Shown here piece after piece: positions 1 through 64,000 of a stretch of DNA of 64,000 nt. The translations under genes and the position numbers were made by a program. Below the pieces are notes generated by a model. The model searched no databases. It saw nothing but the letters and a program-made list of their open reading frames with translations, and was not told the DNA's origin. The stretch lies in assembly GCA_023053545.1 (NCBI GenBank), contig JAKZAN010000004.1, positions 8,246,001 to 8,310,000 on the forward strand. The letters run 5' to 3'. The stretch is from Lepidurus packardi. Taxonomy: Eukaryota > Arthropoda > Branchiopoda > Notostraca > Triopsidae. Positions within the stretch are counted from its first letter, which is position 1. Every line of letters starts with the position of its first letter.

Positions 1-2950
1 CTTTCAATTCCTGTCCATGGACCACAGCAGCTTGGGCGTCCGAAGGGTGAACTTGAGATACGGGTATATTTAAGCGAGTAGCGATATCTTCGACAGTTTC
101 ACTTCCTTCGGAAATGATGCCCACAGATTGGGCGATAGCTTTGGCAGTAATGGGATGGTCACCAGTAACCATTACAACTTTGATGCCAGCAGATCGACAC
201 ATTGCTACCGCACCTGGTACAGCCGCACGAGGAGGATCAATCATGGACATGAGGCCGACAAACCGCAATCCACTTAAAGGAAAGTTGGGGTTATCGGCGT
301 CAAACTTGTAGTTCTGTGGGAATGAATCGTGTGGCAAAAGATATTCGCAGAAACCTAAATAAAACACCAATTTATTACAACACTATTTCCAGTGAGAGTG
401 GAAAGAAATGTAGCAATGTACCTAAAACTCTTTCTCCTCGGCTACCCAAATCCATATACGCTGCGTTGAAAGATTCTCGCTGTTCTTCATCCAAAGGCTT
501 TTCTTCGCCATTGATCAAAATGCTGGTACAGGCTTCCAAAATCCTTTCGGGTGCTCCTTTCATGACCAATAGGAATCGAGGATCTTTGGTATCTTCTGTC
601 TCGTGAATCGAAACCTATTAGCCAAACCATTATAATTGCAATAATGCAACAGAACAGTGACTCAGTGACACATAATTTTGTTATGAAAATATGTAATAAT
701 GACCTGATATTTGTTGGATGAATTGAAGGGAATTTCCGTAATCTTCCTATTCTTCTGTCGCACTAAAGTAGTATCTTTCTGAATAGATTCCACACATTTC
801 AAAATAGCACTCTCTGAAGCATCTCCATTGACATCCCTAAATGAGCGGAGTACAAAAAAATCGTATAAAAAGCTGACAATCAGAACAACGTGGGATTACC
901 GTTTCATAACAGGTAATTGTTCTTGACCATTTTTAAACTCGGCTCGAGAGCATAAGGTTGCTGCTCGCGACAAAGCTTTCCAACCAGGCCTATTCTTGTC
1001 AAAGTAATCCCCGCTTTGATTTTCGGTGGTATCGACATTAACAATGGAGTCATCAAACCACATATGGGCTACAGTCATGCGATTCTGGGTTAGCGTGCCG
1101 GTTTTGTCTGAGCAGATGGTCGAAGTAGACCCGAGCGTTTCGACGGCTTCTAAATTTTTAACTAAGCAATTCTTCTTGGCCATTCGCTTAGCGGTCAGGG
1201 TAAGACATACGGTGACGGTAGCCAGCAAACCTTCGGGTACGTATGCCACGATGATACCAATTAGAAAGATTACCGCATCAAGCCAGTGGTAACCCAAGAT
1301 GAAGGCAATGACGAATAGACTACCGCCCATTGCAAAAGCAATAGCAGTGATGACGTGAATGAAATGGCTAATTTCTTTGCTAATAGGAGTTTCACCCGAT
1401 TCTAGACCGGATGCCAAGCCGGCGATCCGACCGATTACAGTGTTGTCACCAATACTAATGACAAGACCTTTGCACACGCCTAGCATATACATAAATAAAA
1501 AAAATCGAGTTTTTACTACCTGCGATTTATGGATTACGTAATCTTATACCTTCGACTGCACTGGTTGAAAAGAAAGCCAAATTACGGGTTTCCAACGGGT
1601 TTTCGTTGGTAAATTCAGAAGTGCGAGTCTGAGGTTCGGATTCACCCGTCAACGAAGAATTGTCGACTTTGAAGCTTCGCGCTTCGATCACGCGAATGTC
1701 GCCGGGAAGCCGGTCGCCAAATTTCACTTCCACAATGTCACCGCGGACGACTTCCTCCACTTTGATGGTAAGCTTCTTACCTTCGCGTAGAACTTGTGCG
1801 TACTAGAGAAAAAATAGCACGTTTTCGTAATTTGGGAAAAGATCGGTGTCAATGTTACGCCAAATGGCGTAGCAATAGCTTCGACATTTCGGAAAATACG
1901 AAGTTCCAATACCTGCGGGACCATATTTTTAAAGGAATCCATAATCCTGCAACTCTTGTTCTCTTGGTAGTACGAGAATATCCCAGTAATAGTGACCACA
2001 CTGGCAAGCGTGATACCGAGGTATAACTGTACACCAAATATACCATAGGAATTGAACTCAATGCAATAGTAAAATGAGGATTAACTTACGTTATCATGTT
2101 GCGGCAGTTCTTCGGTGGAAACTTCAATACTGTAAGCAATAAAACACAGAACACTGCCAATCCAAAGTAGAATCTTTAAAGAGAGAAAAAATTGGGTCAA
2201 AAGGGAAAAACGACTTATTTGCCTTAAACCCAACCTGGAACCCGCCAAACAGATTTTTCAGAAAACGGACCCATTCCGGTGTCACATTAGGGGGGCTAAG
2301 ACGGTTCGGCCCGTCACGTAATAAGTTGGCTGCTGCTTGCGATTGAGTCAACCCCTAATTCAAATGCAAACAGTTAGAAAAGCGCAAATGTTAGAATTCC
2401 ATAATCGTAAAACAACTGTCTGAAATGTTTTTTTTTTTTTTTTATCTAAATCAGATACGAAACAGGATATTTACCTTATCTGGATGACTCTGGTAGCGGC
2501 GGAAACACTCTTCAAGCGGAATACTGTGGTCATCAATGTCCAATTCTTGCTTCAAATCATCGAGATGTGCCCCCTTTTTACTTTTATGGGTCTGCAAAGG
2601 AAGAGCTAAGGTCAACACCATGCTAATGACTACTAGTGGTACGGAATAACTCCGTCTAAGTACTAAGCAACTTGGACAGACATACACCCCAGTATAAATC
2701 CCGAAGGAGTCAAAATACGGACAAGGACACGTTAATAAAGAAAATTGACCAGTCGAACCAAAGCGATGAATAATTTGCAATGTACCTTTGGTTTTCCATC
2801 TGCCCACGTGTGCTTATCGTGCACGCGAGCATTAGTAGCTGATCGATAGGAATCACTACGGGGGCCTGTCTATAAAAAATGGTATTGGAACCGTACTTAA
2901 AAATAGAAAATGGGCAAAAACAAAGTATAAAGTATTACCTTAGGTTGCAT
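1..2950 (-). CDS. Atpalpha: Na+/K+-ATPase alpha subunit (P-type ATPase), 3' end beyond window
   Basis: Catalytic subunit of the plasma-membrane sodium pump, which exchanges Na+ for K+ at the cost of ATP. Exons from the start codon: 2950-2939, 2869-2786, 2591-2475, 2354-2235, 2173-2090, 2026-1913, 1802-1550, 1479-900, 836-704, 614-422, 354-1 (continues off the window). They join in frame for about 681 residues of a family that is usually about 1000. Visible are the basic N-terminus ([20 protein letters not shown]), membrane segments M1-M4, the actuator motif SLTGES, the phosphorylation site CSDKTGT (Asp about residue 386), the nucleotide-binding motif [10 protein letters not shown] and the hinge motif [14 protein letters not shown]. 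The start gives [13 protein letters not shown], encoded by a 12-nt first coding exon. The M4 motif reads VAYVPEG at about residue 341, where sodium pumps usually have VANVPEG. Missing beyond the edge are the TGDGVNDSPAL hinge and M5-M10. The family assignment is near certain; which paralogue it is remains open. Confidence 0.96.
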
Positions 2951-2985
2951 GGCTTAACCACAGCAACTACTTCCACCATAAAAGC

Positions 2986-3025
2986 GACTGACCAAGCGGC
3001 AAAATTTACACCTTCTTTTATATAG
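2986..3025 (-). promoter_or_regulatory. TATA box and initiator of the Na+/K+-ATPase gene
   Basis: On the minus strand CTATATAAAAG lies at 3025-3015. An arthropod-type initiator TCAGTC lies at 2991-2986, putting the start site at about 2989, some 33-35 bp downstream of the TATA box. The start codon follows at 2950, so the 5' UTR would be about 40 nt. The spacing is close to canonical; activity is inferred. Confidence 0.6.
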
Positions 3026-3778
3026 TTTTGTACATACGTGTTATGCCATAAATGCCATTATGATTCTTAGCGACGACCATTGTTGAAGCCAACAAAAACC
3101 AAGATCTTCTGGTTCATTTAAGATAGACTGACGTCAAGCAATCCAAACCAGACTAGCAAGAGTCTCCTTTACAACGAGTTGACCCAAACTGGCTTAGTCT
3201 GAACCTGCTGGACTATGCTGGTTTGCTCGTACACTGGACAATAAGCTATACTTGTGCCAAAACGTACTATTCGGAGAATCTTAACGCTTTTACCTGCTAT
3301 TTGAGACCCACATTAGAAGTAATTATAAACCTTTTTCTTTTTTTGTTAATGTCTACTTTCGCCTTTCCTACCTTTCTATGGGAAATAATCATCCCTGTGA
3401 TAAGTTCATATTATGGTAATTTTCCACAAAAAATACGGGGTAGGTTGCGTCATGTGTAACATCCATAACGAACCAAAACTGATGTTGTGCCTCTTAATCG
3501 TGACTAGGCTTATGAGGTTGTGACAAAAGAGACGGGTCGTCTTGGGAAATGCATTTTAATTATGGAACAACAAAACAAATCAATGTCTGGTAGATACCTG
3601 TATTGCTTTCAGACCTTTTCACTGTTTTCTCCACAGAAATCAAAGAGAAAGACTGCACTACAAGTGCACTTAGGAGCAAATCCCTGTTGCAAATATGTGA
3701 GTTAACATGGGTAATTAATGATTCTGCGGTGTAAAAAGGATGTTTAGAAGGCCGTATGTTGTTTAGCAATGCACTTTC
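3026..3778. other. Intergenic region between the ATPase promoter and the NDP kinase 3' end
   Basis: Both neighbours are on the minus strand, so this holds the upstream region of the ATPase and the 3' UTR of the kinase. I see no coding potential, RNA gene or clear repeat. On the minus strand an ATTAAA lies near 3559-3554 and could serve as the kinase poly(A) signal, although it is about 220 bp past the stop. Confidence 0.5.
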
Positions 3779-5026
3779 TTAATCTTCATAGACCCAGGGA
3801 GAGGATACTGGTTGCCAAGACACCAACTCCTCTTCTTTGAACCAGAGAGCGATTTCCTTGTTGGCGCTCTCAACAGCATCAGAACCATGGATGATGTTAC
3901 TGCAAAGGAAATAATAATTTAGAAGCGATTTGGGTCTTGCCATTTGAGAGTTTTACCGGCCAACTTGGACGCAGAAGTCTCCACGAATGGTGCCGGGCTT
4001 GGAGTCAGCAGGGTTGGTTTCTCCCAACATTTGGCGGCCGGTCTTGACGGCGTTCAAACCTTCCCAGACCTACAAAGGTAAAAAATTAAAATCTTGACAC
4101 ATAAAAGGTAAGAGTTAGGATGACCAAACGTCCCATTTTTTGGCCGTCCCGTTTTCTTTTTTACCAAATGCCAGTTTTGTCCCGTTTTTCAAAAGAAAAA
4201 GTAAATTTACTTCCACCAAATGACTATTACTGTGCTGAAGTCCTTTGTCTGGCCTTCCTTGCGGATTGAACTTACTGTTTGGGCTCGTAAGACGTTTTTT
4301 CCCCCGCCGTTCTCGAGGCTGAGAAAGAGTAAAAGCTAAAAACTGGGGACAAAACGTCTCGGAGTACCTCTTCCTACTTGCGGGTTGGTTTCGCAACACT
4401 TCCGTATGTGAAGCGCAAAGGTTGCTAGCCAAAGCGTTTGCTTGTGTTCCCTGAGAGTAACTTGCTAGTTTCTGATCAATTGGCGGTGTCGGTGTTTTAA
4501 CGAGTAAAATGTCTAAAAAAGGAAGCTGTACTTTTAATAACGATCTCTACAAGGAGTTAAAGTTCATTAAAGTGGTAAGTTCAGTACATTTTCCGGGTTT
4601 ATTTCTGAAAAAGATGTGTCCCGTTTTGGACTCGAGCATATTTGGACACCCTAGTAAGAGTTGGAACTTACCATGCATACTACAGGTCCGGAAGCCATGT
4701 ACTTGACCAAGCCGGGGAAGAATGCACGTGCGGACAAATCAGCATAATGCTCCTTCAACAACTCCTCGGTGGGCTGAAAGAACACATTCAAGAAAGATAT
4801 AAGGGATATACAAATAGGTTGGTCGAAACGTGCTGATAAATTCTGAGCTAACCTGTACAAACTTGAGGGCCACGAGTTTGTAGCCTTTCTGTTCGAAGCG
4901 CTTGATGACTTCTCCAACCAAACCGCGCTGGACGCCATCAGGCTTAAGCATAATATAAGTGCGTTCACGATTAGCAGCCATGGTTTTGGAGAATAGCGAG
5001 AAGAATGCCAAGAGAGTTGCTAACAT
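3779..5026 (-). CDS. awd: Nucleoside diphosphate kinase (NME/awd)
   Basis: Transfers the gamma phosphate from ATP to other NDPs through a phospho-histidine, as a hexamer, mainly in the cytosol. Exons: 4981-4853 (or from 5026), 4773-4672, 4069-3957, 3899-3779. From the usual start ([23 protein letters not shown] at 4981) the protein is 154 residues, the normal length. The ATP-binding KPDGVQRG is near the N-terminus, and the active-site motif NIIHGSD has its catalytic His at residue 119. The chain ends in WVYED. An in-frame ATG at 5026 adds 15 mostly hydrophobic residues ([15 protein letters not shown]), which could give a membrane or organelle-targeted form. The third intron in genomic order (4070-4671) is long because a transposon sits in it. 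The next gene, Nup205, lies upstream on the same strand. Confidence 0.97.
4117..4654 (+). mobile_element. Non-autonomous hAT-like DNA transposon in an NDP kinase intron
   Basis: The 8-bp sequence TAAGAGTT flanks the element on both sides (4109-4116 and 4655-4662), which is the target-site length of hAT elements. The left end starts AGGATGACCAAACG. The right end read on the other strand is CTAGGGTGTCCAAAT, so the termini are imperfect inverted repeats. GTCCCGTTTT recurs near both ends, as expected for subterminal transposase sites. An ATG at 4509 opens a short frame ([19 protein letters not shown]) like the start of BED-finger hAT transposases, then loses similarity. This suggests an internally deleted copy. 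It fills nearly the whole intron 4070-4671. Confidence 0.75.
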
Positions 5027-5053
5027 ACAGACCACTACACGGTTCCAGGAGGT

Positions 5054-5096
5054 AAAAGAAAGACTACGCGCAGCGCCCCTACGCAGGAAGTGACGT
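5054..5096 (-). promoter_or_regulatory. NDP kinase promoter: ETS/CRE composite and pyrimidine tract
   Basis: GGAAGTGACGT at 5086-5096 (plus strand) is an ETS site joined to a CRE half-site, a combination common in housekeeping promoters. Just downstream in the direction of the kinase, the minus strand reads TCTTTCTTTT (5063-5054), a possible TOP-like start. No TATA box is seen. A start here would place the upstream in-frame ATG (5026) in the mRNA. Confidence 0.4.
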
Positions 5097-5189
5097 AGGG
5101 AGTGCCCTAGCGTGCAATGGCGGGAACATGCGAACCCTTAAACTCGATTGTAATGGAAGTCAGGCATTACTAGCAAGCCTTTCTCTCCA

Positions 5190-5220
5190 ATAAGCCTAAT
5201 GGAAAGGCTAAAAGGCTTAT
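5190..5220. repeat. Small inverted repeat (8-bp arms)
   Basis: ATAAGCCT at 5190-5197 and its exact complement AGGCTTAT at 5213-5220 could form a hairpin with a 15-nt loop. It lies in the 460-bp gap between the Nup205 3' end and the kinase promoter. The rest of that gap shows only the Nup205 poly(A) signal. Confidence 0.4.
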
Positions 5221-5438
5221 GTCATACTGCCTCATAATCTATCTAAACGTGTTAGGAATCATCGACACACAAGTATTATCGACTAATTGGCTAAGCTAGG
5301 ATTTAGAAAGGATTCGAAGGTCTTTTTCATTAGGGTATCAGATAATCCAAGAAACTAGAAAGCCTTACGTTCACTTCCAGAGCAAACCCATTAACCTGAC
5401 CAAAAAGGGAAAGTAGGTAATTAGCAAAGGAAACACTG

Positions 5439-5444
5439 TTTATT
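5439..5444 (-). terminator. Poly(A) signal of Nup205
   Basis: AATAAA on the minus strand, about 45 bp past the Nup205 stop codon at 5490. The distance is right for cleavage and polyadenylation. Confidence 0.6.
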
Positions 5445-5489
5445 TCTTTCATCATGGAAAAACATTCATCCATGCCATTTGAAAACTCC

Positions 5490-8400
5490 TCATTGCTTCA
5501 ACGCAAGTTTCTTCAGACGGCGCAGGACAGCTTGCAAAAATCCATGATGAGCTCGCTTCTTCAAATACATCTTTAGAAAAGAAATGTTTATTTGAAACAC
5601 CAGCACGTTTTTTTAAATAAATTTAAATCTTACCTGCTCTGCGCTCTCTAATTTATGGAAAAGTTGATTATTGATGTACAAGCCAGCATCGATTTGCAAC
5701 TGCTTTAATTCTTCGGGGTTAAAACCCATTTCCCTACGTAATCCTCGAGCAGAGCTAGCGTCTAGCACTAGTCTGTTTTGCAGGAAAAACTCCAAATGAC
5801 GCCACAGTAGCCAAGCCGCGGATTCAATAATAATAGCACAACGTTCCATCCCTGCTTTCCAAAGTACTACGTCTTCTTGCAGTTTTTTCCCAGCCAACGC
5901 TTTTCGTAAATGAATTGGAGTTTGATCATCAAATCCGTTCGGCATAACCTATTTAAGACGAACCAAAAAAATCACTTACGTAATTAATTGAAACCAGTGA
6001 TTTACCTCAGCTAGTTCTTGACTTCCCATCTCGGGAAATGTTTCTAACCGATGTTGGGCTGATGTGTGGCCTGCTTGAGCACTCTGCAACCATGAAGTTG
6101 TCCCTTGCAAAATCTGTATCAAGACAGACAAGGATAATTGCTTGGAGCCTGCCATAGTCCCCTTCGTAACATCTGGAATGTAAAGCATAGTAGTATTTAG
6201 CTTTGATACGAAAGTGTAATTTGATTTACCTCGCGATGCATACACGTCTCTTGTACCGGCTCCGATGTAAGGTCCGAAGATAATTCGCTTAGGAGCTTGG
6301 ACGTTGGAAAAAGCGCTGGCTCCCGTCAAAGCGACAGACAAACTTAGGATATTAGCAGTAATTTGCAAGGTTGTGTTGGTAGCTGATTGGCGATGCTCGT
6401 CTGGATAAGCTTCTAGTTCATGACGCAAAATATCTCCTGGCGTAAAGAGGGGCAAAAGCGCCAAAGAATGCTGCTGAAGGCGGCCAACTTGGCCTCTTAA
6501 CTCAACAGCGCCTGGTCCTGCTCCTTCCGGTCCTTCTTCCTCAAACCAATCTGCGGAAAACGTCAGTCTTTCACAAATGTATGTAGCTAAAGTGTGTTAC
6601 CATGAGCTGCAGCTTCGCAAATAACACCAGTCAGTAAACTCACTTCTTCCAAAGCGGCCAAGTCTACTGGAAAACGTCTCGCTCTTAAAATCGAGTTGAC
6701 AGTTTCACTATGGGTCAACAAGAAGCTCAAAACCTATTGGTAGATAATAAAAATAGATTCAACTTAGTTTTTTCCTTGTTTTCCCCATAATAACGACACG
6801 AACCTGAACGGCCGCAATTCGATGTTGGGAACCTAGAGCTGTTAAAACAGCTGAACAGGTCTTCAAGGCAGCAAAAAAAACTTGATGGAAACAATGCACT
6901 GTGCTCGGAATAAGGCTGTGCATTCCCATGGCAGGTCTAATCAAGCATACATTATAATGCGCCTGTTTTCGACAGCGGAATTCAATAAAGAAAGCTACTT
7001 ACGCGGAACTGATTTCAGGTCTATATCCAAAAATGGACATTTCTGACAATCTGGCCAAAATATTGTTGTCTAACAAGTAATTCGCACCTTTACGTTTACT
7101 TCCCAATCTCGTAAGCAAAGCCTACGTAAAAAAATACGTTATGCCGGGTAATTAAGGCAAACCTTAGATTAACATACCATTTGGGACTCATACACGTAGA
7201 GAACACGCAGAAGATCAGGTGAAGCTTGAACCCCGGTGACCAGTGCAGTTAATGCTTCATCCATCGCCAAAAAGGCGTCAGCTAAATACCGTAAATAGCC
7301 TTCCGAAGACAAGAAACCGACAACAAGGTTATCCTGGTCATGGCTAGCTAATTGATCCAGCACAGACAGCGCTAGCATCTGTAAAGAAAACAAAGACCGT
7401 TAAAACCCAAAAATTTCTTCGAAAGATTAGAAACTAAGTACCCGTTGCACGTCGTGGCCACTGCAAGCATCCCGAGCCACCATAGTAAGCAGTGAGTGAC
7501 CATAGTTCTTGAGCAAGGTGGCACTAAACTGTTGCGAACTTCCTTCAAGCCTTAAGGCGTTCAACAAAGCCCCATACAGGTTAATACGCACACGTTGGGA
7601 AGCTCCGCCTACATAGAAACCAAATTATATTTTATGAAGAATAACTGCTTGAATCGAATTCGAACCTGTTTTTAGAATCCAATCTACTAAGCCTTTGACA
7701 ATGCTTTGCCAAGGCGCAGTGAGGGCAGCTGAGGGTTTCGTCGCCTGGAATCCTGGAATTCCGTACCGAGTTGTGCCATCTAACAAACTTATGAAGCTTT
7801 CGTTAGAAGGTTTGGTTACACCCATGGATTCTGTCATAACAGAAGCTCTCAAGCTGGCTAGAACCGCCAACAAAGCTTCGGATATCGTGTTAGCTAACTG
7901 GGGGACAGTTTTTTCAGACAACGCCTACAAAAAGAGTCGTACGTTAAAAATTTCATGAACACTGGGCACACATTTTACCTTTTTGACCAACTCCTGGGCT
8001 GTTTGCATCAGCATGGACGTCTTAGGATCAGCTGGCAAGACAGTTGATGGCACACAGGACAACAAGATGACCAATACTTGGCGCCAACCATCCAAATATT
8101 GGTATCTGGCAGCCAAGGTTTGCTGGGCTGTATTTCTCTGCGCTGCGAATTCCAGAATATTCTGCAGAAAACACAAGTTCATTGAAGCTAAATCTCTTAA
8201 TATCCAAGCAATAGACGTCAATACTTGGATTTCTTCTAAAATTATCTGGCGCTGTCCCAGAGCTCCCATTCCTTGCAAAACAACCAACTCCTCCCTTAAA
8301 CGCTTCTGCAATGGTCGTAAACGTACCAGTTGCGTCTCTTCCGCATTACGATACTCCACTGCCTTAAACGCCTAAGAAACCAAAAGGAATTAGAAATACC

Positions 8401-11400
8401 AAATGAGTCTAACAGTCACTTACAGTTTCAACTTGGGAGGGATCGAAGAATTCTAGTTCCGGAGGAACCACATCGATCGCTTCCACATCCAAAACTCCCA
8501 ATAAGGTCAAAATCTTCGGCCGTACAGTCCGACTCGCTTCTAAAAAGAAAGAATACGTTTAATTACAATAAAAGAAGAAAAAAGAAAACCCAATCTGACT
8601 TGGAGCTAGAGATAGCGTTTGAGACATAGATCGGTTCAAGCTGGATTGGTTCAACCGCGCAAACCCGAATTCAGCCCTAGTTTCGCCGGCTTCTTCAATT
8701 TCAATCAAAGAGCCCACTAGTTTGATCAGCTGGGATTGTAGACCTTTATCAGCTGCGAATTTTACTTCAATCGCGCAAAGTTTCATCAAACAAGCCATAC
8801 ATCCCAACTCGTGTCCTTCGAAGAGGTGTTCATTAGGTTTCCGCATTAATAAAAGGGAAAAGTTAAACATTATTACGAGAGGGGTCCGTGGAAAACGGCA
8901 GTGCGGTTACATGGCGCAGAACGAAGTTTTGGCACGATCGCAAGTACCGCAATACGACATCCGCGGTAGCTGGGTTGGAGCACAACAAGTAGAGCAGTTT
9001 ATACGCCAATCCTACAGCTTGAGGGAAAAGACCCCAAGTTCGCGTTTCCAAGGCATTATCTAGCAGGTCCAGTACTGCGTGCAAACACGTTCGGGGAAAC
9101 CCCAAAATACCTGCAACAAACAGAAATGAGTTGATGAAATTAACATTCTTTGCAGTTTACACTTGAATTACCAGATTGCTGCAAATCAGTTTTAGTGAGA
9201 GGTTTGTTGCTGTCAAATCCAAGCAAGAAATGAGCCAACGAGGGACCAGGCAGGTTAGATCCCTCCAAGAGTAGTTGCAAAACGACATTCCGTAATTGGC
9301 TTTCTTTAGTTTCATCATCTCCTTCGGTTTCCTAAGTGCCAAGAGTCCCAAGAGTTAACACACGAAAATATAAATACAAGAAAGTTGAATTTACTTCAGG
9401 AAGCTGAAGATCAATAGCTTCTACGAAGCCATGGCGAACAAGATTCGTTAAATCTGCACTGTTGGTATACAAAGCTAACAACTGAGCTTGGGAAGTTGGC
9501 GACCGAGCAATTCGCAGTAATATTTGGCTTGCAGCTAAGGCGTGTGCAGGCAAATAGTCTCCGAATGATAAATACCTGGAAACAAATTCAATTTAACTGA
9601 ATTCTCCTTGATAAACCCATTACTTGACAATGTAGAGCATGTGATCTGGTTTGCCCGTTCTGGTGTTGATGCTCAACAAAAGGGAATCCAATGACATTAC
9701 CCGCAGAGACGCTCCAGTCAAACGGACAAGTTCCAAGAAACTATCTTGTTGTTTCAACGCTGTTGAGAGCATCTGTAAACACAATAACGAGCTTCCTTCT
9801 ACGTGGGACTGTCCAGGAATATTCGTATATTGTTCCAGCAAATTCGCGCCTTCTTCGATGATCATGAGCAACTACATCAAAGCAAAATAAGTACTAAAAA
9901 ATTTTTTTCAGGGATTATTTACCATGCGCAGTAGCGAAGAATCATGAAGGCATTGCACCAACAGATGATAACCCGGTGGTTTGGACGTGGTGCTTGAACC
10001 ACTTCCATGTAATTCCATCGACGAATGCGGCAAATCCTCAGGTGTTGGTTCGTAGACTTCTAACAGCTTGTGCAAGAGTTTCAGACACAAAGAACTCACT
10101 TCCCACTAGAAAAAACGAAAGCTCTATAGAATTCTGCTACAGCTGCAGCGCGTTCAGGTTTTTACCTTTTCAGCCGCATTTCTGTAAGCCCGGGTATGGA
10201 ATCGCAAGAAAACTACATCCTTTACGTAAAGTAAGTAGGGATCGAACCCAGGCGTGCGATTCATGGCTCCCAAAGTAGGCGGTACAGGTACGTCGGTCAT
10301 TACATCCAAGAAATGCAGAAATGCTCGTGTTAAGGGGTATTCTTCAGCTCGGGATTCCACTTCTTCCAAGTCCGCCTACAAAAATACATACATTTTGATT
10401 CCAACTGCAGTTGCATAACAGGTTTGCCGTACTTGGATGCTTTTGGCAGCAAAGTTGGACGTGGAAGGAATGGTAGCTAGCAGCTGAGCCGCTTCAATCT
10501 GCGGCCATAACGCTTGAGCCACTTCTGGAGACCGAGCCAAGGCTGCCATGGTTGATAACAAGCGCGCTTTCAAATGCAAAGGCACAGAGCAGCCCAAAAG
10601 ACCCAAAATTACCACCAACGGTAGCCACGCAGGGTTTTCGCACATGGTTAAGCGAGCAATTTCATCATGTTCTGTAAAAACATCCCATATTAGCTTGATT
10701 TTTTCATATTTGAATTTTAAGGGAAAAATTACCTGCGATCGTGCGGGTTAACCTCAAAACTTCCATTAAGCCTTCCACTTCCTGGGGAACGATGCCTTTG
10801 AACTGGCCTCGGTGGCGGTAGATGGTGTCTATTACTGGCAAAGCTTCTTGTCTCAAATTACTATAGTATCTACACACACAAATGGATAAGTTATATAAAT
10901 TTCATGATTATAGCATTAGGTTGAAAAGATTTTTACCTGTTCAGGGAGCTGAAAAAATGATCCCAGGAAACCAGACTGCCTTGGCCCATGCCATTTTGTT
11001 TGAGGAGATTGAAAGCATGGTGTGCAGCTCGCGGCCCATTGGCTAGACTACTGAGCATGTGGACATAACCGATGTAGAGCGAAGGTGGCAATAAATCTCC
11101 CGCCAAGCGCACAAACTTAAAAAGAGACGCTTGACGCTGGGAAGTGCGATAAGTCAGTGACGGAGCTACGGTGGAGTCTGTCGGAGACCAATAGTCCAAG
11201 CAGAGTTCTAGGTTCAATGGATCTTCTTCATAGAGACGAGTGATGAGCTGTAAAAGCGACTGGAAGTCCTGCGATAAGCCCGGAGGTGGTTCTAAGCCTT
11301 CTTGCTGGTAGACTAAAATGGTGCGAGCAGCTTCATCAGCAGCGTTCCGTAAATCACGCACTTTGAGTGGCATCTGGACCAGGAAGTCAGTCACCACGGC

Positions 11401-13044
11401 ATGTAAACGTCTTTGGAAGAATTCCTATAGTACGTAATGTAATTCCATTACAATAAACTTATTTGAAGCCTTGCAACGTACTTCTTTGTATAGAGTTTTG
11501 TTCGAAACGATAACGTTTGCATAACAAGCTAATGCGTTGCCCTTCAGAGCTAACTCCATCACGATTTCATCGTCATCAATAATGCCTACAGGATTGTCAA
11601 TCTTAAGATTCAAATGTGCATAATTCGTAGAGTTTTACCTTGAGGGACATTGTTGCTACCGCTGCGCAACGTGGCTAAGGTCAAACTCCACGCAAATCTG
11701 GCAGCAGCTTGTAGCTCGGGCCATTTCCAGGTTTTTGTTTTTGAGGACAACTCGCTGTGTAACGCTGGTATAAAGTTGGATTCTGCCAATAGCGGCAGCT
11801 GCTTGATCAATTCTGACAACAAGGGATATTAAAGCAGGTCTTGTAGAGTTTTTGAAACGAAATAAAGGTTTTTACCTTCCCCTTCTTCATCGCGTTGTAA
11901 GAGACTGACGTCAATTGAATACAAGAACGTCATAAAGATCGTGAGGTTTACGTCATCCAGAGGAGTTTGTTGTTTAACGCCATTCACGATCTCCGGCTCC
12001 AAATCAGACAAGTACTGCACCAACCTAAGCAATGATCAGCTAGTTAGATTATTCTTACAAGGATAATTAGCATCTACTTAAGATTATCTTCAGAAGAAAT
12101 CCCGCTTTGCGCTGCCCAATTAAAAAGAATGTCTGCAAGCGTTTGGCGAACGTCTTTCATAAGATCCATAACTTGTCTGCGATGTTTGGGCCGACCCAGG
12201 GCCAAATTTTGTTGCAACAGTTCCATGTCTTTGTCTATGTTTATGTCTCTTAGCAGTACTAGAAGCAAAAAACAAGAACTTTGTAAGCATTGCATGGATA
12301 AAGGAAACTGGTTTTACTTAGGATGCGGCCGACAAGGCCTTCTCCCATGATACGGTCAGTATATTTGGTAACGATGCTCTGAAGATCTTCGTTGATTTCC
12401 AGAGTCCATGAGAATCCCTTTCTGGCCTGGATTAACATGCGTAGGGCAGTTACGATACATCGCCTTGCATCATAATACAGTAAAACTGCCACCAGACCTC
12501 TGGATAGGCCAGGATACCGTGGAGCTTGCTGTTCCCCTGCTAGGATAAAGCTAAGTGATACGAGCTCATTTAAACTGAAGATGTCTGAGAAGATTAAAGC
12601 CTCATCCACCACAGATTGAGGTAAAGTTTGAGGACCAGTCCAGCCGGGTAACAGGACAGGTTCAGAAATAGCCTTTTGTAGAAGATTTCTATCATCGGTT
12701 GACTTTCCCTGTGAGCATACGTTATTATTATTCACTAATTTCTTTACCATCAATAAAATGAGATGTATCATGTATTGAAGTGAATTACCGGGTTCTTGAG
12801 AAGGCAAATAAAGTTGCTTCGATGCTTTTTTAACAAGTTTTCTAAATCGGGCAGCAAGTCATAATTGTGCTTCAGGACAGTCAGTTCTACTGCATTGGAC
12901 AGGTCCTTGAACGGGGCCCACATATTTGTTTTGTGATCTAGCAAAAGAGTAATATTCAAAATTAGCACATAAGGAATTTCTGGAAATGTCTGTAGTTTAT
13001 TATTTACCTGATGTCGACATTTTTGAATCCGACCCGATAGCCAT
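5490..13044 (-). CDS. Nup205: Nuclear pore protein Nup205, complete, 29 exons
   Basis: A large alpha-solenoid scaffold nucleoporin of the inner ring, the partner of Nup93. Exons: 13044-13008, 12937-12789, 12708-12318, 12258-12078, 12024-11876, 11812-11639, 11585-11482, 11424-10937, 10869-10733, 10671-10433, 10375-10166, 10105-9923, 9871-9624, 9575-9395, 9331-9172, 9110-8877, 8815-8600, 8539-8424, 8371-7979, 7924-7666, 7608-7442, 7378-7178, 7121-7003, 6936-6804, 6733-6601, 6550-6230, 6172-6006, 5948-5634, 5570-5490. They sum to 5886 nt, exactly 1962 codons, against about 2012 residues in human. Recognisable blocks include MWAPFKDL, GLSRGLVAVLLYYDARRC, EEYPLTRAF with GFDPYLLYVKD, GFPRTCLHAVLDLL and DWILKTGGASQRVR. 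The C-terminal segment AWLLWRHLEFFL is also present. Introns average only 60 bp. The donor at 8599 (GTCAGA) is unusual. Confidence 0.96.
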
Positions 13045-13186
13045 ATTGGCGACAACGGCGACACCAAACGGCTCATGTAATTTAAGTTGTGTTTAGTTGC
13101 TTAGTTCGGAGTTGTGTTGGGTGGGTGATCATAACAAATGACCTTTTTTGCTTATTAAGCGTGATATCTTGAAATATTTTTGAAAA
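13045..13186. promoter_or_regulatory. Bidirectional promoter shared by Nup205 and Rep
   Basis: Only 142 bp separate the two divergent start codons (13044 on minus, 13187 on plus), so both promoters and both 5' UTRs must fit here unless untranslated exons exist. No TATA box is obvious. The stretch is AT-rich towards Rep and GC-richer towards Nup205. Confidence 0.55.
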
Positions 13187-16100
13187 ATGGACAGCGAATT
13201 ACCTGAAGATTACGATCTTATCGTCGTGGGTACGGGTAAGTGAAGTTACGGGCTTATATGTCACTTTTCGTCCATGCGCTCCAAAGCGGAGTGTGTTCTA
13301 CAGTTTTATTTTAATTTTCGCTGCCATGCGTGCACGTAGAAAAACCGTTCTTTTTCTATGTTGTAGAATATTGAACGTAGCACCGCCTAGAATTGTTTAC
13401 GAAATATACCTTTCGTGTAAAAAAAAGAGATTTACAGTTTTACAATATTTTTGTGTAACATATAGTGATAAAATGAACGCAAAATCGGCAACAATTACAG
13501 CGAGAACTACACATGTCCTATACATAATGTATTTTTTCAGAATTTTGTCTTCAATGTCCGCTCAGCGAAAAAAGCAATTGTAGACCATACTTTAGTTTTG
13601 TCCTTATGTCAGTATCCCAGAAGGCGGGGCTTGTTAGGCCATCGCAATCGCCCGATTTGGTTGCAGGTTACTTATCTTGCCTTTTCTATGTTTTTGAAAC
13701 AAGTGCCGTTTTAGTCCTTGCTAATAAGCAGCACAGCGGTGGGCATAAGAAAGGGATTCGCATATAATTTTCGATGTTTTGGTTTTTGTAAGTATTTAAA
13801 GTAAACTATTTTTGTCAAGCGTGTCTTTCTCAGCTTAAAAACTATTTAAAAAAATAAAAATTTACTTCCTAAGTGAAATGGGTTTCCCTGAAAATGTAAG
13901 CCTTTTCCTTTGATATGTCCTTACAGTGTTCGTATATGTGCGACTGTATTATATCTTGAAGGGGCTTTCCTTGTTCATAAAACGGAAACCCGTGAGTAAG
14001 GTTTATTTATCATTGAATACACCATAGGAAATCTGGACTTATTACCAATCAAAAAGACCACTTTAAAGTGCTTTAACTCAAAAACTGTCAGTCCCATTTT
14101 TTAAGTTTTTCAGTTTCATGAACAAAAACCCACGGATTTTTTTTTTTACAATTTAACTGTTGTATTTCCCAAGCTTCATAGTAATGAAAAAGCTAGTTTA
14201 CTTGAGAAAAGGAGTGGAACAATTTTTGATTCTGTGTATGTTCTGGAAATGTTTACCGCCATTTTTTAAGTTGAAAAGGGCATCATAGATGGCATGAGGG
14301 GTCCGCGCACGTAAATAATTCTCTGTTCAAATTACGGAAAAGTGTTTTCACAAGACCCCCCTTGGTTGACATTAGATGTATAAAGCACCTTTCAAAAGCG
14401 TTATTGATAGGGGTGATGTATTAGACCCCGAGCCATAACCAGTCAACCTACAGTAGAATATGGCGAAAAAGTAAAGATGTTACCTCGTTAAATATATATG
14501 TCTCGTTAAACTCGTCGAGGATATATACACAATATTTTTTTTCTATAGAGAGCTTTTCGGCAAGTTATTGCTTCGGCCATGTTTTCGATTAGAAACAAGA
14601 AATTCATAAGCACGATTGGCGATTTATGAATTGTTTTCACAGGAAGTTTTCGAGAACAGAATTCTCTCAATGGTTTCCATATATAGATAATCTCATCAGA
14701 TGCCACATCTCGGGCTTTTAATTAAACAATTAACGAAGGAGAAAAGCACTTAAACGACATGCACAATACAGTAGGAAAAACTGAAAAATGCATTGGCACT
14801 TTTTGCCAATTTTGGACAACACGAATAGCGCATGCAATCGATCAGATGTGCACACTGGTTTCGCTGAACACGACGAGTATTTGATTGGACCAATTGATTA
14901 AGCTATAAAAATTTTTTTGCTACCGTTTCTTTAGAAGGCTTCGAGATTTTCCCGTTCGCAACTAGGACAAGGTCAATTCCCGCGAACACGTTCTCGAGAG
15001 CGTTATTACGTTGGAACACGAATTGCGGTATTCTGCGGTCCTCAAGCTGAACACTGTTTTGCGGTATTATCTTATTAATAAGCGAAAAACGGCGGCGCTT
15101 GCTAACAGTAACCAATTCCTTTGGCAGTGCTTTTAAGTACACTAGTCATTCCTCACACCTCATTGTTTGACTAATTGATACTTCGCGTGTTTTGGGAACT
15201 TTCCGTGACATGGCGAAAAAGACTAGCTAAATTCATACGCGACGTTTCAAAAACGAGATGGCGTAGAAAGTGATTATATCGATCGACATGATAACACTGT
15301 TCTTAGCCAGATTATATGTTTGATCCCCGTGATTAAGGTTCTTTGATATGTCATCTTTTGGGTTGCACAAGGTCAGGGTTGCGGGTTTGCCTGGGTATGA
15401 CGGTCATGACATCGTATAATCCAATGACTGCACTTTAAAAGCTTGAGGATATCTCTCCTATAATGATATTATAGAAAAATACCGCTTTTTGTAGGCAATA
15501 AAAGGAGACTTGAAAACGACTACCACGTAAATGACAAGAAGGGGAAGGAAAGTTTACGTTGACCTCGATAAATGGTCTCGTAAGGGGGGATGACATTACA
15601 ACTTCTATTGATGATACAACTCTAGGGGTTTGTTTACTTTAATCAGCTCGCTTCGTACACGTTTAACTCTTAACTCATTTTCTTAAGCACGGATATATGA
15701 AATATACGTAAATTATCTGTTTTTGATGTCCAAAGGAGTTATTTATTTATGATTATTTTTATGATTAGCTATTACTATTGAAAATGACTACTTTTTTAAT
15801 CATTATTATTGCTATTATTTAGGCCTGGTGGAAAGCATCGTAGCTGCTGCGGCTGCCAGGATCGGTAAGACGGTGCTACATCTGGATCGGTGAGTCAATG
15901 TTATATTCTGATTTGTTTCTTTTTCCCGCCCGATTCGGCACGATATTCGTGCGAATATACCGACCCATATATATCCAATTAGGTCTCAGATTATCGCTAC
16001 TTTTTAAGATAGCTTCGTGTTGTTACTTGTATTCATCTAGTCTACTCCTCCGCTAATTTGTCTAATTTAAAAACTTGGCTTGAGCTGGGAAGTCTGCTCA

Positions 16101-19100
16101 GTACTCAAACAACGAGTAATTTATCAATTAGCTTACGAATTAGCAAAATAGTCATCTGGTTCGCGAAACAAGCTGTAAGCTAATATAGTTTTTTGGTGTG
16201 AATGGATTCGGGTAGAGAGCATGAGACTTTTCAAAGTTGCGTTTAGAAAATGAAGTGATTAAAGCTTTTCACAGATTTATAATACAAGATTTTTTCGGGT
16301 CCAGTCATGACTACTATGGAGGATCGTGGGCTACCTTCAATTTCGAGGGGATTCGAAAGTGGATCGCAGATGTTAAGCACGTAACAATCGGTGCTGTATC
16401 ATCCAGTGAGCCACCACCCAATTTCCAGTCGCTATTGCGCGAAGGCGAAACGTTTCAGCTGGTTCAAGAGATACCGGGGGTTATTTGTAAAGTGTCAGAA
16501 GAATGGCATATTCCGTAAGCATTCTTTTTCTTTTCCCCTTTTTTCCCCTTACCCTTTGTGCACATACATTCAACTCCGTTTGATTTGACCACCAAAAAAA
16601 AAAGAGAATTTACCATGAATTGTCCGTCTTCGTCATGCAGACCTCGGGCGGCTCCCGATTCAGCCGCCATCCAATCTCTCAATAATCCTTCAACTGTCAC
16701 CGAGCAAGAGGAGCAGGGTCCCGCAGCATCCACCACTGGTGTGTTGACCCAAGAAAGTGTCACTCAACATTCGCGACGCTTTAACATCGATCTGGCACCT
16801 AAAGTAATATGAAACTTTTCTCCTCTCTCGGTTTACCCCCCCCCCCCCCCATATTTTTTAAATCTTATTCCTTTTTTCTTACATCGCCTCCGGTTTTTGC
16901 TTTCCTCGTGGACGCCTGGGACTTTTTACCTTGGAAATGGCTAACTCCAGCTCCTGTATGCAAGAGGTGCCATGGTCGATTTGCTCGTGGAGTCCGGCAT
17001 ATGCCGCTATGCAGAATTCAAGAGCGTCACCCGGATTCTGAGCCGTATGCCGACCACTTTGCAAGGCCAGGGAGGTCAAACTGGTGAAGAGGGAACGAAT
17101 GCTGGGCAGCTGGTTAGCGTACCCTGTTCCCGAGCGGATATTTTCTCGACAGAACTCGTCAACCTCGTCGAGAAGCGAATGCTCATGAAAATTCTATCCC
17201 TCTGTGCCGATTATGAGCAACATGAAGCGGAATTCCGAGGTAGATTGTAGGTATTTCGTGTAGGATCTGTAAAAGCGAGTATCTGAATGTTACGAGGACT
17301 TGAGCATCTGTTGTATCTATACGCCGAGCCAGTTATACCTTATGATCCAATCCAGAGGACATTCATTATTGAAAACAATACCTTTCAGAAAGAGCCTTCA
17401 CAAGAGGAGTGGAAAACGTGCAAAGTCATGAATTGCTCACTAATTAATCTCTGTGGGGGCTACAAAAAGGGCAGAAAGGGGAGGGAAACTGAGACCATCA
17501 CCAAAACCCCAAGCATATTTCACCCAAATTTCGCATAAAGTGATGCTGGCTCAAAGCCTCGAGGGCGTTTCTAAGACCCTTATTTCACTTTCATGAGCCA
17601 TAAGTAGTAATTTCTAACCTCCTTTTAGGCTACGAGGAAAAAACCTTGGCGGAATTCTTGGAATCTCGACGTTTGACTCCGGCTGTCAAACAGATCTTGC
17701 TCTATGGCGTCGCTCTAGTCTCCGAGGATTGCCCCTGTATGGAAGGCGTGGCCCGAATACAGAAATTCCTTAAAAGTCTCGGCCGATTCGGGAACACGCC
17801 TTTCCTGTGGACGCTCTACGGCAGTGGGGAATTACCCCAATGTTTCAGCAGGTACTGTTACTAAACAAATCCAGAGCATGTTCCCCATGCTATGTTATGT
17901 GGTTTTTTTTATTTTTTTTTACTCATTTTCGCTTCGCCAAGATTCGTGAATTAATACTCATTGCGTTCTATGTAAAGGTTAATGCTTTAATGGAATTGTT
18001 ACATTGAAAATGATGTAAAGTTTCGCTTTCAGTAAGCAACAATCCTAATCTTCTAAAAGCAACCTGGCTATAATAGTTTGAAAGGAATTTCTTATGCGGG
18101 GGGGTGAAGTCTAGTAATCAAGAGAACTGTAAACTATGGGAAGAGCTTCGCAACAATGTATTTCTGACGCTATCGCCCGCAGCATTTTGTGGACCTAAAA
18201 AACGGGCCCGAAAGTTAATTCCAAAGCCACGCGAACAATTATCTAATACCATTAAAGATGCGTTGATCACTGTACTGCTTACCTCATACTAAAATAATCA
18301 ATATCTTATTCATTTTATTTAATATTAAATTCGTTTTATTGTTAGTATTTTGTTTTATTTTCATTTATTACATTTATTTTAGAGTGGATTCTATCCCGAT
18401 ATTGCTGCGTGTTGTTGTTTATTGTGGGATACGCGGTCTTTTCTTGTTAATTTAAAACCCGTAATCAAGGCTTTAGATTGCTGTTTCCATTCAGTAGCAA
18501 TAGAATTTAAATCTTCCGTGTTTTGCTACCTATTTTCGTGGAGAAAATCATGTTGCTTATACAAAATGTTCTGTTTGCGTGCTGGTCCGTTTTTGCCCGT
18601 TGACCACTCGGAAAAAGGACTTTCTGAATGGACTGTGTGCGGTCTAATTTTCGTGTGCATATCGTATTGTTGAAAATCTTCGGGACAGTTTCATACTACA
18701 AGATGTACATGCAAAGTGGCTGATTACCATAACAGGGGTTACCTTCATTTTCCTCACACTTATCAGGGGGGGGGGGGGGGGCTAGACTCACGATCGTTAG
18801 AGAGAAGGGTGCGAATTTCCCACGCGTTGTCGGTGTCTTATTATCTGAGGGGAAAAAAATTCACCCCCAAAAATGTATTTATGGTCTATTTTTGGTCCGC
18901 TCTTGAATGTTCCGTTGCACCGTTTTTGGCTGATGAGCCCTATATTACTATTGTTTCGTGGTGTTATGCTTTACTGCTGACCTTTCCCTGAACTGGCGTG
19001 ACGCACGTTAAGAGTTTTCTGAATGGTTAGGTGGGTCCAACACCCTTCTTTTTTATCCGTGGATATTTGGAAATCTTCCCTACAAATGTTGAGTACGTAC

Positions 19101-22100
19101 ATTATATACTGAATCCATTCTCGTTGTTTTCAGGTTATGCGCCGTCTTCGGAGGCATCTATTATTTAAAGCGACCTATCGATGCCGTGTTAAAAGACGCC
19201 CATGACCGCTACGTGGGTGTGATATCACAAGGACAACGATTTACGTCGCGAAATTTGGTAATCGAAGACAAGTTGATGCCTAGTGGCTCGGGCGTGACGT
19301 CGGCATCCGGTACTAGCCCCCCTGAAAGTACCGAGGGCGTGTCCCGGGCTATTTACATCACCGACCGGTAAGATTGGCTTCTTTTTTTCTTCTTTCCGTT
19401 AATATCATACAGGGTTGAAAGAATATGGAACTGGTTCTTTACTGATTCTTATCTAATCCTCTTTTTTTTTCTTGTTCCTGAACTTGGAAACTTTAACGTG
19501 TTTAGTGGCCTTTAAGGAGAGCTCGTTAGGTACTAGTACGTTCTTAAACACATGATAACTAGTTAAAAGTGGAGAAAGGCTTCCGCGTTAGCAGACTTTG
19601 GGTGAGGAGGGAGAAGCAATATAGGAACATTTGCCAGAAATATGATGGGATGTTTTCTGATTTTTCGTGACTTCTTGCGGGGGGGGGGGGGGGGGGGGGG
19701 AGGGGGGAAGTCACGTGGCAGAGTTGCAGGCAGTTTTTCGGGAGTCGAACGTCAAACTTACCTTCTTTTTACTTATTATAAGGGATAGAGACGCGTAGCA
19801 ATGGAACACGGGGTATATAGAAAGTAATAGATTAAAATCCTCTACTGGATTGCCAACGCAGACTTTGTTTGTCATGTTTATCATGTTTTGCCCGTTTGCA
19901 TGCGCTTATCGAGTGCTACTCGCATATTAGAAGTTCCGTTGAAGCCAGAGAAGTTAACTCACCCGTAAAGAGAGGAGGAAGGGTAGGGTCGAGGCCAGGG
20001 GGCTAAGAGGAAAACGAAGCGTAATTCGATTGTTAACAGACTGAGGAAAATGAAAAGCAAATAGCGTGCTGTATATTGAATACGTCCACAAGGACGGTGA
20101 CAAGCCAGTTATTGTCTTTTGCTGCCATGGCACATGTGAATGAAAAGTGGGTTACTATTTTATTTGTATGAGGTACTTTTTCCAAAATGAAAGACATCTG
20201 GGGGTTTTGGATTCGATGCCCATGGTATAATAGATGGGCTCAAGTAGCGTTTTCTTGCTCTCGATCAGTCGGGATAGTCTTCTTCGACTCTTTGGAGACA
20301 TCATAGGTTTCATAAAAACAATGCAAGAAGGGTTGAAGTGCTCGCTCGATAAGTTGGATGTCGGAATTTTGCAAAAGTGCCTGTTATTCAAGAGTACGAG
20401 GGGCAAACTTTGATCCCTTATTGGAAGCATATAAGTTTAAAAGCTTTAAAGTTTAAAGGTATTAAAGTTTAAAGCTTTCGAGTCCAAGTAGAAACCATGA
20501 TATTTTGGCCAATTTTTTATGCAAAGTTGACTTCTCTATTTCATTTAGTTTGGCGTAGAAAGCTACTTTGTTATTTCCGTGGAATTTTTTACTATTTTAG
20601 ATTTTTTTAACAAAGAAATGTTGCAACGCATTTAATTCAGGTTACTAACAAAGAGTTCTACTGTATTATTAAAGAATTCAGGCTTTTCCCCTTGCGAAAG
20701 TAAAATAAATCCGTAAGTATTTAAGCAATAGCAGACGATGAAGCATAAGCATAAAGCGTGGCATAAAGTAACGGCAGCTTCGTAAAACTTTCAGGTATAT
20801 AATGGAAGGAGATTAAGCCTTTACAACGCACTTGGATTGTCATTTTGATTACCACAGATGGAGAGACTTATGTTGGGAAAACCAATTACGCGAGTAAAAC
20901 TCATTACTTTTACAGGACCTCTTCAAGATAACTATGAATTTTTTAGGAGAAACATATTCTCCGTTAAAAAAAATTGAAAATCGTCCTAAACTGCCGCAAT
21001 TTAGTGAGATAAAGCAGCTAAATTTCCTTCTTTTCTTAAAAAAAAAATCCCTTGTAAGGTTTCTCTGTTGGTTTTCGTACGTACCCGACGCACCTTCCAC
21101 CCATTGGCGTTAAGTCTAGCGCTTAGTACCCATGACCTTTAAATTTATGCGTAGAAATTTCTGGGGAGCAAAAGAAGGCTACAAGGAAAGTCTAATATGT
21201 CTCGCTCGTTACTACCAACCTAGTCGCAGCATTTGTGAGCTTTACGAGAGGCCCAACTTTCTTTATAGTGTATTTCAACCCCTCTTTTGTCGTTGCTTAG
21301 ACTTTAGGTTTAAAAAAGAAAACAAAAATGAGTTCACGGGGACCTTGGGTACCTATATTGGACAGAAATTCCTGGTGCAAGTCATTTACCTCTCATTTGT
21401 GTCAACCAATTTTCACACTTTTAAACGCTTTACAGGGGGTGGCCTGACGTTCAGGTCACAAAAACTCAGCGAGTTCCAGTGGCTTGACTTTTGTTAAGCT
21501 ACTTAAACCACGCAGTTTAACCACCAACTGTTACGGTTCTAGATTAGCATAGTGACCCGTTTATCCCAGCGAACGGCAAGACGTTCGATTTAATTAGCTG
21601 TACGTATGAGGTCTTCCATTATATGCATACATATATTTCCCTTACATAACCCCTATTCTTAACCATCGTTGAGGACAGGCATCGATTTTAATAACGTAGT
21701 GAAACAAACGTCAGTCGTCCGTGACTCTTTTCATGAAAAGGGGGCTAAATAGATTCCCCATTATCATGACTGGCCAGACGCGGAAAACCTTGTTGTTCGT
21801 TACTGCCAGTAAAAAACGAAAAACAGGAGCAAGCCACTGCCACCAAATTACTTACAATGTACCTGGAAACTAAAGGGGTTATGCGGCCGTAAATAAAGAC
21901 TTGTATAGGCTTGCGTTACTTATCAATTGATCATTATAGAAGCCCAGAAGAAGTTTATGGAATTTTTATAGGTCCTTTTGGGTTCGTTGTATCCATCCTG
22001 TTTGTCGTCATGTAGATTGGTAATTAAGGACTAAAAAGACATGATGAAATGACCGTATCATGCGGTCAACCAAGGATTTTTATTATTACCCTTTATTATT

Positions 22101-23331
22101 GTTATGGTTTGGAGTCTTTTTATTTTGTTTTGGGTGATAGCTTCACCAAACTGTTAGTAATAAAGAAAGGCAGTAGAAAGCGATAAGGTGACAATGCTGT
22201 ACCCTGATTCCGCGGTGCGGCTCGTTGCCCTTATGGAACGATCAATGAGCCGCTGGGGGATCTTTGATGAGTCCATCTACACAGCGTGCCCATGTTCTCC
22301 CCCGAATATTGTGCTCTCACTCGTTTTTTTATTCGCTTGGTTGATTGCAGCATGTGTGGTGAGAGCTGCGCTTTTCCTTACTCGGTCTTTTTTGTGTTAC
22401 TAGTATTATTTTTTCTCCCTTTCTCGCGAATGTCATTTGACGAGAAGTATAACCAGTCCCATACCCAAATGCGTAAGGTTAAAAAGCGATATTTCCCTTA
22501 CTGTTTTGGTTACAAATTGTTTTGTACTCGCTTGGTATCATATAGGTCGCTGTTGCCAGTCGAAGACCAGGAGCATATCACGCTCTTGCCCTTCCCCGTA
22601 ATTCCGAATACCGGAGCTGGTGCACCATACGTCATTACTGTCATGGAGCTTGGTCCAGCATCCATGGCAACACCCAAAGGCTCATGTAAGCGTTTCGTTT
22701 CTTTCCTGTCGTTCTTTATTTTTTTAGTCTTTTTTTCTGAATTCGTGTAAGTTGTTCGCAACGATAAAATGGATAATAAGATATGTGGCCCCCTAAACAG
22801 ATGTGGTGCACTTGACCTGTCGCCGGGTCAATAGTGCATGGGAAGACTTGACCCCTGCTCGACTTCACTTGTTTAATAATTCCGACACGTCCAGAGACCG
22901 TGATGCAGCACCCAAGATTCTTTGGGAATGCCATTTCAATACCATATCGCCTGATCTTCATTGGGATGAACACCAAGGCATTTACGAATGCGCTGGACCG
23001 GGATCGGACATTGATCTAGATTCGTACGTGACAAAGGTGATACTTATTTTTGCTTCTTTTTCTTAGAAAAAAAAATCAAGGAACGTTTAAATGAAAAATC
23101 GTCAGTGAAACTTAGAAAACTTATATTGACACATTACAGGCCAAAAGTATCTTTAGACGGATCTACCCCGAGGAAGAATTTTTACCACGAGCTCCAGATC
23201 CTGAAGATATTGTTGTCGCGGATAGAGAGGAACAAGAGAATTCTGGAAATGAAGTACTTGAAAACGGGGAAGAAGACCATTCGTCTTTTGGCGAGCCAAA
23301 TAATGCGCCTGACCACGAGGAAATTTCATAA
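13187..23331 (+). CDS. Rep: Rab escort protein (Rab GGTase component A), complete, 10 exons
   Basis: Presents newly made Rab GTPases to Rab geranylgeranyl transferase and delivers them to membranes; it is related to GDI. Exons: 13187-13235, 15823-15889, 16305-16514, 16641-16803, 16951-17239, 17629-17851, 19134-19367, 22546-22685, 22801-23036, 23140-23331, phases all matching, 600 residues (human CHM 653). The N-terminus DYDLIVVGTGLVESIVAAAA is the GDI/REP dinucleotide-fold motif, followed by HLDRHDYYGGSWATF. Further family blocks are RFNIDLAPKLLYARGAMVDL, CRYAEFKSVTRIL, VPCSRADIF, VEKRMLMKIL, FGNTPFLWTLYGSGELPQ and CAVFGGIYYLKRPID. The C-terminus is acidic, with FLPRAPDPEDIVV. Introns 1, 6 and 7 are 1.3-3.2 kb, unlike the tiny introns of Nup205 next door. 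Confidence 0.95.
13236..15822 (+). other. Rep intron 1
   Basis: AT-rich intron of 2.6 kb between the 17-codon first exon and exon 2. I found no coding exon, RNA gene or clear repeat. It may hold regulatory sites of the shared promoter, but none stands out. Confidence 0.6.
16836..16850. repeat. Poly(C) tract, 15 bp
   Basis: Uninterrupted C run inside the 147-bp Rep intron 4. Confidence 0.9.
17852..19133 (+). other. Rep intron 6
   Basis: Intron of 1.3 kb with an AT-rich centre (about 18290-18370) and a run of 16 G at 18766-18781. No coding sequence recognised. Confidence 0.6.
18766..18781. repeat. Poly(G) tract, 16 bp
   Basis: Uninterrupted G run in Rep intron 6. Confidence 0.9.
19679..19700. 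repeat. Poly(G) tract, 22 bp
   Basis: Longest homopolymer G run in the window, followed after one A by six more G. Confidence 0.9.
20431..20478. repeat. Imperfect AAGTTTAAAGCTTT repeat
   Basis: Three or so copies of a TTAAAGTTTAAAGCTTT-like unit in tandem, partly palindromic (AAGCTT, TTTAAA). Short local repeat in Rep intron 7. Confidence 0.6.
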
Positions 23332-24933
23332 GCTTGATGCAGTTTTGCTCAGTTTGAGGCTTTAGTCAGTCATCGCTCAGACGACATAATGAACATACGT
23401 TTATTAAAAGATGGCATTTTTGGCTTTAACTCGCTTTTTTAAGTGCTTTTTTCAAGAACGTTTCCTTGTCTGAGCTGAATACTAAAGAGTAATATCTGAT
23501 ACTGATTAGTAACGGCTACAATTAATTAATGAAGGCTAATAGTTACTCAAATTCGGGATTCCTTGAAAACCGCAGACAATCTAAATAGATTCATTTATGT
23601 ATTTTTTGTCAAGAGGGAAGATACAATTACATACCGTCAAGGTTACCCTTGAAACAAGCACGAGTTCTAACATTAAAAAAGTCAAAATAAAAGTAAAAGA
23701 AAGCTAACAAATGTGTTGAAGATCCCAACGCCAACTGAACAAGAAGAATGTGACGTTTGCATGTAATAGAAGGTTATGTGAAGTGGAAAGCTCATGTGTG
23801 TGACAGCAGTGACCACGTTTAAGGGAAGGGAGGATTAAAAGTTGATTTATGCACATTCCCGCTTAATATATGCTCCCGCGAATTTCCTGGCTACAGAAAA
23901 AACCTGCTTGTCGTAATTCCGTGCTCCGTTTGCAGACAAGCCACAACGTAACGTCTCGGCACGTTTTCTTCTACGGGAACCAGATATTAGCTATAAAAAG
24001 AAACAGATTATGACAGGTAACAACCTTCTTTAGCCCCCTTTTTTTATCTTTGCAAAAAAAGACGACCTTCGACCTTCAGCATATCAACTGGACCAAATAA
24101 TAAATTTTGAGTCCACTATTTTCCCTATCCGATATATGCATACTTGACATGACGTTTCCACGTTTCCAAGCGCGAAACGGCCGTTCACTTTTGGTCATTC
24201 TCCAAGCTTTTTACGAGTTCAGGCAAGGGGAACAGTGTAAGGGTGTATTTTGAATCGTCCAAAAAGTCTTCCAGTCCAATATAGTGTGTTCTTCGGGGTG
24301 CATGTTAGTTACTATTGGCTACACGCGGCTTCGTCCAAGTCAGTCAAATCGAGTCACTAAAAGCTCGCCCAGTTTGCTGCCTGGGAAACTCGAACAAAAG
24401 AGCAAACTTACTTTTACGACGGTGTCGCTAACGAATTTCGAAATTCCAATGGTCTTGTATATACCAAGAGAGAGAAAGAGACCTTTGCGGCGTTTCGATT
24501 TTATCACAAACATATTCGGACCCTCCGAAACAATGCGGAAACGTGTAAAAAAACGTGTGTAGTTATATTATTTTTGTGTGCGAGTTTCCTTGTGGAGTTT
24601 CGGGAAAAAGTGACCGGTATAGCTGGACTTCCATTCCATGCGGATACATGAGACGCTTGAGGGTAGTTTATGTTTAAGAAAAAACAGGGCGAGAGGGGTG
24701 AAGTCTTATTCTATATTTTGCGTGCCACGTGCTGTACACCACGCGGGACTTTTTGCGATGTTTGGTTCTAGGTCTTGCTCGTCTAGTTACAAATGTCTTT
24801 GCTTTTTCACGGAAAAGTTAATCATACCTCTCTGTTGCACTACTTGACTTGGAGACTCGGACGGTTAATGAAATGTTTCAGCTTGCAAATATTGTAGAAG
24901 AAAAACCTGGGAAAGTTACTGCATATTTGATTT

Positions 24934-24946
24934 GGGGGGGGGGGGG
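24934..24946. repeat. Poly(G) tract, 13 bp
   Basis: Uninterrupted G run in the Rep-Dpr intergenic region. Confidence 0.9.
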
Positions 24947-25639
24947 TATATTTCTTATCTCACAAATGGTAATCAAAGACCGCTTGAAAGTGCCAAGATG
25001 GATTCGTTTGTGAGAGGGGTTAGGGATGTTAGATGGTTTTTTAGAAGAGTTTTGAGTTTTTTGTGCGTTTTTGGAAGTTTCTCTGGCGGTATTATTAGAA
25101 GCATGTGTCATACGATACCATTAGTCTATTGTTTCGTGTCTCTTCTGTGATCCGGAACAGAACGGTGGGGCTGGGATGATTGTATTGACTTTACTTGAGC
25201 AAATAGGATCATTTACTGGTGGCATAAATCAAAGCTATATGGAAATGCAAAGGATTGAGGACTTGAGGATAGGGGCGGGAAAGAAAGAAAAATATAAATA
25301 CACAGACTGGCATAGAGAAGCAGAATTTCCAAGTCAAGCTGTACTCAAACGGGCCTTATCCTTTTTTTACGGTTTACGTTGGTGGAATCAATAATGCCGC
25401 AGCAAGCGAAAAGGCATTGCTGTAGGAAAAACACAGCAAAAGGAGCGAGAGAGAGAAAGAGAGTTTTCCGGACTTTTGGAGTCCATTGGCATATTAAAAG
25501 ATCGCATTGGTTGCGCCGTGCCGGTATAGCTAACACACGTATATACATAGACACACTGCATGGCATTAGACGATGAGATTTTCTTCCCCACAATGTGTGG
25601 AGTTTGGGGGAGATTATTGAAATAGGGAACCTTCTAACT

Positions 25640-25650
25640 CCCCCCCCCCC
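25640..25650. repeat. Poly(C) tract, 11 bp
   Basis: Uninterrupted C run in the Rep-Dpr intergenic region. Confidence 0.9.
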
Positions 25651-27549
25651 GGAAAGAGGTTCTTCTTTGTTGTCTTCCCCCCCGATAAATCCTGCAATAA
25701 TACTCTTCATGTGGCGCTTGATACACAAGTTTTACTGAACATTCATCTACCTTTAATATTTTGGTCTACTGGGCTCGAAACTTAATTTGATCCTATACCC
25801 ACTCTAGACTGTACTTTAAATTATTTTGCGTGAGAACGTAAATGTCAGCGATTACTTAGTTTTCCCTTTTGTTTGCTTTTAGGCCCTAAAGTGCGCTTAT
25901 AATGGTTTTCTATTACGCATACTTGGTAATACATATAAATAAATTATATTAAGAGTGCTCAGCGTGACTTAAGTTGGTGGATAGTGTGTTACCTGTTTAA
26001 ATCTTATGAGGAAAACATAGGGGAAGCTCTTGTAATGCGTACCTGGAATTCTTTTATATTCGCATTCGTTTAGCGTGTTTACATACATTCCAGTGTTCAA
26101 TTCTGAGAATTGCGACAAGCACTATAAGCGACTGTGTGGTTCTTTTCTGGTTTGAACAGTTTAGGGAAATACAAGGAGTGATGGGGCAAAGATCGAAAGG
26201 AGAAATAATATGGAAATTAAATGGTGGACGAAAGCTTATTTTTTCTGCGATGAGTACCAGCATCCCGCTGAAAGGCAGCCGATCTGGTACCAAGTTGTAG
26301 ATTTTTTTTTGCAAATTAGGGATCTTATAAGAGCCAAGTTGGCAGTTTGCGTTCTCTTCTTATGTTTCCTTTTTTCGCGTTTTCCTTTTTAAATGGGCCA
26401 AAACCGAGCGTCTTTTCCCGGCAGCTTCTTTAGAAACAAAACAAAAAGAAACTACCGTGAAAAACCTTTAAAACCAAGAGAAAAGAAGAAAATTTGCCAA
26501 AGAAAAGGAAAGTTGCAAGAGAGGCGTGAATGTAAATGTGTGAAACTCAATACTTACCTTTGGCTGAGATAGCGGTGAAAAGGTTACTTTTTCCTAAAGG
26601 TCAGGGAAGGATAAAAAAAAGTCATTTTGGCCAGGAAATCCCCAAATCTTAGTCTGGAATCCCAGCAAAAACTATATTTAGAAAAATGCATTGGAAGTTA
26701 GGAATTTTGGGAGCCAAGTTTGGGGGTGACAAGAATGGACAAATTGCGTTAGCGGACGAAGTTATCAAAGCGGGCAGAATAAGTGTTGAAATAAAACACA
26801 AATCAATGCCGCTTAAAACTGATTTGCTCTTCGGGGATCCCCCTCCTTTATGGTCCTGCGCCCACTCCAGTACGGGGAAGACTGGGAAAAAGGGAGGCAA
26901 CCTCTAGGGGACAGTTGTGCGACTTTTTCCTTCTGGTGCTGCTGCTGTGCTCCGTGTGCTGTGCTAATACTTTACCTCCAAGTCTCAGCAGCCTTCGCAG
27001 AGCATATATGTGCTCACGCAGCACCAAAGTCTTGCTGCTGCTCCCATGTGTGTTTGTATGTGTGAGTGTGAGGCATGTGGAAAGGCAAAACAGCCCTTCG
27101 TCCAAGCCCCCAACCTTAGTCGCTTCCAAGTCTTCGCAGTCATCGGACGTGCAGCAAAAAAAAAAAGAATACTTTTAACCTGAAACCCCCCAAAGTTTGG
27201 AAACTTTTTCTATTTTTACTTACCACCCAGTTTTTGGTGTCAAATCAATTGGGTTTCCGTTACAACTCAGAATGCTGTGCTAAAAAGAAAAATGGAATCC
27301 AATTGGATTCTAATTGGAAGTGGAGGATGTTTTCGCCTGGATTACCTTAATCTTTGACGTATAAGTTTTGGTTCCAGGAGGACGACTCAAACTAAGCAAA
27401 AAAGAAAAGACAGAATAGAAAGACAAAAAGAAAAAAATACATTCTTTGAGATGCTTTGAAATGTTGTCTTGAGAAAGTGGATATTTTTTGGGGGGTTGTT
27501 TTCTTTGTTAGCGAGGAGCGTTCGCTTGGAAATTTTCCCCAAAAGTGTC

Positions 27550-30500
27550 ATGGCAGTTATTTCACGTGGTCACCTTTGTTATCTTCCACGGACAACTAGG
27601 GAACCTGAGAGGGAAAAGTTTAATCTTAATTGCCCAGGGTTACCTAATTATGACCGCCATGGAATTGTACTTTTCACATTGTTGTTGCTACCGCTACTTT
27701 GTTCCCACAACTTGGCTGGAGCGACTGCCCTCGCCCTCTCGCCAGGAAGTAAAGCTGCCAATTTGCAACGAATAGTTGGTGAGTTTTCCTTTTCACTCTC
27801 CTTTGAATTGGTGTCGACTTTTCCTTTTGTTTCATTGCTTAGTTTCTCTGTTGACATTATTCTATTTGATCTTTTATTGTCGTCGAAAAGCACTTCAAAG
27901 TGGGAGCTTTAAGCAGTTTTAAAAGCTCTATATCTAAGCCTTGCTGGCAGAAAGTTAAGCGTTGAAAGTAAGCGGTTACTAAAAGTTCAAAGTTAAACCT
28001 GTAACTTGTTCTTGGTAGCTCTTAATTAGCGTAATGTGGATCATTTTGTCATTTTGCGTATTGAACGTGTTTTGTGGTCGACGTTTTTGAGGGATGTAAA
28101 GTAACGGGTTAGGAAAATGTAAAGGATTTTATGGATTTTAAAAACAGAGGTTAAGACCGGTACGGGACTGTTCAGAATAAAGAAACGGTTAGTGTTTAGA
28201 TAGAAAGAACGAAGATGCACTAAAAAAGTAAGTTCAATGGTGCAGCAAGGGCTGCCTTTAGGATATACATTTTCTTCACTTTAGTTTTTCGATCTCGTCT
28301 TTTTTGCCCGTTGCTGTTGCCCGGAATATCGGATACATTCTTGACGTTTTTTTAAAGGGGGAAATGTCGGAAATTCGACAATATTTGTGTGGTGGAGTCT
28401 TTATATGTGCCAAGCTAAAAATTATTAGAAAACATGATTGACATGTTTTGGACAAGCCTTTTTCGTTCGGGTCCAAATATTGAGGTAACGCCTTGCGTCT
28501 TACGTTCTTTTATTCTCTTTTAAGAATCATAAGGGAAAGAAAACATGCAATATCCATGAGGGGCTTAGGAACTCATTAAAGACTTGGTCTAGCCACATTT
28601 TAACGTAGTATAGTAGAGCGACCCCTCCAAAACCTTTCTAACGCTGTTTCTTTTTCCCTTATATTAAGTGTTATATTTTTTCTGGGAAAGTGCTAAGATG
28701 GTGATCGAACATGGGGGAAGTGGAAGGATAAAAGCCTTGTTTTTCTTGATAGCTTGGTATCTGTCGTATGTTGTACTTGGAGGTGGGATAAAGCGTAAAA
28801 TGGCTAAAGAAAAAAAAAACTATCCCCGGATTATTTTTGCAGGTTAATTTGGTTGGAACAAGAACCTCGCTTTAGGAAATTCCAGAAATGTATTATAATT
28901 ACCCGTATTTCTTTTCTTCGTACGAGTATTAGCAGTATTGTTAGCATTGTCATTGTTCCTAGTGAATGTGGGCCTTATACAGCTGGGCGTGGAGAAAAGT
29001 CGAGGGTTTTTCGAGCGCGATAACCCAGCACGACCCCGCGTAAAGGTTACACGCGACGCCCAATCAATAGCGAAGCAAAGGAGAAATTAAAAAGTGTTTC
29101 TAGTTGTGGCATATTGAGCTTCCTACGTCCTCCCTTGTTTGATTAATAGCAAAACGATGGCACCAAACCGCATTCTATAGAAATCAACTATTACTGAAAA
29201 CGCCAACGGTGATGGGAACAAAGCAAGAAAACGGTGCGAAAAGACGAAGACAGCCCAGATCCGTGCGGTTTTATTCCCAATGACCGGAAAGGAAAACCCG
29301 ACCATAATGGCAAGTTAATGAACAAGTGGGCTACACATGGGCCTCGAATTGGACCAAGGCCCATCCTGTTTTTTCTATACACTTATATTTTTCCGTCAAA
29401 AAAAGAAAGAAAGAAAAAAAAAGATGAAGGATAACAATTGATCTTTTCGGTACGTTTTTTTGGCGAGGCTTTAGCTGAGCTGAAGGGTGGAAGAGGGAAG
29501 CTTTTTTTTAAGGTCCAAACAAATAGTAGAAGAAAAAACGACAGCGTTAGACGGTATAAAGATTGATAGAAACAGGGAAAAGCGGTAAATTTGGCAGAAC
29601 GTCCGTCCCATGTCAGATTAACAATCTTGATTGAACTACTTTGATGCTGCTAATATAGGGATCTTTGACAACGTGACAGAATGAATCATACACGCTCCTG
29701 GACTTTGGCCTTTTCCAGCCAAGTTGACTTATGTGTGAGCAACTATTGTTACAATGTCATTGTCGAGCTAAAAACCTGGAAGGAGCTTAACGTGTAAGTG
29801 TGACAAGAAGGGATAAGACTTTGGGTAAATTTTACCTCGTTTCGAGTTCAAGCAGTAATATACTGCTCTCACGGTTGTTTTAAGAGGTGTTGTGAACGCA
29901 ATTCCAGGTGACGGAATACCTGTTAACTCTCTACAGGGGGTGAAGGGAGGGGTCATTTGAGCGCGCCGCACAGATTCACATCACATGCTACCAAGCACAC
30001 TTATTCACATGACTTGGCCTTTCCATGAAAGTGCTAAAGACACCTCACCCTCCTTTCCCCCCACTATTACTGTTTTTGTTTTATCTTGTCCTATACACTC
30101 TTTCTTCCTCTGGTCCCATAGCCTTGCGTGTCAGGTAGGAAATGGACGGGGTTAAAGTAAAGCTTCCCCCCTTCACGCAAAGTGCTTATTGCACGTCTCA
30201 TTGACGTCCAGTATTTCCTCTGTTTGGCCTTTTCATAAGACTTTGCCCCCTTCAACCTATATTTACATTGTTCATTGCATTTTGGCGATTTTACGTCGCG
30301 TGTCAAAGAGATGATGCGAAATGCGTTGGTTGGAGGCACCCCTCCAAAGCCCAAACTGTTTGTTATAGCGCCCTGAGAGCATATACATAGCATGACAATG
30401 TCATTATGGCTTATAGTACTAAGTTTTTCTTTGTTACAAATGCGATTACATAAAAGTCGTTGGGAGGACAATCAGGTAAGAGAGGGTGCCAAAACAAAAG

Positions 30501-33500
30501 CGGGAACGGTAGGTAGAATGGCAAGGGAGATCATTTTCCAAACGGCAAGAGAATGTGCGTAAAGTATACGTACGATCTGTACTCACCTAAAAGCTTTTCA
30601 TTTCGCCTTTCTGCGAGGACGTGCAAAGAGAGGGGCCATTTTCGCTTGTGTGTAAGGTCACCTCTTGCTGTGATTAGTCACCTTATATGGCTATAATAAA
30701 CCTTTGAAGGTATAGAATAGGGTAACGTATTCTGAATAGAATATAGAAGCGAAACGCTTTAGTTCCAAGTGGGGGAGGGGCACAAAAAAGGATTCACGGA
30801 ATGTTTTCTTTCTTATTTTTTCATCAAGTCCTATATGATATGGGCCCGATTTGTCACAGACAGTCGTTGGGACTTGTTGAAGCAAGTCAGAAATGGGGAG
30901 GATTCTAAATGGCGCATTTGATATGAAAGTTCTGCCATTTGAAGACGTTTTCCCCATTGATTTCATGGATAGGCTTAAAAGCATAGAACTTTTCGTCTTG
31001 GTCGATGAGAGGTTCTGAGGGAAGGGAGATAAAGCAATTTTAACTTCTATCCATGAACCTGTAAGAAAGACAACCGGCACATTTTTTATTTTTATTTCTT
31101 ATGTTTTAGGCGTAAGTTTTCTTTTGCAGGAAAACTGCAGCTTTTGGTATTGATCAAACGAGTCTGTCTTAAGAAAGAATCATCACTCAGTCAAGGGCGG
31201 GGAAAGGCGAAGGCAAAGCTGCGAGGAAATCCAGAATTAGGACGTTTTCTTCTCTTCATAAAGTACATAAGTTTCTGTTCTTGCTGGGATACATAGACAC
31301 ATGGATACAACACTGCTAGCGTTTGGCATGACGCCATTGGCTTACAAAAAATCGCCTTTTTTCGGCACGACTGGGAAATTATTGGTCTACGATTGCACGG
31401 AACAATTCTTTATAGATTTCCTGTATTTTCCCCCAAGATTATGACATATTTAAAGCTTATTATGATTCTTATATGGCGTTCTTTTAAAGTTAAAACGGTA
31501 AAAAAAAACTCCCCTTCCTTTTCTACCTTGACGCTTTGGGTTTTTTAGTTGTTTTATGGAAATGCTTTCTTAAATTGACTCTTAACTCTCTATTGTTGCA
31601 GAGATAAAAGGAGCCTAAAAACTTATAATATAAACTCCACTGTATATAAAAAAGGAAAGGAAACTTAAGACTCTCTATAGGGAAAAAAGCGCTTGGAATA
31701 AGTAGGCGGGATGCGGAACACAGGTTTAAGTGGTTCTGCTTTACCTTGTGTGTATATGTATTTATTTTTTCTGTTAGCAAAGTTTGGTCCTTGTAAAGCA
31801 GTTTTTCATATGTTATTTCTGTTACCCAACTTGCAATGAGTTTTAAAGAGTTTTTGTCACATTATTGAAAGAGTTATGAAGGTCCAAAACTGCTATTACT
31901 CCACGTGAGTTGTCTTTCGGCAACTAAAGGTTTCAGCGTGGAGGTTTGTGTCTTAATTCCACTTTTTTCCTGAGGCTACCAAACAATAATAGAAGTATAG
32001 TAGTGCTTAACATGTGGCGTGTGATGGATTGTGAGTCTCTCAGAAACCAAGTTATGGGACATTACTTTTTCTGCGAGTTTTTTTTTTCTTTTTTGCCGTT
32101 ATATGGTATGTCTTCTTCGGTCCCAAGCAACGACGCACTGTTTTCTTTTATTGTTAGCGTGCTTTGGGGTTACTGGTGAATCTACGATTCTGCGGGGGTT
32201 GAATCATGGATAAATCGAATCAGTACCCAACCACCCCTTTGAATTGTGTATATGTTTAGTGAAGAAATATGACAAAAAGGGAATGGAACACGATACGAGC
32301 AAAGAAACTGCAATTGCTTCGTGATATTTGGCCCCTCCCCGAGGAACTTAAATCCACGGAACGTCCGATAAACAGCATAATACTACAACAAAACAAGGCC
32401 AAAAGAAGCGGAGGAAAAGGAAAACAAAATAAGGTTAAGAAAAAGGGAGCAGAAAAATGTATACAGTTTGGTTAGATTTTCAGAAACAAATTGCTGACTA
32501 TGTTAATGCTAAGTATATATGCATGCAGAAGGTCGGACATATAGAGCAAAGTTGCCTTCAAAGGCCCCAAGTTCCTTTTGGGAGTGCAGTAATTTGTCGC
32601 TATGGAAGGCTTGCTGCAAGGGCAAAGGGAAGAGTAAATAAATCTAAGAAGAAAAAAACTTATTTCTTCCCACTACTTCGTCTCCAGTCCCAAGTTTTGA
32701 GCCAGTGGCGCTGAACAAACAGGATTTTTTTTTTTTTTTTTTTTAAATTGTTTTGTGGGAGGGGATCCTATCCCAGGTGGAAGTTGTGTGTCGACGACGC
32801 GTCTCATGTTGCATCGCTTGCGTTGAATTTAGCGCCTTGGCACTTCCTAGCACCAAGGTGTGGAAAAATTATGTGGTATGTATTATAAACGAGCACGCTT
32901 GAGTGCTAGCACACTATACGAAGTTGGTGAGGAAACGCAGGCCCGAAAGGTGAAAGAAACGAGCCATCTGTGTGTACTCCTCCATTTAAAACACGTCACC
33001 CCAGACACACATATACCGTATGCCCGTATGCCTAGATCCAGCTTCTCTTGTCTTCGCCTTTCCGTGCGTATTTACCCTACGAGAGATTCAGTTACGAAAT
33101 TTGAAACGCACACATAAGGAGCCATTTGTTGAACATAATATGCAAACTGCGTTTCCCAGAACAACATTTCTTGGTAATTATGCAATTAAATATTCTGCTG
33201 CCTTTTATGTCAATAAAATAACAATGAAATTACAATTACGAGAGCTTTTTTAATACGACAATATAATTGCAGCAATTTGAAACACTTTACGACATAAAAT
33301 TGTGAAATCTTCCAAGACAATTAGAGTGCTCTCATAAGTCAGTAGAATGGCCTATTCCTTGCAAGTAAAATAATTTAAAACAAAATTAAAACAAAATTGA
33401 ACTCGATGATAATTAACTTTTGGAATTTTTAAAATTTTAAAAAATAGTGTAAAACGCGCTACAATTAAAAAAATCTCAAAATTCGAATATTTATTTACGT

Positions 33501-36500
33501 ATTTATAATACAATTTTGGAAAATAGGTTCTAGTGTAGAGCAATTTCAGTTCGGAAATTCATCTCTTTCTTCAAATAGACATGTTCCCTTGTCTTAGTAT
33601 ATGTCATATAGCAGTTGTGCCACATTCTTGACGCGCTGGATCGAGTAACTGATAATCAGCCTAATTATAGCATTTGCATGCGCCGGGGAATATTCATTCG
33701 CGCCCTTTGGGCCGTTCTACACGGCTGCGTTGCTTCATTCACTTCATGGGCGTTCGAGACAAATAAACAAGAGCCTGGGTGGGCCCTTTTCTTAAACGTT
33801 TCTCACACCGGCCGGGAACTCGCAGCCAGTTACTTGAGTCAACACCCATTAACCGGCCAAAAATTAAGAACCACGCTAAAGAGAAACAGACGGCGAGGAA
33901 CAAGAGTTTTTTTTCTCTTTAAAAATGTTGGAAATGTTAATTGGTCGCCTTTCATCACAAGGAACCTCTTGACATTTATCACAAGTTCTCTGAGAATTGA
34001 CAGAGGTCAAAAGCTTTCCAATCTTCAAACAATTTTCATAAGATTTTCGTGCTGTTTTTTCATACAATTGTAGACTATCAGTAATGCGATCAAAAATACG
34101 CGGTTCGTGGCAATTTCCTTTTGCTTCATAAGTTTGGAAAACGCGAAACCTGGGAAACTGGTGACTGAAAACTTACTACGCTTTTAGATTGTGTGGGTTT
34201 TCTATTTCAATCGACACTTGCGCCGGATGCAGAATGAAGTTCTGCGCGCTTCAATTGAAATTTTATGAAGATGGAAGACGCCAAGGGAAATTTCTTTTTA
34301 TTCATCCAAGCTTCCCCTTTTTTCGTTCCTGTATAAGTATTCCCTCTCATACTCTCTCCTTTTTTATCTTTATTTTTTTTCGTTCACTCCAGAGGAGCAG
34401 GAGAATATTATAGCTTTTGCTGGCGTGCTTCAATAAGTAAAATGTTTCCCGGACCCTTCAGGTTCTTCGTTCCCATTCTCACCTTTCTATTGACACTTTT
34501 CTGTAGGTATACGAATCGCACTTGACGGGGACTTTTGTAAGCGTGTGAGTTCTCCTTTCCCCTCTTGGCGTGTAGGCAGATCTTGCGTATGGAGCATTTG
34601 TGTTAAAAAAATTTATAGAATTTTCGTTTTCAGATTGTGTATGGTACTTTCCAGCACGGGGAAACGGGAAATTGCAAAAGGTGACGAGGGTCTTTTGCAA
34701 TAATGAACTGGCTTCTTTCAGGGGGCGGGAACCAGGGGGGAGGAAATAGGCTCGAAAGGATGTTATATGCTGTGCTGTGATGGATTTTTTTCTTCATTTT
34801 TACGTTAATAAAAAACGGCACTGAAAAAAGCCAGATTATAATAGTTTGGAAGCTAGCTTAAAACGCGGTATGGGGCTGATGGGGGCGAGGGGTAAAAAAA
34901 CGATCGTTTTATAGTATAATTCCTTATTCATATGGTCCATGTAATACTTGACCTTTTTTATGCGCACTTTCGACTTGCAGACGGGAAAAAACCCTAAGCC
35001 TTGCTGTGTGTATGGGAACTTCGGGACTTGGGAGTTGAAAACGAAAAGTGCTTGGGAACGAAGCGGTCGTAATAGCTCAAACAAAGTGCGCAAAAGGTTG
35101 ATCAGGTCACGCTATACGAGTCCTAGGTTGTGTATATGGGTAGCGTAGACTTGCATTATAATAGTTAAAACTCATTGGAGGAAGGCTCAGAATTTAGGCC
35201 AGTAGTTGGCTATTTTTTAAAGAAATATGAAAAATGGGGATTTTTACTTGATGCCATTAAAAAGAGTATTTACTTGGCGATTGCAGCATAAACTTGCAAG
35301 CCATAATAAGTATAACTGACTGCCATGATGTGTTGTTGGGTTTTCTATTGTTGGGGCAATACAATGTCCACTTACCGGAGGCGTTTCTTACCTTCTTCTT
35401 CTATTCGTAGCGCAAAAAAATCCCACAAAAACACGAAAGAAGAATGTGACATCTTTTGTCTCCGCAAGAAAATGCTTGAGCACTGTTTTTCTTCTTTCTC
35501 CTGATATCCGTTTGGTCTCCAGAAAGTCTTTTATACAGAAAATCGGTCCATAAATGGGGAAATTTTAACATTATTGCCTTTTAGAACCACAATCCATAAT
35601 TTTTACAGCACCGTAAGTCGTATATAGTTTTCAGAAATTGGCTCTGTGGTCTGGGGTGCCTTTCCACTCAAACATTATTTATTGTCCCGACACGTTTGAA
35701 CGCACATTTGGGTACAGCACAATGGCAAACTAATAGTTTACTGTCTTTTTAGGTTTCCGTACAAAATAGTACACAAAAGTAATCCAAAGTGCATCCATTT
35801 CAATCGCTTTCATTGCAGCCGTAATTGGCAAGCTGTTCTATAAATTGAAGAGAACTGATGCGTGTACATCTCTAGCCTATTCCCATTTCCTTGAACTTTG
35901 AAACTAGTTGCAAAAGTTTGACATACCAACATGCCAAACGTTAGAAGCCCACTTGAAAACTGGGACTTGAAGCCTGCTCATATATACGTATAATAACCTA
36001 GATGTTGAACAAGTTCTGCCAAGTACTCTGCTATTAGAAATCTGTTGTCGCGTTTTGCTTTTGATGTTTGGGTCGAGTTCCAGACGTCTTGGGATAATAT
36101 GGTTAATTTTCTGGATTATTCATAATAACTCCTGTATAGGCCGCTGTCACGTTCGCCACAAGTGTCCGAATGGATCACAAACTGTAACTCATTTCTATTG
36201 CATGGGATTTCCTATCATCGCTTGAGTTATAGTGTTGCGTTGTAAGACCATTCGCGTGTTTGCTCAAGTGAACTTTATCACTGACAGTTCCATGAATTGG
36301 AAATCGTCATTTGGACATTTAGAGACAACACAGACAGAGAGAGACTTTCGGTGTTTCTATATGCGTGTTTAATATGACTGTTTGGGAGTTTCTCTTGTTC
36401 CTAACTATAATTAGGTTTGATCTCGGAATTGAGTGACGTCTTCCCATCATGAGGGAAGGATGTGGGGGGATGTTGGGTGCATTAATCTTTTTATTGTGCC

Positions 36501-38760
36501 ATTATGATACTGGCGTAATCCAATCAATGAAAAGCGAGGGTCCAAAGTTATAAGAACATTTCTTAGTGACTTGATTCGTTTGTCACACATCTGTCACTAT
36601 CAAAGCTAAGCTAGGAGATCTATCTTACCGTTTTGTTTTATTCTCCCACCCTCGCTGCTGAATTAAAAGTGGTCACATCTGGGACTAGGATATTAGTTCT
36701 AGTTCACTTTAAACCTCTTGTAAGCTTTTTTTACACTATGTAGATAGCGTTAATTTCAGAGCTTAAGCTTGCGCCAATTAAGTAAGTAAAAATTAATTAA
36801 GACAAAATTTACCCAACAAAAATAGCCTAATTACCTACCGTAATTAGCCATGTCGGCAATGCCTATAAAATAGTGGTAAAATTACGAAGATAATTAGAAA
36901 TTTACAATATGAAAAACATAATTTCTAGGTAATTTGTTAGTGGAGTGTGTAAAATTACAAGCAAAACTGTAAACGGCGTTATGATTAGAAAATTCGAACA
37001 CATTTTTTTTTTATCTTTATTGAAAATAACAATACTTTTGACGTGTTGCTCCGCAATTTGGGAGATAAATAACATACAAATTTGTTGCCTTATTTGGCCG
37101 AGTTCAGAAGAGTACCGAGAGTTGCTTTTTATTGGAAATTCCGAGTATAGTTCCAACTTGGAATACCAAGAGACTTGAATTTTTCAAATTCCAGTAAGCT
37201 TTTCCCGTCCTGCACAAGGCCTTTTTAACACATCTGAAGTATTTTTTGACTTGTAAAGACTAATGAAAAGTGTTCATTGACTCGCCGAGCAGGAGCGCAG
37301 CACCGGACTCCAATTTCCAAGAATTTTTTGTCTTTGGTGAAAACTCGGCATCGAACACTGCATAGCGTCTAAGTGACACTCTACTAGTGACCAGCCAAAG
37401 TTGGCTTGGGTCGTGTCGCGCTTCTCATTGTCTCCTCTCACGCGGAGCTCCAGTAGTGTGGGGGGAAGGGGGGGGGGGTAAATTTCGGCTCTTTTTGCTC
37501 TTGGAAACAGTTCGTGAGTCCGACCTGGATGAACCTGAGAGAACGTGCAAGTCTTTGCTCATTTCACCGTGAAATGGACAGCCAACTCGCTCTTCTTTTT
37601 AGCCCACGGACCTTGAGTCCGGAATTTCCTGCTCGAAGCATGCCATTGCTTCGAGTCTCGGAAGTAAGCCGCTTTTTTTGTATTCTTCCTAGCGTTATAT
37701 TAAGAGCACTCTACTACTATACTCGCTGCTCTTATAGGAAAAAGAGACACTAAAAAGGAAGATAATTATCTACAAAAACTAGCCTTTGCTCTGTGTGCGT
37801 GGAGCCGGGGGGGGGGGGGGGTTGATTAACTTGTTAGCTTCATCTCTTCATCAGTAAAGTTAGGGAGCTTATTACCGCATAAAGTAAGGTCAAATATGTT
37901 ATATAAGTATCGAAATTCTGGGAAATTCAAGCCGTTTCCTTCAGGTGAGGGGGGTTGTGGGGTGCTCTATCCACTCTTGTAGCGGCGATGGAATCCTAGC
38001 TCCATAATCGCATTCAGAAGAAGTTGCTTAACACACTCACGCCATGTCATTTATATGTGGTTGAAAAATCCTTCGCAACCCATAGAAGAAGAGCGTGAGG
38101 ACTATGGAGAAACCTGGGATTTCAGGTTCAAGCTGAAGCACACAAAACTTGAGTCTTTATATAGAAAACACGGCACAGCAAAAAAAGCTTAAAAAAGTAA
38201 GAGAAAAAAGAAATGCCCATCCCCCAAATGAGATTAGATTACGTTCTTCCTTATTGTGTAAGTCTATGCATGTGGCGCAAATCTGCATTGTATAGAAGCG
38301 GAGAGTCCCCTTTGTCTTAAAAGGAACATGCACGCGCTAACGGAGCAATGCAAGTGCAAAGCACCACCACAGAGAGCGAGAGAGAGAACTTTGCATTCGA
38401 TTAAGTGTGAAAGGATAGGAACATACACGAATCTGAAAGGGCGAGAGGGAGAATGTCTGGGATTTTAGTCTTCATACAAGAGCTATTTGATATATATACG
38501 CTTATATATAGCACTTGTAGTATAACTAACTGAGTAATGCAGCTTGGTATTGCGAAGTTGGGGCACGAGGTATTTGCATTTGGTAACCAATGAAAGAGTA
38601 CACGTATCTCGTGCCGAGGAGACTTTACAAGTATGCATAATGCCGAGGATAAGCACAATAAGAGCATAGAATATCTTGCCCAATAGCGGCATATGTGGGC
38701 CTTTTTTGGAACAGTGGCTCGCTGCTTTAGTTGCACAATATTTGAATAATTGGCACTGCG

Positions 38761-38810
<50 letters not shown>

Positions 38811-41800
38811 ACCTTTTTAATCCAGAAAAGTTTCCGTGTAACCACGAGCTTAGAAAACCTACGACTACGACGTTTTGTGCGCTGCTCAAGCTCGGTTTTC
38901 TCTTTCAGCCACCCACAGTGGAAAAGCTCATAGAAGGATAGAATCCCAACTTTAATTCCCTTTGGGAGTATTTTGCAGAAAGGAAGTTGGGAAAAGGAGT
39001 GGTCTACATTCGAAATGTGTGACTCGGCTTTAGTCGTAAATCATTTTTTTTCTACTTCTTTTAGCCCACAATGATACTCCCCTTTGCAGAGGTTTTGTTT
39101 TATTGGCAAATTAGTGAGCTTTGGCCAGGAAGTCATGGTAAGGGACTGCCATTCTTAACTCAGAGCTCTAGAGAAAACGAGGGAACCAGAGAGAGCGAGG
39201 GAGAAGGATAGAGGGAAGAAGTGGACGAGACGCAGTAATGAGACTGCGGCAGTAATATTGCCCGCAAAAAATGGATGACATACGAGAAGCGCCAGACCAG
39301 ACGGTAGAGAAGATGAAATAGGGGCTTTTTCCATGCCGATTAGCTTTAGATATGCCGTAATTCATAACTGCCTGGATTCCATGGCATATTAGGTTCGTTT
39401 CGTCGATTTCTTTTCCTTCATTTTGGGCCCTTTTTCTTAAAAAGAGGGTTTTAACAAAGACAAGCCTTTGTTCTTTTACTTTCGGAAAAAGCACCTCTCT
39501 CAGCTTTGCCTTTTTCCTGTTTCTGCGTACAAGACTTGGGTTATAATGTAATTTCTGAAACTGTCTTTGCCGAAAGGAGAAGGTAAAGACGGAATTTCTT
39601 GGCATTTCTGTCAAATAATATAAGAGCGTTCAAAGACTTAGGAGAGAGAGAGATAAGAGAGAGGCTGAACACATAGCAAAAGGAAGAGAGGGAATAACTT
39701 GGGGTAGATGCAGCGGTTTCTAGGATCCCTTTTACAAGAAGTTGTTCCGCTTGGAAAGCTTAGAACAAGCTATTACTTTAGTTGCTAAAGCCTTACTTGG
39801 GGATAAGGAGGAGGGCGGGAAGCTTAAAAGAGTCCGAGCTGCAGCAATTTGGCTCGAAACCGCCTCTTTCGCGTGCAACATCAACAACTGGGCTATTTGT
39901 CCGTATAGTTGTGTACCAGTAGAATGCTTTTCATGAAGCTAAACTGTCAAGCGCTTTTCCAGCTCCCATGTAATGGCATCTTATATTTCTCACAGAAATA
40001 ACTTCATGCTTGTCAGAATGAACCTAATTTGTCTCTTTTTGTGTCGGCACGGTCCAACAACAATTTTCCTCCAACTAGTCACACCAATTCTGGACCATTT
40101 TTTTTCTTATAAATATACACGTGTACACCCCAGCATATGTTAGGGTATGTGTGTCTGGTTCGCGAAGCCATGTTTGGTTTGCGAGGCTAATATTTGGACT
40201 TTCTTACGACTTTTTTTATGGTGGTCAGACATAGTCTCACAGTCAAGAAATTGAGAAACAGAAGAAAATTGAGGAAGGGGGAAAGAAACCCAAGAGTCAA
40301 GAGAAAGTCACATTTATATAAAACCGGGGATAAATACAGGAACGTATCACACGTTACCAGCCATAAAAAAGCCAAGGAGCCCAGGCAGCAGAGCCAACAT
40401 ATTGCGATGGTCCAGGCAAAGGCAAAATTTAAGGATCTTTTTCTCATCACAAGAAGCTATTTGAAATGACTCTGCGCAAAAGAACAACCAAAGCCAGAGC
40501 AAATGGGAAGACAATTGGAGAAAGGGGGGGTTGGGGGGTTGTATGTGTTACATATAGTATAGTACTGGCGGTACTGGCGTCTAATGGAGTCATTTGGAAC
40601 CCCGAGGGCACAAAGTATGCCCCCAGTAACGAGGGGTTGTACATATAATTCTTCGTCTAACTTGCACGGACAAGCGGACATGAAACTGCGAACAGGCGAC
40701 AGTAATTACGCTTCAACCCCATGTGTTTTTCTTCTTGTAAACCCCATGTACCCGATCCAAAGAGTCGCGTCCCTAGGGGTATCAGCAAGGATTGACTTCT
40801 GGTCTGCTTTTTGGCTTTATTGGAGCACTCTTTTAGATGGGGGATTTGTTTGCTTCATGCGCTTTCTGAATGTATTGCTTGCAAATGAGAAAAACAGTTA
40901 CGCTTTTTGCGGTTTTGAGTAGAGGTTGAGTGATGATGGAGTCAACAAGATCGTATTTACCCGAGTTTTGGGCGTTCCAAAGGACGTTTTGCTTTTCGTT
41001 TGTGTTATCAAACAAAATAAAGGCGACACATAACCACACACTTGCTCGTTAAGTCCACTCGAAGGGGTTTTCAAAATTATCAAAAGGAGCTGGTAAAACG
41101 GTAAGATGTAGTTAGTACATCGTTAACATCGTTTAGATCATTAGAAGAACCAATGGTTAGTAATAATGGTGGTTAATTAGAAATACGCTGGTATTTTAAA
41201 CTCCATAAAAGCCAAAACGTAATTACGCTTATGAGAAGCGTCATTAGGAGTCGAAGATCCCATAGAAATGACACAAGTGGTGATGATGGGGAAGGGGAGG
41301 GAATAATAGAAACTAAAGAATACTAAAGAAGGGTACTGTTGACGGAACATTTTCGATAACAACGCGTGGGACAAAATGTGTGGGGTTGCAGCGCTTCCAA
41401 AGAAGCCGAGGGTTTGCTACTCTCTCGCCATACTAATATGTTCTTTAGCTCTTTAGTTTTTATTTTAATTTGGATCACTATGCGCGGCTTGCGTGTATAC
41501 AAGGGAGGACTTTGAAAAAACAAGGGAGTACGTGAAAAAAAAATTGGAAGGTGTATTGCTTTGCACACGTGTAGAAGCCTTCAAGGGCTTGTGTTTTTGT
41601 CAAAGCAACGAGCTGGTGGAGAGTTTTTTTTGTGGGTGGGATGCTGTATATCCCTTCTCTGCGAGAGCATTTTTCAGCACGAGACGCGCGGGGGAATGAA
41701 GAGCTGTAATTTCGAAGCAAATGAGGACGACGGGGCACGAAACGCTTAAAAAGGTCCAAGGCCCTGCTTAATGCACCTAATGACATCGACTAGTGTCAGC

Positions 41801-44800
41801 ATTCGCGAAGTTGCCCCAGCCCCCTTTTCTGTACAATGCTACGTGTTACCATTTCACCTCTGTTTTACAGCCGTAAGGTTTTCTTCATTTGCTTAGCTTA
41901 AAATTTTGGTCTCCGTAGTCTTGCAAAAAGTCGAAAGATTAGTTTGTTCCTAGTATTCTGTCGAGAATTTAGTAATTAAAGGTTCGTAATCTTTTCAAGG
42001 CGTAAAATAGTCCTTTTAAAATAAAGTCGTTTTTATTATCAGTGATTATGAGGAATTAAACTTCATTATGGAGAATTAATGAGCAGAATGATTAGTTTTC
42101 ATTCTTTGTCTTTCGTTTTATTTTCTTTAATTTCTTTTTCTCGGGGAGGGGTGAAAGAACAAGGAGGGAAGCGGCTAAATTGATAGCCAGTGTTTTATTT
42201 CCTCGAACTATAACTTGTTTGGCGGGCGATGGGTGGTGAGAGGGGAGTAGATGAACGAAGAGAACAGCTTTATATGTTCGTGCTATTGCAAATCCGCCAG
42301 CACTACCATACGCTGGTCAATTACTTGTTCCAATATTGGTTTATTAGGAGTCGTTCCCGCGCTTGGCAAAGCTGAAGCAAATGGGAAAGCAAACTTTCTT
42401 CCGAGGATCAATATGGGAAGCTTCAGCATAGAAAAATAGCGTTGGAGACAACCTTACGGCTTAGATGTGCGTCAAAAAAGATATTAAAAGGGGAGGAGTT
42501 CTTTTTTTTATTTCTTTTTTTTTTGTTGACGAGTGACAGTGTCGACCCCGAAAAATTAAGTTTAATGATGAAGGGGGCTTTTATCTCTCTCACTCTGTCT
42601 GTCTAGTCTGTCTCTGTTTCAAAGTTTAGGAAGATGTTTGGAGAGGCGTCAAATGAGTGAGAGAATAATTGGTCTGTAATTAAGGAGCATACATTGAACA
42701 GAAATTTAGGAGAAAATTCTTGTGAGAAATTTCGGGGAACAGAAGATGTTGCTAAGACGAAGCGCTAATTAGAATAGCCATATGCATGAGATAGCTCTAG
42801 GGGCTTTTGATGCGTCTGTCTGGCACGATCCGGGTCGAATAATTAATGGGTTCAACGCACGTTCTTGAAATTATAAGAACAACGCGACGATTACACATTC
42901 AGAAAAGTTTTCTTATGCCCTCCCAAAAGGTACGCTCGAAGGTTGAATTAGACAGTTGTTGTACCTTGAGAAAAAAAGCACAATGAATTATCCTTTTCTA
43001 AGGCCATAATATGAAAATCCCTCCCTTGAAATCTGCAAAAATTATCAATGATGGTTCTTAAAATTTTAAAGCACTTTGTCGTAATGGTCAATAGGGAAAA
43101 AATATCTTGAGATTTGGATGGATTCATGAAGTCTACATTGCTCCAAAAACAAAGAACTGGGTTCCAAATGTTTCTTATTAGCCGTTCACGAATTATTAGT
43201 ATTTTAAGATTTGGGATATGACGTCACAGACGTGTCGCGTGGCGGAGCTCACGGAGCTTGTTTACCATGGTAACTGCCCATACTTAAGTGCTTTAAATAG
43301 TTAAACAAAGCTCCAGTGGTAGCGTGGAAAACTGACGCGTATATAACGTCAGAAAGTGATGTTCTTTTCACATTTTCTTTTATTTAATAACTTAATTACT
43401 ATTTCCAGTATGTTGCATAGCATTAAACATCCGATTTTCTAGAATATTATTTGCGACGAAGTTATTTTTAATACCCGAATCAAATTTAGGGAAATAATCT
43501 ACCTAATTGAAGACAGTCGCATTCTCTCAAATTTAGTAATTTAAGGTTTTAACGAAGTTTAACCCATTTTTTGTTCTAACCAAGTTTTAACCTTTGTTGT
43601 TGTTGCTCCATGTACTCGCTATTCGTTGTTCCTGATAACGGAACACGGTTCACCTTTAATGAGACTCGTTCTTTACTCTCGCTTCCCGCCCCACGTAGGC
43701 AAAACTTGAGCTTTGTACTTACAATACACTTGTACAGTGCATTAGCAGTTGATTGCAAACTTAATGAGCAATTCCTTATCTAGCTGTCAAACTATTTGTA
43801 GCTCGTGACGCCGTTGGGATATATATTGAGCGGAAAGGCGAAGAGTATATACATACGGCTCACAAGTTTCCCTAGGTTTTGCTTTATAGGTTCTAAAAGA
43901 AGGATCTAGATGATGCGTTCACATTGATTCTTTAATATGTCTGCCATATACGAGCTCGTATGGAGAATATGAAGAAAAATAGAACGCAATATAAAAGAAA
44001 CTCTCCCTCTCTCTCCGCTTAAATACCCATGAATTCCACTTTGGAACATCTCCGGGATGAATTGTGTTCTCCTGTATACTCTCAATCTAATCTGCAAACT
44101 TTTATTTAACCCCTTTTTTGGCGTCAAAGTAGATAGGGGAAAAGCCAAACGAATATGGGTTTCAATCTAAGACGTGCTCAGGCATGGTTAAATAGTCGGT
44201 TGTATCGCCGCTGCTTGTAACAAACGAAAAAAAAAAACAGGTCCCGAGTGGGATATACGATAGGTCGACAGGGATTGACTATGACAAAGAGAGTAAAACA
44301 TGCTTTTGCCATGCTAGTCCTTCTGGCTCATGAAGTTCGCGCTCTATGTGGTTCTCTTTATTTTCTTTTTTTCCCTTTTTTAGTGGTCCTTTTTGGGGGA
44401 CTTCTTTCGCGCTAAAGATATGCTTGACACGATTCCGATTCCACGCAACAGACGCAAGTAGCTGTTATGGGCGTCACAATCCCGACAATACAACTGTCGA
44501 AACGGCGCCACGAGGGGAGGATAAGGGTTAAAAGGTCTCCCTTTCTTTTTCCCAGGAATTGAACACTTTGCATCAAAAGTAGTGTCTACTGTTGTCTCCG
44601 GAGACGGGTTTCGACTCTCTGACTCTAATGCAGCAATACGTGAATCAAATCAGTGTTTCCTCTCACCTGTCATGGCTATATGCTTTCTCCTTGTCAAGTG
44701 CTACTGCTGTACTTTATTGCATTTCCCAAAGTCTTAAAAATGGAAGAGCACGCTCTGATCTTATATCTTATGCTTTTCTAGAACCGGCCTACATTTTGAG

Positions 44801-47800
44801 AATCGTTAGGATTACAGAAGATGGGGATAATCCCATGCTCAAGATTTTCTTTTAGATTTAGTTCTCTTTGTTTTGGGCTCTATAAAAAAGGGCGAGAGCA
44901 GGTAGCATATATATAAAGCCCGCCGCAGCCTTAAATTGATTAGCGACACGGCGTAGTTTGTCTTTTCCTCCCTTTTCTTTGTATATTATTAATCGCTCTG
45001 GCGTACCCTGGCAAGTTGCGAAAACATATATTTACTGGCCGAACGGCGAGGTGACAGTGCAAAGAAAGTTGACTTGGAACTCTGCTAGCGGTATGAGTTT
45101 CTAGGAGATAAAAAGGACTGACTAACCCAAGGGAAAAAGAAATATGTCGGAAAGACAAATCAAGTCATAAATAAGTAAGCAAACTAACAAACCGTAGCCA
45201 AGACTGGGTTGGGGTTGGTTATAGTCTGACGTTTGAATTATGGGGAGAAAAGGAACGTAGTTTGTCTTGAGAAGCAGGATTTTATTATTTTCTGTTTGCC
45301 TTGAGACCTTTCTAAACAACGCAGAGTCTTGTTTAAGCTGCTTATCAAAGGCATTTAAGTGAGTTTCTTGTTGATACTTCTTGAATGAAAGTTCAGCCCC
45401 TCCGTTAAGAGGTAATAGAAAGTTCCCTTCAAAATACCATACAAAACAATTGACATTTAATACATGTTAAGACGCCAAAGTCAATTTAAATGTTTTATAC
45501 ACAATTGGTACTTTCACTTAAGAGTTTTTTTGTTAAATTCATTATATATATAATTAGAGAATTTTATTTTTTTCAACTACAATATAATTAACTTGAATAA
45601 ACTATTAGAAAAAATACTACATCTGAATAAATTGAGTAAGAAATTGAGTCTCCAGTGATATGATGCATTCCTCTGTGTGCGAAATAGTAATTGAGTTATT
45701 ATGTAGCAAGATTAACAACATGGGAATTTGAACTTCCCGCGGCGTTCTGCGACGCAAGGGTATGGACAGAACCGGCACAAGAAAGACAGGCAGCGCGCTG
45801 ATTGGACAAACCCTTGTTTGTAGGCGTACGTCCCAGGAAAATGGCAAAAGTGCACAGTTTGAACTGCACTTCACGAAAGTTATTCTTAGTTATTCTTGGA
45901 AACATGTATCTATCAATAAAAAAAATCAATAAGTACATCACAATGATGGCTATTGCCTGTTAATGTTTCCCAACGGTATTTAAGTTACTAACTTAATTCA
46001 CGGTTTTCCAGTTATGAACTCAGTAGAATCCATTCGTATGTAAACTAGAGACATTTTGAAGCGATATACTTCAGAAATATATAATTAACTAATTCTAACT
46101 TGACACTCGCTTGTTCATTGAAAGTGATTAAGAGACCTGCTGTCCTTTGACACGTTGCTAGGAAATAATTACAGTTTATTTATTAATCCCCCAAAACTGT
46201 TCACACAGAAACGATATATAGTCTTTTGCTGCAGTTTATCCTCTTCCCAGACAACGTTTATTGGCTACTTCTGCTTTGCTTGCTTGTTGCAAGTAATTTC
46301 CCGGTATATCCAGGAAGACTATATAAATAAGCGCAAGTTTTGGGAAGGAGAAAGCAAACGACAACTGTTCTGCTCTGCCAGCAAGGTGATTAAGTATGCA
46401 ATTCTTAGAAGCGGAAGAGAAATACGGAAAAGAAAGAGATTTACAAAGTAAATAATGAAGAATGAAAAACTGTACCTCCTTCTTTATTTACCGGTGTATA
46501 ATTTTGAGAGCTTAAATTAACTAAGTAAACTCCTACTCTCGAGAGGAAAAATTTTGTCTGCTCTATTCGGATTCTGTACTTAAAGCAACAAGCCACACAA
46601 GAAAAGAAGTTACGTGAGTGTTGTATACATTTCGTACAAAGAAAATTACCGTAACATCTTATATATTCCGACTTTATTCTATCCCAACTCTCGTTTCCAT
46701 TCTGGGTGCCATTCCTTGTCCGTGTGCCGCGCACCGTAATGGCCCATTAGGAACACATGGAGACCCGCTGGTTGCAGCAGCCTTGGCGGCGGAAGACTTG
46801 CCTCCGGAAGATTACCCGGAATTGAACATTGTGGAGAGGGAAGCTTCGCCTTTTGATGCTGACGCGTCTTCAGATGTTGTCGTCTTAGTGGGCCAAACGG
46901 CTTTCCTAACGTGTAGAATCACCTTAGCGGGCAATTGGACCGTAAACCAAAGCAAAACTTGAATTTATTTTTTTTGATTTTTTTCTTATGTATATGTGCG
47001 TACCGCATGCAGAGGCTGGATGTGGCTGCTGGCTTAGTTCCATGCATGACAAAACATCCCACTGCTTTAGGAATTTTTTCCCTTACGTCCTTAAAGGCAA
47101 AAAAAAACTGAGAAGAAAAAAAATTTCTTTGCTTTGTAGTACCCGTTTTCTCACCCACCCACCCCCACCCCCCAAAAAAAAAGAAAATAGGAAGAAAAAA
47201 TTCCACCGCTCAATATTTAAACCACTGTCGCCACCACAAGACTTTCGCCGTCAATAACCATCGACCTGGCTGATGAACGATAAGCGAATGGGTTTTGCTC
47301 GTTATCGCGTATGCTCGAGTTTTACTATTCTTAAAAGTAGTCCCAAACTTCTCTTCCCTTGACCTTCCAACTCACGCCGAACCCCCCTTTTTTTCTTGCC
47401 TACCACTTGCACGCTTAAAAGCAAGACACTTTTAAGCGTCGAGCACATTTTACCTTTACCGTCTAAAGCCTGTTGGATCGAAACACTGGTGCAAAGGCAC
47501 TTTATTTTCTTTAAAAGAATATATTTTTTCCTTAGTGCATGATTTTCTTTATGGTTAAATCCCTGGGTCAGTGGGAACAACTGTGTGTCGCGTGCATTAA
47601 TTAGTACTTAGGAAGCGTTATATGTGCACTCGATATAGAGGCTTAGTTGCCTTCAATCGATTTGCTTTCCCTTAAAACCGAAACAAAACAAGAAAAAATT
47701 CCCCGTCCACGTTATACCTGTGTTATATCCTCTTTTTTTCACTAATGTACGTAGGTGTCGTGGGTGAGGCACAGAGATATTCATTTATTGACGGTGGGGA

Positions 47801-50800
47801 CCGACACGTATACGGCAGATCGACGATTCCGGGGCCTTCATTTGCCTCATAGCACGGAGTGGACACTCCAAATCAAAGCCGTCACGCTGGAGGATGACGG
47901 CGTCTACGAATGTCAATTGAGTACTACGCCACTCCGCAGTCATCCCATCAAGTTAACTGTACTAGGTCAGCTCAACTTCTTTTTTCCTTGCTTTATGTTT
48001 CTTACCTTACTACTTTGGCTTCTTCTTCTCGTACTTTCCTTGTGTTGCGTTACGCCTTGTCTATACGGGGATTTGGGGCTTGAATCACCTTAGCAATCTC
48101 TGCACATGTGAAATCCCCTGGTGACTTGTTTCCTTCCTTACCCGTCCTCGTTCCTTTTGATTACTTTTGTCCACCCTTACCACTATACCACTCAACGCTG
48201 GTTACCTAAACTCTTATTGCTACAAAAACTCTTGCTTTTCCATACCATATACACCCCACCCTACCACGCCACACGATGTTACTCGCTTAAAAAACACGTT
48301 TTTTTTCGTTTTTACAAATATATATCTGTGTATACTGTAGAACCCGAGACTCGCATATTGAACGGTCCTGAAGTCTTCCTCCACCAGGGTTCCACATTAA
48401 ACCTTACGTGCATCGTAACTCCTGCCAATGAAGGGACCATCATTCTCTGGAGTAAACAAGGACAGGTATAAAAAAGAAATTTTAACAACATATCTCCGGA
48501 TGGGGAGGAAAGGTTTTCATGACATACAAAGTTATCTACATAAGAGTACATTTACGTGTACATATAGTAACGTATCAGTACCCTTGGGGATCCCAACTCC
48601 CTAATTTGGTAGCAAGTTATAATTAACGTTGGTCAGTTTATGTTAACCTTGAAAATTAGGTTAGGGTAATGCAATAGCTTGCTAACTCGGACTTGGGTTT
48701 AAACGACTTGCAGTACCCAGGTACATACTAACGTTTTGAGTGTTGATGGTATTAAGGGGGGCTCGAGTTAGAGGTCGACTTGATCTTGAAAAAGCTCTTG
48801 AACTCCCGTCTGGCTACATAGTAAAAGCAGCTAGCATCAATTTGGTCTTTCTGGGTTTCCTTCGTTTGGATTTAAAAAGCGAGACTTCCCATAAATGCTA
48901 TTACATATACTGTAGGGATAGTTTGTGGGTACAATTAGGGTGCAGCTCGTTTGTCTTCAAGAGCAGTCAGTCGCACATGCTGCGTACGTTATCAAATCGT
49001 ACAGTAAGCGAGGGCATTTGCTCAAGGGATTTATGTCCGTGACTGCATCCATCACGACAACCCAATATTCACGCTAGATAAAGTTATACGGTAGAAATGG
49101 ACCTGTCACTAACCCGAACCACGTTTTTGGCTGAGCGCAGCACAGTGCTTTTAATTAAGAAATGCATTTTATGAACACTCTACGTACTTAACAAAAGTAT
49201 TGGTTACAGTCTAAAAAGTTAAAGAAAACGGGAAAAAATAAAAGTAATTACCCTTGGATGTTTGTCATTTGTCTAGTTTGTTTAGTATCTTTTAGAGAAG
49301 TTTTTTTTCATTTTTTATTTTTTGTAGATGTTTCCATCCCTTTCAGGCAAACCTTCTACAGAAATCCTTCATTTTCGTTTCTGATCTATTTCGGGGCTCT
49401 GCCGTTCAGAAGCCACCCAAAATGCATGAAAAAAATAGACGAAGGCTTTGTCACCCAGTAGCGAAAGGATTAGAATTGCAAAAAAAGTATGTTGGGCAGG
49501 CGAGGAAATTATCTGACTTGTTGATGAGTTTCAAGGCTTTCCTTCTCTTCTTTCTCGTTAGTTTTTCTCCACTTACTTTTGTGAAACGAAAATTAAAGGG
49601 GAAAGGACGAAAAAGTACGGACTACGAGGGCTGCTGCAGAAAGTCAGGAGCAAGGAGTTCTTCTTGGCTCAATCTTGACTCTTTTTTCGCCGTTGTTGTT
49701 GAAATTGGTTGTCGTAGCGACTGCACAAAGCGTATGCGACGGGATGCTGATGCTTTGGATCTGTGAAAGACAAGTCGAAAACTTTGAATAGCATTCAACG
49801 TTCCTTTCCCTATTTTTGTAACTTCTTGGGGACTTGGTTCCCCGAAATGGTCTAGTAATGCATGGGCATTTTTGCTATCAAAACATTTTTTATATTTTTT
49901 TCTTTAAATCCCCTTTCCCCGTTCCTCCTATGTCGTATAGGTGCTCAATTGGCTACATTCTGGTAATGGGCACAACGGATCGGATATCGACGTGAGTCAT
50001 ATTCACATTTTTGATGGTCGATTATGGGTTGATCGAGGCGGCGGTCTGGACGGGGTTCCCCTGCCGTCCGCTATGCCTCCTCATCGGGGGCCAAGTGCTA
50101 AAAACTCCAAACCTAACGCTTCAGCAGGCCATCGATCCTCCAAGAAGCTCCATTTACTGGCCGCTTTGGGTGCAACTAGTAAAAGCAGCCGGAAACAGCA
50201 GCAGCAGCAGTCATTGCCAGTAGTACCAGCAGCTTTGATGCTGGCTTCTGACCTGTCAGAGATGTGGACACGTAGCAGCGTGTCACAGTTAATTGTGTGG
50301 AAATCCCAGCAGACACATTCGGGACGTTACACGTGTCATCCGCTGGGCTCCGAAGGTCAGGTCGTGACTGTCCACGTCTTGGCAGGTAAAAAAGTTGGCA
50401 CATGCCTACCCATTTGGCTGCATTTTTTAACTGCCGTTTGCAAATGGAAAAGTTTGCTAGACATTTTATTCTTGCACTCTCTTTACATTTTTTTTTATTT
50501 TTTCTTAGCGTGAGCTGAACGTTTTTTATTTATTTTGTTTAATATTACGTATATTATCTTTTTTTGCGGGGGGCTAGTTTTGAGTCTGATCTTTTGGTCG
50601 ATTTTGGTTGGACCAGCACCTAGTTTTTTGGGACTTGCCGGGTTGCTGCACGCTTGCACGAAAACATTGTTTCTTTTTTTTCTTTTTTATGGGAGTGGAA
50701 AGTGTACAAGAGTTGAAAAGAATTGCAAAGAGAAAAAGCAATCCACAATAAATTTTTTTTGTTCTGTTTATGGGCGGCCTGGGTGCTGTAGAGGAACGTC

Positions 50801-50904
50801 CGGCAGCCATGCAACGTGGTACAGCGCCTCATTTACACCACAAAGACATACTTCTCTGTGTGGCTCTTTGGTTGACATGGAGACTGGTCCGCTATGACAC
50901 TTGA
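27550..50904 (+). CDS. dpr: Dpr-family two-Ig neuronal cell-surface protein
   Basis: Member of the arthropod defective-proboscis-extension-response family, whose Ig domains bind DIP proteins to specify synaptic partners. Exons: 27550-27778, 46751-46941, 47755-47965, 48341-48465, 49941-50385, 50792-50904; they join in phase to 437 residues. Exon 1 encodes a hydrophobic stretch (IVLFTLLLLPLLC) usable as signal peptide, though it starts about 40 residues in. Ig1 (about 115-210) has VGQTAFLTCRI (Cys131), VSWVRHRDIHLLTVGTDTY and DDGVYECQL (Cys193), all Dpr hallmarks. Ig2 (about 211-395) has STLNLTCIV (Cys234) and SGRYTCHP (Cys384). A low-complexity insert of about 75 residues (about 285-360, with a Gln5 run) sits inside Ig2. 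The last exon carries the family's PAAMQ motif and a hydrophobic tail ending VRYDT, suggesting a GPI signal or short membrane anchor. Which dpr paralogue it is cannot be told. The link of exon 1 to the rest rests on phase and the signal peptide. Confidence 0.88.
37468..37478. repeat. Poly(G) tract, 11 bp
   Basis: Uninterrupted G run in Dpr intron 1, preceded by a second short G run. Confidence 0.85.
37807..37821. repeat. Poly(G) tract, 15 bp
   Basis: Uninterrupted G run in Dpr intron 1. Confidence 0.9.
38764..38805. repeat. (CT)n microsatellite, about 21 units
   Basis: Perfect CT dinucleotide repeat, GA on the other strand. It creates Arg-Glu and Leu-Ser runs in long frames on both strands that are not genes. 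Confidence 0.95.
43219..43346. promoter_or_regulatory. Candidate regulatory cluster: CRE, X-box-like palindrome, TATA
   Basis: A perfect CRE (TGACGTCA, 43219-43226) is followed 35 bp later by TTTACCATGGTAAC (43261-43274). That differs by one base from a perfect RFX X-box and contains the 12-bp palindrome TTACCATGGTAA. TATATAA follows at 43340-43346. The area is GC-richer than its surroundings. It could be an enhancer or alternative promoter of the Dpr gene; function is inferred. Confidence 0.35.
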
Positions 50905-53900
50905 TGCGGATGTGATAAAAATCTGCACGTGCGGCAAAATACGAACCGAAACGAAAAGAAAATGAAACGGAAGAACTGAAAAGGCAAAGCAGTTTAAGTG
51001 GCTCTTTTGTTTTTCTTCTATCTCTCCCTGAAGCTGACAAGGCGTGAGTGACAGCAAATGGTGCGGGCGTGATTGTGAAGCTGCCACCCCTTTTTCAGCA
51101 AAAAAAAAAACTAGAAAAAAATGCTCTTTTGTCTGATTCCTTGTGAGTGGTACCAGCGTACAAGCAAAGCGGGTTTTGGGGGGTTGGGGGCTAAAGCAAA
51201 GTGTTATTGTTTCAGTCACATATGTGTGACAGGGGAGAGCTTACCAAGGGGAAAGATAAAAATTAGTTAGCAAGATAAAAAAGAGCTTTTGTGTACCAAA
51301 ACCGACTCCAGAAATAAAGATGACGAATCCTGATTTTTTTTTCGGGTATTAGAAACGCTCATCATAAGCAGATTGGGGTCACATCCTGCCTTTCCGTGTT
51401 GCCCTCTTATTTTTGCTTCTTATTATTTCTCCAGTCTTCTTCTTTTACTTAGCATAAATAAAAAGAAAAAAATCTTGGCTTTATGAAAATTGAATTTTTC
51501 CCTTTTTTGCCGGTACACCTGAAAAGGAACCCACTTCTGTTACAAGTCAGAAAATGAAATGAAAGGCGTGGGGTATGAGTTCAAACTCGATTATGGTTTC
51601 CTTGGTAACTGATTTTAAAAAAAAAAAAAATCATTTCATTCTCCTATTTATTGTATTTTATTTACGGTGAGAAAGGGAAAGAGAGTGTCATAATTTCGAC
51701 ACAATTTCTTTACCCAGTCCAATAGCTGGTACAAAGTATATATACCGTGATCGAAACTCTCGTCTAAAATGGAGGAGCTAGCAAGTGCAATATCGAAAGG
51801 TGAGTTATGACTCTCCTAAAGTGTGTCAAAGCGCTCCTTTTACGTGTCATGGCCATGCATTGGCAATAATATAAACCGCACTTTGTTGACCATTGGCCCC
51901 TTTTGTTTGCCTCTGTCTTGCATATGATTTCCTAGGCTTCGTCTCATAGTATATACATATTGTGCGTGCGTGTGTGTGTGTCTTCGTAAGAGGGTAAATT
52001 CCTTCTTGTAAGGAAACAAAGCACACCAGCCAAGCATAATTTTCCCGTGGTGCTTTACTTAAGCAATTCCAACTTCCCCTGGCAAGGAAGCTAAAACAAG
52101 GGAAGAAACAGGCACAAATCAATACATGCGCTCTTGTTTCTTTAGGGGAAAATAGGAAAGGGGTATCATTATGCATATCAGATGTAATATAAAGAAACAA
52201 AAAACAGAATACTGAAATTTATGAAGCAATTTAGAAAGGTTGCTTTACTCTTACTTTTGGGAGAAATACTCCATCTCTTCGCTATTGGGCCATCTGTCGT
52301 AAAAAGTTTTTGGCAAAACGGCGTGTGGGTGCTGCTATAGCTACCGTGTTTTATGATCGGTATTATATAGAGAGTACCGGCCGGTCCGACGTGACTTTTA
52401 TAAACGTGATACTTCGTGATTGCTTCCTGTGCTTCCTTACTAACGGGTGGGTATAATCAGGTGCCATCAAATTAAATGAAAAATGCGATTTCGCCCACAT
52501 TTTCCCCCACGTTCGAAGGTAAGCCCTTTAAGGTTTATACTCGACGACCAGAAAACTGGGTACAATAGGTCAAGTTGTGAAACCCCCATGTCATTATTGC
52601 TCTGAATCGTGCCATATACCGTTGCTTGAAAATGTTTGCAATGTGCCTATACTCCATTTTCCTCAAAACAAGCTGCCACTATATTTGACTTTGTCATGCA
52701 CCCTCATATATATTTTTTCTGATTTTTTCTTCTGATTTTTTTTTTAGCAGGGAGGGGGTGCAACAATACCATACCCTTCCTCGCGCTTTCAGTGGTCAAA
52801 ATGTAGTTGCTGGCTATTATAGCGACCACCAATATTGCACTTTTTTTGGAAAAACGTGAGTGACACCAGGAGTTCCCGTATGCGTGAAGTGGAGCAGAAA
52901 GTACACTAACGCCTCTTCCTTGGAAAAGACGGCTTTTGTTCTGGGCTATTGTTTTCCTTATCCTGAAAATGACCTGATTGGACGCGAGCGTTCAAAGGAG
53001 GGTAAAGGATTACATCCCCCCCTTGACGTTGTTTTTCTGTGTTGATTTTTGGCATGTGGCATGATCTAAGTACTTATGTGTGAAAGGTCTCTCCGATCAA
53101 TGGGTAATTGAAGAAAAGGGTTGTTTGTGTCCCCCAATTGTGTGGTGTTTCAATTGTGTGCTTCAAGGACGGGTTGGTTTCTTCCGTTAACGCCCTTCTT
53201 GTTCTTTTTTTAGCGAAGTCCCTTCGCGATATTTTTTTTTTAGTAATATTGTCGAATTTTAGAGATGCTGGCGAATCGATACGAGAGGGCAAGAAGAGGG
53301 TCTATATAAAGTTAGCTTCTGAGAAAATGAGTAACAGAAATAAGGAACTGTGTGGTTTGCAAAACAAATCTTATGGAATAATTGGCTTCTATGCTGTACA
53401 ATAGTCGAAAGATTCCAGCACAAAGAGAGAAAATACAGCATCCTTGTCACAACGCACAAAAGATCTAGTTGAGGCTGCGTCAACATGATCAACGTTCGTG
53501 CTTATTTTGTTTTTCGTAAAATGAAATGCTTCCTCGAAGTTTCTATGCGCACGGTAAAGCGTATAAATATAGAGGAAAATTGGAATGGAATTTTCCCTCT
53601 TAAAGTTTTCTTGACGATCAGACAATGAGAGAGAGGGAAAGGCTCGCCAACAGCTCAGCACACAATCTAATATGTATGAGATCCAATAGCCATTACGACT
53701 GATCGACTTTTTTTCGACCGTTTATGCTCCGTTAAATCTTAAGCTTTCGGGTACGGGGCGCAAGAGTCTCATCGCCATTCTATTCTGTTAACGGAAATCG
53801 TGGATTTTTGGATTCTTCCCATTCTTACCACCCTACTCGTATATACAGACGTAACGGGCCCCCCAAAAAAGGATCTGGAATAGATAGATTCATGGATTTA

Positions 53901-53940
53901 CGCATGGCACCAGTCGTACGTTATTGGCAACCTCTAATGT

Positions 53941-53953
53941 CCCCCCCCCCCCC
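53941..53953. repeat. Poly(C) tract, 13 bp
   Basis: Uninterrupted C run, followed by a short CA repeat. Confidence 0.9.
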
Positions 53954-54726
53954 ACACACAAAAAAAGAAAAGAAACGGGTGTGTTGTTCACGTTATTCTA
54001 ATTTCCTTTTTTTGGTGACAACCTAAGATAATATGCAATAAGGGGTTTCAAGGCTTTTCAAGTAAATTAACGAAGGGGGAAAAATTAAAGTTTTTTTTCA
54101 TGATGCTTGGATTACGATGTTATTATGGAAAATTCACCGGTACAAAAAAACTGGTTATACAATCTGCTCGGCATTATTGCACCCATGTGTCCCTCTTGCA
54201 CGTGGTACACTCCCCAAATGCAAAATATTCAACGTAGCATAAATAACTTTCATAGAAAAAAAAAACTTGCAACGGTTATTGGCGTGGTAGCTTACTCTTA
54301 CTGTACAGGACTTGGGACGTAAAAAAAGGAAAATAAAATAAAATGAGAACATTTTGCTAACTCTCATTTGTAGAAAAGCATATGTGTAAGAAAAATAATA
54401 ATAAAAGAAAAGAAAATTAAAATGAAAAAAAGTGTACATGTTCAGCTAAGCAAAATTATTAGAACTTTAGAAAAAGGAGGGAGGGGGCATGGAAGCATGA
54501 ATCACAAAGTCAATTCATTGCGACTTTTTCGTAAAAAGGTCCAGTAAGCAGTTAGATATATATACCGCCCCATTTCGAGTTTCTGGCCTCGAAATTAATT
54601 TACGTGGACAGAAAGAGCCAACAGGAAGTGTGAGAGAGCGAGCAAGAGAGAAACAAAAAACAAATGTGGAAGTTATATAGTACAAAAGTTGCTAGTCTCC
54701 CGGTAATGAGTTTTTCTTGCACTTGT

Positions 54727-54732
54727 TTTATT
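54727..54732 (-). terminator. Poly(A) signal, formin distal isoform
   Basis: AATAAA on the minus strand, about 145 bp past the stop codon at 54880-54878. Confidence 0.5.
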
Positions 54733-54877
54733 TTACGGTGTGTTTGGGAGACAAAAGCATCGGAATAAAAATCTCGTAAGATACAGCGAAAACTTTTTTA
54801 AACCCTATCCTTTTTTTTTCTTGTGCAAATGGTATATAAGACGGGGCGCAGTTTTGCTTGGTGGAAAAGGAAAGTTC

Positions 54878-57800
54878 TCAGTTTACACGGGGTCGCTGCA
54901 AAGTAATATTCTTGGTGGTAACTTTAACTTTCTGGATTGGATCATTGATGTTATCTTTGGCCGTACTGGCTGCTGTGGGTCGCATGAAACTAAAAGATGC
55001 TCCTCCGCCTCCTCCTCCACCACCACCACCAAGTGAAGGACGACTCTTGCTTCCTGCGGCGCCCAAACCTAATTAAAGCACGAGTCAGGAATACTAATTG
55101 TGTGCGCCACTTTGGGCGAAAAACACAACACGAATGACTTGAACTGCTTTACCTTTGCTCAATGTTGTGCCAGAACGTTGTAAAGGACTCACTGCAGAGC
55201 TTCTCATCGACGCTGAACGGGTCAGTGTTAAGCTGGACGGAGTTACTGTCGACGGAGTACGCGAACGTGGCGCTGTGGTTGTTAGACTGGACGTCGTTAT
55301 TGCTGAATGTCCCCGGACTTGTACCTGCGAAAAAGAAAAAAAAAATGTTTTTATAAAAATATTTTCTGTTGGAAATTATGGAAAATCCCGTCTCTAACGG
55401 TTTGCTCTGAATTATTTCCTTTATCAATTTAATTTTTATTTGTTTGGACTTAGTGGAGTGAAAAGAAAGGTAGATCAGGTAAATAATAGTGTGGTAGGCC
55501 TTCTTTGGGGGAAGTATGCGACGGGTGTCAATTTGGTAGATTAATGGTAGCGGGGAGTAATTATTCGTAAAAATGTCAGTGAACAAATGCAGCAGCAATG
55601 TTAAATCTATAAATCGACATGTCCTGGCATTTCTTCCTGCAAGAGAGAAACCTCAAGCAAAAGCGAAAAGGGAGACAACCAAAAACCCATTCAAGGTTTC
55701 GTGTCGTGTGGCTATGGCTATTACACGAGACGTGTATGTAGAAATCCCCCCCACCTCCCAACCTCAATTTCCATACAAACACGTCAACGCAATGCGCAAG
55801 GCCCTTATGAGAAATCAATGCCCACCCCAAAAGTCTTCCACACACACGTTCCGGGCCGTAAAAATGAGGGAAAGATATGAGCATTCCTGACCTGACGACA
55901 TGCCGATATTTTACAGATTTATATCTAGTTCTCTACCACCATCGCCACCATGTCGACCCTTTTCCTCTAGCTAATCATGTACTGTACTCATTAGTAGAAC
56001 GGAAGTCTGCTGAACGGAACGGAGGTCTAGTACTATCGGTACTCTGGTACAATAGACTACAAAGTGCACAGGACACACTAATGTTAACTTGGTACGCTGG
56101 ATCCGGACACCTTTGATGAAAGTTGTCAGTTAGTACTTAGTAGCGCGAAGATCCCTTCTACCCGTTCCCGTACTTCCGAAAGCTTTACGTTGCGCTAAAA
56201 AATAAAGAGCGAAGTTCCAGGAAGACGAGAAAGGAGAGGGAGGAAGAGGAATGGAAATGAGAACTTTAAAGATTTAATGAAGCTTGTTCAGGGTTCCAAA
56301 GCTTCTCCTATAGGGTGTCACGTTCTTCGTCTTCGAGGAATAATATACGTACTTTGGAAGGTGAAATGGAGGAAGCCGACGAAGCAGATCTCCGCAAACT
56401 ACTCGTGGAACTGCTCGGACTCTTGTTACGGCCACCGCTGCTGCCGCTGCTGACCCCCACGACGGCGGGAATTTGCTGCTGCGAGCCCAAATGGACCCGG
56501 GCTGAAGTGGAGGATGTCTTCCGCGAAGGAGCGGCACTGCTGCCCATCAACGACCCGCGACTGGACTGCCGGGACAAGGAGAGAAAACTTTCCTTTTCCG
56601 GTGAGGACGATTTTTTCTTCAGTGTGGTCTTTCCATCAGACGAGTGCTGCTCTTGATGGGAGTCATCGCCCAGCTTGTTTTTCCGCAAAGAGCGTGTTAA
56701 GGATTTGATGGCCGAATTATAGCCCGAGGAGATTTTGTTCTTGACGCTGTTCGTTTCGGAACCTAAGCCCAACGCGGCCGTTCGGGAGTTGCTGCCGAGT
56801 CGGACGCTGGCCGACCGAGCTAAACCGCCAGTAGGATTAGCGGGCGTGGTAACGGAGCTGGAAGTCGTAGAACGCATGAAAGAGGGTGTGCGCTGAAGTT
56901 TAGTCTGACTGACATCTTTGGAACTAACAGCTCTGTTAACGACGGGCCCAGCGGGAGAAGCTACCGGAGTAGACGCGTAAAACGCGGAGCGCGGACGTTC
57001 GGACCCAAGAATGTTACGGTTAGAACGCAAAGTTTCCGTGAGCTTTTTGTTAACCGTGTTGCTGGGAGTCGTGGAGCTCGCGGGGCGTAGCGAGGATAAA
57101 CTGCTCCGCTCTCGACGTGGCCCCGCCGTCAAGCGGGACAAGAGCGGGTCGACGACTTTCTCCGGCGATTTGGATAACCTAGATTCGGAGCTGTGAATAT
57201 TCGCCGTTTGGTCATTTTTCTCAAAGCCAGGCATGAATCGACGAGCGAGTTTAGCCTTCCAAGTAGGGGTTGGGGTCGATGGAGTTACGTTGGTGGAGAT
57301 GGGTGAAGGGTCGTCTTTGCTTATGAGCTGTATTTCCGGTTCTTCTGAAGCCGCGCGTAACATCCTGAGGGCTTTTTCCACTTCATGAGGATCAATCTCC
57401 GTGCGAGAACGAGAGCGCGAGTCTCGACTGGCACGCACACGAGAGCTCGTTTCGAGGGTCTCGCTCTCCAAGTCATCCTTCTCGGGAATAGCCGTGTCGG
57501 CATAACGCTCGGACAACTTGTCTTGCCAACGCTGCAAACGCAGGTCCGTGTTTTCGTAGCCATTGCACAAGCCATTGGTCTTGGCGATCTTAGAGTCTAC
57601 GACTTTGCCTACGCCCGCCGGCTGTTGAGGCTCGAGTTCCTTTTTCTTCATGTCGGAGGCTTCCACTCCTTCAGGCGATTTACGTAGTTCCAGATCTTGC
57701 TCATCCTCGGCTCCTTCTGGCCCACGGCGGAAACGACGGGTGCGTCTGGATGAGGAATAGCGGTCAAAACGACCATCTCCCATCTCTTCATCCATGTTGC

Positions 57801-60800
57801 CCTCTTCGGGTACTTTGGAGTCGGATTGCTGCTCCAGCAATTTACGGTAGCGTTGTGTCCGACGGGCATTACGCGCGTCGTCTTCACCGTCGTCGTCGTT
57901 CTCAATCGCGTCTAGGTCGCGCAAAGGCCGGAATGCGCGGGCTCCGGCAGCCCTACGCGTCACAGGCGGCGTTTCAATGTTCTCGGAATCGATTTCGATT
58001 TTGTCATTGTAACCAGTATACTCCTCCGCTACGGCAGACGACAAAGCGCCCCGTGAGGTTTTGCGCATGCGTCGCGGAATCGAAGGTGGCAAAGGTCCAG
58101 CGGTATCTTCTTGAACTACCTCTGCTTGTTGTTGTGAGGGGGCAAGAGAAGAAGAAGACCCCGGCGAGTTTTTAATCGATTCAATAGTCCCGACCAGGTC
58201 ATTGCGGTCCAAGTTACTGATCAGTTTTTCTTGTAGTTTGGACCGCAGAGTATTGGGCGTCATGGTACGCTGGTATCGTTTTTTCTCCCGCTCACTGGCA
58301 GTAGAGTCCATGTGGCAGGTATTGGGAAACTTGGGCAACGGCGTGGGGCCTTCATGAGCTTCGCTAGGGTGTTCAAAATACGCCTTTTCTTTTTCCACTT
58401 CCTCAATGGTTTTGAGAATGTCTGTCGGCACATCCATGGATTGTCGGTATTTGTGGATCAAGCGAGAAGAAGCAGTATCTCCTGCTGTTGCAGCAGCCGA
58501 TTCATCGGAGCTCATAGGACCCCAGCTTTTCCGTCGTAAAGAAGGAGAAGAATTGGAAGCTGGAACACTGAGTTGAGGAGATTCTTTTAAGGGACTCGGC
58601 TCTCGGCTGAGAGTAACAGCCGGCGAAACAGCAGAGTTTTCTTCTTGGTCTGGCTGCCGTATGTACAGCGTTAATTTATCTTGAGAGGGCCGCCGTCCCA
58701 AGGAACCGATCATGGCCTTGCGCTGGTCTTGTTGACCCTAAATAGTAAAGAAATAAAATACAATTAAAACAAGTGTGGAAAAAATCATGGGCACTTCACA
58801 TTGTTTTTTTTTCGAAAGCAAAAGGGAGATAAAATAAGGAATGGAAACAGCTCAACCGTCACGCAGGATCTCAAGTCCATTTATTGTGTCATTTCTTTTT
58901 CCGAGTCCTCTTCACGTTAAAGTATTATTGTATGGGAGAAAAATACCTGCGGTTCCGCTGTCAACTCTTCGGTAGTATTTCGAGAAGGCACTCGTCGAGG
59001 ACGTCGATTTCCGTCACTGGATGCTTCATGGCTCATATTGAGATTGGACTTTCTCCAAGGAGTCCTGTTTTTGGTTGGCACAGCAGCGTCTATAATTACG
59101 AGAAACATATTTCAGATATAAAGAGTATTTACAACATTTGCAATCAAGAGTTCACGGCCAATGTCTTTTTGTTGGTCAGAAAGGTCAAGGTACATTGATT
59201 AGTCCATGTTTTTGCTCCTGTGCTATTATGGAATTCTTCGTAAGGTGAACCGAGATCACATCGGGTCAGGTGCCTAATTGCTTGAGGTGGTCAGAAGAAC
59301 AGTATAAATAGTAGGTCCTGGGCTGGGAAAAAATCAGACTCGGTCTTATCTTCAGCCAAGCACCAGCAAAGCAGCAAGAAGAGAAGAAGAACAACAACCA
59401 AACATGTGGAGTTTGGTCTTAGTAGCCTTTTCCTTGGTTTCGGCCAACCTGGCTCTTCCGACTGGTAAACATTTTGTTCCTTTTTTTGGGGCGGGGGCGT
59501 AATCTCTTCTTGTACGGTTTTATAATAAGGTTCGTTATTTAATACAGGAAGCGACGAGAAAGCCCTTTTCGAGTGTACCCAGAATGGCATCTTTCCCAAA
59601 CCCGGTTCTTGCGCAAGTTATTACATTTGTTTGGGAGGCAAATTCTTTGAAGACACCTGCCCCATCAGCCTCATCTTTGATCCCAAGACTAGCGCCTGTA
59701 ACTACCCTGATGTACTGAATATCGTCGGCTGCTCTGCTAAGGAGTTCTTTAACTTCACCTGCTCCGCTGATGCCAAGTCTTCCAGTCAACCGACTAGCCT
59801 TCCTTCGACCCTCCCGGCCCCGCCAGCTCCTCGTGAGACCGATACGGAAAAGTACTACTACACGTATCCGTACTACTACAGCTACTATTACTACTATCCA
59901 TACTACACCTACTGGTACTACTACTGGAGAAGCAGCCCCGAAGCAATGAACATCGACAGCTCGAAATCTTCCGGACCAACAAGCATTCCTGTCCACGCTG
60001 AACGAACCGTAAAGGAACCAAGCAACGCCTTTGAAGTTGAGGCCAACCGAATTTACTATTCTTATTATTACCCCTATTACTACTATTACTACTACCCTTA
60101 CTACTACTCGTACTACTGGAGGACAAATGACGTCGAAAAGTCTGGAGCTGGTCCTTTGCCTCCTATGGTTCCCCTGTCCCCACCCGCAGCTGCCCGTCGT
60201 GAAGGCTCCTCCGAAAAGACTGAAGAAACGGATCGCTACTATTCCTACTACTACCCTTACTACTATTACTACAACTACTATTGGTACTCTCCTTACTCCT
60301 TCTACTGGAGGAAGTCCGCTACCGAGAAAGCAGGTGGCCATATCCCTTCTCTTACTCCACCAGCACCTGGCCGTCGCGCAGGATCAACTGGAGGTAAAGT
60401 CGAAGACACTGACCGGTACTATTACGGGTACTATGGCTATTATCCTTACTATTATGGTTACTCGTACTACCCTTACTACTATTACTGGAGGAGCGGCGCC
60501 GCTGACCATGCTGAAGAGAAGGGAGCTATGCCCCCTATGTCCCCACCTGCTCTTCGCGAAGGACTTCCTATAAGAAGAACCGAAGGAGCTGACCGAGACT
60601 ACTACGATGGGTACTACTACGACGACTACTATGACTACGACTACTACTACATATGGAAAAATGGCGGCGCTAACCGTGGCAAAGAAAAAGGATCTATGCC
60701 TCATATGTCCCCACCTGCTCTTCGCGAAGGACTTCCCGAAAGAAGAACCGAAGAAGCTGACCGATACTACTACGGATACTACAACTACCCTTACTATTAT

Positions 60801-63800
60801 GGCTATTCCTACTATCCTTACAACTACTACTGGAGAAATGGTGGCGCTAACCAAGCTGAAGAAAAAGCTGCTATGCCTCCTATGTCCCCTAAAGCGCCTC
60901 ATGAAGGACACTCCGAACGAAACTCCGAAGAAACTGATCGATACTACTACTATCCTTACTCTTCTTATTACTACCCTTACTATTATAGCTATTACTACTA
61001 CCCTTACAGTTACTATGGGTACTACCGGGACGGTGCACCGAAGCCAGGATCCAACGAAGGATCCCGCACTACTCGAATGGCCCCTGTTCCCCGTCCTCGC
61101 CATGGAATGCCGCCCATGATCCCTTCCTCAGAACTGCGTCACCACGAAGTTGCCGGTGCGGACAAGGAGAGGACCCCGAGTTACGGTTACTATTACCCTA
61201 CCTACGGTTACTACCCTAGCTACTACTACTACTACTGGAGGAGCAATGGTGTCCAGCCAGAATCCGAGAAGATCGCCGACAGCAAGCGAGAATCGTCTTT
61301 CAGCGAATTCCAGTCCACCATGGAACACAGGTTCTTGAAAGAAGCCGGTACTTGCAGTTCTTACTACTACCTTTGCACGGCCAACGGTCAGCCTCGTTTG
61401 TTGTCCTGCCCACGCGATTTTGTATTCAACTTCGTTACAGGCAAGTGTGGAATCCGCACTGAAGTTGGAGGATGCAGAGATCCTTAAACAGCCTTGCATT
61501 TAAGTGTATTATTTAACTATTTTAATACTGCCCTGTAGTTATTGTCTTTAATTATTTAACGCTACCCTGGAGTTATTGATGAGTAGCAATAAAGATCCTT
61601 GAAAAAAAAAATCACTCGATTTCGTCTTACCTTCAATGGCTTCCATGGCTCCTACCACATCGGTACTTTCAATGGCTGGTCGCCAGGCTCGTCGCGTTTT
61701 CGATTCGGGAGAGACGATTTCCGGCAAGGGATCTAATCCTGGGCCTTTGAGACCGTTTTCTATGAAAGATGGTTTCGAGTTTCATGAAAATCCTTAAACA
61801 TCTGTAACTCTTGGAGAGTTCTCTCACTCAAAAGCTTGCTCATGAACAATACCTGGATCTCTGGAATCCAATTCTAGGGAACGTCGGTGTTCTTGTAAAC
61901 GTCGCCGAATTTCCTTCGCTTTGGATTCTTCTCGTTCTCGAGTGTCTTTGTCGCTGTCTTGGAGCCAGGCTTCGATCTTCTGACGCCAAGGTCTGCAAGG
62001 CAAACGAGAAACCCCACACAACACGTACAGCAGAGGGTAAAGCAAAAGAGAAAAAAAATCAGTTGAATGGTTCTCAAAGACAAGCAGACGCAAGACGAGA
62101 AGAAGGGAAAAACTAAAGGACCGCGTCCCCCCAAACTTCTAAAATGAAGCTTTATTGTGCCTCTAAAGGGAGGCGATATCAAAGAAAACTTTCAGCCCTG
62201 TAGTTTTTCTCTCTCTTAGGACGAGGTTAACCATCCATGTGTTTTAATTTCCAACTCCTTTAGTCTTAGGGTGTAGAACAGCAACAAAAAAGGCGCCAAG
62301 AAAGGATCAAAAAGTTATCTCCACCGAAAGTGCTGCTTCCAGGCCGGAATAAGAATTAGCGCATACTTTTGCCCATGTTCGCCTAAGTTGAAAACGTTTT
62401 CGGGTTCATCGGGTAGATCCCTTGCCATCTTATTAGTTGGCTTGATTTCTCAGAAGAGCATAAACCGTAAAATCTCTTTGGATCGAGCGGAACAGTAATG
62501 TTGGTAATTACGAAAGAGAAAACAATAGGAGAAATTGCCGCTTGGGTATAGATGTTCTGAGAGCGGGGTCAATAAAACGGGCACAAGTGTCTCCGCGACC
62601 TTAAAATGTACACACTTACCGAGATCGATGTTCGACATCGGACGAGGACAAATCGGACGGCATTCGTCGAAGCATCGCCGGGGAGGCTGTGGCAGAATGC
62701 GACCCTATGGAAACGCTCCCAAAGGACTCGTGACCGGGCGACGGCGTATTCAAATGTGACTGTTGTAGCTCCGGCACTTGAGAAACGCCGCCAGTGCCGG
62801 TGAAATCTGCACTCAGTAAATCGGGACGACGTTTGCCACCATTCAAGCCGGCCATACTGCCTCGGGATCTCCGTGCCCAGGACCGATCCAATGAGCCATA
62901 ACCGTCCACTTAAAAAAAGGACACCAAATGTCTTATACATTCAGCAACAATACGAAAACAGCATCTCGAGGTACAAAAGCTAACAGAAAAGAGGAGACGC
63001 AAAATGTCTCTCGCTTACTGATATTGCCCGTAGATTTGCGTTCACGTGAACCATCGTGACCTGCAGCACGCAAGTAGTCCATGAGCGACGCTTCATCTTC
63101 CTCGGATGGCACTCGGCTTCGACGTCGACGTAGTGTGCCATTGGGAGTCACATCCTCTGTAAAAGGACAACCCAGGCAGAGAAAAATATAAGCCACCCGC
63201 CCCAAGATCAGATTATTCCGCCATGAGACATATAGGTAAAGGTGAAAGGAGGGAGAGACTCGGAGCATAAATGACCTCGAAAATGACTCTAAAATTTTCT
63301 TTACCGGGGAGCATCAAAGACTCTTCGCGATTAAGTGACGCATTCAGGTCGGTGTTGGCGGCGGCAGCAACGGCCGCCGAGGGGTTCGAAAAGGAGCCAA
63401 GTCTTCGCCGGCTGAAGCGTGGGGAGCTCATCACAGCAGATTCGTCTTCAGAGCCAATTCCATTAGGAAGGTCCAAAGTGCTTTTCTTGCCTTTACGGCC
63501 CTATTTCACCACACGCATAGCACTTTTTATTGAAACAATCCCAGAAACGAAGAGGAGACAGAAAGAAAGAGCAAGAGAAAGAGGGAAAACTTATCTCTTA
63601 CCTTGTAGTCTTTGTCGCCGTTCTTCCGCATCTGGAAACCGGTGCGAATGTCGAAGAGCAAGGAATCCATAACATTGTTCTCCGATTCGGAACCGCTAAA
63701 AGAGCCTTGTTGCCCTGCTCGCCGGCCCCAATAGGATTACATTAGACAATATAGGAGAGTTTTAAATTAGCTTAAAACGGGAACAAGATCGGGGTAGTTT

Positions 63801-64000
63801 ACATAGGGTGAAGTCGTGCGAAACCGCGAGAGAAGAAATAATTAAGTGAAAAGCAGATTTCGTACCTGAACTCTGTCGTCGTTTCAGGGCAAGCTGGTCT
63901 TCGCGTTGTTTACGACGCATATCAGCCACTGCTTCTTGTTGGCGTCGGCGTTCGTTTTCGACCACGGCTTGGCGGAAACGTTGGCAAAAGCTAGCAAAAA
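54878..64000 (-). CDS. Formin C-terminal region (Form3/INF2-like), 5' part beyond window
   Basis: Actin-nucleating formins end their FH2 domain in a charged helix followed by a DAD/WH2 segment; this gene shows both. Exons: 64000-63866 (partial), 63717-63602, 63500-63305, 63156-63019, 62908-62620, 61992-61853, 61759-61631, 59089-58947, 58737-56353, 55324-55153, 55068-54878, all in phase, 1343 visible residues. The first exon reads FCQRFRQAVVENERRRQQEA, like the end of FH2. The second has NNVMDSLLFDIRTGFQMRK, like the autoregulatory/WH2 motif of INF2 and diaphanous formins. The rest is a disordered tail rich in Ser, Arg and Pro, with coiled-coil-like stretches (DTREREESKAKEIRRRLQEH). The end is Ser/Thr-rich, with a Gly10 run and the terminus TLQRPRVN. 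The donor at 56352 can be skipped, giving a shorter end (see separate entry). The formin call rests on two motifs recalled from memory; Form3/INF2 is the best guess. Confidence 0.7.
55325..56352 (-). other. Formin intron before the last two exons
   Basis: About 1 kb, with donor AAA|GTACGT and acceptor CGCAG. Its first 45 bp are coding in the alternative form. Nothing else is recognised. Confidence 0.5.
56308..56352 (-). CDS. Alternative C-terminus of the formin (read-through of donor)
   Basis: If the GTACGT donor at 56352-56347 is not used, the 2.4-kb exon continues for 14 codons (VRILFLEDEERDTL) to a stop at 56310-56308. This gives 1237 visible residues instead of 1343. ATTAAA on the minus strand at 56278-56273 could polyadenylate this form. 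Which form is used, or both, cannot be told from sequence. Confidence 0.5.
   Translation of the reverse strand, partial: VRILFLEDEERDTL
59303..59338 (+). promoter_or_regulatory. TATA box and initiator of the tyrosine-rich gene
   Basis: TATAAATA at 59303-59310 and an initiator-like TCAGA at 59334-59338 are spaced for a start near 59336. The ATG follows at 59404 after a purine-rich leader. This is an autonomous promoter inside a formin intron on the opposite strand. Confidence 0.7.
59404..61487 (+). CDS. Secreted tyrosine-rich repeat protein with chitin-binding ends, nested in formin intron
   Basis: Two exons, 59404-59464 and 59548-61487, encode 666 residues. A signal peptide (WSLVLVAFSLVSANLA) is followed by a complete peritrophin-A (CBM14/ChtBD2) domain with Cys 30, 42, 48, 58, 71 and 82. 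The middle (about 110-600) is eight repeats of about 60 residues. Each opens with a motif such as EETDRYY, runs through 20-30 residues almost all Tyr with Pro/Gly/Ser, and mostly closes in YYWR. A Pro/Arg linker follows (MPPMSPPALREGLP in repeats 4-6). Repeat 5 is Asp-rich. The C-terminus has five Cys (623, 630, 641, 654, 663) spaced like Cys2-6 of a second chitin-binding domain. The architecture suggests an extracellular matrix or cuticle protein that binds chitin and may cross-link through tyrosines; that role is inference. I recognise no named orthologue. Confidence 0.93.
59896..61239 (+). repeat. Tandem coding repeats (about 180 bp, eight copies)
   Basis: Diverged tandem units of mostly TAC/TAT codons separated by linkers. 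Copies 4, 5 and 6 share the most linker sequence (the MSPPALREGLP region), pointing to the most recent duplication. The reverse strand of the TAC/TAT blocks reads as Val-rich open frames that are not genes. Confidence 0.85.
61588..61593 (+). terminator. Poly(A) signal of the tyrosine-rich gene
   Basis: AATAAA about 100 bp past the stop codon and only 37 bp before the formin exon that begins at 61631. The nested transcript therefore just fits inside the host intron. Confidence 0.75.
61993..62619 (-). other. Formin intron, 627 bp
   Basis: Lies between the exons at 62908-62620 and 61992-61853. No coding sequence, RNA or repeat recognised. Confidence 0.6.

Follow-up and report, generated by a model that had tools for sequence, protein, structure and literature searches.

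A locus at positions 59404–61487 of the window (the whole 64-kb stretch of DNA that was analysed) raises the question of how tyrosine blocks and chitin-binding modules came to be combined in one predicted protein, and what this protein may do. Positions are on the plus strand unless stated otherwise.

Gene structure and antisense nesting

The locus forms a two-exon gene (59404–59464 joined to 59548–61487, plus strand) with one open frame of 666 aa. Coding exon 1 (59404–59464) consists of a signal-peptide-like sequence, MWSLVLVAFSLVSANLALPT, and the first base of a Gly codon. Judged by eye, MWSLVLVAFSLVSANLA in the predicted protein resembles a signal peptide, which agrees with the secreted product proposed in a sequence-only reading of this DNA. 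The intron proposed in that reading (59465–59547) is also borne out; it is an 83-base GT-AG intron in phase 1 across which the frame stays open, and a matching phase-1 intron site is present in two paralogs. Coding exon 2 (59548–61487, stop included) displays an open frame of 645 aa, whereas the longest frame among 300 composition-matched Markov sequences reached 168 aa.

Motif scans show a TATA box (TATAAAT, 59303–59309), an Inr-like TCAGAC (59334–59339, putative transcription start near 59336) and a poly(A) signal (AATAAA, 61588–61593). The arthropod Inr consensus is the standard by which TCAGAC was judged. On its plus strand the 64-kb window has a single TATA and Inr pair, and on its minus strand two that overlap (3022 and 3024); the expectation from 30 Markov sequences is 0.03 pairs per strand. 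The sequence features indicate that this is a real gene for a chitin-binding protein, and that the product is probably secreted.

The entire gene, including the promoter-like and poly(A) signals, is enclosed by an intron of a host gene on the opposite strand, so the antisense nesting described earlier is confirmed. This intron (59090–61630, read from 61630 to 59090 on the minus strand) is 2,541 bases long and of the GT-AG type, and the open exons on its two sides are in frame with each other. The host had been called a formin. An FH2 match of 64.4 bits, over the cut-off, is indeed found on the host strand at 65658–65951 (window coordinates, a short way beyond the window itself), and a second match at 65081–65185 on the same strand has 23.9 bits, under the cut-off. 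That the flanking exons and the FH2 region belong to one formin gene is the part of this claim that we infer.

Cysteine topology

CBM_14 is the only Pfam family found in the protein up to E = 1, and the R&R (chitin_bind_4) domain is absent. There are two CBM_14 matches, both above the cut-off of 22.1 bits. The N-terminal match (profile positions 1–48, 52.1 bits) upholds the six-Cys ChtBD2 domain of the earlier reading; this domain is complete, extends from Cys30 to Cys82 (59574–59732), and by Pfam and paralog alignment is the equivalent of CPAP3 domain 2. The C-terminal match covers profile positions 11–53 only (33.1 bits) and contains Cys2–Cys6 of a ChtBD2 domain, i.e. Cys623, 630, 641, 654 and 663 (61353–61475).

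Cys1 of this second domain is Cys92 (59760–59762). It is the seventh cysteine of the protein, lies ahead of the repeats in the hydrophobic context FNFTC, and aligns with Cys1 of domain 3 (CPAP3 numbering) in the paralogs, where the contexts are FHFTC, LHFTC, LEFHC, IDFEC and similar. A cysteine is present at this position in all 11 paralogs aligned. The second domain reaches the six-Cys spacing only when Cys92, 530 residues from Cys2, is counted. The cysteine parity is 7 + 5 = 12. As the C-terminal module has no Cys1 of its own and the Cys1 is found before the repeats, the repeats form an insertion within a single domain (59763–61352, located by paralog alignment). The view that chitin-binding modules stand at both ends of the repeats therefore has the topology wrong.

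ChtBD2 disulfides pair as Cys1–Cys3, Cys2–Cys6 and Cys4–Cys5, according to PMC10619976. From this published pairing Cys92 and Cys630 should be bonded, which should close a loop of 537 residues and fasten the insertion at either end to the same module. One paralog, C1:9331k, has lost both Cys1 and Cys3 of its domain 2, a joint loss that is predicted by the Cys1–Cys3 pairing.

The tyrosine-rich insertion

The whole 666-residue protein contains 131 Tyr. The 530-residue insertion has 125 Tyr (24%), 10 His and no Cys. There are eight tyrosine blocks, each 58%–74% Tyr, and they mostly close in YWR, as had been reported. YWR ends six of the eight: block 1 (59853–59930), block 2 (60054–60122), block 3 (60237–60311), block 4 (60417–60491), block 6 (60765–60836) and block 8 (61182–61241). 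Block 5 (60600–60656) is Asp-rich and ends in YIW before a K, and block 7 (60942–61028) ends in YYR. A tandem repeat with a period of 168, comprising a tyrosine block and a linker, is present at 60401–60950 (3.1 copies, 72% matches). The minus strand carries a shadow frame with two stops, which is rich in Val and Ile because it is the complement of TAC/TAT.

Further copies of the tyrosine array were not found in the genome with the patterns YYYPYYY and YYYYWR. All four occurrences of YYYPYYY in the 108.6 Mb searched are within the nested gene. YYYYWR occurs six times, twice in the nested gene; the stop-to-stop frames around the other four sites measure 156, 13, 73 and 18 aa, and none of them has more than a single run of 4–5 Tyr. 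A protein search of the genome, in which a low-complexity filter may mask the tyrosine part, gave no matches outside the gene except to the ChtBD2 ends (query positions 2–88 and 602–635). The AlphaFold2 model (exon 2 only, single sequence) shows the insert without regular structure except for a short helix at 587–594; its mean pLDDT is 34.5 and it is uninformative on the Cys92–Cys630 bond.

Related genes in the same genome

The paralog comparison covers part of this genome's CBM_14 genes. Domain 2 of the nested gene matches C3:8322k (E = 7e-13) and C6:304k (E = 1e-11), and the domain-3 motif is common to the nested gene and the CPAP3-type paralogs. With paralogs of the same genome as the reference, the nested gene shares descent with CPAP3-type genes. 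It has two ChtBD2 domains compared with the three of CPAP3, and exon 1 is too small for domain 1. C3:8322k has three ChtBD2 domains; in C1:9331k domain 1 is likewise absent and the same phase-1 intron follows the signal exon.

The distance between Cys1 and Cys2 of domain 3 is 530 aa in the nested gene, 79 aa with 9 Tyr in C3:8322k, and 65 aa with 13 Tyr in C1:9331k, where the segment ends in DIYWKRDG. Eight other genes have 19–24 aa and 0–1 Tyr in this segment, and C6:5096k has 23 aa. The three insert-bearing genes cluster in a tree of 12 genes (SH-aLRT/UFBoot 95.2/92 with WAG, 94.3/91 with LG), which was built from flanking sequence with the insert removed, a short and long-branched data set. 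Of two alternative arrangements in which the insert clade is broken up, the AU test rejects only one (p = 0.038 vs 0.094) and the KH and SH tests reject neither; in trees from domain 3 alone, C3:8322k does not fall with the other insert-bearing genes. The best reading of the protein makes it a side branch of the CPAP3/obstructor lineage. The earlier reading knew of no named family with this precise architecture, a fair remark as regards the arrangement of the parts, but the backbone is that of the lineage just named.

Proposed origin and function

The gene, its domains, the site of the insertion and the paralog series suggest the following course. The ancestor would have had three ChtBD2 domains, of which domain 1 was lost and domain 2 stayed intact, and domain 3 would have gained a Tyr-rich insertion between Cys1 and Cys2. 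Amplification of the insertion would then have produced about eight units of tyrosine block and linker. With a Cys92–Cys630 bond, the tyrosine region would be a closed disordered loop, neither a tail nor a spacer between modules, and the two ChtBD2 domains would hold chitin in the matrix. The loop, made of Tyr-rich blocks ending in Trp-Arg and of charged Pro/Arg/Glu linkers, may condense by means of aromatic and cation-pi contacts. Tyrosines of adjacent loops could then be joined by peroxidase or phenoloxidase chemistry (dityrosine or quinone links), and chitin and protein would end up as one cross-linked network in cuticle or in an egg or cyst envelope.

The most likely function is that of a disordered loop, rich in Tyr and Arg and anchored to chitin, which condenses and becomes cross-linked by oxidation. 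Cross-linking of chitin by the protein, as first suggested, is plausible. The explanation as a whole, a CPAP3 offshoot with a tyrosine insertion looped inside domain 3 that condenses and cross-links on chitin, is judged somewhat probable. A further proposal is put forward only tentatively: that ChtBD2 acts as a disulfide staple from which a giant tyrosine polymer is held out in a closed loop, and that a resilin-like, chitin-anchored cross-linking material evolved within the CPAP3 lineage by intra-domain insertion, in steps of 22, 65–79 and 530 residues that this one genome still displays.

The modules might instead, in line with the earlier reading, be two independent chitin-binding units flanking a Tyr-rich spacer, the C-terminal one folding without Cys1 and Cys92 being free or an intermolecular bridge. 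The C-terminal part alone does exceed the Pfam cut-off (33 bits), and domain 2 of C1:9331k indicates that a ChtBD2 domain without the Cys1–Cys3 pair can exist. That paralog, however, lost the two cysteines jointly, while Cys92 and Cys630 are both retained here, and a cysteine corresponding to Cys92 is kept in 11 of 11 aligned paralogs; such an arrangement is unlikely. It is similarly doubtful that the tyrosine region is an adhesive or an eggshell or cyst material (DOPA chemistry, surface adhesion) and not a cuticle cross-linker. The extreme tyrosine content of the insert would fit DOPA adhesives and the animal may be a branchiopod with resting eggs, but the blocks lack the short Lys/Gly-spaced repeats that characterize mussel foot proteins. 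COX1-like nuclear copies in the genome, translated with the invertebrate mitochondrial code, have a crustacean look.

It is very improbable that the gene is decaying and that its tyrosines are functionless slippage products from a low-complexity (TAC)n expansion. Short TAC-rich tandem arrays do occur, and the 645 codons of the complementary frame include no more than two stops, which points to repetitive codons. Against decay, the frame is intact with all expected cysteines in both domains, promoter-like and poly(A) signals are present, and the Tyr codons are mixed (TAC/TAT = 100/31), the longest uninterrupted TAC run being five units. In addition, pS exceeds pN between linkers: three linkers aligned gap-free give pS 0.27–0.56 and pN 0.15–0.22. 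The pooled repeat units give pS 0.72 vs pN 0.34, an excess of a kind that protein-guided alignment favours. As pS > pN is also seen in some linker pairs of the +2 and antisense frames, the linker test is only a moderate one. On the grounds of the open frame, the mixed codons, the pS/pN of the linkers, the signals and the paralogs, a pseudogene or microsatellite artefact was rejected.

If the closed-loop explanation is true, a structural family has gained a cross-linkable polymer without a new domain, through growth of a loop in a disulfide-closed module. The protein would also be a natural design for fixing a curable Tyr/Arg polymer to chitin at each of its two ends. The Cys92–Cys630 bond is its clear prediction, and the two relatives with shorter Tyr-rich inserts make the evolutionary path testable.

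Comparison with known systems

Among open-licence papers, no intra-domain tyrosine insertion of this kind was found, nor any paper that joins CPAP3 with tyrosine-rich, or that combines peritrophin, tyrosine-rich, chitin-binding and dityrosine. In these papers a limpet shell proteome names tyrosine-rich, chitin-binding domain and peritrophin, but in different proteins.

The pancrustacean CPAP3/obstructor/gasp cuticular proteins, as described in PMC3504105 and PMC5799365, have in common with the nested-gene protein ChtBD2 domains with aligned cysteines and a signal peptide, a putative one in the nested-gene protein. Its domain 2 and domain 3 signatures also occur in the genome's three-domain paralogs. 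According to PMC3504105 and PMC5799365 the linkers of CPAP3 proteins are small and conserved; here, in contrast, domain 3 of a two-domain protein is split by 530 residues. The model for the ChtBD2/PAD fold and disulfide pattern was EHEP (PMC10619976; PDB 8in3), which has three peritrophin-A domains, has no long insertion and does not bind chitin. Chitin binding is absent in some ChtBD2 domains, EHEP and Der p 23 being the examples given in that paper.

Pro-resilin has Tyr-bearing disordered repeats with a chitin-binding domain, and its tyrosines are cross-link sites, as those of the insert may be by analogy (PMC7737337, in part). In the same source, resilin is a precedent for tyrosine repeats joined to a chitin-binding domain that is itself needed, and there are 36 Tyr outside the resilin domain compared with 125 in the insert here. 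The resilin domain is of the R&R type and its repeats flank it, whereas the nested-gene protein has ChtBD2 and its repeats are inside the domain. In its proposed function the protein would be like resilin in logic, but it is unrelated to it in sequence.

The chitin-binding partners of the squid beak histidine-rich proteins are separate proteins. The squid beak proteins are likewise disordered with tyrosine repeats, and clustering of tyrosines drives or stabilises their coacervation (PMC6884462, in part). Their GHGXY repeats are His-triggered according to the same paper, unlike the insert described here, which has 10 His in 530 residues.

Gene structure and host intron

The window gene is composed of two exons on the + strand. 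Exon 1 (59404–59464) opens with a stretch that resembles a signal peptide, and it ends in phase 1; a GT-AG intron of 83 bases separates it from exon 2 (59548–61487, through the stop codon). The predicted protein has 666 residues, with 131 Tyr and 12 Cys. The exon 2 open frame is 645 codons long, versus a maximum of 168 in 300 Markov sequences of matched composition. TATAAAT is found upstream with an Inr-like TCAGAC 31 bases from it, and AATAAA is 101 bases beyond the stop codon. Across the whole window, this TATA/Inr-like combination is seen a single time on the + strand, while the − strand has it at two positions that overlap (0.03 per strand expected by chance).

Three linker pairs with gap-free alignment show pS = 0.27, 0.56 and 0.40 and pN = 0.15, 0.22 and 0.22 in the real frame. 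The order is reversed in all three in the +1 frame; in +2 and in antisense frame 0, pS likewise exceeds pN in some of the pairs, so this evidence is moderate. Antisense to the Tyr blocks (59535–61127, − strand), there are Val/Ile-rich shadow frames with two stops in 645 codons, as expected from the complement of TAC/TAT.

The proposed antisense nesting in an intron is borne out by a − strand intron at 61630–59090, whose excision puts two exons into one open frame. It encloses the gene together with its TATA/Inr-like and AATAAA signals. FH2 matches on the host strand just beyond the window edge, one above cut-off (65658–65951) and one below it (65081–65185), support a formin as the probable host.

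Tyrosine blocks and chitin-binding domains

The sequence-only reading described eight Tyr blocks mostly closing in YWR. Eight are present, of 19–29 residues and 58%–74% Tyr, and six end in YWR. Pro, Ser, Glu, Ala, Gly and Arg are abundant in the linkers between them, and a tandem repeat (period 168, 3.1 copies) spans the central block/linker units. Pfam matches CBM_14 twice and shows no other family up to E = 1. Among solved structures, domain 2 (59574–59732) has its best sequence match in “Immunomodulatory active chitinase” (6g9c, C-terminal domain; E = 8.5e-11), with human chitotriosidase ranking behind it.

The genome assembly (108.6 Mb, about six large contigs) has at least 118 CBM_14 matches at an E threshold of 0.001; 53 overlapping sources from these, including the window, were used for comparison of paralogs. 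(A COX1 search of the assembly gave many TGA-bearing matches on C1, C2, C4, C5, C6, C21 and C38, which appear to be mitochondrial DNA copied into the nucleus; such COX1-like copies translate well with the invertebrate mitochondrial code and have a crustacean look. Three stop-free matches on small contigs C52, C214 and C43 look bacterial, from a contaminant or symbiont.)

Among the loci read, 11 genes including the window gene have a domain 2 + domain 3 pair of the CPAP3/obstructor type, and C6:5096k is a twelfth. In each, domain 3 opens with a Cys in a hydrophobic setting; the second Cys is mostly within DC, followed by [RQ]..[FY]..C. Eight genes, in which the Cys1–Cys2 gap of domain 3 contains 0 or 1 Tyr, have gap lengths of 19, 19, 21, 21, 22, 22, 23 and 24 residues; C6:5096k has 23, assuming its likely splice. 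C1:9331k has a gap of 65 residues (13 Tyr), C3:8322k one of 79 (9 Tyr), and the window gene one of 530 (125 Tyr). The Cys1 position and this gap series therefore assign Cys92, the seventh Cys, to the C-terminal module. The C-terminal Cys module noted earlier is retained as a CBM_14 match, but its Cys1 lies ahead of the Tyr repeats. By this comparison, the repeats are a predicted insertion within the C-terminal chitin-binding domain, Cys92 being its own.

The C1:9331k insert terminates in DIYWKRDG, similar to the window block ends YWRSGA, YWRNGG and YYRDG, and may resemble a single-unit ancestor of the window repeats. The CPAP3-type gene at C6:5096798–5097050 appears to be interrupted by an intron within the Cys1–Cys2 gap of its domain 3, at the insert site of the window gene.

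Descent of the window gene

With the insert excluded from a 12-gene alignment, C1:9331k and C3:8322k fall together with the window gene, separate from the remaining nine (SH-aLRT/UFBoot 95.2/92 with WAG+G4, 94.3/91 with LG+G4). Of two alternative arrangements, the AU test rejects one (p = 0.038) but not the other (p = 0.094); KH and SH reject neither. With domain 3 alone, the window gene joins C1:9331k without C3:8322k.

The C1:9331k model (C1:9331187–9331900; 202 aa) has no domain 1 and shows a signal exon, a phase-1 intron and a single exon with domains 2 and 3, like the window gene, as well as its own TATA and TCAGTC signals. C3:8322k (C3:8321954–8322924), a three-domain CPAP3-type gene about 16 kb downstream of the window gene on the same strand, retains domain 1; its last exon, hence its sixth domain-3 Cys, varies with acceptor choice. 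Gene structure agrees with the window gene and C1:9331k as the probable closer pair. C6:302510–304741 contains a head-to-head pair of CPAP3-type genes, each of which has three domains, all in a single exon.

A proposed disulfide loop

PMC10619976 gives Cys1–Cys3, Cys2–Cys6 and Cys4–Cys5 pairing for the ChtBD2 fold and points to similar domains in tachycitin, Avr4 and chitinases. Exactly Cys1 and Cys3 are missing, both together, from domain 2 of C1:9331k. By the pairing rule Cys92 would bond with Cys630, closing a 537-residue loop. A single-sequence AlphaFold model leaves nearly the whole insert without regular structure; its mean pLDDT is 34.5, low throughout, and it cannot test this bond.

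The loop would be disordered, Tyr/Trp/Arg contacts within it would favor condensation, and oxidative cross-linking could afterwards fix the condensed loop on chitin. In the coacervates of squid beak, tyrosines cluster according to excerpts of PMC6884462, which also refer to pi-cation models for Arg/Tyr.

Relation to known families

No such protein was found in open-licence literature on CPAP3, peritrophin or chitin-binding combined with tyrosine-rich or dityrosine. According to passages of PMC7737337, resilin has dityrosine cross-links and depends on its chitin-binding domain; it is also distinguished by an R&R domain. Pfam finds no R&R domain in the window protein, and resilin identity is rejected. 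CPAP3 proteins function in the cuticle of beetle and crayfish (PMC3504105 and PMC5799365). Three domains and small linkers are two defining features of CPAP3. The window protein has neither, and because of this it appears best filed as a derived CPAP3 offshoot, outside CPAP3 proper.
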